Shown one piece after another: positions 1 to 64,000 of a stretch of DNA of 64,000 nt. This DNA comes from Streptococcus sanguinis (GTDB lineage: Bacteria > Bacillota > Bacilli > Lactobacillales > Streptococcaceae). The notes beneath the pieces are model-generated. The model did not search any database. It saw only the letters and a program-made list of their open reading frames with translations, and was not told where the DNA came from. The DNA lies in NCBI RefSeq assembly GCF_013343115.1, contig NZ_CP054570.1, forward strand, positions 2,230,501-2,294,500, given 5' to 3'. Each line of letters begins with the position of its first letter. The stretch's first letter is position 1. A program made the translations under genes and the position numbers.

Positions 1-1534
1 CATGGCACTCCACATAATTAATAGCCTGCTGGGGCGCTATGAAGTGAGCCTCGCCTTTTAGGCCGACATTGGCTGTCAGGACATTTTCAAGCTGACTGGC
101 AGGAGTCTTGCTCTCGATTTGCCGGCCTTGGGCGATGGTCTGCTTGAGACTGTCGCGAAAATGGTCGCTGAAAAACCCATAATCCGGAAGCTGGGCAGCA
201 TTGTACTGATGAGCCAAATGCTCACTTGCCAGTCCAGTATCCATCTGCCAGCCTTCACCATAGAGATAGATGTTAGGATAGAGCGCCTTGAGCTCGTCGG
301 CTATTTGCTGCATGGTTTGGATATCTAAAATCCCCATCAGATCAAAGCGGAAACCGTCAAAGCCATAGAGGCTGACCCATTGTTTGACCGACTGCTTGAT
401 ATAGCGGTGGACCATAGCCTTCTCACTGGCTACATCATTGCCGCAGAAAGTTCCGTTGGTCCGGTAGCCCATGTCATTGAGACGGAAAAAATAGCCGGGC
501 ACGATTTTTTCAAAAGCATAGCTGTTGGCATCATAGACATGATTGTAGACCACATCCATGATGACGCTGATATCAGCATTGTGGTAGGCAGAAATGGCCG
601 CCTGCAACTCTCTGATGCGGGCATAAGGGTCTCGCGGATCGCTGGCAAAACTGCCGTCTGGGACATTGTACTGGACAGGATCGTAGCCCCAGTTGTAGAC
701 GAGCTCTGGATGCTTTTCATCAACGCTGCCAAAGTCATAGACGGGCATGAGCTGCACATGGCTGATACCCAGCTCTTTCAGATAGTCCAGACCGAACTTC
801 TGGCCGTGAACGACTGGAGATTCGCTCAGCGAGGCAAACTTCCCGGGATAGGAGAAGCCAGCTTCTTTCTGCATAGAGAAATCGCGGACGCTCATTTCAT
901 AAATGACGGCTTCTGTCGGATTCAACTGTGTTTTTGCTCGTTTGATAGGCTTTTTAATCTTGTCTAGATTAATGACATAGCTGTTGCCCGAATTAACATC
1001 TGAGGATAGGGCGTAGGGATCATGGACTTCTACCCACTTGCCATTGATCTTATGGAGATAAGAATAGGAGGCTCCCTCTAAATCTCCCTCAATCCGGGTA
1101 TGCCAGACTCCCTTATCCAGACGTTTGAGATGGTGGACCTGGTCTTTCAGATGCAGGAGGACTTTTTCGGAAATCGGCGCCCAGAGTCTGAAGTCGGTGG
1201 CTTGGGGACTGTATTGAGCTCCCAAATCGTCGCCTGCATAGTCAAAAATCTCATCGAAAGTAGGCTTTTTCACGATATGTCGGTACTGTAGGTCGGTATG
1301 ATTGCGGTCTTGGTCATAGACCTTGTAGGACTGCGTCAGGTCAATGGGCTCATTAGCCGACACGGTGTAGATAATTCGCTCTTCCTGATTGTTGATGTTT
1401 TTGATGGTTAAAGGGCTGGAGCTGTGCTTGTCTTCCAGTGTAAAATGGATGGAGTAGGCTTCAAAGCTCTTTTCCAGTTCGATGGTGATGATGTTTTCGT
1501 CATCTAAATAGGCTTGAAAAATACGAAAGGCCAT
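1..1534 (-). CDS. pulA: Type I pullulanase, 3' part beyond the window edge
   Basis: Debranching enzyme of glycoside hydrolase family 13 that cleaves alpha-1,6 bonds in pullulan, glycogen and branched maltodextrins. The first 511 codons are present and the reading frame runs off position 1. The pullulanase signature YNWGYDP lies near residue 280, the nucleophile region DGFRFDLMG near 395 and the general acid region YGEGWQMD near 425. No signal peptide is visible at the N terminus, so a cytoplasmic enzyme acting on imported maltodextrin is likely. It lies downstream of and parallel to malR, and the MalR neighbourhood fits maltodextrin control. The ATG at 1534 is preceded by AGAGG. Confidence 0.93.
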   Translation of the reverse strand, partial: MAFRIFQAYLDDENIITIELEKSFEAYSIHFTLEDKHSSSPLTIKNINNQEERIIYTVSANEPIDLTQSYKVYDQDRNHTDLQYRHIVKKPTFDEIFDYAGDDLGAQYSPQATDFRLWAPISEKVLLHLKDQVHHLKRLDKGVWHTRIEGDLEGASYSYLHKINGKWVEVHDPYALSSDVNSGNSYVINLDKIKKPIKRAKTQLNPTEAVIYEMSVRDFSMQKEAGFSYPGKFASLSESPVVHGQKFGLDYLKELGISHVQLMPVYDFGSVDEKHPELVYNWGYDPVQYNVPDGSFASDPRDPYARIRELQAAISAYHNADISVIMDVVYNHVYDANSYAFEKIVPGYFFRLNDMGYRTNGTFCGNDVASEKAMVHRYIKQSVKQWVSLYGFDGFRFDLMGILDIQTMQQIADELKALYPNIYLYGEGWQMDTGLASEHLAHQYNAAQLPDYGFFSDHFRDSLKQTIAQGRQIESKTPASQLENVLTANVGLKGEAHFIAPQQAINYVECH

Positions 1535-1651
1535 GTTTTTCCTCTTTCTTTGTCGGTTTCTCTTCGTGTAATTGTTTTGAGTTTGGGCTCTGCCCTGGGT
1601 TGGGACAAGGCCGTTCTGTGAATCGTTGATAAATGAGCAAAAGCACTCGGA
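1535..1651. other. malR-pulA intergenic region
   Basis: Short gap between the leftward malR and pulA genes. It holds the malR terminator arm and the pulA ribosome binding site. I see no convincing -35/-10 pair or MalR-type operator here, so I cannot say where pulA transcription starts. Confidence 0.5.
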
Positions 1652-1663
1652 TTAGCGAGTGCT
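1642..1663 (-). terminator. malR terminator overlapping its stop codon
   Basis: Perfect 8-bp stem AGCACTCG/CGAGTGCT with a 6-nt loop; read leftward it is followed by TTTTGCTC. The malR stop codon (1652-1654) lies in the loop. The T run is short, so termination may be partial and let transcription continue into pulA. Confidence 0.6.
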
Positions 1664-2635
1664 GATGCTATGCGGGATCAACTGGCGATAGCAGATTTGC
1701 TTGTCTTCTTTATTGTCCTTGATGATTTGGAAGAGGGTCCGGAAGGATTCTTTCCCAAGCTCAAGGGCATTGATATCGATATAAGCATCCACATCAATCC
1801 GTGGTTTGAGAGAATCAAAGGTGATAATGGGAATATGGTAGTCCTGATCTTTGAGATAGTGCAGGGCTCCTTCTGCTACCAAGGTATCAGAGGTCACGAT
1901 GGCTTCAATCTCATCTAGCGGCAGCTCCTCCATAATCTTGTAACTGTTGTCTTCCAGAAGGAAACCGAAGGCAAATTTGATAATGCGTTCATCCAAAGGC
2001 CGTTCTGCTTCATTCAGGGCTTGCTTGTAGCCTGTGTAACGATCTTGAGAAACAACCAGCTCCTTATTCCCAGCCAGAAAGGCAATTTTCTGATAGCCCT
2101 TGTCAAGGAAATATCTGGTTGCGTCATAGCCAGCCTTGATATTGTCGTTGTCCACTAGAGAGATGAAAGGTGAGACAGCTTTCCCTAGGATAAGGAAAGG
2201 AAAGTTGTTTCTGACTGCAAAGTCGACCAAAGGATCGTCCTGCTTAGAATAAAGGAAGATCAGTCCGTCAACTCGCTTGCCCAAAATCATCTGCTTCAGA
2301 TTTTCCAAGCGGTGCTCTTCATCTTGCCCAGTACTGATCTGGATGGCATAGTCATAGTCAGAAGCGATTTGAGAAATCCCCCGCAATACAGTTGGGAAGA
2401 AAGGGTTTTGATAGAAGACATCTGAGTCGTCCGGCAGGACCAAGCCGATGACCTGGCTGGATTGGCTGACCAGACTTCTGGCATTGAGATTGGGATGATA
2501 GTCCAGTTCCTTCATAGCAGCACGGACCCGTTTTTTGGTTTCTTCACTGATGGTTGATTTGTTTTGCACGACGCGGGTCACAGTAGAGGGTGACACGCCT
2601 GCTAGTTTTGCGACTTCTTTGATAGTAACTCGCAT
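1652..2635 (-). CDS. malR: LacI-family repressor MalR
   Basis: Transcriptional repressor of maltose/maltodextrin genes, 327 residues, the usual LacI-family length. The N-terminal helix-turn-helix (TIKEVAKLAGVSPSTVTRV, residues 3-22) and hinge helix (NARSLVSQ, about 51-58) are intact, followed by a periplasmic-binding-protein-like effector domain. It diverges from malQ-malP and precedes pulA, the usual streptococcal targets of MalR. Operator-like palindromes containing GCAAACG lie in the shared 435-bp upstream region, so autoregulation is possible. The assignment to MalR rather than another LacI member rests on this context. Confidence 0.88.
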   Translation of the reverse strand: MRVTIKEVAKLAGVSPSTVTRVVQNKSTISEETKKRVRAAMKELDYHPNLNARSLVSQSSQVIGLVLPDDSDVFYQNPFFPTVLRGISQIASDYDYAIQISTGQDEEHRLENLKQMILGKRVDGLIFLYSKQDDPLVDFAVRNNFPFLILGKAVSPFISLVDNDNIKAGYDATRYFLDKGYQKIAFLAGNKELVVSQDRYTGYKQALNEAERPLDERIIKFAFGFLLEDNSYKIMEELPLDEIEAIVTSDTLVAEGALHYLKDQDYHIPIITFDSLKPRIDVDAYIDINALELGKESFRTLFQIIKDNKEDKQICYRQLIPHSISTR

Positions 2636-3070
2636 AAAAACCTCCTAAAGGCCTGCATTTGCTGGAAATCCTTTCTATAACATCAACTATTTTAAACCCA
2701 CTAGTAGAAGCACTTGCTTTCTATGAGTCATGCAAACCTATGCCCAAAATGGCTATCATAATCAGTGATTTTGCCTAACTATTATGGTTGAAAAAGCAAG
2801 TATAAAGCAGTTTCTCAGTAAACGCAAACGTTTTCTGTTTGTAAGAACATTTTAACACAAAAAGAGAACGCTTGCAAGAAGAGAAAAATGGTAAACAATT
2901 GGGGCAGTAGGAGAGTCCTAAAAGAGCATTATATCCATTAACCAATAAATTGAAAAAAATCTCAAAAACCCCTTGCACTTAAAAAAAAAATAGGTTATAA
3001 TCAAGTCGACGCAAACGTTTGCATTAAGTAAAAATGAAAAGGCGTAGAGGAAAAATAACGAGGTGACAAA
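2636..3070. promoter_or_regulatory. Divergent malR/malQ control region
   Basis: A 435-bp gene-free stretch. For malQ there is a near-ideal sigma-A promoter: TTGCAC at 2973-2978, 17-bp spacer, TATAAT at 2996-3001. A perfect palindrome GCAAACGTTTGC (3011-3022) sits over the start point, and imperfect relatives lie at 2823-2837 (GCAAACGTTTTC) and about 2868-2877 (CGCTTGCAAG). These resemble the LacI-family/MalR operator of streptococci and the related catabolite element. The malR promoter is not obvious. Confidence 0.75.
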
Positions 3071-4582
3071 ATGAAAAAACGTCAAAGCGGCGTGCTCATG
3101 CACATTTCATCCCTTCCGGGCAAGTACGGTATCGGATCTTTTGGCCAAAGTGCTTATGATTTTGTAGACTTCTTGGTTCGCACCAAGCAGCGCTATTGGC
3201 AGATTTTGCCACTGGGAACGACCAGTTATGGTGACTCTCCTTATCAGTCTTTCTCTGCTTTTGCGGGAAATACCTACTTTATCGATTTTGATATTCTGAT
3301 AGAAGAAGGTTTGCTGAACGAGGTAGATGTTAAGGGAGCTGATTTCGGAGATGATCCTAGAAAAGTGGATTATGCAAAGATTTTCGATGCTCGCCGTCCA
3401 ATCATGGAAAAAGCAGTAGCTCGCTTCTTGAAAGCAGGCGATCTGCCTGACTATGAGAACTTTGTGAAGCAAAATGCAGCTTGGCTGGAAGTTTTCGCTG
3501 AGTACATGGCTATCAAAGAGCATTTTGATAATCTAGCTTGGACAGAGTGGCCGGATGAAGCTATCCGCCGCCGTGAGGCTGCTAGCCTCGCTTCATACCG
3601 TGAGAAGCTGGCTGACAAGCTAACTTATCATCGTGTAACCCAGTATCTCTTCTTTAAGCAGTGGTTAAGATTAAAAGCCTATGCTAATGAACATCACATC
3701 GAGATTGTCGGAGATATGCCAATCTATGTGGCAGCTGATAGTGCTGATGTGTGGGCACAGCCGCACTTCTTTAAGACAGATGCTGTTGGTAAGCCGACTT
3801 GTGTGGCAGGCTGTCCGCCAGATGAATTTTCAGAAACTGGCCAGCTTTGGGGCAACCCTATCTATGACTGGGAAGCTATGGATAAGGATGGTTATGCTTG
3901 GTGGATTGAGCGTCTGCGTGAAAGCTTCAAGATTTACGACATTGTCCGTATCGACCACTTCCGCGGCTTTGAGTCTTACTGGGAAGTACCTGCTGGCTCA
4001 GAAACATCTGCTTCTGGTAAGTGGGTCAAAGGTCCTGACTACAAGCTCTTTGCAGCGGTTAAGGAAGCCTTGGGTGATTTGAATATCATCGCAGAAGACC
4101 TAGGCTTTATGACGGACGAAGTGATCGAGCTGCGCGAGCGCACTGGTTTCCCAGGAATGAAGATCTTGCAATTTGCCTTCAATCCTGATGATGAAAGCAT
4201 CGACAGCCCGCATCTGGCGCCAAACAACTCAGTTATGTATACCGGAACCCATGATAACAATACTGTTCTGGGCTGGTACAAGGATGAGATTGACGACGCT
4301 ACTCGCCAGTACATGGCACAGTACACCAACCGTAAGGAGTACGAAACAGTACCTCATGCAATGCTGCGTACAATCTTTGCTTCAGTCAGCTTTATGGCCA
4401 TTGCGACCATGCAAGACCTGCTGGAATTAGACAGTGCGGCACGGATGAACTATCCATCCACAATTGGCGGCAACTGGACTTGGCGGATGACAGCTGAAGA
4501 GCTGAATCCAATCGTCGAAGGTGAGCTTTACAGCTTGACCAAGACTTACCGTCGTATGAATACCGATTTAATTAACGAATAA
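3071..4582 (+). CDS. malQ: 4-alpha-glucanotransferase (amylomaltase)
   Basis: GH77 enzyme that disproportionates maltooligosaccharides, releasing glucose and longer chains for phosphorolysis. At 503 residues it has the typical bacterial length. Family landmarks include the N-terminal SSLPGKYGIGSFG, the acidic catalytic segment RIDHFRGF near residue 295, AEDLGF near 340 and TGTHDNNT near 393. The start ATG follows GAGGTGA by 7 nt. It is the first gene of a two-gene operon with the phosphorylase, 33 nt upstream of it, and is driven by the promoter with an operator over its start point. Confidence 0.96.
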   Translation: MKKRQSGVLMHISSLPGKYGIGSFGQSAYDFVDFLVRTKQRYWQILPLGTTSYGDSPYQSFSAFAGNTYFIDFDILIEEGLLNEVDVKGADFGDDPRKVDYAKIFDARRPIMEKAVARFLKAGDLPDYENFVKQNAAWLEVFAEYMAIKEHFDNLAWTEWPDEAIRRREAASLASYREKLADKLTYHRVTQYLFFKQWLRLKAYANEHHIEIVGDMPIYVAADSADVWAQPHFFKTDAVGKPTCVAGCPPDEFSETGQLWGNPIYDWEAMDKDGYAWWIERLRESFKIYDIVRIDHFRGFESYWEVPAGSETSASGKWVKGPDYKLFAAVKEALGDLNIIAEDLGFMTDEVIELRERTGFPGMKILQFAFNPDDESIDSPHLAPNNSVMYTGTHDNNTVLGWYKDEIDDATRQYMAQYTNRKEYETVPHAMLRTIFASVSFMAIATMQDLLELDSAARMNYPSTIGGNWTWRMTAEELNPIVEGELYSLTKTYRRMNTDLINE

Positions 4583-4615
4583 AGAACAGCCGAATCAGGC
4601 TTGAAGGGATTAATC

Positions 4616-6877
4616 ATGTCAAACTTACAAACTTATATCAAAAATACTTATTCAAAAAATCTTGCTGATTGCAGCAACGAAGAACTCTACCTGGCTCTTT
4701 TGAACTACACTAAATTAGCCAGCGCTCAAAAGCCAGTCAACACTGGTAAGAAAAAACTCTACTATATCTCAGCAGAGTTCCTGATTGGTAAACTCTTGTC
4801 TAACAACTTGATCAATCTTGGACTTTACGATGATGTGAAGCAAGAGTTGGCAGATGCTGGTAAAGACTTGATCGAAGTAGAAGAAGTTGAGTTGGAGCCG
4901 TCTCTGGGTAACGGAGGCTTGGGCCGTCTGGCTGCCTGCTTCTTGGACTCTATTGCGACACTTGGTCTCAATGGTGATGGTGTAGGACTGAACTACCATT
5001 TCGGTCTTTTCCAACAGGTTTTGAAAAACAACGAACAGACAACTATTCCTAACTTCTGGCTGACTGAGCAAAACTGGTTGGTTCGCTCTAGCCGCAGCTA
5101 CCAAGTGCCATTTGCTCACTTCACTCTGACATCTACTCTTTATGATATTGATGTGCCAGGCTACAAGACAGAAACTAAGAACCGTCTTCGTCTCTTTGAT
5201 TTGGACTCAGTGGATGCAGATATCATCACAGACGGTATTGACTTTGATAAGACAGATATCGCTCGCAACTTGACCCTCTTCCTCTATCCAGATGATAGTG
5301 ACAAGCAAGGGGAATTGCTCCGTATCTTCCAGCAGTACTTTATGGTTTCAAATGGTGCTCAGCTGATTATTGACGAAGCGATTGAAAAAGGCAGCAACCT
5401 GCACGACTTGGCAGACTATGCTGTCATCCAAATCAATGATACCCACCCATCTCTGGTTATCCCAGAAATGATTCGTCTCTTGACTGAGCGTGGTTTGGAT
5501 CTGGATGAAGCAATTGCCATCGTACAGAAGATGACTGCTTATACGAACCACACAATTCTGGCAGAAGCTCTTGAAAAATGGCCTCTGGAATTCTTGAAAG
5601 AAGTAGTACCGCACCTGGTACCAATCATCAAAGAGCTTGACAAGCGCGTTAAAGCTAAATACGCAGATCCAGCAGTGCAAATCATTGATGAAGACGATCG
5701 TGTGCACATGGCTCACATGGATATCCACTACGGATACAGTGTCAATGGGGTTGCTGCTCTGCATACAGAAATCCTAAAAAACTCTGAGCTCAAAGCCTTC
5801 TACGATATCTACCCTGAAAAATTCAATAACAAGACCAACGGTATTACTTTCCGCCGCTGGCTCATGCATGCCAACCCACGTCTGTCTCATTATCTGGATG
5901 AGTTGCTGGGTCGCGACTGGCACCATGACGCAACTAAGCTCGAAGGCTTGTTGGAATTCACTGGCGCTGCAAATGTTAAAGAAAAATTGGAAGGCATTAA
6001 GGCTCACAACAAGCGTAAATTGGCTCGTCACTTGAAGGAAGCCCAAGGTGTGGAAATCAATCCAGACTCTATCTTTGATATCCAAATCAAGCGTCTGCAT
6101 GAGTACAAGCGCCAACAAATGAACGCTCTGTACGTTATCCACAAGTATCTGGACATCAAGGCTGGTAACATCCCTGCTCGTCCAATCACTGTCTTCTTCG
6201 GTGGTAAGGCTGCTCCTGCTTACACAATTGCACAGGACATCATCCACCTCATTCTTTGCTTGTCAGAAGTGATTGCTAATGACCCTAAAGTGGCTCCACA
6301 TCTGCAAGTAGTTATGGTAGAAAACTACAACGTTACAGCATCTAGCTTCTTGATTGCAGCTGGTGACATTTCTGAGCAGATTTCCCTGGCTTCTAAGGAA
6401 GCATCTGGTACTGGTAACATGAAGTTCATGCTTAACGGTGCTTTGACTCTTGGTACTATGGACGGAGCGAACGTTGAGATTGCAGAGCTGGTCGGCGAAG
6501 ACAACATCTACATCTTCGGTGAAGATTCTGAGACTGTTATTGACCTCTACGCAAAATCTGCTTACAAGTCTAGTGAGTACTATGCGCGCGAAGCTATCAA
6601 GCCATTGGTTGACTTTATCGTCAGCGATGAAGTATTGGCAGTCGGTAAAGCTGAACGCTTGGAACGTCTTTACAATGAGCTGATTAGCAAGGACTGGTTC
6701 ATGACCTTGCTGGATCTGGAAGACTATATCCAAGTGAAAGAGCGCATGCTGGCGGACTACGAAGACCGCGATGCTTGGATGGACAAAGTCATCGTCAATA
6801 TCGCTAAAGCTGGCTTCTTCTCATCTGACCGTACTATCGCTCAATACGAAGAAGAAGTATGGCACTTGAATAGCTAA
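4616..6877 (+). CDS. malP: Glycogen/maltodextrin phosphorylase
   Basis: GT35 phosphorylase that releases glucose-1-phosphate from maltodextrin using pyridoxal phosphate; second step of the malQ-malP pathway. The ATG at 4616 was chosen over an in-frame TTG at 4601 because GAAGGGA (4603-4609) lies six bases before it; this gives 753 residues. The PLP lysine is K603 in [12 protein letters not shown], and the phosphate/glucan-binding segment KRLHEYKRQ is present near residue 495. It may also act on glycogen; the symbol malP rather than glgP follows from linkage to malQ and MalR. Confidence 0.95.
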
Positions 6878-6894
6878 TATTCTTTAAATCAAAA

Positions 6895-6932
6895 CAAAAG
6901 CCGAGACAGCAGTGTTTCGGCTTTGATTTTTT
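6895..6932 (+). terminator. malQP operon terminator
   Basis: Hairpin AAAGCCGAGAC / GTTTCGGCTTT followed by GATTTTTT, 18 bases after the malP stop. Confidence 0.85.
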
Positions 6933-7058
6933 AATCGAAGATATGAATAAGGATTTAGCTATTGTGTGGGCTTCTGAAAAGATGAAAGCCTCTTGGTCTT
7001 GTCAGCTTTTTCTTTTCGGTGTATAATAAGTGAAAATATTTCTTTACAGGAGGCGTTC

Positions 7059-7577
7059 ATGAAAAAGAAACCAATTTATCTTTATGTTTTGCTGGTCTTG
7101 TCAGCAATCGGAACTTTACTGGGAGTATGGAGCCGTTTTTTCTCAAAGTTTTCTGAGGTAGATTATACACAAATCGGTTTCTCAAAAGAGTTAAGTGATC
7201 AGACAAATCAGTTTAATAAACTTTATTTTGAATTTCTTCGCAATGGAATGAATATGCTGATTTTTTTCGTTATGACGGCTCTGTTAATAGCATCTATCGT
7301 CTTTTTGGTTAGAAAAAATCTGCAGATGGCTAATATTAGCTATATCGTTTATATACTAGTCAGTTTGCTATCTCAGGTTTACGTCTATATTTCATCGAAA
7401 GGGATTGTTGGCAAGGTATTTACAAGCCCTGAGAACGTTGCAACGCATTCAAACAGTCTTCTTTTAGGAACAGTGCTTGGCTTTGTTATCAGTTTAATTT
7501 ATCTTTCCATCGTCATCTTTAAGTTAATTCAGCAGCAGAAAGAGGCTGAAAAAGCGGAACTAGCTGCAAGCGAATAA
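7059..7577 (+). CDS. Small four-helix membrane protein of unknown function
   Basis: 172-residue protein, start ATG 7059 preceded by AGGAGG at 7048-7053 and a TATAAT at 7022-7027. Four hydrophobic segments are visible at about residues 6-27, 66-85, 93-113 and 133-156, with a charged C-terminal tail (QQQKEAEKAELAASE). The soluble loop after helix 1 is about 38 residues. I recognise no motif. It stands alone between the malQP terminator and the nrdI promoter, so the context gives no functional hint. Confidence 0.75.
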   Translation: MKKKPIYLYVLLVLSAIGTLLGVWSRFFSKFSEVDYTQIGFSKELSDQTNQFNKLYFEFLRNGMNMLIFFVMTALLIASIVFLVRKNLQMANISYIVYILVSLLSQVYVYISSKGIVGKVFTSPENVATHSNSLLLGTVLGFVISLIYLSIVIFKLIQQQKEAEKAELAASE

Positions 7578-7580
7578 TAT

Positions 7581-7632
7581 TTGACAAATAACAGATAAGT
7601 GCTTACAATTTTAAGAAGCAATATCTGTTATT
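7581..7632 (+). promoter_or_regulatory. nrdI promoter with an 11-bp inverted repeat
   Basis: TTGACA at 7581-7586, exactly 17 bp, TACAAT at 7604-7609. An 11-bp perfect inverted repeat has its left arm AATAACAGATA (7587-7597) inside the promoter spacer and its right arm TATCTGTTATT (7622-7632) just after the start point. The right arm runs into TTTTTT, so the same dyad could also end transcription coming from the upstream membrane-protein gene. Confidence 0.7.
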
Positions 7633-7651
7633 TTTTAGAATGGAGAGTAAA

Positions 7652-8128
7652 ATGACAAAGGTTTCCTTGGTTTACATCAGCCTGAGCGGCAATACAGAGA
7701 GTTTCGTCCGTCGGCTGACAGACTATTTGCTGGAGCAGCATCCAAGCCTAGAAGTAGAGAAGATTCATATCAAAGACATGGTAAAGGAAGGGCAGCCCTT
7801 TTTTGAAATGGACAATCCTTTTATCGCTTTTTTGCCGACTTATCTGGAGGGTGGCAATGGTGTGGACAATGGCGATGTAGAAATTCTGACAACCGATGTA
7901 GGGGACTTTATTGCCTATGGTCAGAATGCCAGCAAGTGTTTGGGGGTCATTGGCAGTGGCAATCGTAACTTTAACAACCAATATTGTCTGACCGCCAAGC
8001 AATATTCAGAGCGCTTCGGATTTCCGGTTTTGGCTGATTTTGAAATGCGTGGCATGTTGGGAGACATTAAGAAAGTTGCGGGGATTATTGAGGAGCTCTA
8101 TCATATTGAAAAAAACGAAAACCAGTGA
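7652..8128 (+). CDS. nrdI: Class Ib ribonucleotide reductase flavoprotein NrdI
   Basis: Flavodoxin-like protein, 158 residues, that supplies the oxidant for assembling the dimanganese-tyrosyl cofactor of NrdF. The FMN phosphate loop SLSGNTESF lies at residues 10-18, and the glycine-rich [18 protein letters not shown] segment is near 106-123. ATG 7652 is preferred over an in-frame ATG at 7640 because GGAGA lies five bases before it. It is not next to nrdE/nrdF, which matches the scattered nrd genes of streptococci. It has its own promoter and terminator. Confidence 0.93.
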
Positions 8129-8143
8129 GGTTTTCGTTTTTTG
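8109..8143. terminator. Bidirectional terminator between nrdI and argS
   Basis: AAAAACGAAAACC / GGTTTTCGTTTTTT stem with a 6-nt loop holding the nrdI stop codon. Runs of A and T on both sides allow use from both directions for the convergent genes nrdI and argS. Confidence 0.85.
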
Positions 8144-8159
8144 ATGTTCTAAATCAAGC

Positions 8160-9848
8160 TTACATCTTTTCTGGGGCTTCTACTCCCAGCAAACGCAGAG
8201 CTTCTTTGAGGACAACAGCTGTTGAGTAGCTGAGAGCCAGACGGCTGTCGCGCTCAGGGCTTTCATCCAGAATCCGCGTGTGTGCATAGTATTTGTTAAA
8301 GGCTTGAGCCAAGCTAATAGCGTATTTGGCAATCAGAGATGGCTCATAGTTATCAGCAGCACGCTTGACAACACGGCCGAAGTCTTGGAGCAGCTTGATA
8401 ATTTCCCAGCTTTCTGGATCGTTTAGGCTGTACGTAGCCTTTGCATCTGGATGGAAGTTAGCCTTGCGCAGGATAGACTGGATACGAGCATAAGCATACT
8501 GGATGTAAGGACCTGTTTCTCCCTCGAAAGAAACCATGGCTTCCAAATCAAAGTCGTAACCATTGCGACGGTCGGTTTTGAGGTCGTAGAACTTAACCGC
8601 TCCGACTCCAACTGCGCGAGCAACAGCTTCCTTGTTTTCCAAATCTGGGTTTTTAGCTTCAATCTGGCTCTTAGCCCGGCTGATAGCTTCCAGCAGAGTT
8701 GGTTCGAGGAGGATGATGTTTCCTTTACGTGTAGACAGTTTTTGACGGTTCTTAGTCACTAGACCGAAGTCAACGTGAATCATGTCGTCGCTCCAGTCAA
8801 AGCCCATCTTTTTCAGAACGGCCTTGAGCTGTCTAAAGTGGTTGGCCTGCTCTTGACCTACAACATAGACATTTTTGACAAAGTTGTATGTGCGAGCCCG
8901 GTAGATGGCTGTTGCAATATCCCGTGTGATGTAGAGGGTAGCACCGTCTGATTTTTTAATCATAGCAGGCGGAAGGTTAAAGTCTTCCAAGTCTACAATG
9001 CTAGCTCCTTTTGATTCCTGCAGGAGACCCTTGTCTTCAAGGATTTGAATCCCTTCGTCCATCTTGTCATTGTAAAAAGCTTCACCATTTAGACTGTCAA
9101 ACTCGACACCTAGGAGTTCGTAGATACGGTTGAATTCTGTCAGACTTTCGTCGCGGAACCATTGCCAGAGCTCAGTTGCTTCTGGGTCGCCATCTTCCAG
9201 CTTCTTGAACCAAAGGCGGCCTTCTTCATCCAGAGATGGGTCGTTTTCAATCTCGGCATTGATACGCACGTAGAGTTTGAGGAGCTCGTCAATAGGGTTG
9301 GCTTCAACAGCTTCCTGGCTTCCCCACTTCTTATAAGCTACCATCAAGAGGCCAAACTGTTTGCCCCAGTCTCCCAAGTGGTTGATTTTGATGGTGTTGT
9401 AGCCAATCTTGCGGAAGATGTTGGAAAGAGCATCACCGATAACAGTAGAGCGCAAGTGGCCGACTGAGAAAGGCTTGGCAATGTTTGGACTGGACAGGTC
9501 AATGGTGATATTCTGATTATTTCCTTCGTTCTGCTGGCCGTAGTCAGCTCCGTCTTTGATGACTTCTTTGATGACTTGGCCAGAAATTTCAGCCTTGCTG
9601 AGGAAAAAGTTGACATAAGGACCAGTCGCAACGACTTTATCAAAATGCGCTGTATCAATCTTTTCAGCGATATCAGCAGCGATGATTTGAGGAGCTTTGC
9701 GCTCAGTCTTTGCCAGAGAAAAGGCTGGGAAGGCGATATCGCCAAGTTCAGAGCTCTTTGGCTGCTCCAATAAATTTAAAATAGTGTCTTGATCAAGGCT
9801 GTCAATAACCTTGGCCAATTCGCCGGCAATCAACTGTTTGTTATCCAT
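8160..9848 (-). CDS. argS: Arginyl-tRNA synthetase
   Basis: Class I aminoacyl-tRNA synthetase charging tRNA-Arg, 562 residues. The N-terminal Add1 domain (about 1-110) is followed by the HIGH-equivalent segment [16 protein letters not shown] near residue 120 and the KMSKS-equivalent LSTRKGN near 373. The DALR anticodon-binding domain occupies the C-terminal ~130 residues ([17 protein letters not shown], then the AHTRIL segment). It diverges from argR, a common streptococcal arrangement. Start ATG 9848 follows AAAGGAG. Confidence 0.97.
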
Positions 9849-10148
9849 ATTTGCTCCTTTGTGTCTTTTGTTATTATTTTATCACATTTTTCAAGGAATC
9901 TTCAATTTTTTTGGGAATAATTTTTGGGCTAATAGGAATTTTTCTGATATAATAAGAGGGATAAGAACCTGTATTTATAGATGAGTTTTCCATCTAAATG
10001 CTTCCTTCTCTGACACTCTTGGTTAAAGTTTTTTGTTTATTCTCAGTATTCCTGCAAATCTTTGCCTAGATTGATGGAGAAGCAGTTTTTCATCGGATGG
10101 AGTATTCTTCATGAATGCAGCTTCTAAATATTCAATAATGAGGTAAAA
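9849..10148. promoter_or_regulatory. argS/argR divergent intergenic region
   Basis: A 300-bp region without a gene. An extended -10 promoter, TG-A-TATAAT at 9945-9953 with a weak TTGGGC 18 bp upstream, points to argR and implies a leader of about 190 nt. A small hairpin TAGATG/CATCTA is near 9979-9998. TTCATGAA near 10108 and ATTCAATAATGAG near 10129 loosely resemble arginine-box half sites, but I cannot establish this by eye. Confidence 0.5.
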
Positions 10149-10586
10149 ATGAGAAAGAATGACCGTCATCAGTTAGTCAAAACGATGATTAAGGAGGAAA
10201 AGCTAGGAACGCAAAAGGAGATTCAGGATCGTCTGGAAGCGCAAGGGATTTATGTGACGCAGACTACCCTGTCGCGTGACCTTCGTGAAATTGGCCTGAC
10301 CAAGGTTAAGAAGAAGGGGCTGACTTATTATGTTTTGGCGCATGAGACTGAAGAGATTGATTTTATAGAGTTTTTAGCCAAGCATGTGGAGAGTGTAGCC
10401 AGGGCAGAGTTTAGTCTGGTTCTTCGTACGGGCCTGGGAGAGGCAACAGTGCTGGCCAATGTTGTGGATAACTCGTTTGATAGCCGTATTCTGGGAACCG
10501 TTGCGGGTGCCAATACTCTTTTAGTGGTTTGCCGGGATCAGGCGGCTGCTCAGGAGATTGAAGAGCAAATACAGGAAGTGATGTAA
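10149..10586 (+). CDS. argR: Arginine repressor ArgR
   Basis: Arginine-responsive DNA-binding regulator of arginine synthesis and catabolism, 145 residues. The N-terminal winged helix (about 1-70) contains GTQKEIQDRLEAQG and TQTTLSRDLREIGLTKV. The C-terminal oligomerisation/arginine-binding domain (about 80-145) has the GLGEATVLANVVDN and GTVAGANTLLVVCR segments typical of the family. Streptococci often carry several ArgR paralogues; this is the one between argS and mutS. The 78-nt gap to mutS lacks an obvious terminator, so cotranscription is plausible. Confidence 0.95.
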   Translation: MRKNDRHQLVKTMIKEEKLGTQKEIQDRLEAQGIYVTQTTLSRDLREIGLTKVKKKGLTYYVLAHETEEIDFIEFLAKHVESVARAEFSLVLRTGLGEATVLANVVDNSFDSRILGTVAGANTLLVVCRDQAAAQEIEEQIQEVM

Positions 10587-10664
10587 GAGTCACAGTTTTT
10601 TCAGGAAAAATGGAGAGGTTTGAGACGGATGTCCTGACCTCGTTTGTTTTTAGAAAGGATAGAG

Positions 10665-13214
10665 ATGGCAGTAGAAAAGTTATCGCCAGGCATGCAGCAG
10701 TATTTGGATATCAAAAAGGACTATCCAGATGCTTTCTTGCTCTTTCGGATGGGGGATTTCTATGAGTTGTTTTATGATGATGCGGTCAATGCCGCCCAGA
10801 TTTTAGAGATTTCTCTCACTAGCCGAAATAAAAATGCAGAAAATCCCATTCCCATGGCCGGAGTTCCTTATCATTCGGCACAGCAGTATATTGATGTTTT
10901 GGTCGAGTCAGGCTATAAGGTAGCGATTGCGGAGCAGATGGAAGATCCCAAGGAAGCCAAGGGAGTTGTTAAGCGGGAGGTTGTTCAGGTTATCACTCCG
11001 GGGACGGTGGTGGACTCCAGTAAGCCGGACTCTGCCAATAACTTTCTGGTGGCTCTGGATTACTCAGATGGCCTCTATGGTCTGGCTTATATGGATTTGG
11101 TGACCGGTGAGTTTCAGGTGACCAGTCTAGAGGACTTTGCCTTGGTCTGCGGGGAAATCCGTAATTTGAAGGCTAGGGAAGTGGTGCTGGGCTATGCCTT
11201 GCCAGAAGCTGAAGAGCAGGTCTTGGCTGGGCAGATGAACCTTTTACTGTCCTATGTACAGACGGCCTTGGATGATGTCCAGCTGCTGGGAGAGGAACTG
11301 TCTCCGATGGAACGTCAGGCAGCGGGGAAATTGCTGGAGTATGTGCACCGGACCCAGATGAGGGAGCTCAGCCATTTAAAGAAGGCTCAGCATTATGAAA
11401 TCAAGGACTTTCTGCAAATGGACTATGCCACCAAGGCGAGTCTGGATTTGACAGAAAATGCTCGCTCGGGCAAGAAGCACGGCAGTCTTTATTGGCTGAT
11501 GGACGAGACTAAGACGGCCATGGGCGGCCGCATGCTGCGCTCTTGGATCCAGCGTCCGCTGATTGATGAAGCGCGAATTAGCCAGCGGCAGAATGTCGTC
11601 GAGGTTTTTCTGGATCATTTCTTTGAGCGGAGTGATTTGACGGAGAGCCTCAAGGGAGTCTATGATATCGAGCGGTTGGCTAGTCGGGTGTCTTTTGGCA
11701 AGACCAATCCCAAGGATCTGCTGCAGTTGGCAGCAACATTGGGCAATGTGCCTCAGATTAAGGCTATCTTGCAAGGAATCGGCAGCCCGCATCTAGCTCG
11801 TTTGATTGAGGGTTTGGATCCTATTTCAGAGTTGGCGGGCTTGATTAGCTCGGCCATTTCGCCGGATGCACCCCATATCATCACTGAGGGCAATATCATT
11901 CAGACCGGTTTTGATGAAACCTTGGATCAGTATCGGCTTGTGCTGAGGGAGGGGACTGGATGGATTGCGGAGCTGGAAGTCAAAGAACGTGCTAACAGTG
12001 GCATCAGCAATTTGAAGATTGATTATAATAAAAAAGATGGTTACTATTTCCATGTGACCAATTCTCAGCTGGCTCATGTGCCCAGTCATTTCTTCCGCAA
12101 GGCGACCCTGAAAAATTCGGAGCGTTTCGGAACGGAGGAGCTGGCCCGGATTGAGGGAGAGATGTTGGAGGCGCGTGAAAAATCTGCTAATTTGGAATAC
12201 GAGATTTTCATGCGGATTCGCGAGGAAGCTGGCAAATACATCCAGCGCTTGCAGGCCTTGGCACAAACGCTGGCAGCTGTAGATGTCCTGCAGAGCTTTG
12301 CTGCGGTAGCAGAGCAACTACATTTGGTGCGCCCCGTCTTTACTGCAGAGCGCTGTCTGCAGATTGAAAAAGGTCGGCATGCTGTTGTGGAAAAGGTCAT
12401 GGGTGCCCAAAGCTACATTCCAAATAGTATTCTGCTGGACCAGGAAACGGACATCCAGCTGATTACCGGGCCGAATATGAGCGGGAAATCGACTTATATG
12501 CGCCAGCTGGCTATCATCGTCATTATGGCACAAATGGGCTCTTATGTGCCTGCTCAGTCTGCCAGTCTGCCGCTATTCGATGCGATTTTCACTCGTATCG
12601 GTGCTGCGGATGATTTGGTATCTGGCCAGTCCACCTTTATGGTGGAGATGATGGAGGCCAATCGGGCCATTCGACAGGCCAGCGAGCGTTCGCTCATTCT
12701 CTTTGATGAGCTGGGCCGTGGGACAGCGACTTACGATGGGATGGCGCTGGCTCAGGCTATTATTGAGCATATTCATCATTATACTGGAGCCAAGACCCTC
12801 TTTGCTACCCACTATCATGAGCTGACAGCCTTAGAGAATAGCTTGGAGCATTTGGAAAATGTCCATGTGGCAACATTGGAAAAGGACGGACAGGTGACTT
12901 TCCTGCATAAGATTGAGCCTGGTCCGGCTGACAAGTCGTACGGAATCCATGTGGCGAAGATTGCCGGACTTCCTGAGAAATTACTGGAGCGGGCGGACAA
13001 CATTTTGAGCCATTTGGAGAGTCAGGATACAGGACTAGGCTCAGAGCTTCCTGCTGCATCCAGACCGAAGCAGTCACAAGTGGCGGAGCAGATGTCTCTT
13101 TTCGCAGAAGGAACGGAAAATCCAATCCTGACTGAACTCCGAGACTTGGACATCTACAATATGACTCCCCTGGAAGTCATGGCAGCAGTGGCCGAGCTCA
13201 AGAAGAAGTTGTAA
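10665..13214 (+). CDS. mutS: DNA mismatch repair protein MutS
   Basis: Mismatch-recognising ATPase (HexA in pneumococcus), 849 residues. The mismatch-binding Phe motif [10 protein letters not shown] lies near residues 37-46, Walker [10 protein letters not shown] at 602-610, Walker B region [16 protein letters not shown] near 675, and the C terminus carries the usual helix-turn-helix. ATG 10665 was chosen because AAAGGA lies about six bases before it; an upstream in-frame start at 10644 has no ribosome binding site. MutL is encoded 1.1 kb downstream, separated by two leftward genes. Confidence 0.98.
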
Positions 13215-13220
13215 AAACAA

Positions 13221-13260
13221 AGAGCAGACTTGCTAATTTCACAAGTCTGCTCTTTTTATT
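13221..13260 (+). terminator. mutS terminator
   Basis: Perfect 12-bp stem AGAGCAGACTTG / CAAGTCTGCTCT with a 9-nt loop followed by TTTTTATTT, immediately after the mutS stop codon. Confidence 0.92.
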
Positions 13261-13262
13261 TC

Positions 13263-13733
13263 TCACGATTTTCTAGACAAACCGCTATTGATTTTTTGAA
13301 TGTTGCGGTAAGTGCGGTAGTAGATGGCACCTGAAATAATTAGATAGATGAGGGTGAATTCCCCGACGGCAGTTAGTGTCAGGCTAAGTATTTTTTCTCT
13401 TGGGAAAAATCCAGCTAGATTAGCCAAAAGTGCAAAGGTCAGAATCATCACACCATAGTGGCTAACGACGGAGCGCAGGATGCTCCAGTCTCTTTGGAAG
13501 AAGCTTCCGCTCCATCTGAAAATAGCTCCCATGATAAACCAGATAAGCAGGCAGTAGAGCATGATGAGGGAAACATGGACATGCTGGCTCAAAAAGAAGT
13601 GGCCGGTAGGAGAGCGAGGGTGCAGCGGTAGATAAGCTGGATTGTAAAAATAAGAAACAATCATGGAGAAGAAGAGACCGATGAAAATCCCTCCAATCCC
13701 TCCGAAAAAGAGTTCTTTAAGACGAGTTTTCAT
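13263..13733 (-). CDS. DUF3021 membrane protein, partner of a LytTR regulator
   Basis: 156-residue protein with four hydrophobic helices (about 8-28, 52-72, 92-111 and 117-139) and short polar ends. Length and pairing with an upstream LytTR gene that it overlaps by 4 bases match the DUF3021 family. In streptococcal LytTR regulatory systems such as BrsRM/HdrRM, the membrane protein holds the cognate LytTR factor inactive. I infer the same inhibitory role here; target genes are not visible. Confidence 0.8.
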   Translation of the reverse strand: MKTRLKELFFGGIGGIFIGLFFSMIVSYFYNPAYLPLHPRSPTGHFFLSQHVHVSLIMLYCLLIWFIMGAIFRWSGSFFQRDWSILRSVVSHYGVMILTFALLANLAGFFPREKILSLTLTAVGEFTLIYLIISGAIYYRTYRNIQKINSGLSRKS

Positions 13734-14170
13734 AATTTCAACCTTTCTTTAATGGATTTGAGATAGCGGCGGGACGAGTAAGTCTGATCGCCGTTTTTCA
13801 GAAATATTTGAATGAGGCCATTTGGAGTCAGCTTGAGATGGCTGATTTGCCGGCTGTTGATAATCTCTGACTGAGAAATCTGCAGGAAATACTCCGGCAG
13901 GACCTGCAGCAATTGATAAAGAGCTTGTTGAGCTCGATAGCTGTCTTTTGCTGTTCGAACCTGAACCTGGCGATTTTCTGTATAGATTCGGTGGATTTCC
14001 TTAGCGTTCAGCAGATAGATTTCGTCTTCTTTCTTGACATGAATCTTGTCTTCTTTGCCTAGATGTTGAGCAAAGTGGACCAATTCCTGAATGCTTTCTG
14101 TCATGAGGCGAGCCTCAATGCTGACGGAGTCTTCGGTGACTTGAGAATCGATTCTTAGCTTAACTTTCAT
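13730..14170 (-). CDS. LytTR-domain transcription factor
   Basis: 146-residue protein without a receiver domain. The C-terminal LytTR DNA-binding fold covers about residues 45-146 (KEDEIYLLNAKEIHRIYTEN, then FLQISQSEIINSRQISHL). It overlaps the DUF3021 gene by 4 bases, so the two are translationally coupled. A pair of 11-bp direct repeats 21 bp apart lies 57-88 bp upstream of its start, the spacing LytTR dimers use, suggesting autoregulation. This pair interrupts the mutS-mutL order and reads against it, so it is probably an accessory module. Confidence 0.88.
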   Translation of the reverse strand: MKVKLRIDSQVTEDSVSIEARLMTESIQELVHFAQHLGKEDKIHVKKEDEIYLLNAKEIHRIYTENRQVQVRTAKDSYRAQQALYQLLQVLPEYFLQISQSEIINSRQISHLKLTPNGLIQIFLKNGDQTYSSRRYLKSIKERLKL

Positions 14171-14226
14171 AACTTCCTCCTTTCACCTTTATTAAACCGC
14201 AACTTGGCAGCGAAAACAAGCCCTTT

Positions 14227-14258
14227 TGTCTATGTGGCAGCTATTTGTGTCTATATGG
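14227..14258 (-). promoter_or_regulatory. Direct repeats upstream of the LytTR gene
   Basis: TGTCTATGTGG at 14227-14237 and TGTCTATATGG at 14248-14258 on the plus strand: 10 of 11 bases identical, start-to-start distance 21 bp, two helical turns. LytTR proteins bind direct repeats of this period. The site lies between the divergent LytTR gene and mutL. Confidence 0.55.
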
Positions 14259-14354
14259 TTTGGCTTGTGAGCAGAGTAGTTGAGAAAAGGTTCCCTTCTG
14301 ATAGAAAGAGCCCAATGTGTTATAATAGATAGCAGAACAAATACGGAGAAAAAG

Positions 14355-16298
14355 ATGTCAAAAATTATCGAACTTCCAGAAATTCTAGCCAATCAGATTG
14401 CGGCCGGTGAAGTCATTGAGCGGCCTAGCAGCGTGGTCAAGGAGCTAGTGGAAAATTCAATTGATGCGGGTGCAAGTCAGATTACCATCGAAATAGAGGA
14501 GGCTGGACTCAAGACTATCCAGGTAACGGATAATGGTGAAGGCATAGACCACGAAGATGTCCCTCTGGCACTTCGCCGCCATGCTACCAGTAAAATCAAG
14601 AAACAAGCGGATCTCTTTCGGATTCGGACACTGGGTTTTCGTGGTGAGGCCATTCCTTCCATTGCTTCTGTTTCGCGTTTCACCATTGAGACAGCGACTG
14701 AAGCCGGCCAGCACGGAACCCTGCTAGTTGCCCAAGGCGGTGAGATTGAAGAGCATGAGCCTACCAGCAGTCCAGTGGGAACGAAAATCAAGATTGAAGA
14801 TCTCTTCTTCAATACTCCAGCCCGGCTCAAGTATATGAAGAGCCAGCAGGCTGAGCTGTCCCATATCGTTGATGTGATTAATCGGCTTAGTCTGGCCCAT
14901 CCGGAAGTGGCTTTCACCCTTATCAGTGACGGCCGCGAAATGACACGGACTGCCGGCAGTGGTAATCTGCGTCAGGCTATTGCAGGAATCTATGGTTTGG
15001 CAACAGCTAAGAAAATGGTGGAAATCTCTGCATCGGATTTGGATTTTGAAGTGAGTGGCTATGTCAGTTTGCCTGAGCTGACTCGTGCGAATCGGAATTA
15101 TATTACCATTCTCATCAACGGCCGCTACATTAAGAATTTCCTGCTCAATCGCGCTATTTTGGACGGCTACGGCAGCAAGCTTATGGTAGGTCGCTTTCCA
15201 CTCGCGGTCATCAATATTCAGATTGACCCCTATCTGGCCGATGTCAATGTCCATCCGACCAAGCAAGAGGTGCGAATTTCTAAAGAGCGGGAACTCATGG
15301 CCTTGATTTCGCAAGCTATTGCAACCAGTCTCAAGGAGCAGGATCTTATCCCGGATGCTTTGGAAAATCTAGCCAAATCAACTGTTAAGCGTGCGACTAA
15401 GCCCGAACAGACCAGCCTCCCGCTGAAAGAAAATCGCCTCTACTACGATAAGGAGCAGAATGACTTCTTCCTCAAGCCACAGGTGGCCGAGCAGCAGCTA
15501 TCCTTCGAAGAATCAGCGGAGCCTATTCATGAAGCGACAAATGAAAAAGCAGAGCCACAACCAACTTCGGTCAAATTTGCAGAGAGAAAGCCAGTTAGCT
15601 ATGACCAACTAGACCATCCAGAGCTTGATCAGGTCAGTCTGGAGCGGGCTGTGGATAAGTTGGAGCAGGAAGAGAAGTCAAGCTTCCCAGAGTTAGAATA
15701 TTTCGGCCAGATGCATGGCACTTATCTCTTTGCTCAGGGCAAGGGTGGTCTTTACATTATTGACCAGCATGCTGCCCAGGAGCGGGTCAAGTATGAGTAT
15801 TATCGGGAGAAGATTGGAGATGTGGACAATAGCCAGCAGCAGCTCTTAGTGCCCTATATCTTTGAATTTCCAGCGGACGATATACTGCGGATCAAGCAGC
15901 GGATGGAGCTGTTAGAAGATGCTGGCATCTTTTTAGAGGAGTACGGAGCCAATCAGTTTATCCTCCGTGAGCATCCCATTTGGTTCAAGGAAGAGGAGAT
16001 TGAAGCAGGTATCTATGAGATGTGTGATATGCTTCTCCTGACCAAGGAAGTTTCTATCAAGAAATATCGAGCAGAGCTGGCCATTATGATGAGCTGCAAA
16101 CGCTCCATCAAGGCCAATCACAGTCTGGATGACTACTCTGCGCGTGACTTGCTCTTTCAGCTGTCCCAGTGTGACAATCCTTACAACTGCCCACACGGCC
16201 GACCGGTCTTAGTCAATTTTACCAAGTCGGATATGGAAAAAATGTTTCGCCGCATTCAGGAAAATCATACTAGCCTGCGGGAGTTGGGGAAATACTAA
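14355..16298 (+). CDS. mutL: DNA mismatch repair protein MutL
   Basis: GHKL ATPase that couples MutS mismatch recognition to repair (HexB in pneumococcus), 647 residues. The ATPase motifs are [11 protein letters not shown] near residue 36, DNGEGI near 62 and TLGFRGEA near 95, with the transducer domain to about 330. A Gln/Glu-rich linker and the C-terminal dimerisation domain ([12 protein letters not shown] onward) follow. ATG 14355 follows GGAGAAAAAG. An extended -10 TG-T-TATAAT lies about 30 bp upstream. Confidence 0.98.
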
Positions 16299-16313
16299 AC
16301 TCTATAGAAGATC

Positions 16314-16346
16314 AAACAGCCCTAGTCATAGAACTAGAGCTGTTTT
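16314..16346. terminator. Bidirectional terminator between mutL and the RDD gene
   Basis: AAACAGC...CTAGT / ACTAG...GCTGTTTT hairpin. Its right arm also encodes the last codons (SKQL-stop) of the convergent RDD-family gene, so a single structure ends both transcripts. Confidence 0.8.
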
Positions 16347-16855
16347 GAATTTTTGAGCTGAACTTGCGTTCCAGCAAGCAAATCAGCTGGATGGCGTTTG
16401 TCCTTGCGAAGTAGTCCCATCAGCAGAAAGATCAAGAAGAGAATACCTGCTGAAGTTGACAAGATAATTGACAGGGTATCTGCTTGATAAGCATTACGGA
16501 TAGCTCCCATATGTCCCAGTTGCCAAGGGAAAAACTTGATAGCAGAGCGCAAAAGGCTGTGGGAAAGTCTCCTATGTTTGTAAACCAACTGTAAACCTGC
16601 CCAACGCTTGCCAAAACTTCCTTTTCTATAGTCTAGCCAAGCAAAGATGATAGTTAGAGGCAGGACGGAGCTAGAAAAAGCCAGAAGTTGGCTCTGAGCT
16701 TCAGTGAATGCAGGAATGCCTCCTAGAACCAGATTGTAAAAGCCCATAGCCAGTAAAAAAAGAGCAATGAGATAGCCCAAGATGAAGAGCCAGTCTCCAA
16801 GCAGCTCTTTCAGACGCGTTTTGACAGGTATGGGATTGTCAGTTTTTAGTTTCAT
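16334..16855 (-). CDS. RDD-family membrane protein
   Basis: 173 residues from the ATG at 16855, which is used because longer starts lie deep inside the upstream regulator gene. Three or more hydrophobic segments (about 20-42, 52-72, 120-140) and the RDD-type signature [18 protein letters not shown] near residues 72-90 are visible. The RDD fold is found in small transporters and membrane proteins of unknown role. It overlaps the end of the XRE regulator by 17 bases, so the two form one operon, presumably a regulator with a membrane partner. Confidence 0.75.
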
Positions 16856-17348
16856 CTTGAGCACCTTCTTTCTTAGAATCCTCATCAAGGCCTATAACCT
16901 TGTCCAAATACTTTTTCTTAATCTTTAGCGCCTTGTTAATAGCCATTGTGGATGCGATTAAGAGGAAGAAGGTCAACCAGACTAGAGCAGTGAATTTTGC
17001 TGGAAAGCTAGAACCTGCGAAAAAGAGAAAAATAGCCAAGGCTGATACAAAAATATACAGAACCTGCCAGAAGCCATAAGATTTCACTTCTTTGTAGTAG
17101 CGATCTTTTTCATCTTCCGAGAGGACGGGTTTTATTTCCGGCTTGTTGCTGTCTTCTAAAAGCAGATAATCTGTCGTCACTTGGAAAATCTTGCTCAGCT
17201 CTACAATTTTTTCGAGTTCTGGCAGCGCTTGGCCAGACTCCCACTTGGAAATGCTCTGGCGAGAGACATTGATTTGTTCAGCTAGCTTTTCTTGTGACCA
17301 GCCTTTTTCTTTTCTTAGTTCAAATAATTTATCAGCGAGTTTCATCAT
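16839..17348 (-). CDS. XRE-family regulator with C-terminal membrane helices
   Basis: 169 residues. The N-terminal helix-turn-helix (about 5-60: [33 protein letters not shown]) is followed by a charged linker and two hydrophobic segments (about 95-115 and 120-138), then a charged tail. Such membrane-anchored XRE proteins are common in streptococci and targets are usually unknown. The start may be the first or second Met (17348 or 17345). It diverges from ruvA. Confidence 0.85.
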
Positions 17349-17514
17349 CGCAGCCTCCTTTTCTTTGCTAACTCTATCCTAACAGCTTTTAGTTATCTTG
17401 AGAATACAGCTTCCTGTACATTTTGTCAACCGCTGGTTGCACTTCTGTTTGCAGTTTCCAGGCAGAAAATATGATATACTAGATAGGCAAAATGATACAA
17501 AAAGAAGGAAGATT

Positions 17515-18105
17515 ATGTACGAATATTTTAAAGGAATCATCAGTAAAATAACAGCCAAATACATCGTATTGGAAGTCAACTCTATCGGCTATATTCTTCA
17601 TGTGGCCAACCCTTATGCTTACTCAGGGCAGCTTCATCAGGAAGCTAAGGTCTATGTGCACCAGGTGGTGAGAGAAGATGCGGAGCTCCTTTACGGCTTT
17701 GCGACTGAGGAGGAGAAGCAACTCTTTCTCAGCTTGATTTCAGTCTCAGGTATTGGGCCAGTGTCTGCCCTGGCTATTATTGCGGCGGATGATAATGCTG
17801 GCTTAGTGCAAGCCATTGAGCAGAAAAACATCACCTACCTGACCAAGTTTCCTAAGATTGGTAAGAAAACAGCCCAGCAGATGGTGCTGGACTTAGAAGG
17901 CAAGGTAGTGGCGGCGGATGGTCTGGCAGAAAGCAAGGCACCCGTCCAGACTGTGGATAATCAGGAGCTGGAAGAAGCTATGGAAGCCATGCTGGCTCTG
18001 GGGTACAAGGCTGCTGAACTTAAGAAAATCAAGAAATTCTTTGAGGGAACGACGGATACAGCAGAAAACTATATCAAGTCAGCTCTCAAGATGTTGGTGA
18101 AATAG
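17515..18105 (+). CDS. ruvA: Holliday junction branch migration protein RuvA
   Basis: Tetrameric junction-binding subunit of RuvAB, 196 residues. Domain I (OB fold, 1-62) begins [25 protein letters not shown]. Domain II carries helix-hairpin-helix motifs [16 protein letters not shown] (about 70-85) and [19 protein letters not shown] (about 105-123), and domain III (about 150-196) binds RuvB. A -10 TATACT at 17474-17479 and the SD AAGAAGGAAG precede it. tag follows after 9 nt. ruvB is not in the window. Confidence 0.97.
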
Positions 18106-18114
18106 GAGAAAGCT

Positions 18115-18687
18115 ATGACCAAACGCTGCGGCTGGGTAAAAATGAACAACCCCTTGTATGTGGCCTATCATGATGAGGAGTGGGGCGAGCCCCTTCACGA
18201 TGATCAGAAGTTATTTGAATTGCTCTGCATGGAGACCTATCAGGCTGGACTTTCTTGGGAGACCATTCTGAATAAACGTCAGGCTTTTCGGGAAGCTTTT
18301 CATTTCTATGATGCCCAGAAAATTGCTCAGATGACAGATGCAGATCTGGATGGTTTGTTGGATAATCCCAACATTATCCGTAACAAGATGAAGATTTATG
18401 CAACTAGGGCTAATGCCCAAGCTTTTTTGGCTGTTCAAAAGCAGTTTGGCTCTTTTAGTGACTATATCTGGTCTTTTGTAGACTTCAAAACGATTGACAA
18501 TGAAATTTTGGACTACAAGGAAGCGCCAGCTAAGACAGAGCTGTCAGAAACCATGTCTAAAGCGATGAAAAAGCAAGGATTCAAATTTGTCGGTCCTGTT
18601 TGTGTCTATTCATTCCTAGAAGCAGCTGGCCTTATCAATGACCATGAAAATGATTGTGATTTCAATCCACATAAAAATACCGTTTGA
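18115..18687 (+). CDS. tag: 3-methyladenine DNA glycosylase I
   Basis: Removes 3-methyladenine from alkylated DNA, 190 residues, the standard Tag length. It starts with KRCGWVKMNNPLYVAYHDEEWG, which holds the first Cys and His of the Tag zinc site; the second pair is near the C terminus in NDHENDCDF. The helix-hairpin-helix base-flipping region is ETYQAGLSWETILNKRQAFREAF, near residues 40-62. It shares an operon with ruvA. Confidence 0.96.
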   Translation: MTKRCGWVKMNNPLYVAYHDEEWGEPLHDDQKLFELLCMETYQAGLSWETILNKRQAFREAFHFYDAQKIAQMTDADLDGLLDNPNIIRNKMKIYATRANAQAFLAVQKQFGSFSDYIWSFVDFKTIDNEILDYKEAPAKTELSETMSKAMKKQGFKFVGPVCVYSFLEAAGLINDHENDCDFNPHKNTV

Positions 18688-18710
18688 GAAAGACTCTCAG
18701 CGGTATTTTT
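18673..18710. terminator. Bidirectional terminator between tag and rgg
   Basis: AAAAATACCG / CGGTATTTTT, 10-bp perfect stem with an 18-nt loop that holds the rgg stop codon. It serves the convergent tag and rgg genes and marks the left edge of the bacteriocin island. Confidence 0.88.
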
Positions 18711-19545
18711 CAATTTCTTCTTTTAGCGATTTTACTAGCTCTTTTTCATCGGCAAGTTGTAGTAGGGCAATCCCTTTTTTTATTAATTCGTTATCATTTT
18801 TGCAAATTCCAAGTCGAATCTGTGAAAGTCCCAGGGAATCATAACGTTTTTCTTTTTTTGACAAATCGTAAATGTACTTAGTAATTTCAGCGCATTCTCT
18901 CTTTAATCCATTATAAAGATAGATGGTAGAAAGGTTGACTAAGAGTCCGATTTGTACATTATTCCCATAGCGAAATGATTTGTATTTTTTTATGCTATTT
19001 AAAATCTTTTGGGTAAATTGTTTGATATTTTCTAAAGGGAAGAAATAAAGGATAGTAGAAAGAAGTCGAAAATCACTTTCATACCAAGTGTCCTGTTTCT
19101 CTAAATACGCCCAAATTTTATTGGTAGTAGCATTAATTTCTTTTGTCTCAGAAATTCCATTTTGTCTCAGATGAATAGTAATATTGATGCTATCTAAAGC
19201 ATGTTTAATCGGAATATCGGAATGTTTATATAGATATGCCTCGCATTCTCTCTTTAATCGTAACAAGCTTTTCGTCCCTACAATAGACTCACCTTGGTTA
19301 TAAAGAGAATTTAAAATTTTTTGTCTCTGACTAGGTTGATAATAATCACAAATGTATTTAAATTCTTCTAGTGTCATATCTATCTGGCGAAGTAAAAAAA
19401 TCATGGTATCGAACTTTGGCACAACTTGCCCGCTTTCAATTCGTGCCAAAGTTGAGCGAGCTAAAAAATCTCCACAAATTTCTTCTTGAGTCAACCCTTT
19501 TGATTTCCTAATTTCTTTATAGATTTTTCCATAATCCCAACGCAT
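18697..19545 (-). CDS. rgg: Rgg-family quorum-sensing regulator
   Basis: 282-residue RRNPP-type regulator of the Rgg/MutR/GadR branch. The N-terminal XRE helix-turn-helix covers about residues 6-60 (YKEIRKSKGLTQEEICGD, then ARSTLARIESGQVVPKFDTM). The rest is an all-helical repeat domain that in this family binds re-imported short hydrophobic peptides. It diverges from a 29-residue peptide gene with 88 bp between them, the classical rgg/pheromone layout. The overlapping minus-strand promoter is TTGCTC-17-TATACT (plus-strand 19603-19631). It is AT-rich like the bacteriocin genes beside it. Its likely target is the bacteriocin operon. Confidence 0.9.
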   Translation of the reverse strand: MRWDYGKIYKEIRKSKGLTQEEICGDFLARSTLARIESGQVVPKFDTMIFLLRQIDMTLEEFKYICDYYQPSQRQKILNSLYNQGESIVGTKSLLRLKRECEAYLYKHSDIPIKHALDSINITIHLRQNGISETKEINATTNKIWAYLEKQDTWYESDFRLLSTILYFFPLENIKQFTQKILNSIKKYKSFRYGNNVQIGLLVNLSTIYLYNGLKRECAEITKYIYDLSKKEKRYDSLGLSQIRLGICKNDNELIKKGIALLQLADEKELVKSLKEEIEKYR

Positions 19546-19559
19546 AAGAACTCCTTTTT

Positions 19560-19610
19560 AAAATGTTACTAAAAGCTACATTTTGAAAAAATATTTTAAA
19601 ATAGTATATC
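19560..19610 (+). promoter_or_regulatory. Pheromone-peptide promoter and candidate Rgg operator
   Basis: TTGAAA at 19583-19588, 16-bp spacer, TATATC at 19605-19610. A 25-bp dyad with arms AAAATGT (19560-19566) and ACATTTT (19578-19584), extended by a further matching CT/AG pair inward, touches the -35 element. Position and symmetry fit an Rgg-type activator site just upstream of a pheromone promoter. Confidence 0.6.
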
Positions 19611-19633
19611 ATGAAATAAAAAGGAGAGCAAAT

Positions 19634-19723
19634 GTGAAAAAAATAGTGTACAATTTAATTTTACTGGCAGTAATGTCAATAATTACTACAAGTGTATTTC
19701 CATGGTGGTGGTCATGGTGGTAA
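19634..19723 (+). CDS. Pheromone-like short peptide with a Trp-rich C terminus
   Basis: 29-residue open frame starting at GTG 19634, preceded by AAGGAG (19621-19626) at 7 nt spacing. It has a Lys-Lys start, a hydrophobic core and the C-terminal sequence VFPWWWSWW. Size, hydrophobicity and divergent position next to rgg match SHP/ComS-type pheromone precursors, whose C-terminal 7-9 residues are the active signal after export and re-import by the oligopeptide permease. Tryptophan pairs are known in the XIP (ComS) pheromones, and a Trp-x-Trp motif in the pneumococcal RtgS; WSW is present here. No terminator is visible before the bacteriocin gene, so the peptide probably leads that operon. Confidence 0.82.
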   Translation: MKKIVYNLILLAVMSIITTSVFPWWWSWW

Positions 19724-19934
19724 AGTAAATAGCATAGGAAAGGGGCGAGTCCAATGGACTAAATAATTCAAAAAAGTAGGCAAAGATTAATTATATATAT
19801 ATTTAAAAATTAGAATCTATAAAATTAAAGAAGGTGAGACCAATGGGGTCGTTGATTGTGACTAGCTAAGCTATAAATTGGAAAGGTAAAATATTCTCTA
19901 AAAACTATAAAATATTCAATATAGGAGTGTAGTT
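19724..19934 (+). other. Leader region between pheromone and bacteriocin genes
   Basis: 211 bases, very AT-rich. Two related elements occur 94 bp apart: GCGAGTCCAATGGACT (19745-19760) and GTGAGACCAATGGGGTC (19834-19850). Each forms a small hairpin (AGTCC-AAT-GGACT; GACC-AATGG-GGTC). A third, TAGCT-A-AGCTA, follows at 19863-19873. Open frames here are too short to call (2 and 7 codons). No sigma-A promoter with good spacing is evident. Confidence 0.5.
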
Positions 19935-20273
19935 ATGAAAATAAGAATTAAAAATAAAACATTAGCTTTATTAGCTACAGTTTCTTTAGGTTTTGGGCTA
20001 ACTACTATGACTAGTATCGTTAGTGCAGAAGTAGCATATCCAGCCCCATATCCGATTATTGATGAATGGAATTATGGTGTGAATGATAACTATGGTTATT
20101 CTAATTACTATGTTAAATCTCCGAATAATATTGGTTCAAAATCTTCGATAACTAATCTTTGGGGAACTGTTAAGTCATCTGATTCTCAAAAATATGGATG
20201 GGCAATGTCAAGTTCAACAAAAAGTTGGAATGATGTTCGATTAAATGCACATTGGAACTACTTTAAATTTTAA
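19935..20273 (+). CDS. Lactococcin 972-family bacteriocin precursor
   Basis: 112 residues. A Sec signal peptide covers about 1-31 (KIRIKNK, hydrophobic core, TSIVSA cut site), leaving a mature part of about 80 residues without Cys that begins EVAYPAPYP. Family-like features are the aromatic EWNYGVNDN, YSNYYVKSP, KSSITNLWGTV, KYGWAMSSSTKSWND and C-terminal NAHWNYFKF. Lactococcin 972 and the pneumococcal streptococcins of this type act on cell wall synthesis at the septum and are non-modified. AGGAG at 19923-19927 precedes ATG 19935. The following membrane protein and ABC ATPase are the usual family partners, which strengthens the call. Confidence 0.88.
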   Translation: MKIRIKNKTLALLATVSLGFGLTTMTSIVSAEVAYPAPYPIIDEWNYGVNDNYGYSNYYVKSPNNIGSKSSITNLWGTVKSSDSQKYGWAMSSSTKSWNDVRLNAHWNYFKF

Positions 20274-20293
20274 CAATAGTTTATGAAAGTTGG

Positions 20294-20324
20294 AAGACCC
20301 AATAATATTATAGGGTCTTTTATA
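20294..20324 (+). terminator. Partial terminator between bacteriocin and immunity genes
   Basis: AAGACCC / GGGTCTT stem with a 12-nt loop followed by TTATAAT. The weak U tract suggests incomplete termination, giving more bacteriocin than immunity mRNA. Confidence 0.65.
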
Positions 20325-20340
20325 ATATAGGTAGGAGCTT

Positions 20341-22323
20341 ATGAAATTAAAATTAGGTGTTATAGGACTCTTTTTTTGCTTAATTGCTGCCATTGGTCTG
20401 GTTAGTATTAGTGATACTCAAAAACCAATACCTTTACCAATTGATGGTGCCTTCTCCATTCAAGGGAAAAGCAATCTTTCTAATGAAGAAATATATCAAA
20501 TGATTAGTGGCCTATCAGAAGAGAAAAAAGTTAAAATATACAAGCCGGTGGTTCAGAATTCAGGACAGTTGACTTATATAAATCTTGATGATGCCAGCCA
20601 TGAACAATTAAAGTCTATACCGATAACAGGGATGTACTATACTCTAGGGGAAATAGATTCAAATGGTTTAAAAAAACTTACGTCTACAGGTCTGCAAGTA
20701 GTATATATGGCTTACCCTTGGTATATGGGAGGAATGATACAATTTACTGGCTCTTTAAGATTTTTGTTAATGATTTCAATTTACTTAACCTTATTAGTTG
20801 TTTTATTTGTTGTTAGAGCGAGACAGATTAAAGAAGGAGTGATACGACGTTCTTTAGGATTGCCTGTATATAACCTAAAAAAGGATTATTTAATTTCTGT
20901 TACTTTTGAGCTGATTATAGTTGCTTTATTGATGGTTTTCTATGGCTCTTTTCTGGGGAGTGGTCTCTTCACCTATAGTTCCAAGTTATTCTTCTCTCTA
21001 CTTCTAACCAATTTTATAATTTTTCAAATTATTGATGCTATCACCTTTGTTCTATTTTGGTTGACTATCAAGGTTGAAAAACCTATTGAAATTATAAAAA
21101 ATAAGGCCAAAAACAGCCTCATTTTTATCGTATGGCTTGCGGTTATTTCTAGCATAATAGTTGTTTCAGGAGTCTTTTTACGGGAAACAAAGGCTAGTCA
21201 ATCAAAGATAAATATACAGATAAAGCATTTAGAACCATGGAGTGCAGTAAAAGATTGGAAAAGACTAGAGTTTTTGGGTATTGAAAATGAATCTGTTACT
21301 AATGGAGAAGAAGCAAATGACTCAGGAGCTAAGTATATAGAGATTGCTAAAGCCTTAAAAAAACTGGATTTTATATATATCAAATCATCTTCAGCCTATG
21401 TTCCAGATTTTATGAAAACTTCTCATGTTACAGAAGATTTTTCTAAGCAATTAAAAAGTGATGGGATAACGAATCCAGAGGTTAATAAAGAGCTGGTTTA
21501 TATCAATCAAACAGGTGCTAAGGTACAAAATAAAGTTAATGGAACAAACTATCGTATTTTAGATAATAAAATAGCAACCATCTATATTCCTAATAAATTT
21601 AAAGAGAATAAGGCATCAATCGAGAATACGGTTGTAGCAGAACAATTTACTGGTACAAACTATACAAAAGATGATCTTACGGTGCAAGTCATTCCTGATG
21701 GGCAAGAATTTTTCTATTTCAATGAAAATGGCAGTAGTGTCCCTGAAAATAAAGATAATCTACCTTTGGAAAGTGTGACAAATAGTAAGAGTAATATAGT
21801 GGTTGTATTAGATACTGATAAAATGGTAGAAACTAACGATTTTATTTTGGCAAGCAATATCATATATAACTCACTTTTTAGTCCAGAAGCAATTAAGGAC
21901 ATCAACGATTTGAGTGCTAGTTTGAATTTTTCAATCAATCCAGTCGAGGTTTACCAAACTGTGAAACTTAATATTCAATCTTTAGAGCACCAAATTCTCC
22001 TTTCAAAAATACTGCAAATAATTATTTGTGGAATTGTATTTCTACTCATTTATCAATATGCTCAAATGTTTGTTGCCTTAAAACAGAATGACTATGTCAA
22101 AAAAATCATTTTAGGCCTATCGAAAACAGGTATGGCCATTTCAAGTCTAAAATATTTTATGATAACGATTATAATGGTTATCTTATTGACATTTATCATG
22201 ACAGGACAAATAGAGTTATTGTATATTGGTCTTGCTTCTTTAACGGTTTTAATGATGTCAATAATAATAAGTTTCAGAAAATTATCTGATAGATACACTC
22301 AAATTCTAAAAGGGGATGACTAA
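20341..22323 (+). CDS. Bacteriocin-associated integral membrane protein (DUF1430 type)
   Basis: 660 residues. A hydrophobic N-terminal segment (6-24) precedes an external domain (25-135), four helices (about 139-158, 184-206, 216-240, 259-281), a second external domain (about 282-545) and three C-terminal helices. This matches the putative immunity membrane proteins found with lactococcin 972-type bacteriocins. The motif VIRRSLGLPVYNLKKDYL after helix 2 is shared with the fragment at 23558-23953. It overlaps the ABC ATPase gene by one base (TAATG), and the two probably form one complex that protects the producer, exports the peptide, or both. Confidence 0.85.
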   Translation: MKLKLGVIGLFFCLIAAIGLVSISDTQKPIPLPIDGAFSIQGKSNLSNEEIYQMISGLSEEKKVKIYKPVVQNSGQLTYINLDDASHEQLKSIPITGMYYTLGEIDSNGLKKLTSTGLQVVYMAYPWYMGGMIQFTGSLRFLLMISIYLTLLVVLFVVRARQIKEGVIRRSLGLPVYNLKKDYLISVTFELIIVALLMVFYGSFLGSGLFTYSSKLFFSLLLTNFIIFQIIDAITFVLFWLTIKVEKPIEIIKNKAKNSLIFIVWLAVISSIIVVSGVFLRETKASQSKINIQIKHLEPWSAVKDWKRLEFLGIENESVTNGEEANDSGAKYIEIAKALKKLDFIYIKSSSAYVPDFMKTSHVTEDFSKQLKSDGITNPEVNKELVYINQTGAKVQNKVNGTNYRILDNKIATIYIPNKFKENKASIENTVVAEQFTGTNYTKDDLTVQVIPDGQEFFYFNENGSSVPENKDNLPLESVTNSKSNIVVVLDTDKMVETNDFILASNIIYNSLFSPEAIKDINDLSASLNFSINPVEVYQTVKLNIQSLEHQILLSKILQIIICGIVFLLIYQYAQMFVALKQNDYVKKIILGLSKTGMAISSLKYFMITIIMVILLTFIMTGQIELLYIGLASLTVLMMSIIISFRKLSDRYTQILKGDD

Positions 22324-22946
22324 TGACAATTGAAATTGTGAATGTTACAAAAAAATATGGCTCAAAAGAAATATTTACAGATTTAAATTTAACCTTTGAA
22401 GCTGGGAAAAGCTACGCCTTGATTGGCGGTTCGGGTTCAGGTAAAAGTACCTTGCTAAACATTATAGGAAGGCTAGAAAAAATTGACAGTGGAAAAGTGT
22501 TAGTTGATAAACAGGATATTTGGAAAACCAAAGAAAGAACCTATTTTAAAAATACTATTGGGTATGTATTCCAAAATTATTCTTTGATAGAAAACAAAAC
22601 AGTATATGATAATTTAAAACTCCTCAATAAAGACAAAAAGATTATATCTGAGATACTTGAAAAAGTAGGCCTTTCTACGGACTATTTAAAACATAAAATA
22701 TATGAATTGTCTGGGGGACAAGCTCAGCGTGTAGCTATTGCAAGAATGTTAATGAAACCGCGTAAAATTATTTTAGCGGATGAACCTACAGGAGCCTTGG
22801 ATAGTGAGATTGGGAATGAAATCATCAACTTATTATTGAGTGAAGCAGCCAAGAATAATTATGTTATTATAGCAACGCATGATCCAGCTGTATATAGTAA
22901 AGTTGATGTTATCATTGATATAAAAGATATAGGAAGTCAGGCATGA
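22323..22946 (+). CDS. Lactococcin 972-type ABC transporter ATP-binding protein
   Basis: 207-residue stand-alone ATPase. Walker A GGSGSGKST lies at residues 35-43, the Q loop in YVFQNYSLIE near 80, the signature ELSGGQAQRVAIAR near 130, Walker B IILADEPTGALD near 152 and the switch His in ATHDPAVY near 187. The short form without extra domains fits the LolD/MacB-like ATPases that work with large-loop permeases such as the preceding protein. Overlaps on both sides show tight coupling within the bacteriocin operon. Confidence 0.92.
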   Translation: MTIEIVNVTKKYGSKEIFTDLNLTFEAGKSYALIGGSGSGKSTLLNIIGRLEKIDSGKVLVDKQDIWKTKERTYFKNTIGYVFQNYSLIENKTVYDNLKLLNKDKKIISEILEKVGLSTDYLKHKIYELSGGQAQRVAIARMLMKPRKIILADEPTGALDSEIGNEIINLLLSEAAKNNYVIIATHDPAVYSKVDVIIDIKDIGSQA

Positions 22947-23434
22947 AAAAGAAAATTTATATTAGTTTGCTACTAGTCATTGGAATACTCGCAATCGTCT
23001 TAATTGGCAAACAAGTGATTAAAAAAGAAAATTCCAATAAACCTTCGGTGGATTTAACAGTCTATACAATCTCTTCGAATGATACCGAAAGATGGGATAA
23101 GGTAAGGCAAGTAGAAACAGAAGATGCTGTCTATCTAATATCTGTCAAAGAAGTAGCATCTTCAGAAGAAGTGTTTTCAAATATTATTGCAGATGGCACT
23201 GCTATGGGGTTTGGGGTTAGTGAAGAAGAAGTTAAACAATTTAACAATAATTTAGGAACTACTGTAGTAGATGCTAAAAATAATAAATTGATTGGGATAG
23301 AATTCTTCACTTTTTCTGATGATGGCAAGGGATTTTCAGTAGCGAATTTTGATTACGGCAAAAAAGAGTTTAATAATCAAAAAAAAGAAAAGAAAGAGTT
23401 CTATAAAAAACTATACGAAGCGTTTAAAAAATAA
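22943..23434 (+). CDS. Membrane-anchored accessory protein of the bacteriocin operon, function unknown
   Basis: 163 residues, start overlapping the ATPase stop by 4 bases (ATGA). An N-terminal Lys-rich stretch plus one hydrophobic helix (about 4-24) would anchor it with the remainder outside. There is no lipobox Cys. The soluble part is acidic then Lys/Glu-rich at the end (NNQKKEKKEFYKKLYEAFKK). I recognise no domain. Position suggests a role in immunity or in delivery of the bacteriocin. Confidence 0.75.
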   Translation: MKKKIYISLLLVIGILAIVLIGKQVIKKENSNKPSVDLTVYTISSNDTERWDKVRQVETEDAVYLISVKEVASSEEVFSNIIADGTAMGFGVSEEEVKQFNNNLGTTVVDAKNNKLIGIEFFTFSDDGKGFSVANFDYGKKEFNNQKKEKKEFYKKLYEAFKK

Positions 23435-23557
23435 TTTATGATGACACGACAAACGCATAAAGACAAAAGTTCCAATAAATTTTTGAAATACAAATGATTG
23501 CTTTATCGGATTTTTTCATACTAATCAGGAAGATATTTGATACAAATTTAGTAAAAA

Positions 23558-23953
23558 GGAGTCGGATATGTTAAAGGGTTACCAGCGGAGTTAGAAACTG
23601 AAATGCAGCAGCTTGGAGTTAGTTATTCAGGTGCGGATCTTCCTTGGTATCTAGTACCTGTTAATTTTCTTTTTATGAATTTACGTTCTCTGGCAATTTG
23701 GACTCTATTCTTCGTTTTTGCAGTCCTCTTTTTTGCAGTCAAGATGCTTTATATCAAAAAAGCCATGGTTCAGCGTAGTCTAGGGCTCTTTGATCGGGAC
23801 TTTAAGCGTTCTCTTTGGTTGGATGCGACCATTCTCTTAGGTGCAGGAATCTTTTCTTGGTTGCTTTTTGTTTTATGGCAAGGAAGTTTGTCTAATGTCT
23901 ATGTAAAAACATTCAGCATTCTATCATGTTTAATTTTTTTGGTAAGTATCTGA
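23558..23953 (+). pseudogene. Fragment of a second DUF1430-type immunity membrane protein
   Basis: An open frame of about 130 codons lacking a usable start at its true N terminus: it runs from GYVKGLPAELETEMQQLG through PWYLVPVNFLF, a helix, KKAMVQRSLGLFDRDFKRSLW and another helix, then stops. The VQRSLGLFDRDFKRSLW segment aligns with IRRSLGLPVYNLKKDYL of the 660-residue protein upstream, at the same place relative to the flanking helices. Only the first two of seven helices remain. It is therefore a remnant of a paralogous bacteriocin immunity gene, probably from an older bacteriocin cassette at this site. Confidence 0.75.
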
Positions 23954-24163
23954 ACAAGGTGATTGCAGTTTTACTTTCCTCTTTTTCTTTGCGACTTTAC
24001 ATTTTAGACATCTCTTTTTAACAGAATTGAGTCAAACAATTTGCCGATTTTCTAGTGAAATTTTCTTTGCTATCTTATATGTAAAAAGCGAACGCAATCT
24101 TTGCTTGCCTGCTCTCTTTCATATGTCTCATAATAGGGTGACTCTGTTTCTTATTTCATAGAA
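23954..24163. other. Gene-poor stretch after the immunity remnant
   Basis: About 210 bases of AT-rich sequence with no supported gene. It may be further decayed remains of the fragment upstream; I see no start with a ribosome binding site. Confidence 0.4.
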
Positions 24164-24198
24164 AAAATTCCTTGGTTTTCTAACATCCAAGGAATTTT
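24164..24198 (-). terminator. Terminator of the leftward XRE gene
   Basis: AAAATTCCTTGG / CCAAGGAATTTT, 12-bp perfect stem; read leftward it is followed by TTTTTTC. It lies just beyond the stop codon of the XRE regulator gene. Confidence 0.88.
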
Positions 24199-24200
24199 GT

Positions 24201-24611
24201 TTATTTATCCTTCTGCATCCAAATCTTTTCCTTGATAAAGATGCGCAGCTCGAAGAAAAGCATAAAGAGAGTGGAAATGAGGAAGCCAGCCATAAAGATA
24301 TGGTGTAAATAGGCAAAGATGGCAATTTCAACCAAAGCGGAGAAGAGGTAGAAAATGACCAAATAGTGCCATTTCTTGGCCTTGCTGTCTTCGATAACCT
24401 TTTTCTCCAAGCGCTCATCCTCCTTGATGAGTGTGTCCAGACTGATATCAAACTCCCGACTGATAGCGATGAGATTTCCAATATCAGGGATACCTTTTTC
24501 GCTTTCCCAGCGGGCAATGGCAGAGCGGGAAACCTTGAGCCTTTCTGCCAAAGTCTCCTGAGTGAGTTGATTTTGTTGACGAATGCCTTTGAGAACTTGT
24601 GAAATTTTCAT
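24201..24611 (-). CDS. XRE-family regulator with membrane helices
   Basis: 136 residues. The helix-turn-helix at about 5-58 (LKGIRQQNQLTQETLAERLKVSRSAIARWESEKGIPD) is followed by a Lys/Glu-rich linker (about 66-80) and two hydrophobic segments (about 82-100 and 104-120), ending in KEKIWMQKDK. It has the same architecture as the regulator at 16839-17348 but is shorter. It lies at the right edge of the bacteriocin island and diverges from cinA; its target is unknown. Confidence 0.85.
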   Translation of the reverse strand: MKISQVLKGIRQQNQLTQETLAERLKVSRSAIARWESEKGIPDIGNLIAISREFDISLDTLIKEDERLEKKVIEDSKAKKWHYLVIFYLFSALVEIAIFAYLHHIFMAGFLISTLFMLFFELRIFIKEKIWMQKDK

Positions 24612-24856
24612 GGTGATCTCCTTTCTTTAAATAAAAATATTTAGAGGATTTCCTTTTTTCATCTTTATTATAAAAATAATGAAACCATTTGCCAATAGCA
24701 TTTTCCTAACAATCCAGTTATTCTGCATAACATCAGTCATTCTTAAAAGTTTTCCACAGCATGTTGACAAGTTTGTCAAGGAGCTTGACAGTTCTTTTTA
24801 TTTCCTGAAATGAAAATCAACTTTTTTAAGATTTTTTGTGATAAAATAAAGCCAAT

Positions 24857-24864
24857 TCCGAATA
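24857..24864 (+). promoter_or_regulatory. ComX (SigX) box upstream of cinA
   Basis: TCCGAATA, one base from the streptococcal late-competence consensus TACGAATA and matching the looser form TNCGAATA. T-rich sequence (TTTTTTAAGATTTTTTG) lies upstream as usual for SigX promoters, and ATG 24882 of cinA is 18 bases downstream. cinA-recA is a known late competence operon in pneumococcus. Confidence 0.7.
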
Positions 24865-24881
24865 GTAAGGTAGGAGGTTCT

Positions 24882-26138
24882 ATGAAAGCAGAAATTATTG
24901 CTGTGGGCACCGAGATTCTGACGGGTCAGATTGTCAATACCAATGCCCAATTTTTATCTGAAAAACTGGCGAGTCTGGGGATTGATGTCTATTTTCAAAC
25001 AGCAGTGGGGGACAATGAAAATCGTCTCCTCTCTGTTTTGGAAATTGCCCAAAGGCGCAGTAATCTGATTATCCTGACAGGAGGCTTGGGGCCTACGGAA
25101 GATGATTTGACCAAGCAGACCTTGGCTAAGTTCTTAGGGCGCGAGCTCAATTTTGACTCACAGGCTGTGGAAAAGCTGGATCGCTTTTTTGCTAGTCGAC
25201 CGGATTATGCTCGAACTCCCAATAATGAGCGTCAGGCCCAGCTAGTCGGAGGCTCGACGCCGTTACCAAATGCGACCGGCTTAGCTGTCGGAGGCTTGTT
25301 AGAAGCAGACGGAGTGACCTATGTAGTTCTGCCTGGCCCGCCTAGCGAGCTTAAACCTATGGTCAATAATGAGCTGGTTCCCCTCTTATCCACAGGTCAG
25401 AAACTGTATTCACGGGTGCTGCGATTCTTTGGTATTGGCGAGAGTCAGCTAGTGACTATTTTGTCAGAGATGATTGAGCAGCAGAGTGACCCCACTATTG
25501 CTCCTTATGCAAAGACGGGAGAGGTTACCCTGCGACTGTCCACCAAGGCCCTGAGTCAGGCAGAAGCTGACACCAAGTTTGAGGCTGTGGAAAAGGAAAT
25601 TTTGGCATATAAGACTTTTGAGGGACAGCCCTTGTCAGAGATTTTCTATGGTTACGGCGATGACAATTCCTTGGCACAGGTGGCTTTTGAGTTGCTGAAG
25701 AGTCAAGGGAAGACGATTTCGGCGGCGGAGAGTCTGACAGCAGGCCTCTTTCAAGCGACCTTGGCTGATTTTGCTGGAGCCTCTTCCATTTTTTCAGGTG
25801 GCTTTGTCACCTACAGCATGGAGGAAAAGAGCCGGATGCTGGATATTCCGTTGGGAGACTTGGAGGAGCATGGAGTTGTTTCAGCTTTTACGGCAGGGAA
25901 AATGGCAGAGCAGGCTAGAAAGCTGACCGAAAGCGACTTAGCTGTCAGTTTGACAGGTGTGGCAGGCCCAGATTCACTGGAAGATCATCCTGCAGGGACC
26001 GTTTTTATCGGTTTAGCTAGTGCTTCAGGAACGGAAACTATTAAGGTCAATATTGCTGGACGCAGTCGTCGTGATGTGCGGAAAATTGCTGTTCTGCACG
26101 CCTTCAACCTAGTACGAAAAACTTTATTAAATAGCTGA
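24882..26138 (+). CDS. cinA: Competence/damage-inducible protein CinA
   Basis: 418 residues. The N-terminal MoCF/COG1058 domain ([39 protein letters not shown] near 68) and the C-terminal CinA amidohydrolase domain ([31 protein letters not shown] near 365) are both present. In transforming streptococci CinA associates with RecA at the membrane; other CinA proteins deamidate nicotinamide mononucleotide. AGGAGG at 24872-24877 sets the start at 24882. A SigX box precedes the gene and recA follows 57 nt later. Confidence 0.96.
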
Positions 26139-26195
26139 ATTTTGGTATAATTAACAGATGGCCAAAAGACATTTTAGAAAAAACAGGAGAAATAA

Positions 26196-27344
26196 ATGGC
26201 AAAGAAACAAAAAAAATTAGACGAAATCTCAAAGAAATTCGGCGATGAGCGCCAAAAAGCCTTGGATAATGCCTTGAAAAACATTGAAAAGGACTTTGGT
26301 AAGGGAGCCATTATGCGTCTTGGCGAACGGGCAGAGCAAAAGGTTCAAGTCATGAGTTCAGGCTCTTTGGCCTTGGATATTGCCCTTGGTGCTGGTGGTT
26401 ACCCTAAGGGACGGATTATTGAAATTTACGGTCCGGAGTCTTCTGGTAAGACAACAGTTGCTCTTCACGCCGTTGCTCAAGCGCAAAAAGAAGGTGGTAT
26501 CGCAGCCTTTATCGATGCTGAGCATGCTTTGGATCCGTCATACGCGGCTGCTCTGGGTGTTAATATTGATGAGTTGCTGCTGTCTCAACCTGATTCTGGA
26601 GAACAGGGACTGGAAATTGCTGGTAAGCTGATTGACTCAGGTGCGGTGGACTTGGTGGTTGTGGACTCAGTTGCAGCCCTTGTACCGCGTGCAGAAATCG
26701 ATGGCGATATCGGTGACAGCCATGTAGGTTTGCAGGCTCGGATGATGAGTCAGGCTATGCGCAAGCTGTCTGCTTCTATCAACAAAACGAAGACGATTGC
26801 AATTTTCATTAACCAGCTGCGCGAAAAAGTTGGCGTAATGTTTGGTAATCCTGAAACAACACCAGGTGGCCGTGCACTGAAGTTCTATGCTTCTGTCCGT
26901 CTGGATGTCCGTGGTAATACTCAAATCAAGGGAACTGGCGATGAGAAGGATACTAATGTTGGTAAAGAAACCAAGATCAAGGTTGTTAAAAATAAGGTAG
27001 CTCCGCCATTCAAAGAAGCCTTCGTGGAAATCATGTACGGAGAAGGTATTTCTAAGACAGGTGAGTTGATTAAGATTGCGACTGATTTGGATATCATCAA
27101 AAAAGCGGGTGCTTGGTACTCCTACAATGATGAAAAGATTGGTCAAGGATCTGAAAATGCTAAGAAGTACTTGGCTGATCATCCAGAAGTCTTTGACGAA
27201 ATTGACCGCCAGGTTCGTGTACGCTATGGTTTGATTGAAGGCGATGACTTGGCAGAAGTGGTTGGCAGCAAGGCTGAAAGCCCTGTGGAAACGATGGAAG
27301 AAGTGACTCTGGATTTGGACGATGCCATCGAAATTGAAGAGTAA
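26196..27344 (+). CDS. recA: Recombinase RecA
   Basis: 382 residues, strand-exchange ATPase for homologous recombination, SOS-type functions and transformation. Walker [10 protein letters not shown] is at 79-87, Walker [17 protein letters not shown] near 155 and loop L2 region [17 protein letters not shown] near 217. The C terminus is acidic ([15 protein letters not shown]), as is usual in streptococci. It is cotranscribed with cinA during competence and has a private TATAAT in the short intergenic region (around 26149) for basal expression. Confidence 0.99.
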
Positions 27345-27429
27345 TTTTGCAAAATAGGTCGCAAGACCGATGGTTTTTGTGATATAATAGACTACGATAT
27401 TAGTATCGTGTAGCGAAAGGAGTACTTAC

Positions 27430-27828
27430 ATGATCACAATCTATACTGTCTCAAGTTGTACTAGTTGTAAAAAAGCAAAAACCTGGCTAAACGCTCATCA
27501 ATTAACTTATAAAGAACAAAATTTAGGCAAAGAAGGCATCACCAAAGAGGAACTTCTGGATATTTTAACCAAAACAGAAAATGGTATCGCGAGCATTGTT
27601 TCATCAAAAAACCGCTATGCTAAAGGTTTGGGTGTTGACATTGAGGAATTAAGTGTCAACGAAGTTCTTGACATCATCATGGAGACCCCGCGTATTTTGA
27701 AAAGTCCCATTTTAGTGGATGATAAACGTCTCCAAGTTGGTTACAAAGAAGATGATATCCGTGCTTTTCTGCCACGTTCTGTTCGTAATGTTGAAAATGC
27801 AGAAGCTCGTCTGCGGGCAGCTCTCTAA
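27430..27828 (+). CDS. spx: Spx/ArsC-family transcriptional regulator
   Basis: 132 residues of the Spx family, which bind the RNA polymerase alpha C-terminal domain and control thiol-stress genes. The redox switch C10-T-S-C13 is intact. The conserved KSPILVDDKRLQVGY and DDIRAFLPR segments follow near residues 96-118. AAAGGAG at 27416-27422 and a TATAAT near 27382 provide expression signals. Streptococci usually have two paralogues (SpxA1 and SpxA2); I cannot tell which this is. Confidence 0.93.
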   Translation: MITIYTVSSCTSCKKAKTWLNAHQLTYKEQNLGKEGITKEELLDILTKTENGIASIVSSKNRYAKGLGVDIEELSVNEVLDIIMETPRILKSPILVDDKRLQVGYKEDDIRAFLPRSVRNVENAEARLRAAL

Positions 27829-27845
27829 TCTTTGAATATAACTGA

Positions 27846-27880
27846 AAGAGTCGGGAAGAGAATCTCGGCTCTTCTTTTTG
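27846..27880 (+). terminator. spx terminator
   Basis: AAGAGTCGGGA / TCTCGGCTCTT hairpin followed by CTTTTTG, shortly after the spx stop. Confidence 0.8.
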
Positions 27881-27963
27881 TTCCGGTTGATAGAGGGCTT
27901 TGGCGACTGGATGGATTGACAAGGAGCAGAACTGTGATACAATATCTCTGAGGAGGATGGAAG

Positions 27964-28536
27964 ATGAAGAAAATTTTATTAGGACTGGGATTGAGTGTGG
28001 CGTTGTTAGCAGGCTGTGGACATAAAAAGACAGAGACAAATTCGAATGCGGCTGACAAGAAAGAAATCAGCAATAATCTGCCTATCATTGATAATGCCAA
28101 GCAGCAGGAAGTGATTACTCGGACACTTGTTTTTCCAAAGGATGAACGAGGAAACCAGCAGAGCCAGACAGTGACTTATCAGGGAGAGCATTTTAAACGC
28201 TTGGTTATTGAAAGGCTGACTGCGACTGATGATGAGATGAAAGAAGCCATCAAGCAGATGGGGCTGGAGGAAGCGCAGAAGTCTCTCAATGAGTCACTGG
28301 AGCAGGATGCAGACTATGTGCAGGCTCGTGGACTTCAAGGCTTTAGCGGTTCAGTGACAATTTTGAATGAGAACGAGCTGAAAATGACTTCTACCTATGA
28401 CTTTGAGAGTCTGGATATCGAAAAAGCAGCGGCTATGCCTTATTTTCAAAATCTCAAGCTCAAAGAAATGATTAAGCTGACGCCAGAAGAATATATCAAC
28501 AATCTCCTGATGAATGGAGCAGAAGAGCAGAAATAA
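27964..28536 (+). CDS. DUF1307-type lipoprotein
   Basis: 190 residues. The signal peptide ends in the lipobox LLAGC (Cys19), so it is a lipoprotein on the outer face of the membrane. The mature part has a charged linker, then the segments TVTYQGEHFKRLVIERL and EYINNLLMNGAEEQK seen in DUF1307/YehR-type lipoproteins. It is followed by a related lipoprotein (28642-29184) with the same order of segments, so the two look like a tandem duplication. Function is unknown. Confidence 0.85.
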   Translation: MKKILLGLGLSVALLAGCGHKKTETNSNAADKKEISNNLPIIDNAKQQEVITRTLVFPKDERGNQQSQTVTYQGEHFKRLVIERLTATDDEMKEAIKQMGLEEAQKSLNESLEQDADYVQARGLQGFSGSVTILNENELKMTSTYDFESLDIEKAAAMPYFQNLKLKEMIKLTPEEYINNLLMNGAEEQK

Positions 28537-28550
28537 GCTGCTCTTTTTTA
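28524..28550 (+). terminator. Terminator after the first DUF1307 lipoprotein
   Basis: AGAGCAG / CTGCTCT stem followed by TTTTTTATT; the left arm lies inside the last codons and the stop is in the loop. Confidence 0.8.
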
Positions 28551-28641
28551 TTACATTTTAATGACAGAGTGACAATCAGTTTGACAGCGCCGATTTTATA
28601 ATGATATGATAAAATCAGCTCAATATTGAAGGAGATAAGAC

Positions 28642-29184
28642 ATGAGAAAATTAATTGTCTTTTTGCTGGCAGCTTTGGCAATCTTAACAGCTTGCAGTCA
28701 GCAGTCAAATAACAGTTCATCCTCACAGGGAGGGGCTGGAAAAGGAGATATTGTCACTAAGTCCTATAAAACTGAGAAGCAATTAGAACATGGAAAAGAA
28801 ACCAGAATCTTAACAGTCAGCTACAGCGGACAGAAGTATGATAAGGTTGTCCTACATGTCAGCAAGGCTATTCCTGACAACATCAAGGAAGCTCTGTCAA
28901 AACAGGATGTTTCCACTGTAAAGAAGGAAATGCTGTCTTTGATCGAGGAAGCACTGGGGCTGAAAGAGGCGGTGAATATCACCGGTCTTGATTTGAAAAC
29001 AGATATGACAGCGGAAGAGATTTCTCTGGAGATGACTATCGATCCGGAGAATCTAGACTACGAAGCAGCCAAAAAGCTTCCAAACTACGCGCAGCTGTTT
29101 GAGCAAATCGAGACCCTGACTCCAGAAGAATTGCTGAATAAGTTTAAGGGAAGCGACGGCGTGGAAGTGCCCGCTTCAAATTAG
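28642..29184 (+). CDS. DUF1307-type lipoprotein, second tandem copy
   Basis: 180 residues with lipobox ILTAC (Cys18) and a Ser/Gln-rich linker. Segments LTVSYSGQKYDKVVLHVSKA and LTPEELLNKFKGSDG parallel those of the preceding lipoprotein, as does the pattern MTIDPENLDYEAAKKLPNY versus STYDFESLDIEKAAAMPYF. It has its own promoter: TATGATAAAAT lies shortly before a GGAG ribosome binding site. Function is unknown. Confidence 0.85.
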   Translation: MRKLIVFLLAALAILTACSQQSNNSSSSQGGAGKGDIVTKSYKTEKQLEHGKETRILTVSYSGQKYDKVVLHVSKAIPDNIKEALSKQDVSTVKKEMLSLIEEALGLKEAVNITGLDLKTDMTAEEISLEMTIDPENLDYEAAKKLPNYAQLFEQIETLTPEELLNKFKGSDGVEVPASN

Positions 29185-29189
29185 GAAGT

Positions 29190-29225
29190 TTCCATCCAGT
29201 TCTCTGAAGAGAGCTGGATTTTTGC
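29190..29225 (+). terminator. Terminator after the second DUF1307 lipoprotein
   Basis: ATCCAGTTCTC / GAGAGCTGGAT stem with a very short loop followed by TTTTTG. Confidence 0.85.
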
Positions 29226-29362
29226 TGGATTTCAGAGTCAGACTTTGGATAAATATTAGCTGAAGTTTATTGAAAAATTAGGGAGAATTCAGGTGAATTA
29301 AATTTGTGAAAAGCCTATAATTATGCTATAATAGGGATATTCTAAAGAAAGAGGGTGTAATT

Positions 29363-29629
29363 GTGGGATTTACAGATGAAACAGTACGTTTTAATCTCGA
29401 TGATTCAAATAAAAAGGAAATTAGCGAGACTTTGACCGATGTCTACAAGTCGCTCAATGAAAAAGGATACAATCCAATCAATCAAATCGTGGGATACGTA
29501 CTCAGTGGCGATCCTGCGTACGTACCTCGCTATAACAATGCTCGCAATCAAATCCGCAAATACGAGCGCGATGAGATTGTTGAGGAGTTGGTTCGTTATT
29601 ATTTGAAAGGACAAGGCGTCGATCTCTAA
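29363..29629 (+). CDS. ireB: IreB family regulatory protein (UPF0297)
   Basis: 88-residue protein of the DUF965/UPF0297 family, named IreB in enterococci, where it is a substrate of the Ser/Thr kinase IreK and limits cephalosporin resistance. The family sequence [35 protein letters not shown] and [13 protein letters not shown] is well conserved. It starts at GTG 29363 after GAGGGTG and overlaps ruvX by one base (TAATG). The order ireB-ruvX-UPF0473 is conserved in Firmicutes. Confidence 0.95.
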
Positions 29630-30048
29630 TGAGAATTATGGGATTAGATGTGGGCTCGAAAACGGTTGGGGTTGCCATTAGTGATCCTCTTGGTTTTACG
29701 GCTCAAGGACTGGAGATTATTCCGATTCATGAAGAAAAGGGCGAATTCGGCTTAGAGCGCTTGGGCGAGCTGGTGAAAGAGTACAAGGTTGATAAGTTTG
29801 TTATTGGCCTGCCTAAGAACATGAACAATACCAGCGGGCCTCGAGTGGAGGCCAGTCAGGCTTATGGCCAGCGGGTTTCTGAGCTGTTTGGTCTGCCGGT
29901 TGACTATCAGGATGAGCGTCTGACGACGGTGGCTGCTGAGCGCATGCTGGTGGAGCAGGCGGACATTAGCCGCAGCAAGCGTAAGAAAGTTATTGATAAG
30001 CTGGCGGCGCAGCTGATTTTGCAGAATTATCTGGATCGAAATTTTTAG
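29629..30048 (+). CDS. ruvX: Putative Holliday junction resolvase YqgF/RuvX
   Basis: 139-residue RNase H-like nuclease of the YqgF family, implicated in 16S rRNA 5' processing and junction resolution. Acidic catalytic residues are in [17 protein letters not shown] (D at residue 5), [14 protein letters not shown] (about 58-71) and the D/E of [12 protein letters not shown] near 98. It is the middle gene of the ireB-ruvX-UPF0473 operon. Confidence 0.95.
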
Positions 30049-30072
30049 AAAAGAAATGAAGGAGACACTAGT

Positions 30073-30384
30073 ATGACACATGATCATAACCATGACCACG
30101 AGCATGAAGAGCGCGAATTAATCACCTTGGTTGACGAGCAAGGGAACGAAACTTTATTTGAAATTCTTTTGACCATTGACGGCAAGGAAGAGTTTGGCAA
30201 GAATTATGTTCTTTTGATTCCGGCCAATGCGGAAGAAGATGAGAATGGTGAAGTAGAGATTCAAGCTTATTCCTTTACCGAAAATGAAGATGGTACAGAA
30301 GGCGACCTGCAGCCAATCCCAGAGGACTCAGATGCTGAATGGGATATGATTGAAGAAGTCTTCAACAGCTTTATGGAAGAGTAA
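30073..30384 (+). CDS. DUF1292 family protein (UPF0473)
   Basis: 103-residue acidic protein. The N terminus is His-rich ([12 protein letters not shown]), which could bind metal. The DUF1292 core [18 protein letters not shown], then YVLLIP and [12 protein letters not shown] follow. The family is widespread in Firmicutes next to ruvX and has no known function. AAGGAGAC precedes ATG 30073. Confidence 0.92.
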
Positions 30385-30502
30385 GATTGGCCTAGCCTCG
30401 TTTCTAAAAAAGACAAGCGCAGGCGAGATGCTAGCTAAACTTGACAGAGGAAGGAAGTAGCCAAGGCTTGGTTATTTTCCATCTCATATCATAAACATTA
30501 GA

Positions 30503-30554
30503 AAGAGGAGCGAGTTGCAATTCAGATTTGAGTTCTGCTTCGCTGCTCTTTTTT
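30503..30554 (+). terminator. Terminator or attenuator directly before folC
   Basis: AAGAGGAGCGAG / CTTCGCTGCTCTT hairpin followed by six T, ending only 10 bases before the folC start codon. A weak promoter TTGGTT-16-CATAAA (about 30464-30491) lies just upstream, so folC mRNA from it would meet this terminator in its leader. Confidence 0.65.
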
Positions 30555-30564
30555 AGGTAAAAAA

Positions 30565-31797
30565 ATGAATGAAATTGAAGAATGGCTGAACAGCCGAATT
30601 GGTCTAAACTTTCGTTCGGGTCTAGGGCGGATGCAGCGGGCTGTAGCTCTTTTGGGAAATCCTGAGCAGAGTTTTCCAACGATTCATGTAACGGGTACAA
30701 ATGGCAAAGGTTCTACTATTGCTTTCATGCGTCGGCTGTTTGCGGAGCATGGTCGCAAGACAGGAAGTTTTACTTCGCCTCACATGATTAGTATTCACGA
30801 TCGGATTTGTATTAACGGTCAACCGATTGCTCCAGCTGATTTTATCCGTCTGGGTCAAGAGGTGCAAAAGATGGAGCAAGAACTGCTCAAAAGTCATGAC
30901 CAGTTGTCCTATTTTGAAATTCTGACCTTGATTGCCTTTCTCTATTTCAAGGAGCAGGAAGTGGACATAGCCCTGATTGAGGTGGGAATCGGCGGACTCT
31001 TGGACACGACTAATGTCATTACGGGAGATATTGCGGCCATCAGCTCCGTGGGCTTGGACCATCAGGAGACTCTGGGAAGGAGCTTGACGGCGATTGCGGA
31101 GCAAAAGGCAGGGATTTTCAAGCCGGGACGACCAGCGGTCATCGGGCCGCTGCCAGAGGAAGCGCGATTGGTTTGTGAGCAGAGAGCTCAGGAGCTAGGA
31201 ATAGAACTCTATCAGTATGGTCGCGATTTTTCTCTGACGAATCAGACTTTTTCCAATTCGACTAGGACCCTATCCAATCTTGAACTGGGACTCAAGGGAG
31301 GCTATCAGGAGGAAAATGCAGCGCTGGCTTTGCAGGCTTTCCTGCTCTTCATGCAGCAGCAGGGGTGGGAAATAGATTCTGCTAAGATTCGGACAGCCTT
31401 GCAGGAGACTCGCTGGGCAGGGCGCTTGGAAGAAGCCAGCCCAGGTATTTATCTTGATGGGGCCCATAATCTTCCTGCGCTGGAAAGGTTAGTAGAGTTT
31501 ATCCAGAGCCAGAATGACAAAGAGTGCCTGCTTCTTTTCGGTGCTCTCAAACGTAAGGACTATAGCGCTATGCTGGCTTATCTGCGAGAGGCTCTGCCAG
31601 ATGTTCAGTTGACGGTTACTTCCTTTTCTGATGGAGATTCCCTTGGTCAAGCTGAAGTGGAAGGCTTCTTCTACATAGAGGATTATAGGCAGTTTATTCA
31701 GAATTTTAAGGAGAGGCAAAACGATAATCAGCTGCTTTTCATTACGGGGTCCCTCTATTTTATTGCGGAAGTCAGAGCTTATTTGACAAGTTTATAA
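30565..31797 (+). CDS. folC: Folylpolyglutamate synthase / dihydrofolate synthase
   Basis: 410-residue Mur-ligase family enzyme that adds glutamate to folates. The ATP-binding loop HVTGTNGKGSTIAFM lies near residues 41-55, followed by TGSFTSPHMISIHDRI near 70, GIGGLLDTTNVI near 142 and the C-terminal ligase domain with GRLEEASPGIYLDGAHN near 287. The ribosome binding site is poor (AGG only), right after a terminator-like hairpin. Confidence 0.95.
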   Translation: MNEIEEWLNSRIGLNFRSGLGRMQRAVALLGNPEQSFPTIHVTGTNGKGSTIAFMRRLFAEHGRKTGSFTSPHMISIHDRICINGQPIAPADFIRLGQEVQKMEQELLKSHDQLSYFEILTLIAFLYFKEQEVDIALIEVGIGGLLDTTNVITGDIAAISSVGLDHQETLGRSLTAIAEQKAGIFKPGRPAVIGPLPEEARLVCEQRAQELGIELYQYGRDFSLTNQTFSNSTRTLSNLELGLKGGYQEENAALALQAFLLFMQQQGWEIDSAKIRTALQETRWAGRLEEASPGIYLDGAHNLPALERLVEFIQSQNDKECLLLFGALKRKDYSAMLAYLREALPDVQLTVTSFSDGDSLGQAEVEGFFYIEDYRQFIQNFKERQNDNQLLFITGSLYFIAEVRAYLTSL

Positions 31798-31854
31798 ATT
31801 GACCGCCAGAGTCTTGCTTTGGTACAATAAAGACAGAAGAAAAAGGAGAATACT

Positions 31855-32334
31855 ATGGCAATTTCTAAAAAGTTAATCTTTTCGGGTCTAACTGCTGCGG
31901 CTGTTTTGGCCTTGACAGCTTGCGGTTCTAATCAGAACCAGACGGCACCTTCCTCTCAGTCTCAGTCAGCCGCTTCTAGCAAGCCAGCAGAGTCTTCGTC
32001 AGTAGCTAGCACGTCTAGTGCGGCCAATAGTAGCTCATCTGCTTCAGCCTCCTCTTCCGAGCAAGCAGCCAATGGCGAGCTGGATGGCAGCTACCATACA
32101 AGTCATGAAGGTGATCAGCTGACCTTGCAGATTTCAGGCACCACTGGCCAGCTGACCAAGGTTGAGGCGGATGGTGAGCAGGAGATTGAACAGGTTCAGA
32201 TTGATACTACCAACCAGACCATGATCATTGGGGATGACGTCAAACGCTATCGCATTGAGGGCAATCAGCTGACAATCGAGGACCTTTCCCAAGAGCCTTA
32301 TGATGACGACACACTGGTCTTTACAAAACAATGA
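31855..32334 (+). CDS. Ser-rich lipoprotein of unknown function
   Basis: 159 residues: signal peptide with lipobox LALTAC (Cys near 23), then a Ser/Ala/Gln-rich spacer (about 27-72) that would span the wall, and a C-terminal beta-rich domain (GSYHTSHEGDQLTLQISGT through YDDDTLVFTKQ). AAGGAG precedes it and a promoter TTGACC-18-TACAAT lies upstream. No catalytic motif is recognised. Confidence 0.85.
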   Translation: MAISKKLIFSGLTAAAVLALTACGSNQNQTAPSSQSQSAASSKPAESSSVASTSSAANSSSSASASSSEQAANGELDGSYHTSHEGDQLTLQISGTTGQLTKVEADGEQEIEQVQIDTTNQTMIIGDDVKRYRIEGNQLTIEDLSQEPYDDDTLVFTKQ

Positions 32335-32339
32335 TGAAA

Positions 32340-32368
32340 GAGCCCTGTCTTAAATAGGGCTTTTCCTT
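32340..32368 (+). terminator. Terminator after the Ser-rich lipoprotein gene
   Basis: AGCCCT / AGGGCT stem with a 9-nt loop followed by TTTCCTTTT. Confidence 0.75.
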
Positions 32369-32528
32369 TTATCAGTTGTAATCTTGTATTGAAATTTTGA
32401 GGATATCGGTGTTCAAATGCTGTTCTTGATTTTTCATCAGCTAGAAATACGATTTGCATTGATATAAACGTTGTTTTAAGGCAGTTTTACTGATATACTA
32501 GAATATATGCAATGAGATAGGAGAGTGT

Positions 32529-34064
32529 ATGACTTTCAGGAAATTCCGCTTATTAATGTCAAAATACGGTTTCAGCATCATTATTATGCTGCTGGAGCTA
32601 GCCTTTGTCTTTGTTGCGTTCTTCTATTTTAATGGGATTGCACCCAACTGGCTGTCGGTGGCGATGATTGTTTTCTTGTATATCGGAACTATTTTAGCGA
32701 TTGTCAACCGCAATATGCCGCCTGAGAGCAAGGTCACCTGGCTTTTGATTGCCGTGGTGCCGGTCTTTGGTTTCCTACTCTATCTGATGTTTGGCGAGCG
32801 GCGGCTGTCTAAAAAGGAAATGATTCAGCTGGAAAATATGGACTCCATGAAATTTCGAGAGGACAATAGCTATGATCTCCGTGTCCAGCTGAAAAAAGAA
32901 AACAAGTCGGCCTATGGTATTATTAAGTCGCTGCTGAGTATGGACAATAATGCGGATGTCTATGACGGTACAGCTTCTCGCTATTTTCCCATCGGTGAGG
33001 AGATGTTTGAGTCCATGCTGGCTGATCTGCGGGCTGCTGAGAAATTCATTTTTCTGGAATTTTATATCATCGATGAAGGGCTGATGTGGGACAGTGTTCT
33101 GGAAATCTTGGTCGAAAAAGCTGCGCAGGGCGTTGAAGTCAAGCTGCTCTATGATGATATTGGCTGCATGGCCACTTTGCCTGGTGATTATACGCGTAAG
33201 CTGCGCAAGATGGGCATCGAGGCTTATAAGTTTAACAAGGTGATTCCGCGGATGACGGTATCCTATAACAACCGTGACCACCGCAAGATTTTGGTCATTG
33301 ACGGTCAAGTCGGCTACACTGGCGGTATCAATCTGGCTGACGAGTATATCAATCATATCGTCCGTTTTGGCCACTGGAAAGATGGTGGTGTGCGCTTGGA
33401 AGGTCGGGCAGTCAAGGCTCTGACGCGGCTCTTTCTCATGAACTGGTACATCAACCGCGGGGAAATCACAGACTTTGACAAGTACCATCTGGAAAATAAA
33501 GCTGTCGGAGGCAAAGGGCTTTACATTCCCTATGGCAGCGGGCCTAAGCCTATTTATAAGGGTCAGGTTGGCAAAACAGTCTATCAAAATATCATCAGTC
33601 AGGCTACGGACTATGTCTACATTACCACGCCTTATCTGATCATTGACTATGACCTGACGGAGGATATCAAGAATGCTGCTATGCGGGGAGTGGATGTCCG
33701 CATCGTGACTCCTTTCATTCCGGACAAGAAACTGATTCAGATTGTTACCCGCGGAGCCTATCCGGATCTGATGGAAGCGGGGGTTAAGATTTTTGAGTAC
33801 ACGCCAGGGTTTATCCACAGCAAGAATGTGGTGGCCGATGATGAATTTGCCGTGGTAGGGACGATTAACTTTGATTACCGCAGTCTAGTGCATCATTATG
33901 AAAATGCAGTCCTGATGTACCATACGGAGAGTATTCCAGCTATCAAGGAAGATTTTGAAGCCATTTTTGAGGCTTCTGAGGAAATTCTTCCTGAAAATCT
34001 CGATAGCAGCTGGTATCGTCGCCTTATCAAAGAAATCATGCAGCTCTTTGCCCCTATGCTCTAA
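32529..34064 (+). CDS. cls: Cardiolipin synthase
   Basis: 511-residue phospholipase D-superfamily enzyme that joins two phosphatidylglycerols. Two N-terminal membrane helices (about 12-33 and 38-60) plus a third (about 67-87) precede two HKD motifs: NNRDHRKILVIDG with GYTGGINLADEY near residue 250, and FIHSKNVVADDEFAVVGTINFDYRS near 430. It is monocistronic, with TATACT near 32497. Confidence 0.96.
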   Translation: MTFRKFRLLMSKYGFSIIIMLLELAFVFVAFFYFNGIAPNWLSVAMIVFLYIGTILAIVNRNMPPESKVTWLLIAVVPVFGFLLYLMFGERRLSKKEMIQLENMDSMKFREDNSYDLRVQLKKENKSAYGIIKSLLSMDNNADVYDGTASRYFPIGEEMFESMLADLRAAEKFIFLEFYIIDEGLMWDSVLEILVEKAAQGVEVKLLYDDIGCMATLPGDYTRKLRKMGIEAYKFNKVIPRMTVSYNNRDHRKILVIDGQVGYTGGINLADEYINHIVRFGHWKDGGVRLEGRAVKALTRLFLMNWYINRGEITDFDKYHLENKAVGGKGLYIPYGSGPKPIYKGQVGKTVYQNIISQATDYVYITTPYLIIDYDLTEDIKNAAMRGVDVRIVTPFIPDKKLIQIVTRGAYPDLMEAGVKIFEYTPGFIHSKNVVADDEFAVVGTINFDYRSLVHHYENAVLMYHTESIPAIKEDFEAIFEASEEILPENLDSSWYRRLIKEIMQLFAPML

Positions 34065-34099
34065 TGCCAGATGTGGGCAAATTCTGCAGAAATATACAG

Positions 34100-34126
34100 A
34101 AAGTCTGAGGCAGAAGTCTCAGATTT
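34100..34126 (+). terminator. cls terminator
   Basis: TCTGAG / CTCAGA stem (extended by AAG/ TTT) followed by TTTTTGCTTTT. Confidence 0.8.
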
Positions 34127-34194
34127 TTGCTTTTATATAGGGATGGATTTTTGCTCTGTTTTTACGAATGTAAAAAATAAAGGAATTTTTTAAG

Positions 34195-34338
34195 ATGACA
34201 ATGGAGGAAATTTCCAGTCAGCCACTTGCCTATGAAACGAGAGAATATCGCTGTTTTCGGGAACTGGAGGAGCTGGCTAGAAGCTATAATGCTCAGAAGA
34301 AGGGTCAAGAGAAAGCTGACAGGAGGACAGGAATTTGA
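34195..34338 (+). CDS. Small protein, 47 residues, unknown
   Basis: ATG 34195 to TGA 34338, preceded at some distance by AAAGGA. The product (starting MTMEEISSQPLAYETREY) is charged and has no hydrophobic segment. It sits between the cls terminator and the next membrane-protein gene, so it needs its own promoter; the only candidate I see is TACGAATG at 34163-34170 after a T-rich stretch, similar to a SigX box. Coding status is uncertain. Confidence 0.4.
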   Translation: MTMEEISSQPLAYETREYRCFRELEELARSYNAQKKGQEKADRRTGI

Positions 34339-34376
34339 TATACTAGATGGGACTGATATCAAGGAGAATATTTTAT

Positions 34377-35924
34377 ATGCATGATACAACGGAAGAAAAA
34401 GTTTTAGAGGTTTCAGAGGAGCAGCTGACTAGGGCTGAAAGGTCTGAGCAAAAAATTACTAAGCCAGAGCCGACGCCCTATTTTTTGACTCTCTTATGTA
34501 GTTTGGCTATCAGCTTGCTGAGTGTGGTCAATCCTTTTTTGACCAATCTAGCAACGAATTTACAAAGTCAGAATCTCTATGCCGGCTGGGCCATGACTCA
34601 GGGGCAGGTGCCTTATTCGCAAATATATGGGACCAGTGGTCTGCTTTACTATCTGATGGCTTGGACCAGCAGTCTGGCTTTTGGACAGCTTTTGTGGATG
34701 GTCTTTCAGACGCTGGCTCTGTGGCTGGCTGGACTTTTCCTGCACAAGACCTTGGTGCTCTTGCAGCCTAAACAGGATCTATCACGCAGCCTCTTGCTGC
34801 TCTTTTACCTGCTAGTCTTTGCCCTTGGATTTGGCGGTCTTTACTCTAGTATTTTTGTTCTGCCCTTTATTTTTTGGAATCTATCTTTTTTGGTGCGCTA
34901 TTTGCAGGATTCAATCAAGGATGAAAAGTTCATTGTCTATGGAGCTTTTGGAGCTCTTGCTTTTATGATTGATCCGGTTTCCAGCCTAGTCTTCTATTCT
35001 TTGACTGCTCTGGTACTTTTGGTCTACAATATCGCAGCCAAGCGTGCGGCTCGAGGCGTCTATCAGCTTTTAGCTGGTCTCTTTGGCTTCTCAGTGATTT
35101 TTTATCCTATCGGCTACTTTACTGTTGCCAATCAAACCTTTGGTCAGGCTATCAGTCAGGTGACCTATGCTTGGGATTCCATCAGCTTGATTGGCAGTCA
35201 TAGCCTTTCTAATTTGATTTATTATGGCTTGCTGACGGTTGGTCTAGGTTTTATTTCTGCTTTGGGTGCCAATCTCTTTTCAAGGGAAAAGGGGCAAGCA
35301 ACCAGCCTGCGCGTCTTGCGCTTTATCGGTCTGCTAGGGCTCTTCATTACTGTCTTTGCGGCTTTTATCCTGCCAGATCAGGGCAGTTATCAACTGCTTC
35401 CTGCCCTACCTTTTGCCATGATTCTTTTTGCTTTGTGGTTCAATAAAGGCAAGCAGCAGGCACCAGGGCGTCATCGCCGGGATCGCCGTCGTCCTACGAT
35501 GTGGACTTCCTATCTCTCAGGCCAGTTCTTTCTGCCGCTCGTAGCCATTTTCTATCTGATTGGCTATCCTTTGGTGAATGAGTATATCCTTTCCAGCGGT
35601 GTATCTGCTGAAAGAAGTGAAGCGGCTCAGTATATTAAGGAAAAGACCAAGGATGGGGATACCATCTATGCATGGGATAACTCGGCTAGTCTGTATCAAA
35701 AGAGCGGCCGTCTATCTGCTGTTTCTCTCTTGTCTCCAACTTTGTATGTGGGAACGGCTGAAAATCGTTTGGGTCTTCAGAATGGACTGGAAAACAGTCA
35801 GCCCAAGTATATTTTGGTTAACAATGATGTCAAACTGCTGTCGGATGTGAAACAGCTAATTTCCAAAAATTATAAGGAATCTGACCTCAAACTCGACCAT
35901 TTCAAGCTTTATCAACTTAAGTAG
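34377..35924 (+). CDS. Polytopic membrane protein, possible GT-C type glycosyltransferase
   Basis: 515 residues from ATG 34377, chosen because AAGGAGAA lies 9 bases before it. A cytoplasmic charged N terminus (about 35 residues) is followed by about ten hydrophobic helices and a C-terminal soluble domain (about 415-515). The segment GWAMTQGQVPYSQIYGTSGLLYY after the first helix resembles the QG-x-PYRDI-x-x-x-GP pattern of lipid-linked-sugar (GT-C) transferases, but the acidic catalytic residues are not evident. An extended -10 TG-A-TATACT lies near 34336. Confidence 0.65.
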   Translation: MHDTTEEKVLEVSEEQLTRAERSEQKITKPEPTPYFLTLLCSLAISLLSVVNPFLTNLATNLQSQNLYAGWAMTQGQVPYSQIYGTSGLLYYLMAWTSSLAFGQLLWMVFQTLALWLAGLFLHKTLVLLQPKQDLSRSLLLLFYLLVFALGFGGLYSSIFVLPFIFWNLSFLVRYLQDSIKDEKFIVYGAFGALAFMIDPVSSLVFYSLTALVLLVYNIAAKRAARGVYQLLAGLFGFSVIFYPIGYFTVANQTFGQAISQVTYAWDSISLIGSHSLSNLIYYGLLTVGLGFISALGANLFSREKGQATSLRVLRFIGLLGLFITVFAAFILPDQGSYQLLPALPFAMILFALWFNKGKQQAPGRHRRDRRRPTMWTSYLSGQFFLPLVAIFYLIGYPLVNEYILSSGVSAERSEAAQYIKEKTKDGDTIYAWDNSASLYQKSGRLSAVSLLSPTLYVGTAENRLGLQNGLENSQPKYILVNNDVKLLSDVKQLISKNYKESDLKLDHFKLYQLK

Positions 35925-35925
35925 T

Positions 35926-36008
35926 AAAAAATCAATATGTTGTGTATAAAAAGAAAAAATAACTTTTTTGCCACAACATATTGATTTTTAATTTTAACGT
36001 GCTATAAT
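35926..36008 (+). promoter_or_regulatory. nrdD control region with two NrdR-like boxes
   Basis: An 18-bp inverted repeat (arms 35926-35944 and 35972-35989) contains two 16-bp elements resembling the NrdR box ACACTATATATTGTGT: AATCAATATGTTGTGT (35930-35945, about 13/16 with W allowed) and CCACAACATATTGATT (35971-35986, about 12/16). They are 41 bp apart, close to four helical turns. The second overlaps the -35 TTGATT (35981-35986) of a promoter with TATAAT at 36003-36008 (16-bp spacer). The hairpin could also end the upstream transcript. Confidence 0.55.
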
Positions 36009-36146
36009 GAGTCTTGTATCGACTTATTTATAAAATACTGTTCTTTGGATGAACTGCTGTCGGAGATTTCTTGGAAATTTCTTAGCAAGCGATAGGTTTA
36101 AAGAGACTTGATTTGTCCTAAGGGCAGAGAAAAGGATGTGTTCGTG

Positions 36147-38342
36147 ATGATTTTAAGGGAAGAGAAGTTTGAAACTGCTCCGGCGATTTATGTGGAGAAG
36201 CGGGATGGCCGCAGAGTGGCTTTTGATGTGTCAAAGATTTATAAGGCTATGGTGCGGGCAGCTCAGGAAGTCGGTCCGTTGAATCCGATGCTGGAAGCCA
36301 AGCTGGAAGCTATCACAGACCGCATTGTGGCAGAAATCAGCAGTCGCTTCGCTAAGTATGTCAAAATCTATGAGATTCAGAACATCGTTGAGCATGAGCT
36401 TTTGAATGCCAAGGAATATGCCATTGCAGAGAACTACATCACTTACCGCACCCAACGGGATTTTGAGCGTTCAAAAGCGACTGATATCAACTTTACCATT
36501 GACAAGCTCCTCAACAAAGATCGCACGGTGGTCAATGAGAATGCCAATAAGGACAGCGATGTTTTCAATACCCAGCGGGATTTGACAGCTGGGATTGTTG
36601 GCAAATCCATCGGCCTTAAGATGCTGCCGCCTCATGTGGCCAACGCCCACCAGAAGGGGGATATCCACTACCATGATTTGGACTACAGCCCTTATACGCC
36701 TATGACTAACTGCTGTCTAATTGACTTTGACGGCATGCTGAAAAATGGCTTCAAGATTGGGAATGCAGAAGTAGAGAGTCCCAAGTCTATTCAGACTGCG
36801 ACAGCGCAAATCTCGCAGATTATTGCCAATGTAGCTTCCAGCCAGTACGGTGGCTGTTCGGCCGATCGGATTGACGAGGTCTTGGCGCCCTATGCTGAGC
36901 TTAATTATCAAAAGCATCTCAAGGATGCGGAGCAATGGGTTTTGCCGGATAAGCAGGAAGAATACGCCTGGGCAAAGACCAAGAAGGACATCTACGATGC
37001 CATGCAGTCGCTAGAGTATGAGATTAATACTCTCTTTACCTCTAATGGTCAGACTCCTTTTACTTCGCTAGGCTTTGGTCTGGGAACCAATCGTTTTGAG
37101 CGGGAAATTCAGAAGGCCATTCTCAATATCCGTATCAAGGGACTGGGAAGTGAGCACCGCACAGCAATTTTCCCTAAGCTGATTTTCACCCTTAAGCGTG
37201 GGCTCAATCTCGAGCCGGGAACGCCTAACTATGACATCAAAGAACTGGCTCTGGAGTGTGCCACTAAGCGCATGTATCCAGATGTGCTTTCCTATGACAA
37301 GATTATCGACTTAACTGGATCGTTCAAGGTACCGATGGGCTGCCGTTCTTTCCTACAAGGCTGGAAGGATGAAAATGGCCAGGAAGTCAACTCCGGCCGT
37401 ATGAATCTAGGTGTCGTTACTGTCAATCTGCCACGGATTGCCCTTGAATCCGAGGGGGATTTGGATAAATTCTGGGAACTTTTTAACGAGCGGATGAATA
37501 TCGCTGAAGATGCTTTGGTCTACCGTGTGGAGCGGACCAAGGAAGCCAGTCCAGCCAATGCACCGATTCTTTATCAGTATGGGGCTTTTGGCCAACGCTT
37601 GGGCAAGTATGATCAGGTAGACCAGCTCTTTACTCACCGTCGTGCAACGGTGTCCCTAGGCTATATCGGCCTGTATGAAGTGGCAGCAGTCTTTTATGGC
37701 GGTAATTGGGAGACCAATCCTGAAGCCAAGGACTTTACAGTTGCCATTGTCAAAGATATGAAGCGCCGGGTGGAAGAGTGGTCCGAGCAGTATGACTATC
37801 ATTTCTCTGTTTACTCGACGCCATCTGAAAGTCTGACTGACCGTTTCTGTCGCTTGGATACAGAGAAGTTTGGGGTCGTTCCGGATATTACTGACAAGGA
37901 ATATTATACGAACTCCTTCCACTACGATGTGCGTAAGAATCCAACGCCTTTTGAAAAGCTGGACTTTGAGAAGATTTATCCTGAAGTGGGGGCCTCAGGT
38001 GGCTTTATCCATTACTGTGAATACCCTGTTCTGCAACAAAATCCAAAAGCGTTGGAAGCTGTCTGGGACTATGCTTATGACCGAGTTGGTTACTTAGGAA
38101 CAAATACGCCAATTGACCGCTGTTACAAGTGTAACTTTGAGGGAGATTTCACGCCGACCGAGCGGGGCTTCACCTGTCCAAACTGCGGCAACAGCGATCC
38201 CAAGATGGTCGATGTGGTCAAGCGGACCTGCGGTTACTTAGGAAATCCGCAAGCCCGTCCAATGGTCAACGGCCGACACAAGGAAATATCAGCTCGGGTC
38301 AAGCACATGAATGGCTCGACTATTAAGTACGAAGGAAATTAA
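36147..38342 (+). CDS. nrdD: Anaerobic ribonucleoside-triphosphate reductase
   Basis: Class III ribonucleotide reductase making dNTPs without oxygen, 731 residues from ATG 36147 (an adjacent GTG at 36144 is nearer to AAAGGA). The ATP-cone occupies about 10-100 (VEKRDGRRVAFDVSKIYKAM). The C-terminal zinc ribbon is CYKCNFEGDFTPTERGFTCPNC and the glycyl radical is G696 in TCGYLGNP. NrdG, which installs the radical, is encoded 1.2 kb downstream. NrdR-type control is suggested by the upstream boxes. Confidence 0.96.
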   Translation: MILREEKFETAPAIYVEKRDGRRVAFDVSKIYKAMVRAAQEVGPLNPMLEAKLEAITDRIVAEISSRFAKYVKIYEIQNIVEHELLNAKEYAIAENYITYRTQRDFERSKATDINFTIDKLLNKDRTVVNENANKDSDVFNTQRDLTAGIVGKSIGLKMLPPHVANAHQKGDIHYHDLDYSPYTPMTNCCLIDFDGMLKNGFKIGNAEVESPKSIQTATAQISQIIANVASSQYGGCSADRIDEVLAPYAELNYQKHLKDAEQWVLPDKQEEYAWAKTKKDIYDAMQSLEYEINTLFTSNGQTPFTSLGFGLGTNRFEREIQKAILNIRIKGLGSEHRTAIFPKLIFTLKRGLNLEPGTPNYDIKELALECATKRMYPDVLSYDKIIDLTGSFKVPMGCRSFLQGWKDENGQEVNSGRMNLGVVTVNLPRIALESEGDLDKFWELFNERMNIAEDALVYRVERTKEASPANAPILYQYGAFGQRLGKYDQVDQLFTHRRATVSLGYIGLYEVAAVFYGGNWETNPEAKDFTVAIVKDMKRRVEEWSEQYDYHFSVYSTPSESLTDRFCRLDTEKFGVVPDITDKEYYTNSFHYDVRKNPTPFEKLDFEKIYPEVGASGGFIHYCEYPVLQQNPKALEAVWDYAYDRVGYLGTNTPIDRCYKCNFEGDFTPTERGFTCPNCGNSDPKMVDVVKRTCGYLGNPQARPMVNGRHKEISARVKHMNGSTIKYEGN

Positions 38343-38343
38343 G

Positions 38344-38484
38344 ATGGGAAAGTATCAATTGGACGACAAAGGAAAGGCTCAGGTGCAGCGTTTCCATGAA
38401 AAACATTCGCAGGGTGGCAGCGGCAAAAAAGAACGATTGGCCAAACTGCGTCAGCAATTTTTAGAAAAAAACAAGAAGCAATAG
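38344..38484 (+). CDS. Small basic protein between nrdD and GNAT gene
   Basis: 46-residue frame starting one base after the nrdD stop, with the A/G-rich end of nrdD (AAGGAAATTAAG) as ribosome binding site. Product is Lys/Gln-rich: MGKYQLDDKGKAQVQRFHEK at the start and RQQFLEKNKKQ at the end. Small proteins of this kind follow nrdD in streptococci. No function is known to me. Confidence 0.75.
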   Translation: MGKYQLDDKGKAQVQRFHEKHSQGGSGKKERLAKLRQQFLEKNKKQ

Positions 38485-38536
38485 AAGTCAGAGTGGGGCG
38501 CAAGGCGGTCTCACTCTCTTCGTATCAGGGGGCACT

Positions 38537-39034
38537 ATGGAGCTAAGACGACCGAAACTAGAAGACAAGGAAAAGATTTTAGAGATGCTGGCTGACTTTG
38601 AAGCGGCTGGTAGCCGACAGGATGGCTTCTTTGGCGGAGCGGATTTTGTCTACGAGGACTGGCTGGAGACTATTCAGCTAGCTGAGGCAGGTCTAGGCTT
38701 GCCGCAAGGTTTTGTGCCTTACATCCAACTAATCTCTTTTGCTGCGGATGGTCAGGCTGTAGGCTTTCTCAATCTGCGCTTGCGGCTCAATGACTATTTG
38801 CTCCAAGAAGGCGGGCATATCGGTTACAGTATCCGTCCCTCTGCGCGTGGGAAAGGATTGGCCAAAGAGCAGCTGCGACAAGGCTTACAAGTAGCCAAAA
38901 GTAAAAATATTAAACAAGTCCTAGTGACTTGCGATAGTGATAATGCTGCCAGTCGAGCAGTGATTCTGGCTAATGGCGGAGCTTTAGAGGATATTCGAGG
39001 CGGGAAAGAGCGCTACTGGATTGATGTCAATTAA
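38537..39034 (+). CDS. GNAT family N-acetyltransferase
   Basis: 165-residue acetyl-CoA-dependent acyltransferase. The acetyl-CoA site motif is GHIGYSIRPSARGKGLAKEQL (near 93-113) and the C-terminal strand ends GGKERYWIDV. It is followed after 9 nt by a close paralogue that is interrupted. Substrate unknown; it sits inside the nrdD-nrdG operon without an obvious link to nucleotide reduction. Confidence 0.92.
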   Translation: MELRRPKLEDKEKILEMLADFEAAGSRQDGFFGGADFVYEDWLETIQLAEAGLGLPQGFVPYIQLISFAADGQAVGFLNLRLRLNDYLLQEGGHIGYSIRPSARGKGLAKEQLRQGLQVAKSKNIKQVLVTCDSDNAASRAVILANGGALEDIRGGKERYWIDVN

Positions 39035-39043
39035 GGAGGGAGC

Positions 39044-39589
39044 ATGGAGCTAAGACGACCAACTTTGAAAGATAAAGACGCTATTTTAGAGATGATTGCG
39101 GAGTTTGATGCAGCAAAATCCTATATGCATGGTGGCATGGGCTCCGCTTGGAAGCGAGCAAAGGATTATGAGGATTGGTTAAAGATTGTAGAGCAGCAGG
39201 AGGCTGCTGCCAATTTGCCAGCAGGTTAGGTTCCTGCCATCCAATTTTTGTCCTTTGATGAGACTGGCTTTCCTTTGGGATTTTTAGCCCTGCGCCTATC
39301 CTTGAATGACAAATTATTTGTGGAGGGTGGGCATATTGGCTATTCTATCCGGCCCAGTCAACGCAGAAAGGGATTGGCCAAGTTGCAGCTAGAGCTAGGA
39401 CTAGCAGAGGCTCGAAAGCAAGGACTGGAACGAGTGCTGATTACCTGCGATGAAGACAACGAAGCCAGTCGTCGCACCATTCTCTCTGCTGGCGGTGTTT
39501 ACGAAAATACAATCGACAGAAGTCAGCGCTACTGGATTGATTTGGAGGATGAAGATGAACAATCCCAAACCTCAAGAATGGAAAAGTGA
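39044..39589 (+). pseudogene. GNAT acetyltransferase paralogue broken by an in-frame amber codon
   Basis: One continuous 181-codon frame homologous to the preceding gene (both begin MELRRP, share LKDK/LEDK...ILEM and the GHIGYSIRPS motif) except for TAG at 39227-39229. The paralogue reads LPQGFVPYIQ where this reads LPAG-stop-VPAIQ; a TGG to TAG change would explain it. Both halves otherwise keep full domain homology and the acetyl-CoA motif is intact in the second half. The end overlaps nrdG by 35 bases. It could be an inactive allele, a recoded stop, or a sequencing error. Confidence 0.85.
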
Positions 39590-40154
39590 GGAGCTGAGTA
39601 AAGGGCGAATTATTGACTATAAGGCCTTTAACTTTGTGGATGGCGAAGGTGTCCGTAACTCCCTCTATGTCAGTGGCTGTATGTTCCACTGTGAGGGCTG
39701 CTATAATGCAGCAACTTGGTCTTTCAACGCCGGCATTCCTTATACCCAAGAACTGGAGGAGCAGATTATGAAAGACTTGGCGGAACCCTATGTGCAGGGG
39801 CTGACCCTCCTAGGCGGCGAGCCTTTTCTCAATACAGGCATTCTCCTGCCCTTGGTCAAGCGGATTCGGAGAGAGCTTCCAGACAAGGATATCTGGTCTT
39901 GGACGGGCTACACCTGGGAGGAGATGATGCTGGAAACGGAGGATAAGCTGGAGCTGCTGAGTTTGATTGATATTCTAGTGGACGGCCGTTTTGACCTTAC
40001 CAAGAAGAATCTCATGCTGCAGTTCCGTGGTTCTTCTAATCAGCGCATCATTGATGTGCAGAAGTCCCTTCAGTCAGGCCAGGTAGTCATCTGGGACAAG
40101 CTGAATGATGGCCTCCAAGCCTATGAGCAAGTTGACAGGGATAAGATGCTTTAA
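39555..40154 (+). CDS. nrdG: Anaerobic ribonucleotide reductase-activating protein
   Basis: Radical SAM enzyme that generates the glycyl radical on NrdD, 199 residues. The cluster motif C42-x3-C46-x2-C49 is CMFHCEGCYN, followed by the SAM-binding TLLGGEPFLN near 94. ATG 39555 is preceded by GGAGG (39544-39548), so the coding region starts inside the broken GNAT gene, showing that the two are read from one mRNA. Confidence 0.96.
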   Translation: MNNPKPQEWKSEELSKGRIIDYKAFNFVDGEGVRNSLYVSGCMFHCEGCYNAATWSFNAGIPYTQELEEQIMKDLAEPYVQGLTLLGGEPFLNTGILLPLVKRIRRELPDKDIWSWTGYTWEEMMLETEDKLELLSLIDILVDGRFDLTKKNLMLQFRGSSNQRIIDVQKSLQSGQVVIWDKLNDGLQAYEQVDRDKML

Positions 40155-40175
40155 AAAATAAGCAAAATACTGATA

Positions 40176-40201
40176 TAAAAGAGGTTTTGCCTCTTTTTTC
40201 T
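40176..40201 (+). terminator. nrdG operon terminator
   Basis: AAAAGAGG / CCTCTTTTTT stem with a short loop (TTTTG), 22 bases after the nrdG stop. Confidence 0.85.
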
Positions 40202-40305
40202 ATTGTCAAAAACGGTATAAAATATTGGCTTTTCGAGAAGAAAGAAAGAATTTACCGAAAATTAATACAGACTGTCCTTTTTTGTCAACAAATTTTGGGA
40301 AAAAC

Positions 40306-40355
40306 TAAAATATTTTTAAATATTTTAGTGTATCATAATGCATTTATGATATAAT
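40306..40355 (+). promoter_or_regulatory. Capsule-type locus promoter with two palindromes
   Basis: Extended -10 TG-A-TATAAT at 40347-40355 without a clear -35. Overlapping it is the inverted repeat TATCATAA (40331-40338) / TTATGATA (40344-40351). Just upstream is TAAAATATTT (40306-40315) / AAATATTTTA (40318-40327). The arrangement suggests a regulated promoter for wzg and the downstream polysaccharide genes. Confidence 0.6.
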
Positions 40356-40394
40356 AAAATGTATTTATATCTCAGGGGAGAAAAAGGGAGAATT

Positions 40395-41867
40395 ATGAAT
40401 CAACATAGGAGAAATGTGCCTGCTTCTAAAAAGGGGAAGAAGCTGAGGCTCTTTAATGCAGCTTTACTGACATTGGTAAGCTTGGTTTCAGGTTTGCTGG
40501 TTTTTTCTATATTTAAAAATAATGTTCTGGCGTTTCATCACCTGAACCTTATTTTGTCTGCTCTTTTGGCGGCTGTTATTTTACTGGCAGCCTTCTTTGT
40601 ATGGAAAAATAAGTTCAAAGTCCTGACAACCTTACTTTTGCTTGTGACTTTGCTGGTATCTTCAGGAGCCATGTACGGGGTCAAGGAGCTGATGGACTTA
40701 TCTAGAGGTGTGAACTCCACTTCAAATTACTCTGAAATTGAAATGGCCGTTTATGTCCGGACAGACAGCGATAAATCAGATGTAACTCAGCTGCAGAAGC
40801 TTACGGCTCCGACTGAAAATGGAGACAAGGACAATGTGACAGCTCTTCTGGAGCACATCAAGAAGACTAAAAAGACAGAACTCACAGTGGAAAACAGCTC
40901 GTCTTATATCGCAGCCTACAAGGCCCTCATCAATCAAGAGACTGAGGCCATTGCCCTCAATAGCTCGTTTGGAGACATGCTGGCTTCTCATGATGCTGAC
41001 TATGCTTCAAAGATAAAGAAAATCTATACTTATAAAATCACCCGTCAAGTAGAGACAGGCAAGCGCAGGGATGATGCCAATGCAGATGTCTTCAATATCT
41101 ATGTCAGCGGTATTGACACCTATGGCTCGATTTCATCTGTCTCTCGCTCAGATGTCAATATCATCATGACGGTCAATCGCAAGACCAAGAAAGTCCTCTT
41201 GACTACAACTCCTCGTGATTCTTATGTGGCGATTGCAGATGGAGGAGGCGGACAGATGGACAAGCTGACTCATGCAGGGATTTACGGAGTAGATGCTTCT
41301 GTCCACACTCTGGAAAATCTTTACGGCATTCGCATTGACTACTATGTTCGTCTGAATTTCTCTTCTTTCCTCAAGCTGGTAGACCTGCTGGGTGGGATTG
41401 ATGTTGAAAATGACCAAGAATTTACCAGCCGACACGGCAATCATCATTTCCCAGTAGGGAAAGTCCATATGAACTCAGATCAGGCACTAGGCTTTGTTCG
41501 CGAGCGTTACTCTCTTCAGGGGGGCGACAATGACCGCGGAAAAAACCAAGAAAAGGTTATCGAAGCAGTCATTAAAAAGCTGACTTCAACCAGTGCTTTG
41601 AAGAACTACAACGAGATTATTTCCGGCTTGCAGGACTCTATCCAGACCAATATGGAGCTGCCTGTTCTTATGAATCTGGTCAATACCCAGCTGGAGTCAG
41701 GTGGAAGCTATCAGGTTCAGTCACAAGCTATCAGCGGAAACGGACGCATGGATTTACCATCCTATGCTATGCCAGATTTCAATCTCTACATGATGGAAAT
41801 CCAGCCAGAAAGCCTTGACAATGCTAAGGCAGCGATTCAGCAGGTAATGGAAGGGAAAACACCATGA
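40395..41867 (+). CDS. wzg: LytR-CpsA-Psr family wall polymer ligase/regulator
   Basis: 490 residues; ATG 40395 follows GGGAGAATT. An N-terminal cytoplasmic Lys-rich stretch precedes three membrane helices (about 18-38, 45-65, 75-95), an accessory domain, and the LCP domain from about 230 ([40 protein letters not shown], then [20 protein letters not shown]). LCP enzymes attach undecaprenyl-linked polysaccharides to peptidoglycan. It is the first gene of the wzg-wzh-wzd-wze set (cpsA-D). Confidence 0.95.
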
Positions 41868-42595
41868 TTGACATCCATTCTCATATTATCTTTGATGTGG
41901 ACGATGGCCCTAAGAATTTTGAGGATTCCAAAAAACTGCTGGAGGAAAGCTATCGACAGGGAGTTCGGACCATCATTTCTACCTCTCATCGCAGAAAGGG
42001 TATGTTTGAAACGCCTGAAGAGACCATTAGCTCTAACTTTAAAATAGTAAAAGAACTGGCAGAGCTTGTAGCGCCTGACTTGACGGTTCTCTATGGGGCA
42101 GAGATTTACTACACCAGCGATGTGGCGGATAAGTTGGAAAAGGGAATTTTCCCCAGTCTAGCTGGCACACGCTATGTGCTGATTGAGTTTAGCATGGCGA
42201 CGCCCTATAAGGACATCCATAAAGGCTTAGCTCAAATTCTGCGCTTAGGTCTAACACCGGTCCTTGCTCATATTGAGCGTTATCACTGCCTGGAAAATGA
42301 TGAAAAGAAGGTGCAGGAACTCATTAATATGGGCTGCTATACTCAGATTAATAGCTCCAGTGTTCTAAGGCCTAAGCTGCTTAGAGACTCGCATAAATTT
42401 ATGAAAAAACGGGCTCAATTCTTTTTGGAGAAGGACTTGGTCCACTTTGTTGCCAGCGACATGCACAATCTAAGCCAGAGACCGCCCTTTATGAAAGAGG
42501 CCTTTGACATCGTCGCTAAGAAATACGGTTCCCGCCGGGCAGAGGCCCTCTTTGGCGGCAACCAAGCATTATTATTGAAAAATGAATTGATTTAG
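41864..42595 (+). CDS. wzh: Tyrosine-protein phosphatase Wzh/CpsB
   Basis: 243-residue Mn-dependent PHP-type phosphatase that dephosphorylates the tyrosine kinase Wze. Metal ligands are visible in [15 protein letters not shown] (1-15), STSHRRKGM near 41, GAEIYYT near 78, and the C-terminal FVASDMHN near 198. Overlaps wzg by 4 bases. Confidence 0.95.
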
Positions 42596-42602
42596 GGGAA
42601 AA

Positions 42603-43298
42603 ATGGAAAAACAAGAAAAGCAAATCGTAGAAATCGATATTCTGTCCTTGCTGAGAGCCTTATGGCTGAAAAAGTTCACCATCGTATTGGGAGCGGTGCT
42701 CTTTTCTTTGCTGGCTTTTGGCTACAGCGTCTTTATTGCTAAGAAAATGTATCAGAGCACCACACGCATCTATGTGGTTAGCCGTCAGAATGAAACGCAG
42801 GCAGCTTTGACTAATCAGGACCTGCAGGCGGGGTCTTACCTCGTTAAGGACTTTAAGGAAATCATTCTGTCGCAGGCGGTTCTGTCACAGGCAATTAGTG
42901 AGTTGAAACTGCAAACGTCACCAAGAGAGCTGACGCGTCACATCACCGTTTCCGTTCCGGCGGATACTCGTATCGTTTCGATTACAGTTAAGGATGACAA
43001 TCCAGAGGAAGCGGCTCGCATTGCCAATGCCTTTCGTAATATCGCCGCTGAGAAAATCATCGAGGTGACAAAAGTTTCTGATGTGACAACTTTGGAAGAA
43101 GCAACAGTCCCAGCAGAGCCTTCTTCACCAAATATTCGGCGTAATGTTATCTTAGGATTTTTAGGGGGCAGCGTCCTGATGTCGATCTTTATCATCGCTG
43201 TCGAAATCCTGGATGATCGGGTGAAGAAGCCAGAGGACATTGAAGAAGTTATGGGCTTGACGCTATTGGGCGTTATCCCAGATATGAACAGAATGTAA
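42603..43298 (+). CDS. wzd: Chain-length determinant / kinase modulator Wzd/CpsC
   Basis: 231 residues with two membrane helices (about 25-47 and 178-198) flanking an external Wzz domain. The cytoplasmic C-terminal end (DDRVKKPEDIEEVMGLTLLGVIP) contacts and activates the separate tyrosine kinase, as in Gram-positive split BY-kinases. It lies between phosphatase and kinase genes. Confidence 0.94.
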   Translation: MEKQEKQIVEIDILSLLRALWLKKFTIVLGAVLFSLLAFGYSVFIAKKMYQSTTRIYVVSRQNETQAALTNQDLQAGSYLVKDFKEIILSQAVLSQAISELKLQTSPRELTRHITVSVPADTRIVSITVKDDNPEEAARIANAFRNIAAEKIIEVTKVSDVTTLEEATVPAEPSSPNIRRNVILGFLGGSVLMSIFIIAVEILDDRVKKPEDIEEVMGLTLLGVIPDMNRM

Positions 43299-43308
43299 GG
43301 GAGAGAAA

Positions 43309-44007
43309 ATGGCAACCTTAGAATTAGTTAGGAAAAAAAGGAACCTTGTCAAACTAACCGAGGAATACTACAATGCTCTAAGTACTAATGTACAGCTGAG
43401 TGGCGCCAATATCAAAATGGTCGAAATAAGCTCGGTGACGGCAAATGAAGGAAAGTCTACAACCTCAGTGAACCTCGCAGCCGCCTTTGCCAGAGCTGGT
43501 CACAAGACCTTGATGATCGATGCGGATATCCGCAACTCAGTCATGTCAGGTGTGTTTAGCAGTCAGAGAAAAGTATCAGGACTGACGGACTATCTGTCAG
43601 GACAGGCTGCCCTGCACGAAGTCATCAACGATACAGATCTGGAAAATCTGGATGTGATCTTATCTGGTCCAGTATCACCTAATCCGACGGGGCTTTTGCA
43701 AAGCAAGCAGTTTGATGCGCTTTTGACTGATTTACGTGTTCGTTATGACTATATCATTGTGGATACTTCACCGATTGGTCTGGTCATTGATGCGGCTATC
43801 ATCGCTCAGAAATGCGATGCCAGCTTCTTGGTGACACAAGCAGGCCATATCAAACGAAAAGCAGTCATGAAAGCTAAAGAGCAGTTGGAACAAACGGGAA
43901 CTCCTTTTTTGGGTGTTGTCCTCAATAAATATAACATTGATTTGGAACGCTATGGCGCCTACGGAACTTATGGGGGATATGGCAGCTATGGCAATTATGG
44001 GAAATAA
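43309..44007 (+). CDS. wze: Tyrosine-protein kinase Wze/CpsD
   Basis: 232-residue BY-kinase. Walker A is TANEGKSTTSVNLA (about 43-56), Walker A' LMIDADIR near 72, Walker B VDTSPIG near 145. The autophosphorylated tail is a Tyr-Gly cluster, ERYGAYGTYGGYGSYGNYGK, with six tyrosines. Controls assembly of the surface polysaccharide together with Wzd and Wzh. Confidence 0.96.
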   Translation: MATLELVRKKRNLVKLTEEYYNALSTNVQLSGANIKMVEISSVTANEGKSTTSVNLAAAFARAGHKTLMIDADIRNSVMSGVFSSQRKVSGLTDYLSGQAALHEVINDTDLENLDVILSGPVSPNPTGLLQSKQFDALLTDLRVRYDYIIVDTSPIGLVIDAAIIAQKCDASFLVTQAGHIKRKAVMKAKEQLEQTGTPFLGVVLNKYNIDLERYGAYGTYGGYGSYGNYGK

Positions 44008-44048
44008 TAGGGATTAAAGAGTTTTAGGATAATTGGGAGATTAGGAAC

Positions 44049-45851
44049 ATGACAAGAGCGAGAAAAAGAGTCATCTTAATTATTGTTGATATTATTTTGC
44101 TCAGTATAAGTCAGGGGATTTCAAAATTCTTCTTAGCAAAATATGTCGGGATAACGGATTTATCTTTTGTCTCTATTTTAATGGGGATTATTGTACTGTA
44201 TTTGACATTTGCAACACTGTCGAATGTCTTTTCTACCATTACAAGGTATACAGATTACAAAACAATGTTTCGAGTGGGAGGCTCAATTTTGGGAGCTTAC
44301 TCAATTGTATACATTGCAGAGAAAATTTTTTATGAATCTACAAACAGTAGATATATTGTCCTTTCTATGCTGCTATCATTTTTGTTGGTTATTGCTTCAA
44401 GGCTGACTTGGCGGGAGATTCATGAATTCGTGCAGCACCCGTCAGCCTTACTGGGTAAGAAAGTAGATGGGACGAAGACCCTTGTTGTTGGTTCAGGGGA
44501 TGGTGCTAGTCTCTTTATCAAGACAGCCCAGCAAAAATCAAAAGATTTAAAGATTGTTGCGATTGTAGATGATGATAAGAATAAGCAAAATACCTATCTT
44601 CATGGAGTAAAAGTTGTAGGAACAACCGAGCAGATACCTGAAATTGTGGGAAATTATGAAGTCGAACAAATTGTCATTGCCATTCCTTCATTGGCTCCGG
44701 ATGATTACGAGCGAATCGTAGAGTACTGCCAACAAACGGAGGTCAAGGTCAATGCCATGCCTAAGTATGAACAGGTGATTACGGGGAAACTATCTGTCAG
44801 CAAACTTCAGGAAATTGATATTGCAGATCTGTTAGGGCGTAAAGAAGTTAAGCTGGATCAGCAAAGTTTGAAGTCCAATATTAAATGCAAGACAGTGCTT
44901 GTTACAGGGGCTGGTGGTTCTATCGGCTCGGAACTTTGCCGTCAGATTGCTCAATTCTGCCCAGCTAGGCTCCTGCTTCTAGGTCATGGAGAAAATTCAA
45001 TTTATTTGATTCACAAGGAGCTGTCAAGCCGTTATAAAGATGATATTGAGCTGATTCCAATCATTGCAGATATTCAAGATAGAGAGAGGATTTTCCATAT
45101 TATGGAAACCTATCGCCCTGATCGAGTGTATCATGCAGCAGCTCATAAGCATGTTCCTTTGATGGAGTACAATCCAACAGAAGCGGTCAAAAACAATATC
45201 TATGGTACACGAAATGTAGCAGAAGCAGCAAAGGCAGCTGGCGTCGCGAAATTTGTCATGATTTCTACAGATAAGGCAGTCAACCCGCCTAATGTTATGG
45301 GGGCAACTAAGCGTGTAGCAGAAATGGTCGTAACCAGTTTAAATGAAGAAGGAAAGACTCTTTTCTCAGCTGTCCGCTTTGGGAATGTTTTGGGCAGCCG
45401 AGGTAGTGTTGTTCCTTTGTTCAAGGAGCAGATTGCCAAGGGAGGTCCAATCACCGTGACGGACTTTCGAATGACACGCTATTTCATGACGATACCAGAA
45501 GCCAGCCGCTTGGTGATTCAGGCTGGGGCCTTGATGCAAGGGGGAGAGGTTTTTGTCTTGGATATGGGCGAGCCTGTGAAAATTTTGGACTTGGCTAAAA
45601 AGATGATCACACTCAGTGGCCATACTGAAGAGGAGATTCAGATTCAGGAAGCAGGCATTCGACCGGGCGAAAAGCTTTATGAAGAGCTCTTGTCTGCCAA
45701 GGAAAAGGTCAATGATCAAGTCTATGAAAAGATTTTTGTAGGGAATGTTCAGTCGTTGCCCAAGACAGAGGTGGATTCCTATGTGGACTCTCTTCTGTCT
45801 CTTGGTGCAAATGACCTCAAGGACAGCTTGGTAAAGTTTGCACAGCAATAA
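44049..45851 (+). CDS. Membrane-bound UDP-N-acetylhexosamine 4,6-dehydratase (CapD/WbpM/PglF type)
   Basis: 600 residues. Four N-terminal helices (within 8-120), a first nucleotide-binding domain (about 140-260), and a C-terminal SDR domain from about 280. The second Rossmann motif is TGAGGSIGSEL; the active site is STDKAVNPPNVMGATKR, with Met in place of the usual SDR Tyr, as in WbpM/PglF dehydratases. This predicts UDP-4-keto-6-deoxy-GlcNAc as product, feeding the reductase-like gene at 46479. The 41-bp gap before it contains a TTTAGGATAATTGGG element repeated elsewhere in the locus. Confidence 0.9.
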   Translation: MTRARKRVILIIVDIILLSISQGISKFFLAKYVGITDLSFVSILMGIIVLYLTFATLSNVFSTITRYTDYKTMFRVGGSILGAYSIVYIAEKIFYESTNSRYIVLSMLLSFLLVIASRLTWREIHEFVQHPSALLGKKVDGTKTLVVGSGDGASLFIKTAQQKSKDLKIVAIVDDDKNKQNTYLHGVKVVGTTEQIPEIVGNYEVEQIVIAIPSLAPDDYERIVEYCQQTEVKVNAMPKYEQVITGKLSVSKLQEIDIADLLGRKEVKLDQQSLKSNIKCKTVLVTGAGGSIGSELCRQIAQFCPARLLLLGHGENSIYLIHKELSSRYKDDIELIPIIADIQDRERIFHIMETYRPDRVYHAAAHKHVPLMEYNPTEAVKNNIYGTRNVAEAAKAAGVAKFVMISTDKAVNPPNVMGATKRVAEMVVTSLNEEGKTLFSAVRFGNVLGSRGSVVPLFKEQIAKGGPITVTDFRMTRYFMTIPEASRLVIQAGALMQGGEVFVLDMGEPVKILDLAKKMITLSGHTEEEIQIQEAGIRPGEKLYEELLSAKEKVNDQVYEKIFVGNVQSLPKTEVDSYVDSLLSLGANDLKDSLVKFAQQ

Positions 45852-45866
45852 GTTTTTAGGATAATC

Positions 45867-46472
45867 ATGTATAAATTTTTTAAACGAACATTAGATATAG
45901 TCTTGTCATTCATAGGAATGATTGTCTTATCACCGTTTTTTCTACTTCTAGTAATCGCTATTAAATTGGATTCAAAAGGACCAGTTTTGTTCAAACAGAA
46001 GCGGGTCGGTCTGCATAAGAAACACTTCTATATTTTGAAATTCAGAACGATGCGAATTGACACACCTAAAGATACCCCAACTCATTTGCTGGAAAATCCT
46101 GAGCAATGGATTACAAAGGTTGGGAAGTTTCTTAGGAAGACATCTCTGGATGAGTTGCCTCAGATTTGGAATATTTTTGTCGGTGACATGAGTATCATAG
46201 GTCCAAGACCGGCTCTTTGGAATCAGTATGATTTGATTGAAGAGCGAGACCGCTATGGAGCTAATGATGTTTTGCCAGGTCTGACAGGATGGGCTCAGAT
46301 TCACGGGCGAGATGAGTTGCCGATTGCTAAGAAAGCTGAATTGGACGGCTACTACGTCCAGCATTTGTCTTTTGGATTGGATGTCCGCTGTTTTTTTGGC
46401 ACCATTAAGAGTGTTGCTAAGAGCGAAGGCGTTGTCGAAGGCGGCACGGGAAATATGGAAAAGAAAGATTAA
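45867..46472 (+). CDS. Initiating sugar-phosphate transferase (PglC/WciI type)
   Basis: 201-residue monotopic phosphoglycosyl transferase that loads a sugar phosphate onto undecaprenyl phosphate. One N-terminal membrane helix (about 10-33), then FKQKRVGLHKKHFYILKFRTM, the catalytic RKTSLDELPQIWNIFVGDMSIIGPRP and LPGLTGWAQIHGRD. The short form, lacking the four-helix domain of WchA/CpsE, usually prefers 6-deoxy-HexNAc or HexNAc phosphates, consistent with the neighbouring dehydratase. Confidence 0.93.
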   Translation: MYKFFKRTLDIVLSFIGMIVLSPFFLLLVIAIKLDSKGPVLFKQKRVGLHKKHFYILKFRTMRIDTPKDTPTHLLENPEQWITKVGKFLRKTSLDELPQIWNIFVGDMSIIGPRPALWNQYDLIEERDRYGANDVLPGLTGWAQIHGRDELPIAKKAELDGYYVQHLSFGLDVRCFFGTIKSVAKSEGVVEGGTGNMEKKD

Positions 46473-46478
46473 AGGCTG

Positions 46479-47339
46479 ATGAAAAGAATATTAATTACGG
46501 GAGAGGGTAGCTATATCGGCCGGAGCTTTAAGAGGTATGTTTCTTCACGAGAGGATGTTCAGGTTGATGAGTTGGATGTCCGCGGAGAAGCCTGGAAGGA
46601 GAAAGATTTTTCGCCTTTTGATGTAATTTTACATTTGGCGGCGATTGTCCATATCTCCAACCCATCAAAAGAGATGGAGTCGGAATATAAGCAAGTCAAT
46701 ACTCAGCTACCGTATGAATTGGCTCAAAAGGCTAATCGCGAAGGCGTCAAACAGTTTATCTTTATGAGCAGCATGAGCGTCTATGGCGAAGTTTTGGGAG
46801 ACCGTGTTATCACAAAGGAGACACAAGAACGTCCTGATTCTTTTTATGGCAAAAGCAAACTAGCTGCTGAGCAACTTCTGGCGGAATTGGAAAGCGAAGA
46901 TTTCAAATTGGCAGTGTTACGGCCGCCCATGGTTTATGGTTATCAAGCTAAGGGAAATTATAAGCGACTGTCAAAGTTGGCTCAGAAGCTACCAGTCTTC
47001 CCTTTGGTACAGAACGAACGTAGTATGATTTATATTGACAATCTTTGTGAGTTTATCAGACTGATTGTTCAGAATCAAGACAGTGGTGTCTTCTATCCTC
47101 AAAATCAGGACTATGTCAATACCTCTCAGCTAGTCAAAGAAATAAAAAGGACTCATGGCCAGAGAGTAGCCTTGCTGCCTGCATTTAACTGGATTTTAAA
47201 AGGACTGTCTCACCATGTTTCGACTCTGAATAAGCTGTTTTCAGATTTAACTTATGAAAAAGAGATGTCTAGCTATCCTCAGTCTTATCAGGTGGCAAAT
47301 TTTAGGAGGTCTATTGAGAAGACGGAGAAGGGAAACTAG
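46479..47339 (+). CDS. SDR-family nucleotide-sugar 4-reductase/epimerase
   Basis: 286 residues. NAD(P)-binding ITGEGSYIGRSF (4-15), active site MSSMSVYGEV near 107-116 and Tyr-Lys pair SFYGKSKLAAEQ near 130. Sequence type and position after a 4,6-dehydratase and an initiating transferase fit reduction of UDP-4-keto-6-deoxy-HexNAc to UDP-QuiNAc or UDP-FucNAc. Which stereoisomer forms cannot be read from the sequence. Confidence 0.8.
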   Translation: MKRILITGEGSYIGRSFKRYVSSREDVQVDELDVRGEAWKEKDFSPFDVILHLAAIVHISNPSKEMESEYKQVNTQLPYELAQKANREGVKQFIFMSSMSVYGEVLGDRVITKETQERPDSFYGKSKLAAEQLLAELESEDFKLAVLRPPMVYGYQAKGNYKRLSKLAQKLPVFPLVQNERSMIYIDNLCEFIRLIVQNQDSGVFYPQNQDYVNTSQLVKEIKRTHGQRVALLPAFNWILKGLSHHVSTLNKLFSDLTYEKEMSSYPQSYQVANFRRSIEKTEKGN

Positions 47340-47365
47340 TTTAGGATGATTGGGGGGGATTGTAA

Positions 47366-48184
47366 GTGAAGTTTTCGGTATTGATGTCTGTCTATCAGAA
47401 GGAGAATCCGGATTTCTTAAGAAAGAGCCTAAATAGCGTTCTTATAGAGCAGAGCCGCAAGCCAGATGAGCTTGTCCTTGTAGAGGATGGGCCGCTGACA
47501 GAAGAGCTTTATCAGACGATTCAAGATTTCAAGGAAACATTTCCAGAGATGAAAGTTCTACCTTTAAAGGAAAATGTCGGATTGGGAGAAGCTTTGCATC
47601 GGGGAGTTGAGGCTTGCTCTTATGATTGGATTGCAAGAATGGATACAGATGACATTGCGACACCGGATCGTTTTCAACAACAAGTTGACTATATTGAGCA
47701 GCATCCACAGTTAGATGTTCTGGGTGGCAATATTATAGAATTTGACGCGGAACCAGATCAAATAGTAGCAGAGAAACAAATGCCGCTTTCCCATGAAGAA
47801 ATTATCAAAAGGTTGCAGCGGAGAAATCCTTTCTGTCACATGACGGTATTTTTCAAGAAATCATCTGTTTTAAAAGCAGGCAATTACAAGCCCCTGCCTT
47901 TAGTGGAAGACTATTATCTTTGGGCGAGAATGGCTGCTCAGGGATGTCGTTTCGCTAATCTTAATCGGGTCTTGGTTTATGCTCGTGTCGGAAATGGCAT
48001 GCATACGAGAAGAAGCCAGACAGATCAGATTGCCAGCTGGAAAGTAGTCAATACTTTTTTGCTGTCACATGGTATGTTGAACCGAGGGCAATATTATCAA
48101 AATATGTTGATGATTCGTGCTTTTGTGGGAACGCCTATTTGGATAAAAGCGTTCATTTATAAGTATCTGCTTAGAAGAAAGTAA
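47366..48184 (+). CDS. Family 2 glycosyltransferase
   Basis: 272-residue GT2 (GT-A fold) enzyme. N-terminal FSVLMSVYQKENPDFL, metal-binding ARMDTDDIATPDRF near 90, and C-terminal FCHMTVFFKKS and PLVEDYYLWARMAAQG. Starts at GTG 47366, eight or so bases after a run GGGGGGGA. It adds one sugar of the repeat unit; donor unknown. Confidence 0.92.
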   Translation: MKFSVLMSVYQKENPDFLRKSLNSVLIEQSRKPDELVLVEDGPLTEELYQTIQDFKETFPEMKVLPLKENVGLGEALHRGVEACSYDWIARMDTDDIATPDRFQQQVDYIEQHPQLDVLGGNIIEFDAEPDQIVAEKQMPLSHEEIIKRLQRRNPFCHMTVFFKKSSVLKAGNYKPLPLVEDYYLWARMAAQGCRFANLNRVLVYARVGNGMHTRRSQTDQIASWKVVNTFLLSHGMLNRGQYYQNMLMIRAFVGTPIWIKAFIYKYLLRRK

Positions 48185-48261
48185 TGGCTTTACAGACAGA
48201 GCAGTCTAGCTTAGATAGGGAGAAAGCGATATAGGATGAAAAGTTTAGGAAGGAGGGAGAA

Positions 48262-49221
48262 ATGATTTCTGTCGTGATGGCGACCTATAATGGGGCGGAG
48301 TTTATTTTGGAGCAACTAGACTCTATCCGCACTCAAAAGCTGAAGCCTGATCAGGTCATTATCTGTGATGACTGTTCGACAGATCAGACAGTGGCGCTAA
48401 TCAGGGACTACATCACCAAGCATCAACTGACGGATTGGCAGCTGATTGAAAATCAGGAAAATTTAGGTCATTATCGAACTTTTATAAAATTAGCGAGTTT
48501 GGCTGAGCACGATATTGTTTTTTTCGCTGATCAGGATGATAAATGGCTGCCTGATAAAACAGCTGCCTTGCAGAAAGTACTGTTAGAAACAGACGTTGCT
48601 ATGGTGTATGGCCAGTCTTACTTGATTGATCAAAATGGTCAGGTCATCAAAGAGCCCAAGGTTTCAGGAGAATGTCGAGAAAGAAATCTAGCTTGGCTTC
48701 TGAAAAATTGGCCGTCAGGTTATCAGACAGCTTTTAGAAAGTCGGTACTGACAGATATTTTGCAGCAGCAGTATACGGATTATCCTGGATTTGACTATCA
48801 TGATGTTTTATTTGGTATGCTGGCTCCATTGTATGGAAAAGTTGTTTGCTTGGACAAGCTTCTAGATCAGCATCGCATTCATCAGGCGAATGTAACCCAG
48901 TCTGCGTCGTCGCTCAGTTTTAATAAAACAAGGTTATCTAGGATTAACTATTTACAGAAGGTCATCAGTCGCTATGAGTCCGTGAAAAAAATCGCAGAGG
49001 AGCGACAGATTTCTGAGGCGGATCATCGCAAGCTTGCTAGGGCTTTGGCCTTGACCAATCTTAGACTGAAATTATTACAGTCTAGAAATCCATTTTGGGC
49101 TTTGGGCCTGATGTTTCAAATAAGGGAGTATCGAACAATAAAAGATTTCATCAGTGATTTGGTATACACCTATTCACTGAATGGAGTTGCTAGGAGATTA
49201 TTGAAAAAGTTTGGGAGGTAA
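48262..49221 (+). CDS. Family 2 glycosyltransferase (rhamnosyltransferase-like)
   Basis: 319 residues. ISVVMATYNGAEFILEQLDSIRTQ at the N terminus, CDDCSTDQT near 38, metal site FFADQDDKWLPDKT near 90, and FDYHDVLFGMLA near 172. The ADQDD form is frequent in rhamnosyltransferases but no rml genes lie in the window, so the donor is left open. AAGGAGGGAGAA precedes ATG 48262. Confidence 0.9.
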   Translation: MISVVMATYNGAEFILEQLDSIRTQKLKPDQVIICDDCSTDQTVALIRDYITKHQLTDWQLIENQENLGHYRTFIKLASLAEHDIVFFADQDDKWLPDKTAALQKVLLETDVAMVYGQSYLIDQNGQVIKEPKVSGECRERNLAWLLKNWPSGYQTAFRKSVLTDILQQQYTDYPGFDYHDVLFGMLAPLYGKVVCLDKLLDQHRIHQANVTQSASSLSFNKTRLSRINYLQKVISRYESVKKIAEERQISEADHRKLARALALTNLRLKLLQSRNPFWALGLMFQIREYRTIKDFISDLVYTYSLNGVARRLLKKFGR

Positions 49222-49226
49222 GAAAA

Positions 49227-50150
49227 ATGAGAGGAACCAGTAAGATTGAATGGGAGTTGGCTTTGGGAGAACGCTTCAGCCCCATGTATCAGAAAATTAC
49301 GGATGATAAATTAAAGGTTTTACAAAAAGCCTATTTACAAATGTATAAAAAATTTGATGCAGAGTGTCGTCGGCATCATATTCATTCCTACATGGTTGCA
49401 GGGACCTTGATTGGCTCTTTGCGGCATGGGGGCTATATCCCTTGGGACGATGATATCGACTTGGTGATGTTCCGAGAGGACTACAATCGTCTGCAGGAAA
49501 TCTTTGCGGACAGCGAGGACTTTGAGTTGATCTCTCCTGCGGATGCGACAGACAGTGTCTTTAAGGTTCTAAAGCTGCAGAGCAAGTCACTGACCTACTA
49601 TGATGTTTTGGGAGAAGGTTTCAGTAAAAAGAAACATCTTTATCTTGATATGCTGCCAATTGACTTTGTCCCAGAGAATAACATACTTCGCAAGCTCAAG
49701 GGCCTTCTGTTCAGAGCCTTGGATTTGTCACATAACAGCTCGCGCTGCTATACGAAGTTTACTCCGCATCTGACCTATATGGCTAAAGAATCCAAAGAAC
49801 TCAGACAAAATCTTTGGATCAGAAGACTGATAGGCTTCCCTTCTTTTATCATGGGGCCGGCTAATATGTATAAGTTGATGGAAAAACTCATCCAGTCTAA
49901 TAAGAAGACTTCAAAAATAACCATTGCTTATGGTGTAAAAGGCTATTTGGGAGAGACTATTGACTATGAAAGTTTCTATCCAGCTAAGAAGTATTCCTTC
50001 GAAGGCTATGAGTTCGACGGACCGAATGATGCGGACAAGTATCTGACCAATCGCTATGGTGATTACATGACACCGCCTGAAAAAAAAGAACAGACAGAAC
50101 GTCATGTCAGACTGAGAGATAATTGGGTTGAATTAATAGAAGGAAGATAA
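49227..50150 (+). CDS. LicD-family phosphotransferase
   Basis: 307 residues. The LicD core is MVAGTLIGSLRHGGYIPWDDDIDLVMFREDY (about 56-86), with metal-binding WDDDID, and YLDMLPIDFVPE near 140. LicD enzymes transfer phosphocholine or, in the related fukutin group, ribitol phosphate from CDP-linked donors. Here a cytidylyltransferase gene of the IspD/TarI type lies two genes downstream and no choline genes are in the window, so a CDP-polyol or similar donor is as likely as CDP-choline. It overlaps wzy by one base. Confidence 0.9.
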   Translation: MRGTSKIEWELALGERFSPMYQKITDDKLKVLQKAYLQMYKKFDAECRRHHIHSYMVAGTLIGSLRHGGYIPWDDDIDLVMFREDYNRLQEIFADSEDFELISPADATDSVFKVLKLQSKSLTYYDVLGEGFSKKKHLYLDMLPIDFVPENNILRKLKGLLFRALDLSHNSSRCYTKFTPHLTYMAKESKELRQNLWIRRLIGFPSFIMGPANMYKLMEKLIQSNKKTSKITIAYGVKGYLGETIDYESFYPAKKYSFEGYEFDGPNDADKYLTNRYGDYMTPPEKKEQTERHVRLRDNWVELIEGR

Positions 50151-51475
50151 TGGTTTTTTTACTAATTTTGGGTGGCCTTTTCCTATTGTTTTTGACAATC
50201 AAAACAGTAGGGAGAGACTATGCTAACCCGGCTTTTATATACTTGGCAATATGGATGATAGCAAGCATTTTTACTGCATTTTATTCATCCAAATGGGGAG
50301 AGGGACTTTCTCTGATAACGGTCACTGTTATCTTTGTTGGGAATGCCATTTTTTTAATGGGAGTCCTCTTATCATCGAATTTGTTTGCTGAGAGGAAGTT
50401 GGATGCCAAACCTAGTCAAATAAAGGTGAGTAATTTTTTCATTATTTTAGTTCTCTTGTTTTTGGCTTATGCGGTCAGGTTTATTTATTCCGATTTGCTT
50501 TACTTGGCGGCGCAGAGCAAGCAGGTACCTGGGGGATTGTTTAAAACCATTGAATTGGCTCGGCATATGACTACAAATTATGATTTCTCTCTTAGTCGCC
50601 TTAGCCTCAATTTGCTGCGAGTTAACTTTTCCTTAGGAATTGTTTTCTTCTACTTTTTCTGTGAATCTCTTTTTTCAGGAAAAGATGGCATTTTCTACAA
50701 GGGCAAGTTACTGCTGGTTAGTCTGATTTCTTTAGGTATTTCCCTTTTGTCTACTGGGCGTACGGAGTTGCTGGGCTTGGTTGCAGGCTATGCTATTGTG
50801 TATATGCTGTTTTTCTCGAAGTATTATTCGTGGAGAGACAGTAGGTATGGTGTGAAGCTTTTTCGCTCTTTGCTGATAATTGGCTTTGTATTCCTTGTCT
50901 TATTCATGGCGGTTGGAACCTTTGTCCTCAATCGAGTGGATAGTCGGGCAGAGTTCGGAATTTTGGACAATTTGGTTAAATATATGGGTTCTCCCATCCA
51001 GGCTTTAGACTATTATCTGAAAAATCCTACTCTTTATAGCGATAATCAAGTCTTTGGAGAAAATACTCTTATTGCTATCTATGGAACATTGAAATCCCTC
51101 GGTCTGTCTAGCCATGAGCTGACCCCTTTCTTGCCTGTTGTTCATTTTAACGACGATAAAACCAATGTTTACACAATTTATTACTACTTTATCAAGGATT
51201 TTGGTTATTTTTCAGTCCTTATCTTTCAGCTTTTATATGGCTTCTTTTACGGAAGTTTCTACTATTCTATCAAAAAACGCTATTTCACCCCGCTAAAGGT
51301 TATTGTTTTCGCTTTATTTGCGTATCCTTTGGTCATTTCATTCTTTCAGGAAACGTTGCTGTCATTGCTGACAACCCATATTAATCGGATTATCTATGCT
51401 TTTGTGATTTATATGGCAGCTGATTTACTGAGTAGAGTACGATTTACAACGAGAGGAAGGAAAGTATCGGTATGA
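50150..51475 (+). CDS. wzy: Polysaccharide repeat-unit polymerase Wzy
   Basis: 441 residues, about ten to twelve hydrophobic helices throughout with a large loop around residues 255-340 (NRVDSRAEFGILDNLVKYMGSPIQALDYYLKN). Wzy proteins are poorly conserved; the assignment rests on topology, the TGRTELLGL segment and position between transferase and flippase genes. Overlaps licD-type gene (1 base) and the cytidylyltransferase gene (4 bases). Confidence 0.85.
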   Translation: MVFLLILGGLFLLFLTIKTVGRDYANPAFIYLAIWMIASIFTAFYSSKWGEGLSLITVTVIFVGNAIFLMGVLLSSNLFAERKLDAKPSQIKVSNFFIILVLLFLAYAVRFIYSDLLYLAAQSKQVPGGLFKTIELARHMTTNYDFSLSRLSLNLLRVNFSLGIVFFYFFCESLFSGKDGIFYKGKLLLVSLISLGISLLSTGRTELLGLVAGYAIVYMLFFSKYYSWRDSRYGVKLFRSLLIIGFVFLVLFMAVGTFVLNRVDSRAEFGILDNLVKYMGSPIQALDYYLKNPTLYSDNQVFGENTLIAIYGTLKSLGLSSHELTPFLPVVHFNDDKTNVYTIYYYFIKDFGYFSVLIFQLLYGFFYGSFYYSIKKRYFTPLKVIVFALFAYPLVISFFQETLLSLLTTHINRIIYAFVIYMAADLLSRVRFTTRGRKVSV

Positions 51476-52194
51476 CGACATCAGCTCTGATATTCGCAGG
51501 CGGCACAGGCAGCCGCATGAATACCAAGACCTTACCCAAGCAGTTTTTAGAGTTGCATGGTAAGCCTATTATAATTCATACGATTGAGCACTTTGAAGAC
51601 CATCCGGCAGTATCGGACATTGTGGTTGTCTGTGTAGACGGCTGGCTGGATTATTGCAGAGATTTATTAGCTCGATTCAATATTAAAAAAGTCAGTCAAG
51701 TGGTTCCTGGTGGAGAGACTGGACAAATGTCTATTTTTAATGGTCTATCTGTCTTACGGGAAAAGTACAAGAACGATGACGACTATGTGTTGATTCATGA
51801 TGGTGTTCGCCCCTTGATTGACGGGGGAATCATTTCTAAAAATATTGAAGCAGCCAAAAAGTATGGGGCAGCTATTACGGTTAAGCCGGTTATCGAAACG
51901 GTCATTCAGGTCGACGAGGCGGATGTTATTAATCAGGTAATTGAGCGTTCCACTTGTCAGACAGCTGTCGCCCCTCAAACCTTCGCGCTTTCAAAGATTC
52001 ACTCCCTACATTTAAAAGCTCAGGCAGAGAATCAGTTTGATATGACGGATTCTGCGACACTGGCTCGTTATTTTGGACTCCCTCTGCATACAGTCATGGG
52101 GGGCAGCGAAAATATCAAAATTACGACTCCATCTGATTTTTATATCTTTAGAGCTATTTACGAAGCGCGTGAAAATGCACAAATTTTTGGTTGA
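51472..52194 (+). CDS. IspD/TarI-type cytidylyltransferase
   Basis: 240-residue CTP-dependent nucleotidyltransferase. Motifs are FAGGTGSRMNTKTLPKQFLELHGKPI (8-33), VLIHDGVRPLID near 104 and the C-terminal TTPSDFYIF. Within a polysaccharide locus this type (TarI, Bcs1, Abp1) activates ribitol-, arabinitol- or ketopentose-phosphate as the CDP derivative, rather than making isoprenoid precursor. The next gene, an SDR enzyme, overlaps it and probably modifies the CDP product. Confidence 0.88.
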   Translation: MTTSALIFAGGTGSRMNTKTLPKQFLELHGKPIIIHTIEHFEDHPAVSDIVVVCVDGWLDYCRDLLARFNIKKVSQVVPGGETGQMSIFNGLSVLREKYKNDDDYVLIHDGVRPLIDGGIISKNIEAAKKYGAAITVKPVIETVIQVDEADVINQVIERSTCQTAVAPQTFALSKIHSLHLKAQAENQFDMTDSATLARYFGLPLHTVMGGSENIKITTPSDFYIFRAIYEARENAQIFG

Positions 52195-53260
52195 TATGGG
52201 CAATAATACGATTTTACAAAAGGATATGGAAGACCTAGCTGCTGTCAGTCCTATTCTCAGAGAACTGAGCAATGTTACAGTCTTGGTAACCGGAGCAACC
52301 GGACTTATAGGCAGACACTGTATTTCCGCTTTGATGGCTTTAAATGATTTGTACGATGCCAATGTCAGAGTAGTGGCCTTGGCGCGAAATCAGAAAAAAG
52401 CGGAAGATCTATTTCAAGATTTTTTACATAGTGAGAATCTGCAGCTAGTGTATGCTGACTTGCTGTCAGATTGGCAGATAGAGGAGGATTTGGATTATAT
52501 TATCCATGGAGCCAGTGCGACGGACTCCTCTTTTTTCGTTGAGCATCCTGTGGAGACAATTGTTCTAGCCATAAATGGAACGAAAAAACTGCTGGAGCTG
52601 GCTAAAAACAAGCAGGTTCGCAGTATGGTCTATCTCTCTTCTCTGGAAGTCTATGGGACGACAAATTCAGATGCTTCCAGCATTAACGAGAAAGATTACG
52701 GTTATTTGGATCCAACCAGTGTCCGTAGCAGTTATTCGGAAAGCAAGCGCATGGCAGAGTCCTTGTGTGTAGGCTATCGTCATCAGTATCAGGTGCCAGT
52801 GAAAATGGCTCGTTTGTCACAAACTTTTGGCCCAGGTGTGAGCTATGAAGACAACAGAGTTTTTGCACAGTTTGCGCGTGCTGTCCTTGAAAAGAGTGAT
52901 ATTATTCTCCGAACTAAAGGGGAGACTGTTCGGAACTACTGCTATACCAAAGATGCCATTGAAGCCATATTTTACATTCTGCTGAAGGGCCAAGCGGGTC
53001 AAGCTTATAATGTCGCCAATAAAGAGACGGCTATTTCCATTCGTGAGATGGCGGAAATGGTTATTGAACTAAGTGGTAGCAATGAAACGAAGTTGGTCTT
53101 TGATTTGGCAGAAGATGTGGAAAAGCTAGGCTATAATCCGACAGTTAAGATTCGTCTTAATACGGACAAGCTTGAGAATTTAGGCTGGCAAGCTCATACT
53201 GATTTAGAAACCATGTTTTTACGGTTAATTGAGAGCATGGCGTCAGATAGGAAGAAATAG
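52175..53260 (+). CDS. NAD-dependent epimerase/dehydratase (SDR) acting on a nucleotide-activated sugar or polyol
   Basis: 361 residues from ATG 52175, which overlaps the cytidylyltransferase gene by 20 bases; a second Met at 52196 is possible and neither has a strong ribosome binding site. NAD motif TGATGLIGRHC near 40, then YIIHGASATDSSFF near 108, active-site Ser YLSSLEVYG near 153 and Tyr-Lys in SYSESKRMAES near 187, VRNYCYTKDAI near 250. Similar SDRs follow TarI/Abp1-type genes in pneumococcal loci that make CDP-arabinitol, which is a possible function. Confidence 0.8.
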   Translation: MHKFLVDMGNNTILQKDMEDLAAVSPILRELSNVTVLVTGATGLIGRHCISALMALNDLYDANVRVVALARNQKKAEDLFQDFLHSENLQLVYADLLSDWQIEEDLDYIIHGASATDSSFFVEHPVETIVLAINGTKKLLELAKNKQVRSMVYLSSLEVYGTTNSDASSINEKDYGYLDPTSVRSSYSESKRMAESLCVGYRHQYQVPVKMARLSQTFGPGVSYEDNRVFAQFARAVLEKSDIILRTKGETVRNYCYTKDAIEAIFYILLKGQAGQAYNVANKETAISIREMAEMVIELSGSNETKLVFDLAEDVEKLGYNPTVKIRLNTDKLENLGWQAHTDLETMFLRLIESMASDRKK

Positions 53261-53270
53261 GAGGGTAAAT

Positions 53271-54680
53271 TTGTCTGGTGGATTTAAAAAAATAATAGCT
53301 AATTTTTCCTATGTTGTCTTGTCCAATTTGCTGACAGTAATAGTTTCTTCTCTGGTTGTCTTGATTTTGCCTAAGATTATGGGTGTAGAGGAGTATGGCT
53401 ACTGGCAACTCTATATTTTTTATTTATCCTATGCCGGTTTTGTTCATCTGGGCTGGGTGGACGGAATCTACCTTCGCTACGGTGGGTTGGAGTATGATGA
53501 GCTGGATAAAGAAAAGTTTTTCTCTCAGTTTCTCATGCTTTTGATCTATCTGACAGGGATTGGAATTTTATTTTTATTAGGAACTTCTGCCTTTATTAGA
53601 GATGAGAGCAGTCGGTTTGTTTTTACACTTTTGGTTTATACCATGTTGGTCACCAATCTGCGCTTTCTCTTTGTTTACGTTCTGCAGATGACTAATCGAC
53701 TAAAGGAGAGTTCCTATGTTGTTAGTGGAGACCGACTCCTCTATTTACTGCTTTTGCTGGTCTTTATTTTTGTAGGTTTTCGAGATTTCAAGATTATGGT
53801 CTATGCAGATTTGATTGGTAGAGTTGTTTCTCTTTTTTATGCTATGTATCTATGCCGAGATATGGCCCTGCGACCTCTCAATCAGTTTAAACTTGATATA
53901 CGGGAAACGGTTTGCAATATTGCTGTCGGTATCAATCTGATGCTATCAAATGTAGCCAGTATGCTCATTATCGGGACGGTTCGAATGGGGATTCAAAAGG
54001 TATGGAACATTGCTACATTTGGGAAAGTATCCTTGACCCTGAGCATTTCCAATCTGCTGATGACCTTTATCAACGCTATCGGTTTGGTCATCTTTCCGAT
54101 TTTGAAACGGACGGACGAAAGCAAGTTGCCTAAGATTTACAATCAGTTGCGGAATGTCCTTATGGTTCTTATGTTTGGAGTGCTTTTGCTGTATTATCCT
54201 CTGAAAATAGCTTTGGACAGCTGGCTACCGGCTTACAGAGAGTCCTTGATATTTATGGCTCTGGTCTTTCCTATGTCTGTCTACGAGGGCAAGATGGCTC
54301 TGCTTATCAATACCTACTTAAAAGCCTTGCGAATGGAGAGGCAGATTTTTAAAGTAAATGTTATTGCCATGCTTTTAAGCTTTGCTACTACCTTGATTTT
54401 TGCAGTTTCTCTGCGCAATCTGAATGCTACAGTGCTGTCTATCGTGCTATTGCTGGCGACTAGGAGTATATTGGCAGAGCTAATCTTAGCCAAAAGGATG
54501 CAGATCGAGGTTGTCAAAGATATCTGGATTGAGTTGCTAATGACACTTGTATTTATTGCTTCGAATTGGTTTTTATCAGTTTATCTAGCTGCAGCAGCCT
54601 ACGGTTTTGTCTATCTGACCTATAGCATTTACAAATACCAAAGTTTGAAAGGCCTGCTCCAGCAATTGCGGGCTCGTTGA
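53271..54680 (+). CDS. wzx: Repeat-unit flippase Wzx
   Basis: 469 residues with about twelve to fourteen membrane helices, MATE/MOP flippase type (N terminus FKKIIANFSYVVLSNLLTVIVSS). The start is taken as TTG 53271, because AGGAGGG at 53259-53265 is 5 bases upstream; the next upstream ATG (53229) lies inside the previous gene without a ribosome binding site. Moves lipid-linked repeat units outward for Wzy. Confidence 0.9.
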   Translation: MSGGFKKIIANFSYVVLSNLLTVIVSSLVVLILPKIMGVEEYGYWQLYIFYLSYAGFVHLGWVDGIYLRYGGLEYDELDKEKFFSQFLMLLIYLTGIGILFLLGTSAFIRDESSRFVFTLLVYTMLVTNLRFLFVYVLQMTNRLKESSYVVSGDRLLYLLLLLVFIFVGFRDFKIMVYADLIGRVVSLFYAMYLCRDMALRPLNQFKLDIRETVCNIAVGINLMLSNVASMLIIGTVRMGIQKVWNIATFGKVSLTLSISNLLMTFINAIGLVIFPILKRTDESKLPKIYNQLRNVLMVLMFGVLLLYYPLKIALDSWLPAYRESLIFMALVFPMSVYEGKMALLINTYLKALRMERQIFKVNVIAMLLSFATTLIFAVSLRNLNATVLSIVLLLATRSILAELILAKRMQIEVVKDIWIELLMTLVFIASNWFLSVYLAAAAYGFVYLTYSIYKYQSLKGLLQQLRAR

Positions 54681-54718
54681 TGCTCGAGAAATTATAAATA
54701 GTTTAACAATCTAAACGC

Positions 54719-54738
54719 TAAGCCCTGTCCGGGCTTTT
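54719..54738 (+). terminator. Polysaccharide operon terminator
   Basis: AAGCCC / GGGCTT stem with a 4-5 nt loop followed by TTTATAT, 40 bases after the wzx stop. Confidence 0.8.
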
Positions 54739-54833
54739 TATATGCACTCCCCTGTCATCAATTGATATGTTTTTTAATGGGTGTGTAATCTGGTCTTGAT
54801 GAGCTGTAATAATAAACATGCTATAATGTCTGC

Positions 54834-55808
54834 ATGAAGACTGAAAACACAACTTTGCACGCTTTCAAGGCCCTAGCTTGCTTTAGTATTGTTTCCTTAC
54901 ACTTTCTGTTGCCGGGGCAATTTGGCGTTTTTTATCAAATTGTGGCCCGCTTTGCAGTTCCCTTTTTCATGATGCTGTCGGGCTATTTTTCCTTTAATAT
55001 TTGCAGGGATAAGGTCAAGTATCGTCTCAAGCAGATGCTTCTTTTGACAGCTGCCAGTCTCCTATTTTACACGATTGTTCATTTTGTCAACCTAGTGCTG
55101 ACCAGAGAACTAACAGAAAAGATGGCATCTATAGACCTGTCTGATTTTACAAACTTTTTCCTCTTTAACAGTCCCAGAGACTTGATTGGCTCAGCTGCTA
55201 CACCGATCTGGTATTTGCTGGCGATTTCTTATATCTACACGCTTTATCTGGTTTTTTATAAGCATTTTCACCGCTTAACTAGCTTTGGTGTGTCCTTATT
55301 CTTGTTGGTTCTGGCTTTTTGTATTGAGTTCAATATTAGTGGCACTCTGTACTATCGCAACTTCTTGTTTATGGGTCTTCCCTTTTTCATTTTAGGCATG
55401 CAGTTTGCCAAGCATCGAGATCGGATTTTAGCCTACGACTTGTCTTCTGTCAGGAAATGGGCGATTGGCTTGGGAATAGCAGGCTTGATTCTGCTTGAGT
55501 ACTGTTTCATGGGCACGGAGTATGACCTCTATCCTAGTACCCTTTTCTCGTCCAGTGCAATTTTCTTCTATGCGGTCAGAAATGGGACTGATATTGATAT
55601 TCCGATTTTGAATAATATAGCCAAGAGATATGCCACCATGATTTATATCATTCATCCCTTCATTATCTTCATTTTCAGGTCGATAATGCCTCGGAATACC
55701 ATTTATAGTTTTGGCTTTTTTATCATTTTCTTACTGTCTTACTTGCTGAGCATAGCTTTTCAGAAAACCATCAGACCCAGACTTATCAGTGCACTTCCGG
55801 CTCAGTGA
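54834..55808 (+). CDS. Membrane acyltransferase (acyltransferase 3 family)
   Basis: 324 residues with about ten helices. The N terminus, HAFKALACFSIVSLHFLLPGQFG, contains the conserved His used by the family, and LSGYFSFNI follows near 52. Such proteins O-acetylate surface glycans. It has its own TATAAT at about 54822 and lies just behind the polysaccharide operon terminator, so the exported polysaccharide or peptidoglycan are likely substrates. Confidence 0.88.
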   Translation: MKTENTTLHAFKALACFSIVSLHFLLPGQFGVFYQIVARFAVPFFMMLSGYFSFNICRDKVKYRLKQMLLLTAASLLFYTIVHFVNLVLTRELTEKMASIDLSDFTNFFLFNSPRDLIGSAATPIWYLLAISYIYTLYLVFYKHFHRLTSFGVSLFLLVLAFCIEFNISGTLYYRNFLFMGLPFFILGMQFAKHRDRILAYDLSSVRKWAIGLGIAGLILLEYCFMGTEYDLYPSTLFSSSAIFFYAVRNGTDIDIPILNNIAKRYATMIYIIHPFIIFIFRSIMPRNTIYSFGFFIIFLLSYLLSIAFQKTIRPRLISALPAQ

Positions 55809-55848
55809 TGTAAGCTGTCATAGCTTATCCTCGCTTTGACTCTAAACT

Positions 55849-55876
55849 AAAAGCAACAGAGAATACTGTTGCTTTT
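55849..55876. terminator. Bidirectional terminator between acyltransferase and pseudouridine synthase genes
   Basis: AAAAGCAACAG / CTGTTGCTTTT, 11-bp perfect stem with a 6-nt loop between convergent genes. Confidence 0.9.
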
Positions 55877-55882
55877 CTTGGT

Positions 55883-56758
55883 CTATCTTGGGTTCAGACT
55901 GCTCAATACTTTTTCAAAACTGTCAGAGCGGGCTTCGACTGTTATTTTTTCTAGCGTAAAAGGGTGGGTGAAGGTCAGCCGATGGGCGTGGAGCATAAGC
56001 CGCCCTTTGGGCTGCGGATGATAAAGGGGGTCACCGATAAGAGGGTGTCCGTGGTGAGCTAGATGAACACGGATCTGATGGGTGCGGCCAGTCTTGAGTT
56101 GGCATTTGACCAAGGCAGCCTGCCCAAATTGCTTGACCCTAGTCACATGAGTCTCTGCATAGAGTCCTTTTTGGGGTTCGACTAACCGCTTCCTGCGGTC
56201 ATGGCGGTCGCGGCCAATCTTGTCTTTATAGATCAGTTTTTTGCTTGGGAACTTGCCTTGAACCAGAGCCCAATATTCGCGGCTGATTTCTCGCTTTTCC
56301 AGCAGTCGATTGAGGATAGGGAGGACAAAGGGATTCTTGGCAAAGAGGATAGCACCGCTGGTTTCTTTGTCCAGCCGGTGAACGACATAGCAGGTCTCAC
56401 CGACATAGGCGGAAACATGATTAAGCAGGGCTAGCTCTGTTGGCTCATTAGCATGGGTTTTCATACCCTCAGGTTTATTGACGATGATGAGATGTTGGTC
56501 CTGATAGAGCTCTTCTACGAGTTCGCCATTTCCAAACAAGATTGTCTTTTGAGGGTAATCCTCTTCATCAAATATCAGGCAGATGTCATCTCCAGGTTTG
56601 ACTACAGTCTGCCAGTTGATAGCTAGACCGTTGACGGACACATGCTTCTTGGTCCGCAGAAAGTGCCGAATTTTTCGCGGAATGAGAAATTGTTCTTCCA
56701 GCAGCTCTTTGACTGTCATGGCGGGCAGTCCATCTGGGATAGTGAGTGTAAATTTCAT
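55883..56758 (-). CDS. RluA/RluD-family pseudouridine synthase
   Basis: 291 residues. N-terminal S4-like domain (about 10-75), catalytic HRLDKETSGAILFAKN near 126-141 with the active-site Asp, and GRTHQIRVHLAHHGHPLIGDPLY near 224-246. Modifies uridines in 23S rRNA; the exact target sites cannot be told from sequence. The ATG at 56758 has no strong ribosome binding site. Confidence 0.93.
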   Translation of the reverse strand: MKFTLTIPDGLPAMTVKELLEEQFLIPRKIRHFLRTKKHVSVNGLAINWQTVVKPGDDICLIFDEEDYPQKTILFGNGELVEELYQDQHLIIVNKPEGMKTHANEPTELALLNHVSAYVGETCYVVHRLDKETSGAILFAKNPFVLPILNRLLEKREISREYWALVQGKFPSKKLIYKDKIGRDRHDRRKRLVEPQKGLYAETHVTRVKQFGQAALVKCQLKTGRTHQIRVHLAHHGHPLIGDPLYHPQPKGRLMLHAHRLTFTHPFTLEKITVEARSDSFEKVLSSLNPR

Positions 56759-56934
56759 ACATTTATTGTAGCAGAAAGCCTGCTGTTTGGAAATAGGCAG
56801 TGTCAGGTAAGACTTGCTGCAGAGGCTTTTAAAAGGCTATTTAATATACTCTTTTTCTTAAAAATAACTAAAAATCAGACAGGAAATAGGGTACTTTCTT
56901 GTCTGCACCTAAATAAGGTGATAAAATAAGGTTT

Positions 56935-59163
56935 ATGAAGAATTTAAAAGATTTGTTTGAAAAATTAGTAGATTATTTTACCATACAGAAACCTCAAAAA
57001 GAAGCAGCAGAGGAGGTAGAGCTGACAGAAGAGCAGGCTAAGTCTGGTCTCAGCCGTTCGGGCAAGACCAAGAAGAAACCTCTCTCTCAGCACCCTATCC
57101 GTCGTTTTTGGCGCAGGTTTCATCTGACAAAAATATTCCTTATTCTTGGCTTGACCTTTGGTCTGGTGGTCGGCGGCTACCTCTTTTATGTGGCTAAGAC
57201 AACCAATGTCAAGGATTTGCAGAATGCCCTTAAAGCTACCACGCTCATCTTTGACAAGGATGGCAATGAAGCGGGAAGCCTGTCTGGTCAGAAAGGAACC
57301 TATGTCGAGCTGACCGAGATTAGTCAAGATTTGCAGAATGCTGTCATCGCGACAGAGGACCGGACTTTTTATGAGAATGGCGGGATTAACTACAGTCGTT
57401 TTATCCTAGCTATCCTGACGGCTGGTCGCTCGGGTGGGGGGTCTACCATCACCCAGCAGTTGGCCAAAAATGCCTATCTGTCTCAGGACCAGACCATCGA
57501 GCGGAAGGCCAAGGAATTTTTCCTGGCTCTGGAAATTAATAAGAAATACAGCAAGCAGGAAATCCTGACCATGTACCTCAATAATTCCTATTTTGGAAAT
57601 GGGGTCTGGGGTGTGGAGGATGCCTCTAAGAAATATTTCGGAGTTTCGGCTAGTCAGCTTAGTCTGGACCAGTCGGCTGTTCTGGCTGGTATGCTCAAGG
57701 GGCCAGAGATTTACAATCCGCTATATTCAGTCGAAAATGCGACCAATCGCCGTAATACGGTGCTGCAAAATATGGTTGCTGCAGGCTTTATTGATCAGGG
57801 GACAGCCGATCAGGCAGCCGCTGTAGGAATCGGTGGCCAGCTGGTTGATGCGTATGCCGGTAAGTCAGAAGACTATCGCTATCCGTCCTATTTCGATGCG
57901 GTCATCAATGAAGCGGTCAATGACTACGGCTTGACAGAAGAAGAGATTGTTAATAATGGCTATCGCATTTACACTGAATTGGATCAGAACTACCAAGCCA
58001 GCATGCAGGTTATTTACAGCAATGTCTCTCTCTTTCCTGTAGCAGAAGATGGTACTATGGCTGAGTCGGGCAGTGTTGCCTTGGATCCAAAAACCGGCGG
58101 TGTCCGGGCATTAGTTGGACGAGTCAATAGTGCAGAAGGCTCGACCTTCAGAAGCTTTAACTATGCAACCCAGTCTTCCCGCAGCCCCGGCTCTACTATC
58201 AAGCCCTTGGTTGCTTACAGTCCAGCCGTTGCTGCTGGTTGGCCGACAGATAAGGAGCTGGATAATACCAGAACCACCTTTGGCGACTATACTATCAACA
58301 ACTACGGCAATATCCAAAGCTCCCCTAAAGTTCCAATGTATCAAGCCTTGGCAGAATCTCTGAACATTCCAGCTGTTTCAACTGTAGACGAGCTAGGCAT
58401 CAACAAAGCCTTTGAGTACGGGAAAAAGTTTGGTCTGAATATGGACAAGGTTGATAAGACTTTGGGAGTAGCGCTAGGAAGCGGAGTTACGACCAATCCA
58501 ATGCAGATGGCGCAGGCCTACTCGGTCTTTGCCAACGGCGGTGTGATGAATGATGCCCATCTCATTACAAAAATTGAAAATGCCAGTGGTCAGGTCGTCA
58601 AGACCCATCGCCAAACCTCTACTCGGGTCCTCAATAGCTCAACGACCGACAAGATGAACAGCATGATGCTGGGGACATTCTCGAACGGTACAGGTATTTA
58701 TGCGGCTCCGTATGGCTATACTATGGCTGGTAAGACCGGTACAACTGAAACGGACTTTAACCCAGATCTATCTGGTGACCAATGGGTTATTGGTTATACG
58801 CCGGATGTGGTTATCAGCCAGTGGCTAGGCTTTCCAAAAACTGATGAAACCCACTATCTGACTGGAACCAGCGCGAATGAAGCCTCGGCGGTTTTCCGAA
58901 ATGTTGCCAATAGCATCCTGCCATATACAGAAGGAACTTCCTTTGAAGGGCAGAAGAATGCCTATGCTGCCAACGGTATTGCCCCTGTGGACACCTATGG
59001 TACCGAAGAAACGGGAACTACAACTGAAAACAAAGACTTCCTGCAGGACGTTCAGGACCGAGCTCAAAATCTGGTGGATGAAGCCAAGAAAGCCATTGAT
59101 GACACTGGTATTCCTGAGAAAGCGAAAAACCTTTGGGATACTGTTACCAGCTGGTTTCAATAG
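56935..59163 (+). CDS. pbp2A: Bifunctional penicillin-binding protein 2A
   Basis: 742-residue class A PBP polymerising and crosslinking peptidoglycan. A charged cytoplasmic N terminus with RFWRRF precedes one membrane helix (about 67-87). The GT51 glutamate is E141 in ATEDRTFYE, with [12 protein letters not shown] following. The transpeptidase serine motif is S420-T-I-K423 and KTGT is at 600-603. A C-terminal Glu/Lys-rich tail follows. Gene order pbp2A-rpmG-secE is typical of streptococci. Confidence 0.97.
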
Positions 59164-59231
59164 GATTTAAAAGAGCTGAACGGCTTGTCAAAAGTATAGA
59201 ATCCTGCTATAATAAGAAAGATGGAGGCGTT

Positions 59232-59384
59232 ATGGCATTAAAAAAAGCGAGTCTAGCGTGTACAGTCTGTGGTTCTAGGAACTACTCGGTTAAGCTCAGT
59301 AGCACTCCAAAACCAACGCGTTTAGAAGTTAATAAATTTTGTAAGCATTGCAGTAAATATACCCTGCATAAAGAAACTAGATAG
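59232..59384 (+). CDS. rpmG: 50S ribosomal protein L33
   Basis: 50 residues. Zinc-binding CTVC and CKHC pairs are both present (residues 9-12 and 37-40), so it is the zinc-containing form. ATG 59232 follows GGAGGCGTT. The stop codon overlaps the ribosome binding site of secE. Confidence 0.96.
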
Positions 59385-59393
59385 GAGATTGTT

Positions 59394-59573
59394 GTGAAAT
59401 TCTTTAAAGACGTTTTTAAATTATTGAAAGATACAACTTGGCCTACCCGAAAAGAGAGATGGACAGATTTTATTTCTGTCATGGAATACACTGCATTCTT
59501 CGTAGTGATCATCTATATCTTTGACAAAGTAGTGGCAAGCGGTCTTTTCCAGATTCTGAATATTTTCTCTTAA
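59394..59573 (+). CDS. secE: Protein translocase subunit SecE
   Basis: 59 residues from GTG 59394 (TAGGAG six bases before). Single-helix Gram-positive SecE: the conserved amphipathic stretch LLKDTTWPTRKERWTDF is followed by the membrane helix (about 32-54). Normally nusG follows at once; here 1.6 kb intervene. Confidence 0.95.
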   Translation: MKFFKDVFKLLKDTTWPTRKERWTDFISVMEYTAFFVVIIYIFDKVVASGLFQILNIFS

Positions 59574-59617
59574 TGATTTAAGTAGAAATAAAAAAGTCTA
59601 CAACAGGCATATTATTC

Positions 59618-59652
59618 AAAGTCCCATCTATTGTGAGTAGGTGGGACTTTTG
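59618..59652 (+). terminator. secE terminator
   Basis: AAAGTCCCATCTA / TAGGTGGGACTTT stem followed by TTGACG. The inner part CATCTA-TTG...TAG resembles the stem-loops of the two RNA genes downstream, so it may be a divergent relative of them. Confidence 0.8.
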
Positions 59653-59683
59653 ACGTATGTAGTTATTCTATTTTAGGTGAAGC

Positions 59684-59784
59684 TTGACAAAGTATAAAAA
59701 AGGGGCTAAAATAGTATACCTAGGATAGGTTGTATGCATGTACAATCGAGGACTCTCATCTATTGGCGTAGATGAGAGTTTTTT
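59684..59784 (+). ncRNA. Small RNA gene 1, putative antisense regulator (promoter plus ~66-nt RNA)
   Basis: Promoter TTGACA (59684-59689), 17-bp spacer, TAAAAT (59707-59712), predicted start near 59719. The RNA contains GTTGTATGCATGTACAATCG (59729-59748), which folds as TTGTA/TACAA around the loop TGCATG. A terminator follows with stem CTCTCATCTA / TAGATGAGAG, loop TTGGCG and six T (to 59784). No reading frame. The 20-mer is antisense, with one bulge and a 3-base for 1-base difference, to the start-codon region of the leftward gene at 60062-60418. Confidence 0.75.
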
Positions 59785-59886
59785 AATGAACCATTCTGGC
59801 AGGATATAATTTTCTAAATGGTTGTTAGTGAGTTTAGATTTTTTATCTTCTCAAAATCTATGACACATACTATTTTTATATAACAC

Positions 59887-59987
59887 TTGACAAGGTATAA
59901 AAAATAAGTTATAATATAATTCCGTGATAGGTTGTATGCATGTACAATCGAGGGCTCTCATCTATTGGCGTAGGTGAGAGTTTTTTT
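59887..59987 (+). ncRNA. Small RNA gene 2, near-identical to RNA 1
   Basis: Promoter TTGACA (59887-59892), 17-bp spacer, TATAAT (59910-59915), start near 59922. It repeats RNA 1 almost base for base: the same GATAGG, the same 20-mer (59931-59950) and the same stem-loop with loop TTGGCG, ending in seven T at 59987. Differences are A to G changes in the spacer and stem. Spacer sequences of the two promoters also share GTATAAAAAA/ GGTATAAAAAA starts, so whole units were duplicated. Confidence 0.78.
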
Positions 59988-60012
59988 ATAGAAATTCTCC
60001 CAGAATAAAGCC

Positions 60013-60046
60013 GGAGCCCTCATCTATTGGCGTAGATGAGGGCTCC
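60013..60046 (-). terminator. Terminator of the leftward basic-protein gene, third copy of the stem-loop
   Basis: 14-bp perfect stem GGAGCCCTCATCTA / TAGATGAGGGCTCC with, on the plus strand, the loop TTGGCG. Read leftward the loop is CGCCAA, the exact complement of the loops of RNA 1 and 2. It lies 15 bases beyond the stop of the 118-codon gene. The following T run is weak (CTTTATT). Confidence 0.75.
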
Positions 60047-60061
60047 TTGGTTGCACCGGAA

Positions 60062-60418
60062 TTACTTCTTCCGGCGCTTGTTGTTGTGCTTTCCCCGCTT
60101 CTTATTGCTGCGGTTTTGCTTGCGCTGCTGCTCGTTCTTGCTGAGCAAAAGCTCCTCGAGCTTGCGCTCGTCCAGCTTAGTGAGCTTGCGAAGTTCAGCA
60201 TTCTTCTTCCGAAGAAGACTGATCTGCTTCCGCAGGCTCTGCTGACGCTTTTGCTTGCGCTTCTCCAGGAACTTCTTTCCCGAAGCAATGAGGTCCTTGA
60301 GGACCTCGTCAACGAGCTTATCAGCCGTCTTCTTGCCCAAGTAGAGCAGGACGACGGTGATAACAACCGAGATGTTGGGAGCGAGAGAGTGGATGGCGTC
60401 CGTGATAGTGTTGAGCAT
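60062..60418 (-). CDS. Putative membrane-anchored basic protein, candidate target of the small RNAs
   Basis: 118 residues. One hydrophobic helix (about 15-30, NISVVITVVLLYLG) is followed by a long Lys/Arg/Gln-rich helical tail with coiled-coil character (about 48-118). AAAGGAG lies 9 bases before ATG 60418. Codon use is alien to its neighbours: all 23 Lys codons are AAG and third positions are mostly G or C, which points to recent transfer. Its start region and terminator are complementary to the two small RNAs. I do not recognise the family; a small-RNA-controlled toxin or a phage/plasmid membrane protein are possibilities. Confidence 0.65.
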   Translation of the reverse strand: MLNTITDAIHSLAPNISVVITVVLLYLGKKTADKLVDEVLKDLIASGKKFLEKRKQKRQQSLRKQISLLRKKNAELRKLTKLDERKLEELLLSKNEQQRKQNRSNKKRGKHNNKRRKK

Positions 60419-60524
60419 GTCAATCGTCTCCTTTCATAGGACATGCGGATGTACCTGAATGCTGCTAAAGAATACATGTCTTCTTTAATGGCTTGTCAGG
60501 CTTGCTTGTACTCTAAGGAGAAGA

Positions 60525-60563
60525 TTAGTTGATGGGCTGCTGGTCTGCAGTCTCTTTCTTCAT
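60525..60563 (-). CDS. 12-codon leader peptide frame
   Basis: ATG 60563 with the best ribosome binding site of the region (AAGGAGG, six bases before) encodes MKKETADQQPIN. It lies 106 bases upstream of the basic-protein gene on the same strand. Whether it is a leader peptide coupling translation, or a remnant, is open. Confidence 0.4.
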   Translation of the reverse strand: MKKETADQQPIN

Positions 60564-60691
60564 AATCTCGCCTCCTTAAAGATATTAATAATTTGTTCAA
60601 ATAAAAAAGCCACACTCGCAGCTTGCCATTTGAACACCTGTGAAATCAGAATTTTTTTCCAACTGGAAATACCTTCTGATTCGACATTCAT
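60560..60691 (-). CDS. Possible 43-residue small protein
   Basis: Frame from ATG 60691 to TGA 60560, overlapping the 12-codon frame by 4 bases (ATGA). Product starts MNVESEGISSWKKILISQ and has an amphipathic hydrophobic stretch, ending FKEARL. The ribosome binding site (AGAGG) is distant. Its DNA is AT-rich, unlike the basic-protein gene. Low confidence. Confidence 0.3.
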   Translation of the reverse strand: MNVESEGISSWKKILISQVFKWQAASVAFLFEQIINIFKEARL

Positions 60692-61206
60692 TTGTTCAGC
60701 AAAAAAGACCTCTCAAACAAGTTCAAAGCACACCAAAAAGCGATTCTACTAACAAAACATCCTATGTAGTCAGTTTTGAAAAAATCTTTCTTAGTGTTCT
60801 TCAAGCCATAGCCCGAAAAGTCATAATATTACCGATAGTCATAAATGTCTAAGCTGTCACACAAAATCTTTCAAAATACCAATCCCATAGCTTCGTAGAT
60901 TGTTTTTCTGTATTTTGGTACTATCTCTTAAGCAGTCTAAGTCTCAGTAAAGATTAGAAAGTCAGTTCTTAAAGATAGAATGAAGCCGACAGGCCTCATA
61001 CCCAACTGAAAAGTAAAAATATTAAATTATAGATTTATTATACCATTTTATATTCCCTTGTCAAGAATTTTGAGGCAGAATTAAAAGACTTTGATTTGTC
61101 AGGAAAATAGTTAATAAATTCCTTTGCATTTGAGGAAATTATGGTATAATAGGGCTAGAAAGAAGCAGAAGCCCGCAGGCTTTTTTATTTAGGAAAGGAT
61201 GAACTC
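60692..61206. promoter_or_regulatory. Gene-free region between the basic-protein unit and nusG, with divergent promoters
   Basis: About 515 bases without a supported gene. On the minus strand there is a very strong promoter: TTGACA (61064-61059), 16 bp, extended TGG-TATAAT (61042-61037), giving a long leader toward the small frames and the 118-codon gene. On the plus strand an extended -10 TG-G-TATAAT (61142-61150) drives nusG. The stretch 60700-61020 contains only short hairpins and AT-rich sequence. Confidence 0.6.
61152..61190 (+). promoter_or_regulatory. nusG leader with terminator and competing hairpin
   Basis: A short terminator AGCC-CGCA-GGCT followed by TTTTTATTT ends 10 bases before the nusG ribosome binding site. 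Upstream GGGCT (61152-61156) can instead pair with AGCCC (61170-61174), which uses the same bases as the terminator arm. The two structures exclude each other, the hallmark of attenuation. Confidence 0.55.
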
Positions 61207-61743
61207 ATGGACAGTTTTGACAAAGGCTGGTTTGTACTGCAGACCTATTCAGGCTATGAAAACAAGGTGAAAGAAAATCTTTTGCAGCGTGCTCAAACTT
61301 ATAACATGCTGGAAAATATCTTGCGCGTGGAAATCCCTACTCAGACCGTGCAAGTAGAGAAAAATGGCAAGACCAAGGAAATCGAAGAAAATCGCTTCCC
61401 TGGTTATGTTTTGGTGGAAATGGTAATGACAGACGAAGCCTGGTTTGTCGTGCGGAATACTCCGAATGTAACAGGATTTGTTGGTTCACACGGAAACCGT
61501 TCTAAACCAACACCACTCTTGGAGGAAGAAATTCGCAACATTCTCATCTCCATGGGGCAAACAGTGCAGGAATTTGACTTGGATGTCAAGGTTGGGGATA
61601 CCGTTCGTATCATAGATGGTGCCTTTACTGACTATACAGGTAAGATTACGGAGATTGATAATAACAAGGTCAAGATGATTATTTCCATGTTTGGCAATGA
61701 CACCGTGGCTGAAGTTAATCTTAGCCAAATTGCAGAGCTTTAA
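61207..61743 (+). CDS. nusG: Transcription elongation/antitermination factor NusG
   Basis: 178 residues. NGN domain (about 5-110: WFVLQTYSGYENKVKENL, RFPGYVLVEMVMTDEAWFVVRNTPNVTGFVG) and C-terminal KOW domain (about 125-178: VGDTVRIIDGAFTDYTGKI). AGGAAAGGATG precedes ATG 61207. It has its own promoter and leader, presumably a consequence of the insert separating it from secE. Confidence 0.97.
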   Translation: MDSFDKGWFVLQTYSGYENKVKENLLQRAQTYNMLENILRVEIPTQTVQVEKNGKTKEIEENRFPGYVLVEMVMTDEAWFVVRNTPNVTGFVGSHGNRSKPTPLLEEEIRNILISMGQTVQEFDLDVKVGDTVRIIDGAFTDYTGKITEIDNNKVKMIISMFGNDTVAEVNLSQIAEL

Positions 61744-61768
61744 TCGACGAAGTTGTTATCCTAGTCAA

Positions 61769-61806
61769 AAATAAAATCCAAGACTGAAAAGATCTTGGAT
61801 TTTTAT
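61769..61806. terminator. nusG terminator
   Basis: AAATCCAAGA / TCTTGGATTT stem with a 9-nt loop followed by TTATG; the A run on the left makes it usable for the convergent lipoprotein gene too. Confidence 0.85.
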
Positions 61807-61828
61807 GTTTTTGGAACTGATTAGAAGA

Positions 61829-62593
61829 TTACTTATCCTTAATGACGGAGTCAATAATGTCTTTAGTTTGTTTCATTTGATAGGTAGACATTACCCCAAC
61901 GATTTGATTGTTCTGGGTAGAGAAACTAAACTGTTCATCATTAGAATTTTTATAGACAAAGGTTGTATCGCGTTCTGAACGTATAATCATTTCCGGACGA
62001 CCAAGCTTGTCGAAAGCTGTCTTGGGAGTGTCGGATGTGGTGATGCTAGAGTAACTGCTTTTGGCTGGCTGAGCGTCTTTTAGGCTAAAACTCAAATTCG
62101 TCAGGACATTATTGGTAAAGTAGCACATAATGTCTCCGTTGTCTGTGTGCCAGATGTTGACAGAATTGCCAGGGTCATTCTCATCAGTGCTGAATGTGGG
62201 TTGGCCTAGAGTCGCTGTTACCTCATCGTAAGACGTTTTAGGTTTGTCACCATTGATATCCTCTCCGTTTACCTGAATGACAAAGCCAGTGGAAATATGA
62301 AAATTTCTTATTTTCTCTAATTCAGGAATAGAAGCTGCATCTGGTATGTATTGTAGTGCAGAAGCATCATCTGGATCAAAGCTAGCACGTTTCTGAAATA
62401 CCTCATCACTACTTTCATAGGTGCTAGAGCTACTGCTAGATGATTTGCTGGATGTTTCCTTAGAGGATGAACTTTTCGAAGCTTTGAGGGAGCTAGGCGT
62501 CTTTTTTCTTTGCTGTGTCTGCTTGGCAGGCATGCAGGCTGAGAGAGCTAGCAGAGAGAGAAGGCTGAGGGCATAGAAGCTGACTTTTTTCAT
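61829..62593 (-). CDS. Ser-rich lipoprotein (DUF4947-like)
   Basis: 254 residues from ATG 62593 (an in-frame TTG at 62599 is closer to AAAGGA). Lipobox LSAC, then a Lys/Ser-rich spacer (about 25-65) and a C-terminal region with two similar halves: TSYDEVTATLGQPTFSTDEN...MCYFTNN and TPKTAFDKLGRPEMIIRSERD...FSFSTQNN, each a small SmpA/BLIP-like alpha-beta unit. The promoter TTGTTT-17-TATAAT reads leftward with the palindrome AGCAAA-A-TTTGCT (62649-62661) in its spacer. Function unknown. Confidence 0.85.
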   Translation of the reverse strand: MKKVSFYALSLLSLLALSACMPAKQTQQRKKTPSSLKASKSSSSKETSSKSSSSSSSTYESSDEVFQKRASFDPDDASALQYIPDAASIPELEKIRNFHISTGFVIQVNGEDINGDKPKTSYDEVTATLGQPTFSTDENDPGNSVNIWHTDNGDIMCYFTNNVLTNLSFSLKDAQPAKSSYSSITTSDTPKTAFDKLGRPEMIIRSERDTTFVYKNSNDEQFSFSTQNNQIVGVMSTYQMKQTKDIIDSVIKDK

Positions 62594-62683
62594 AATCAAT
62601 CTTTTTTCCTTTCGCTGATGATGAATGATGTTTTTATAATATTATATCAGCAAAATTTGCTAGAAACAATAGGAAATGCAATA

Positions 62684-62708
62684 AAAAAGCCCTTTGAGGG
62701 ACTTCTAG
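62684..62708 (-). terminator. tRNA-Cys terminator
   Basis: Read leftward: AAGTCCCT-CAA-AGGGCTT followed by TTTTATT, directly behind the tRNA gene. Confidence 0.8.
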
Positions 62709-62722
62709 AAATATATTTACGA

Positions 62723-62793
62723 AGGCGGTAGACGGATTTGAACCGACGATCAAGCTTTTGCAGAGCCGTGCCTTACCACTTGGCTATACCGCC
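62723..62793 (-). tRNA. tRNA-Cys (GCA)
   Basis: 71 nt. Acceptor stem GGCGGTA/TACCGCC, D arm GCC-AAGTGGTAA-GGC, anticodon loop CTGCAAA with anticodon GCA, T loop TTCAAAT, discriminator T. CCA is not encoded. The outer pairs of the anticodon stem (C-T) and one T-stem pair (T-T) are not Watson-Crick as I read them. Confidence 0.93.
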
Positions 62794-62952
62794 GCGACTC
62801 TTATTATTCTATCGTAAATACTTGCTTTCGTCAAGAGTCTTTCATAGTCAAAGCAGAAAATATTAGATGTTCCTATTCTGAACAATTTGGAGAATAAATG
62901 TTCTGCTGAGAAGTGGGAATAGTGGCTAGCGGAAGAAAATCTGGTAAATGCC

Positions 62953-63100
62953 TTGTCAAAGAGCTGCGCTTTTGTTATAATAGAGGTTGCCGTGTAAATG
63001 GCAAAATACTCATTTTAGATGAATTGTGGGACTGTTGCCCTCGGGTGGTCCTGCGAGCTGAAATCTAAAAGAGGAAAAAAACAAAAAGGAGAATTTACTC
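62953..63100 (+). promoter_or_regulatory. rpsB promoter and structured leader
   Basis: TTGTCA (62953-62958), 17-bp spacer, TATAAT (62976-62981). The ~113-nt leader folds with a long-range stem TTTTAGAT (63013-63020) / ATCTAAAA (63063-63070) enclosing a GC-rich segment with GGGACTGTTGCCCTCGGG. S2 leaders of Firmicutes are known autoregulatory RNAs, so binding by S2 is likely. Confidence 0.65.
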
Positions 63101-63883
63101 ATGGCAGTAATTTCAATGAAACAACTTCTTGAGGCTGGTGTTCACTTTGGTCACCAAACTCGTCGCTGGAACCCTAAGATGGCTAAGTACATCTTCACTG
63201 AACGTAACGGTATCCACGTAATCGACTTGCAGCAAACTGTAAAGTATGCTGACCAAGCTTACGACTTTATGCGTGATGCTGCTGCTAACGATGCAGTTAT
63301 CCTCTTCGTTGGTACTAAAAAGCAAGCTGCTGACGCTGTCAAAGAAGAAGCAGAACGTTCAGGTCAATACTTCATCAACCACCGTTGGTTGGGTGGAACT
63401 CTTACAAACTGGTCTACTATCCAAAAACGTGTAGCTCGTTTGAAAGAAATCAAACGCATGGAAGAAGACGGAACTTTCGAAGTTCTTCCTAAGAAAGAAG
63501 TCGCTCTTCTCAACAAACAACGTGCTCGTCTTGAAAAATTCTTGGGCGGTATCGAAGATATGCCTCGCATCCCAGATGTGATGTACGTAGTTGACCCTCA
63601 TAAAGAGCAAATCGCTGTTAAGGAAGCTAAGAAATTAGGTATCCCAGTGGTTGCTATGGTTGATACTAACACTGATCCTGATGATATCGATGTTATCATC
63701 CCAGCTAACGACGATGCAATCCGTGCGGTTAAATTGATCACTGCGAAAATGGCTGATGCTGTTATCGAAGGCCGTCAAGGTGAAGATAGCGTTGAATCAG
63801 TAGAAGCAGAATTGGCTGCAACTGAAACTCAAGCAGATTCTATTGAAGAAATCGTTGAAGTTGTTGAAGGTTCAAACGAATAA
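63101..63883 (+). CDS. rpsB: 30S ribosomal protein S2
   Basis: 260 residues. Family segments [22 protein letters not shown] at the start, [19 protein letters not shown] near 88, and [38 protein letters not shown] near 168-205. The acidic C-terminal tail ([19 protein letters not shown] onward) is usual in streptococci. AAAAAGGAG precedes ATG 63101. Followed by tsf. Confidence 0.98.
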
Positions 63884-63898
63884 TCAGTAAACTAACCT

Positions 63899-63932
63899 AA
63901 AGGGGCAGGGCTCAGCCCAGCTCCTTTATTTA
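63899..63932 (+). terminator. rpsB-tsf intergenic hairpin
   Basis: AAAGGGGC...GGGCTCAGCCC...GCTCCTTT nested hairpins followed by ATTTAC. The weak U tract suggests partial termination that sets S2:EF-Ts ratio. Confidence 0.6.
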
Positions 63933-63955
63933 CATTAAAAAATAGGAGAAGAAAA

Positions 63956-64000
63956 ATGGCAGAAATTACAGCTAAGCTTGTCAAAGAATTGCGTGAAAAA
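63956..64000 (+). CDS. tsf: Elongation factor Ts, first 15 codons
   Basis: MAEITAKLVKELREK, the conserved N terminus of EF-Ts, running off the window. AGGAGAAG precedes ATG 63956. The order rpsB-tsf is universal in bacteria. Confidence 0.93.
   Translation, partial: MAEITAKLVKELREK

Follow-up and report, generated by a model that had tools for sequence, protein, structure and literature searches.

The interval between two core genes of the oral species Streptococcus sanguinis, which we take from their sequences to be secE (59394-59573) and nusG (61207), contains a cassette of ~1.4 kb (59668..61060) that is probably a par-like variant of a type I toxin-antitoxin system in which the membrane toxin is large and of a new kind; the cassette is missing from at least one close genome. 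Positions are those of the window, the whole stretch of 64,000 nucleotides that was analysed. A small RNA complementary to an mRNA and placed behind its own promoter, by which type I systems are recognised, was predicted from the sequence. If this reading is correct, par-like antisense control is not bound to the tiny Fst peptides and also fits a new, larger membrane protein.

Two small RNA genes were predicted on the plus strand, spaced 202 bases and 95% identical over 64 nt, each with a strong sigma-70 type promoter and each closing with a hairpin and a T run. The first, sRNA1 (59719..59785, ends estimated), consists of an antisense 5′ part and a terminator hairpin with a TTGGCG loop, and its promoter (TTGACA-17-TAAAAT, 59684..59712) has 11 of 12 consensus matches. 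The second, sRNA2 (59922..59988, ends estimated), has an antisense 5′ part (CCGTGATAG..CAATCG) and its own terminator behind a promoter (TTGACA-17-TATAAT, 59887..59915) with 12/12 consensus matches. On the minus strand, a promoter with 12/12 matches and a TG before the -10 element (TTGACA-16-TATAAT, 61037..61064) is followed by a leader of ~610 nt, a 118-codon gene (60062..60418) and a terminator hairpin of 14 perfect pairs with a loop of 6 (60013..60046), the T run of which is weak (GGCTTTATTC). The encoded protein, the presumed toxin, has a hydrophobic segment at about residues 9-27, a basic tail and a net charge of 22 positive, and falls in no family. No match to the small RNAs was found in Rfam at the cut-off, and RF02442 (SpF66) was not among the matches for 59560-60700 at E up to 10. 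Weak DNA matches to the sRNA in other streptococci were discarded: none of the 10 loci inspected (L007-L014, L019, L020) carried the antisense part, nine being the terminator of another gene and L014 lying in a repeat-rich stretch.

The sequence-only reading of this DNA had proposed that the RNAs are antisense to the start of the 118-codon gene, matching 16 of 17 bases at 60410-60426. This match exists, and for sRNA2 it is part of a longer one on the minus-strand mRNA that runs from just after the Shine-Dalgarno sequence (SD) to codon 7 (60399..60426). The sRNA2 DNA from 59921 matched 27 of 28 target bases on the plus strand with four gap positions (score 34; equalled by none of 5000 dinucleotide shuffles); the RNA itself pairs at 26/27, because the matched DNA starts one base ahead of the estimated RNA start. 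The sRNA1 match was shorter (score 24, equalled by 9/5000 shuffles). Shuffled controls had been suggested as the check on this pairing, and the real pairing exceeded them also by RNAduplex: the sRNA2 5′ part paired with the gene start at -36.1 kcal/mol, as compared with a mean of -20.0 (sd 2.95) for shuffled sRNA and of -19.7 (sd 3.05) for shuffled targets, with none of 2000 as good in either set. The value for sRNA1 was -31.9, reached by 0/2000 sRNA shuffles and 4/2000 target shuffles. When both strands of the window were scanned in 5112 overlapping 101-nt windows, the gene start was the top sRNA2 target except for the sRNA genes themselves. In the same scan sRNA1 found a better partner on the minus strand at 43550-43700 (-36.5 versus -31.9 for the linked gene). 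As had been claimed, the sRNA loop TTGGCG and the loop CGCCAA of the mRNA terminator are exactly complementary. The additional shared site put forward at 60436-60454 (ATAGG-N8-ATGTAC) proved to be at chance level, with 776 of 5000 shuffles as good. At the level of sequence, the antisense relation between the RNAs and the gene is well supported.

The start of the gene is also predicted to be hidden by structure in the mRNA itself, in two alternative ways. Folding of the full mRNA and of some shortened mRNAs placed the start codon inside a hairpin (GCAUGUC/GACAUGC, 60415..60446, minus strand) with the SD in its loop. A 12-base anti-SD (AAUCUUCUCCUU, 60515..60526, minus strand) complements the SD region at 60422-60433 with one mismatch and has an alternative partner in the SD of a short upstream ORF. 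This predicted ORF has 12 codons (MKKETADQQPIN, 60525..60563, minus strand; SD AAGGAGG at 60571-60577), is unchanged in strain SK355 and ends ~105 bases before the gene, its stop overlapping the anti-SD. When the full-length mRNA was folded, the SD of the short ORF occupied the anti-SD; when the mRNA was shortened to start at 60565 or 60530, the anti-SD covered the SD of the gene. We infer that translation of the toxin could depend on events at the short ORF.

The cassette was found in the secE-nusG interval of two S. sanguinis-type genomes, the window's genome (G000) and SK355 (G047), in which the 2.2-kb region aligns at 96%. The protein is encoded in 2 of the 197 genus genomes searched and the full RNA genes are present in the same two, so homologues of the gene without linked RNAs, which the sequence-only reading had listed as evidence that would speak against it, were absent from this set; because only two genomes carry the gene, the locus offers almost no independent variation. 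Within the sRNA2 gene, 66 bases (59919-59984) are identical in the two genomes, and the SK355 sRNA2 is the same as the window's up to the T run; in the SK355 sRNA1 the final G of the pairing stretch is missing. One base is changed in the SK355 target, turning a G-C pair into a G-U wobble. The open frame is intact in both genomes, the SK355 gene differing by six silent substitutions and four that alter an amino acid, none of these four before residue 50. A protein search returned five sequences, four of them 93-97% identical along their full length and the fifth partial; residues 6-49 are invariant across the five aligned proteins and SK355, homologue P0002 differs additionally at residue 5, and changes lie mostly in the tail. 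In a close genome, G035, the site is empty: the counterparts of window positions 59667 and 61061 are only ~93 bases apart (L067), these bases, which stand in place of the cassette, have no match, and the NusG protein is identical. NusG is also identical in G009, but a different stretch precedes nusG there, and the match to the window begins at 61103, adjoining the cassette site; genes that we take to be polA- and tgt-like, not secE, come before nusG (L066, G009:C1:118500-126000), an arrangement that reflects either a rearrangement or an assembly join. The 118-residue protein had no match in plasmid or phage collections at E 1 and no relative in IMG/VR, and cassette DNA was absent from the plasmids and gave in the phages only a weak match of 40 bases, in four of them. 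Our literature searches, which reached some sources only in part, returned nothing on the locus.

Most of the long leader recurs at a second locus of toxin-like type elsewhere in G000. This structured module of ~420 nt (60595..61012, minus strand) ends just after a terminator-like hairpin (60607..60624, minus strand), and its fold was better than all 100 shuffles (z -4.9). Among 197 genus genomes only G000 and G047 gave long matches, each at two places, and many weak short matches were listed as well; the second place in G000 is 1952293-1952782 (L089 about 5800-6230). Rfam gave nothing convincing for the leader, the best E (0.031) being that of a spliceosomal model below the cut-off. A 43-codon ORF in the leader (60560-60691) was rejected as probably not coding, since its frame is broken in SK355 by a length difference of one base. 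The module is 95.5-97.6% identical over 423 columns to its copies at T1 and T2 (described below); outside it the promoters and downstream parts differ between loci. The comparison by column had different genes at the second locus, T1 for G000 and T2 for SK355: 396 of the 423 leader columns were identical, 5 strain-wise (both G000 loci alike and both SK355 loci alike), 0 locus-wise and 22 single or mixed changes, as compared with 22 locus-wise, 1 strain-wise and 4 mixed columns before the module and 82 locus-wise, 0 strain-wise and 16 mixed among the 156 columns after it. This pattern suggests recent copying or gene conversion between loci within each strain, and the shared leader suggests that a regulatory RNA moves as a separate module. 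GC3 of the 118-codon gene is 0.78, as against 0.34-0.53 in five neighbours and 0.42 in T1, and the leader may therefore have come from a different source than the toxin.

From the computed complementarity, the promoter and hairpin sequences, the empty site and the shared leader we infer the transcripts, the order of pairing, the translational block, the role of the leader and the toxicity in the following scheme. The minus-strand promoter would make an mRNA with the ~610-nt leader and the 118-residue protein; this has a single hydrophobic segment and a strongly basic tail and is presumed to harm the cell's own membrane. The two convergent genes would yield RNAs of ~66 nt. First contact might be made between the sRNA terminator loop UUGGCG and the mRNA terminator loop CGCCAA, after which the 5′ 30 nt of the sRNA would pair with the stretch that starts right behind the SD and reaches codon 7, and would prevent initiation. 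Until the RNAs bind, the start-codon hairpin and the anti-SD at the stop of the 12-codon ORF may keep the mRNA silent, and the shared leader with its terminator may set how often the gene is reached.

Five related loci, T1-T5, encode peptides of 51-53 residues, hydrophobic and basic, with a short upstream ORF and convergent antisense RNAs; by inspection, a single bidirectional terminator is common to both RNAs. T1 is a conjugative-element-type locus (G000:C1:1952029-1952782) next to a 658-residue protein that we take to be a TrbL/VirB6-like conjugation protein. It consists of the leader, a 19-codon ORF, a 52-residue peptide with a hydrophobic start and a lysine/arginine-rich tail, and a terminator that also serves an RNA gene on the opposite strand, the 5′ end of that RNA being antisense to the T1 start. 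T2 is a second copy adjoining T1, and degenerate toxin copies with another two RNA genes at their side are also found there. In G000 the T2 leader is split by an insertion with two ORFs that are presumably transposases (L089 2380-3731); in SK355 it is whole, and the second place of the leader precedes T2. T3 and T4 were found in G009 and T5 in G118. T3, T4 and T5 (L121, L122, L123) are preceded by another long leader, which differs little between G009 and G118 and includes a short ORF starting with ATG or GTG; DNA of plasmid NZ_CP135592.1 is 70% identical to part of it. T1 had no match in plasmids and T3 none in phages (E 0.1). Arrays of antisense RNA genes were observed beside degenerate toxin C-termini in L089 1-5700 (G000:C1:1946500-1952200), L090, L121 and L122, and these RNAs look like spare or anti-addiction antitoxins. 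SK355 retains an RNA with the T1 pairing sequence, T1 itself being absent from our matches in that genome.

We compared all loci in a cross-pairing matrix of 11 RNA 5′ ends with six start regions, from which the SK355 RNAs and one T4 duplicate were excluded. The own target was the best partner for 6/7 RNAs taken as cognate (both cassette RNAs and those of T1, T2, T3 and T4); the seventh, of T5, scored -17.0 with its own target and -19.3 with T3. Strong pairing of sRNA2 was confined to its own gene. The second RNA of the T3 locus paired best with T4 (-33.5), and the three remaining orphan RNAs fitted none of the six targets strongly (best -14.5, -17.7 and -22.2). As the start regions differ between loci, these results give comparative support for antisense control by the neighbouring RNA, and loci in which RNA and target have changed to match would form a natural panel for the evolution of antitoxin specificity.

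In T1-T5 the short upstream ORF contains an anti-SD with which the SD can pair. When six sequences from five related loci were aligned, the same sequences from which the structure was derived and with T1 and T2 one letter apart in this region, 94.9% of 138 cells of the SD/anti-SD hairpin were paired, as compared with 45-54% when the partners were slid. At one anti-SD/SD pair, C-G is replaced by U-A in 2/6 rows and pairing is lost in one. Control against shuffles was mixed: the covariation score was reached by 13/500 and the share paired by 18/500, but pairs changed on both sides were reached by 204/500 and further pair types by 423/500.

The known system that the cassette most calls to mind is par of pAD1 and the Fst family, which includes Fst-Sm of S. 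mutans and streptococcal SpF66/Fst. The portions of PMC7472228 available to us describe for par two promoters that converge, a common terminator at which pairing starts, direct repeats that span the start of translation and a stem that conceals the SD, and report that the YUNR motif is absent from some par loci. This published layout is present in T1-T5. The likeness to Fst/par proposed by the sequence-only reading is borne out in the RNA anatomy of the cassette, which shares the convergent promoters, the antisense direct repeats across the start of translation and the complementarity of the terminator loops, and for which structures that could hide the start are predicted in two alternatives; the protein likewise combines a hydrophobic segment with a charged tail. 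It gains further from a leader common to par-layout loci whose RNAs change with their targets. However, the protein has 118 residues versus 33 in Fst and no detectable Fst signature. Unlike par, the cassette has two antitoxin genes with their own terminators, giving three separate hairpins with matching loops; YUNR (UUGG) stands in the sRNA loop, the toxin mRNA loop CGCCAA having none; and the leader is ~610 nt long with a short ORF. The short upstream ORF with an anti-SD, the basic hydrophobic protein and the convergent antisense RNAs are shared with T1-T5, which differ from the cassette in their Fst-like peptides, in having one terminator for both RNAs, in their pairing sequences and, for T3-T5, in the leader. 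Outside this group, an upstream frame that could couple to toxin translation recalls mok of hok/sok as far as our partial sources describe it; unlike there, the short frame of the cassette ends ~105 bases before the gene, with the anti-SD at its stop. In SymE/SymR, also a type I pair, the protein is of comparable length (SymE, 113 residues), but it is described, in the text available, as not particularly hydrophobic, and the system differs in its organism and in its antisense layout. The other type I toxins compared, from similarly partial sources, were shorter than the 118-residue protein.

Profile tests placed the 118-residue protein with neither group. It matched no library family, Pfam and NCBIfam listed no Fst model for it at E up to 10, and hhalign against four Fst-type sequences gave a probability of 0.4. 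The power of the Fst-model test is limited, control Fst-type peptides themselves scoring below the cut-off: two from SpF66 places reached E 0.0021 and 0.0036 with NF033608, and one hit PF13955 at 0.013. Comparison with the profile of the related small peptides was also not significant (probability 1.3), and the tie to these peptides therefore rests on leader and layout. Since the protein matches neither Fst nor T1-T5 and the terminators are separate, we did not file the cassette in Fst/par; on the RNA side, to judge from the sequences, it would work like a member. T1-T5 are not named as Fst by library models, which recognise the control Fst-type peptides only below the cut-off, and compared with four Fst-like peptides from SpF66 places they gave a probability of 73. 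They match SpF66 (Rfam RF02442) below the cut-off, several over the terminator part only. Six SpF66 places inspected in streptococci all encode an Fst-like peptide (that in L144 has no clear start of its own), and the SpF66 'sRNA' family therefore looks like a toxin mRNA. In the parts of the two papers available, F66 and F67 lie side by side and F67 (M18) is reported as annotated in an Fst system (PMC12323649), and Fst antitoxins adjoin the F66/F67 coordinates in D39 (PMC6212727).

The same antisense control could instead act on a protein that is not toxic, a membrane or nucleic-acid-binding product with a regulatory or mobile-element role and harmless when uncontrolled. The lack of any toxin family match, the 22 net positive charges on 118 residues with a basic tail and hydrophobic N-terminus, and codon usage foreign to the neighbourhood all suit such a product. 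We nevertheless regard it as unlikely: leader and locus plan are common to small Fst-like peptides that are also basic-tailed, the antisense gene is present in two copies, and the cassette is present or missing as one unit between close genomes. A decaying or captured toxin-antitoxin relic, its gene harmless now and its RNAs acting as anti-addiction factors against related incoming elements, is quite improbable. The frame is open in both genomes with its N-terminal half nearly invariant, and sRNA2 pairs strongly with its own gene and not with the five related targets, although related loci do have extra RNAs beside degenerate toxin copies and the SK355 sRNA1 is without the last G of its pairing stretch.

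The RNAs could also be conventional sRNAs that act in trans, mainly on other targets, like the CiaR-dependent csRNAs of streptococci, but we give this explanation hardly any credence. The csRNAs likewise act at start sites, and the best predicted partner of sRNA1 in the window is the 43550-43700 region. But sRNA2 is a near-complete antisense match to the linked gene, Rfam gives no match at the cut-off, and the TTTAAG repeats that form the CiaR site are absent from the promoter regions. A type I toxin-antitoxin variant with a large membrane toxin remains our preferred reading.

More tentatively, and with considerable doubt, the loci of oral streptococci might be seen as one modular, mobile type I family. 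Its 420-nt attenuator leader would be swapped and homogenised by gene conversion among unrelated membrane toxins, one of them a new 118-residue class; the antisense 5′ specificity would diversify with the toxin, and arrays of spare antitoxin RNAs would protect against other versions, toxin release being set by leader attenuation and translation of the short ORF. A profile of the small toxins searched against 284 genus genomes gave strong matches (E below 1e-8) in four genomes and ten weak matches (E 0.001-0.01) in nine others, one of which (G087:C114) overlaps an SpF66 place.
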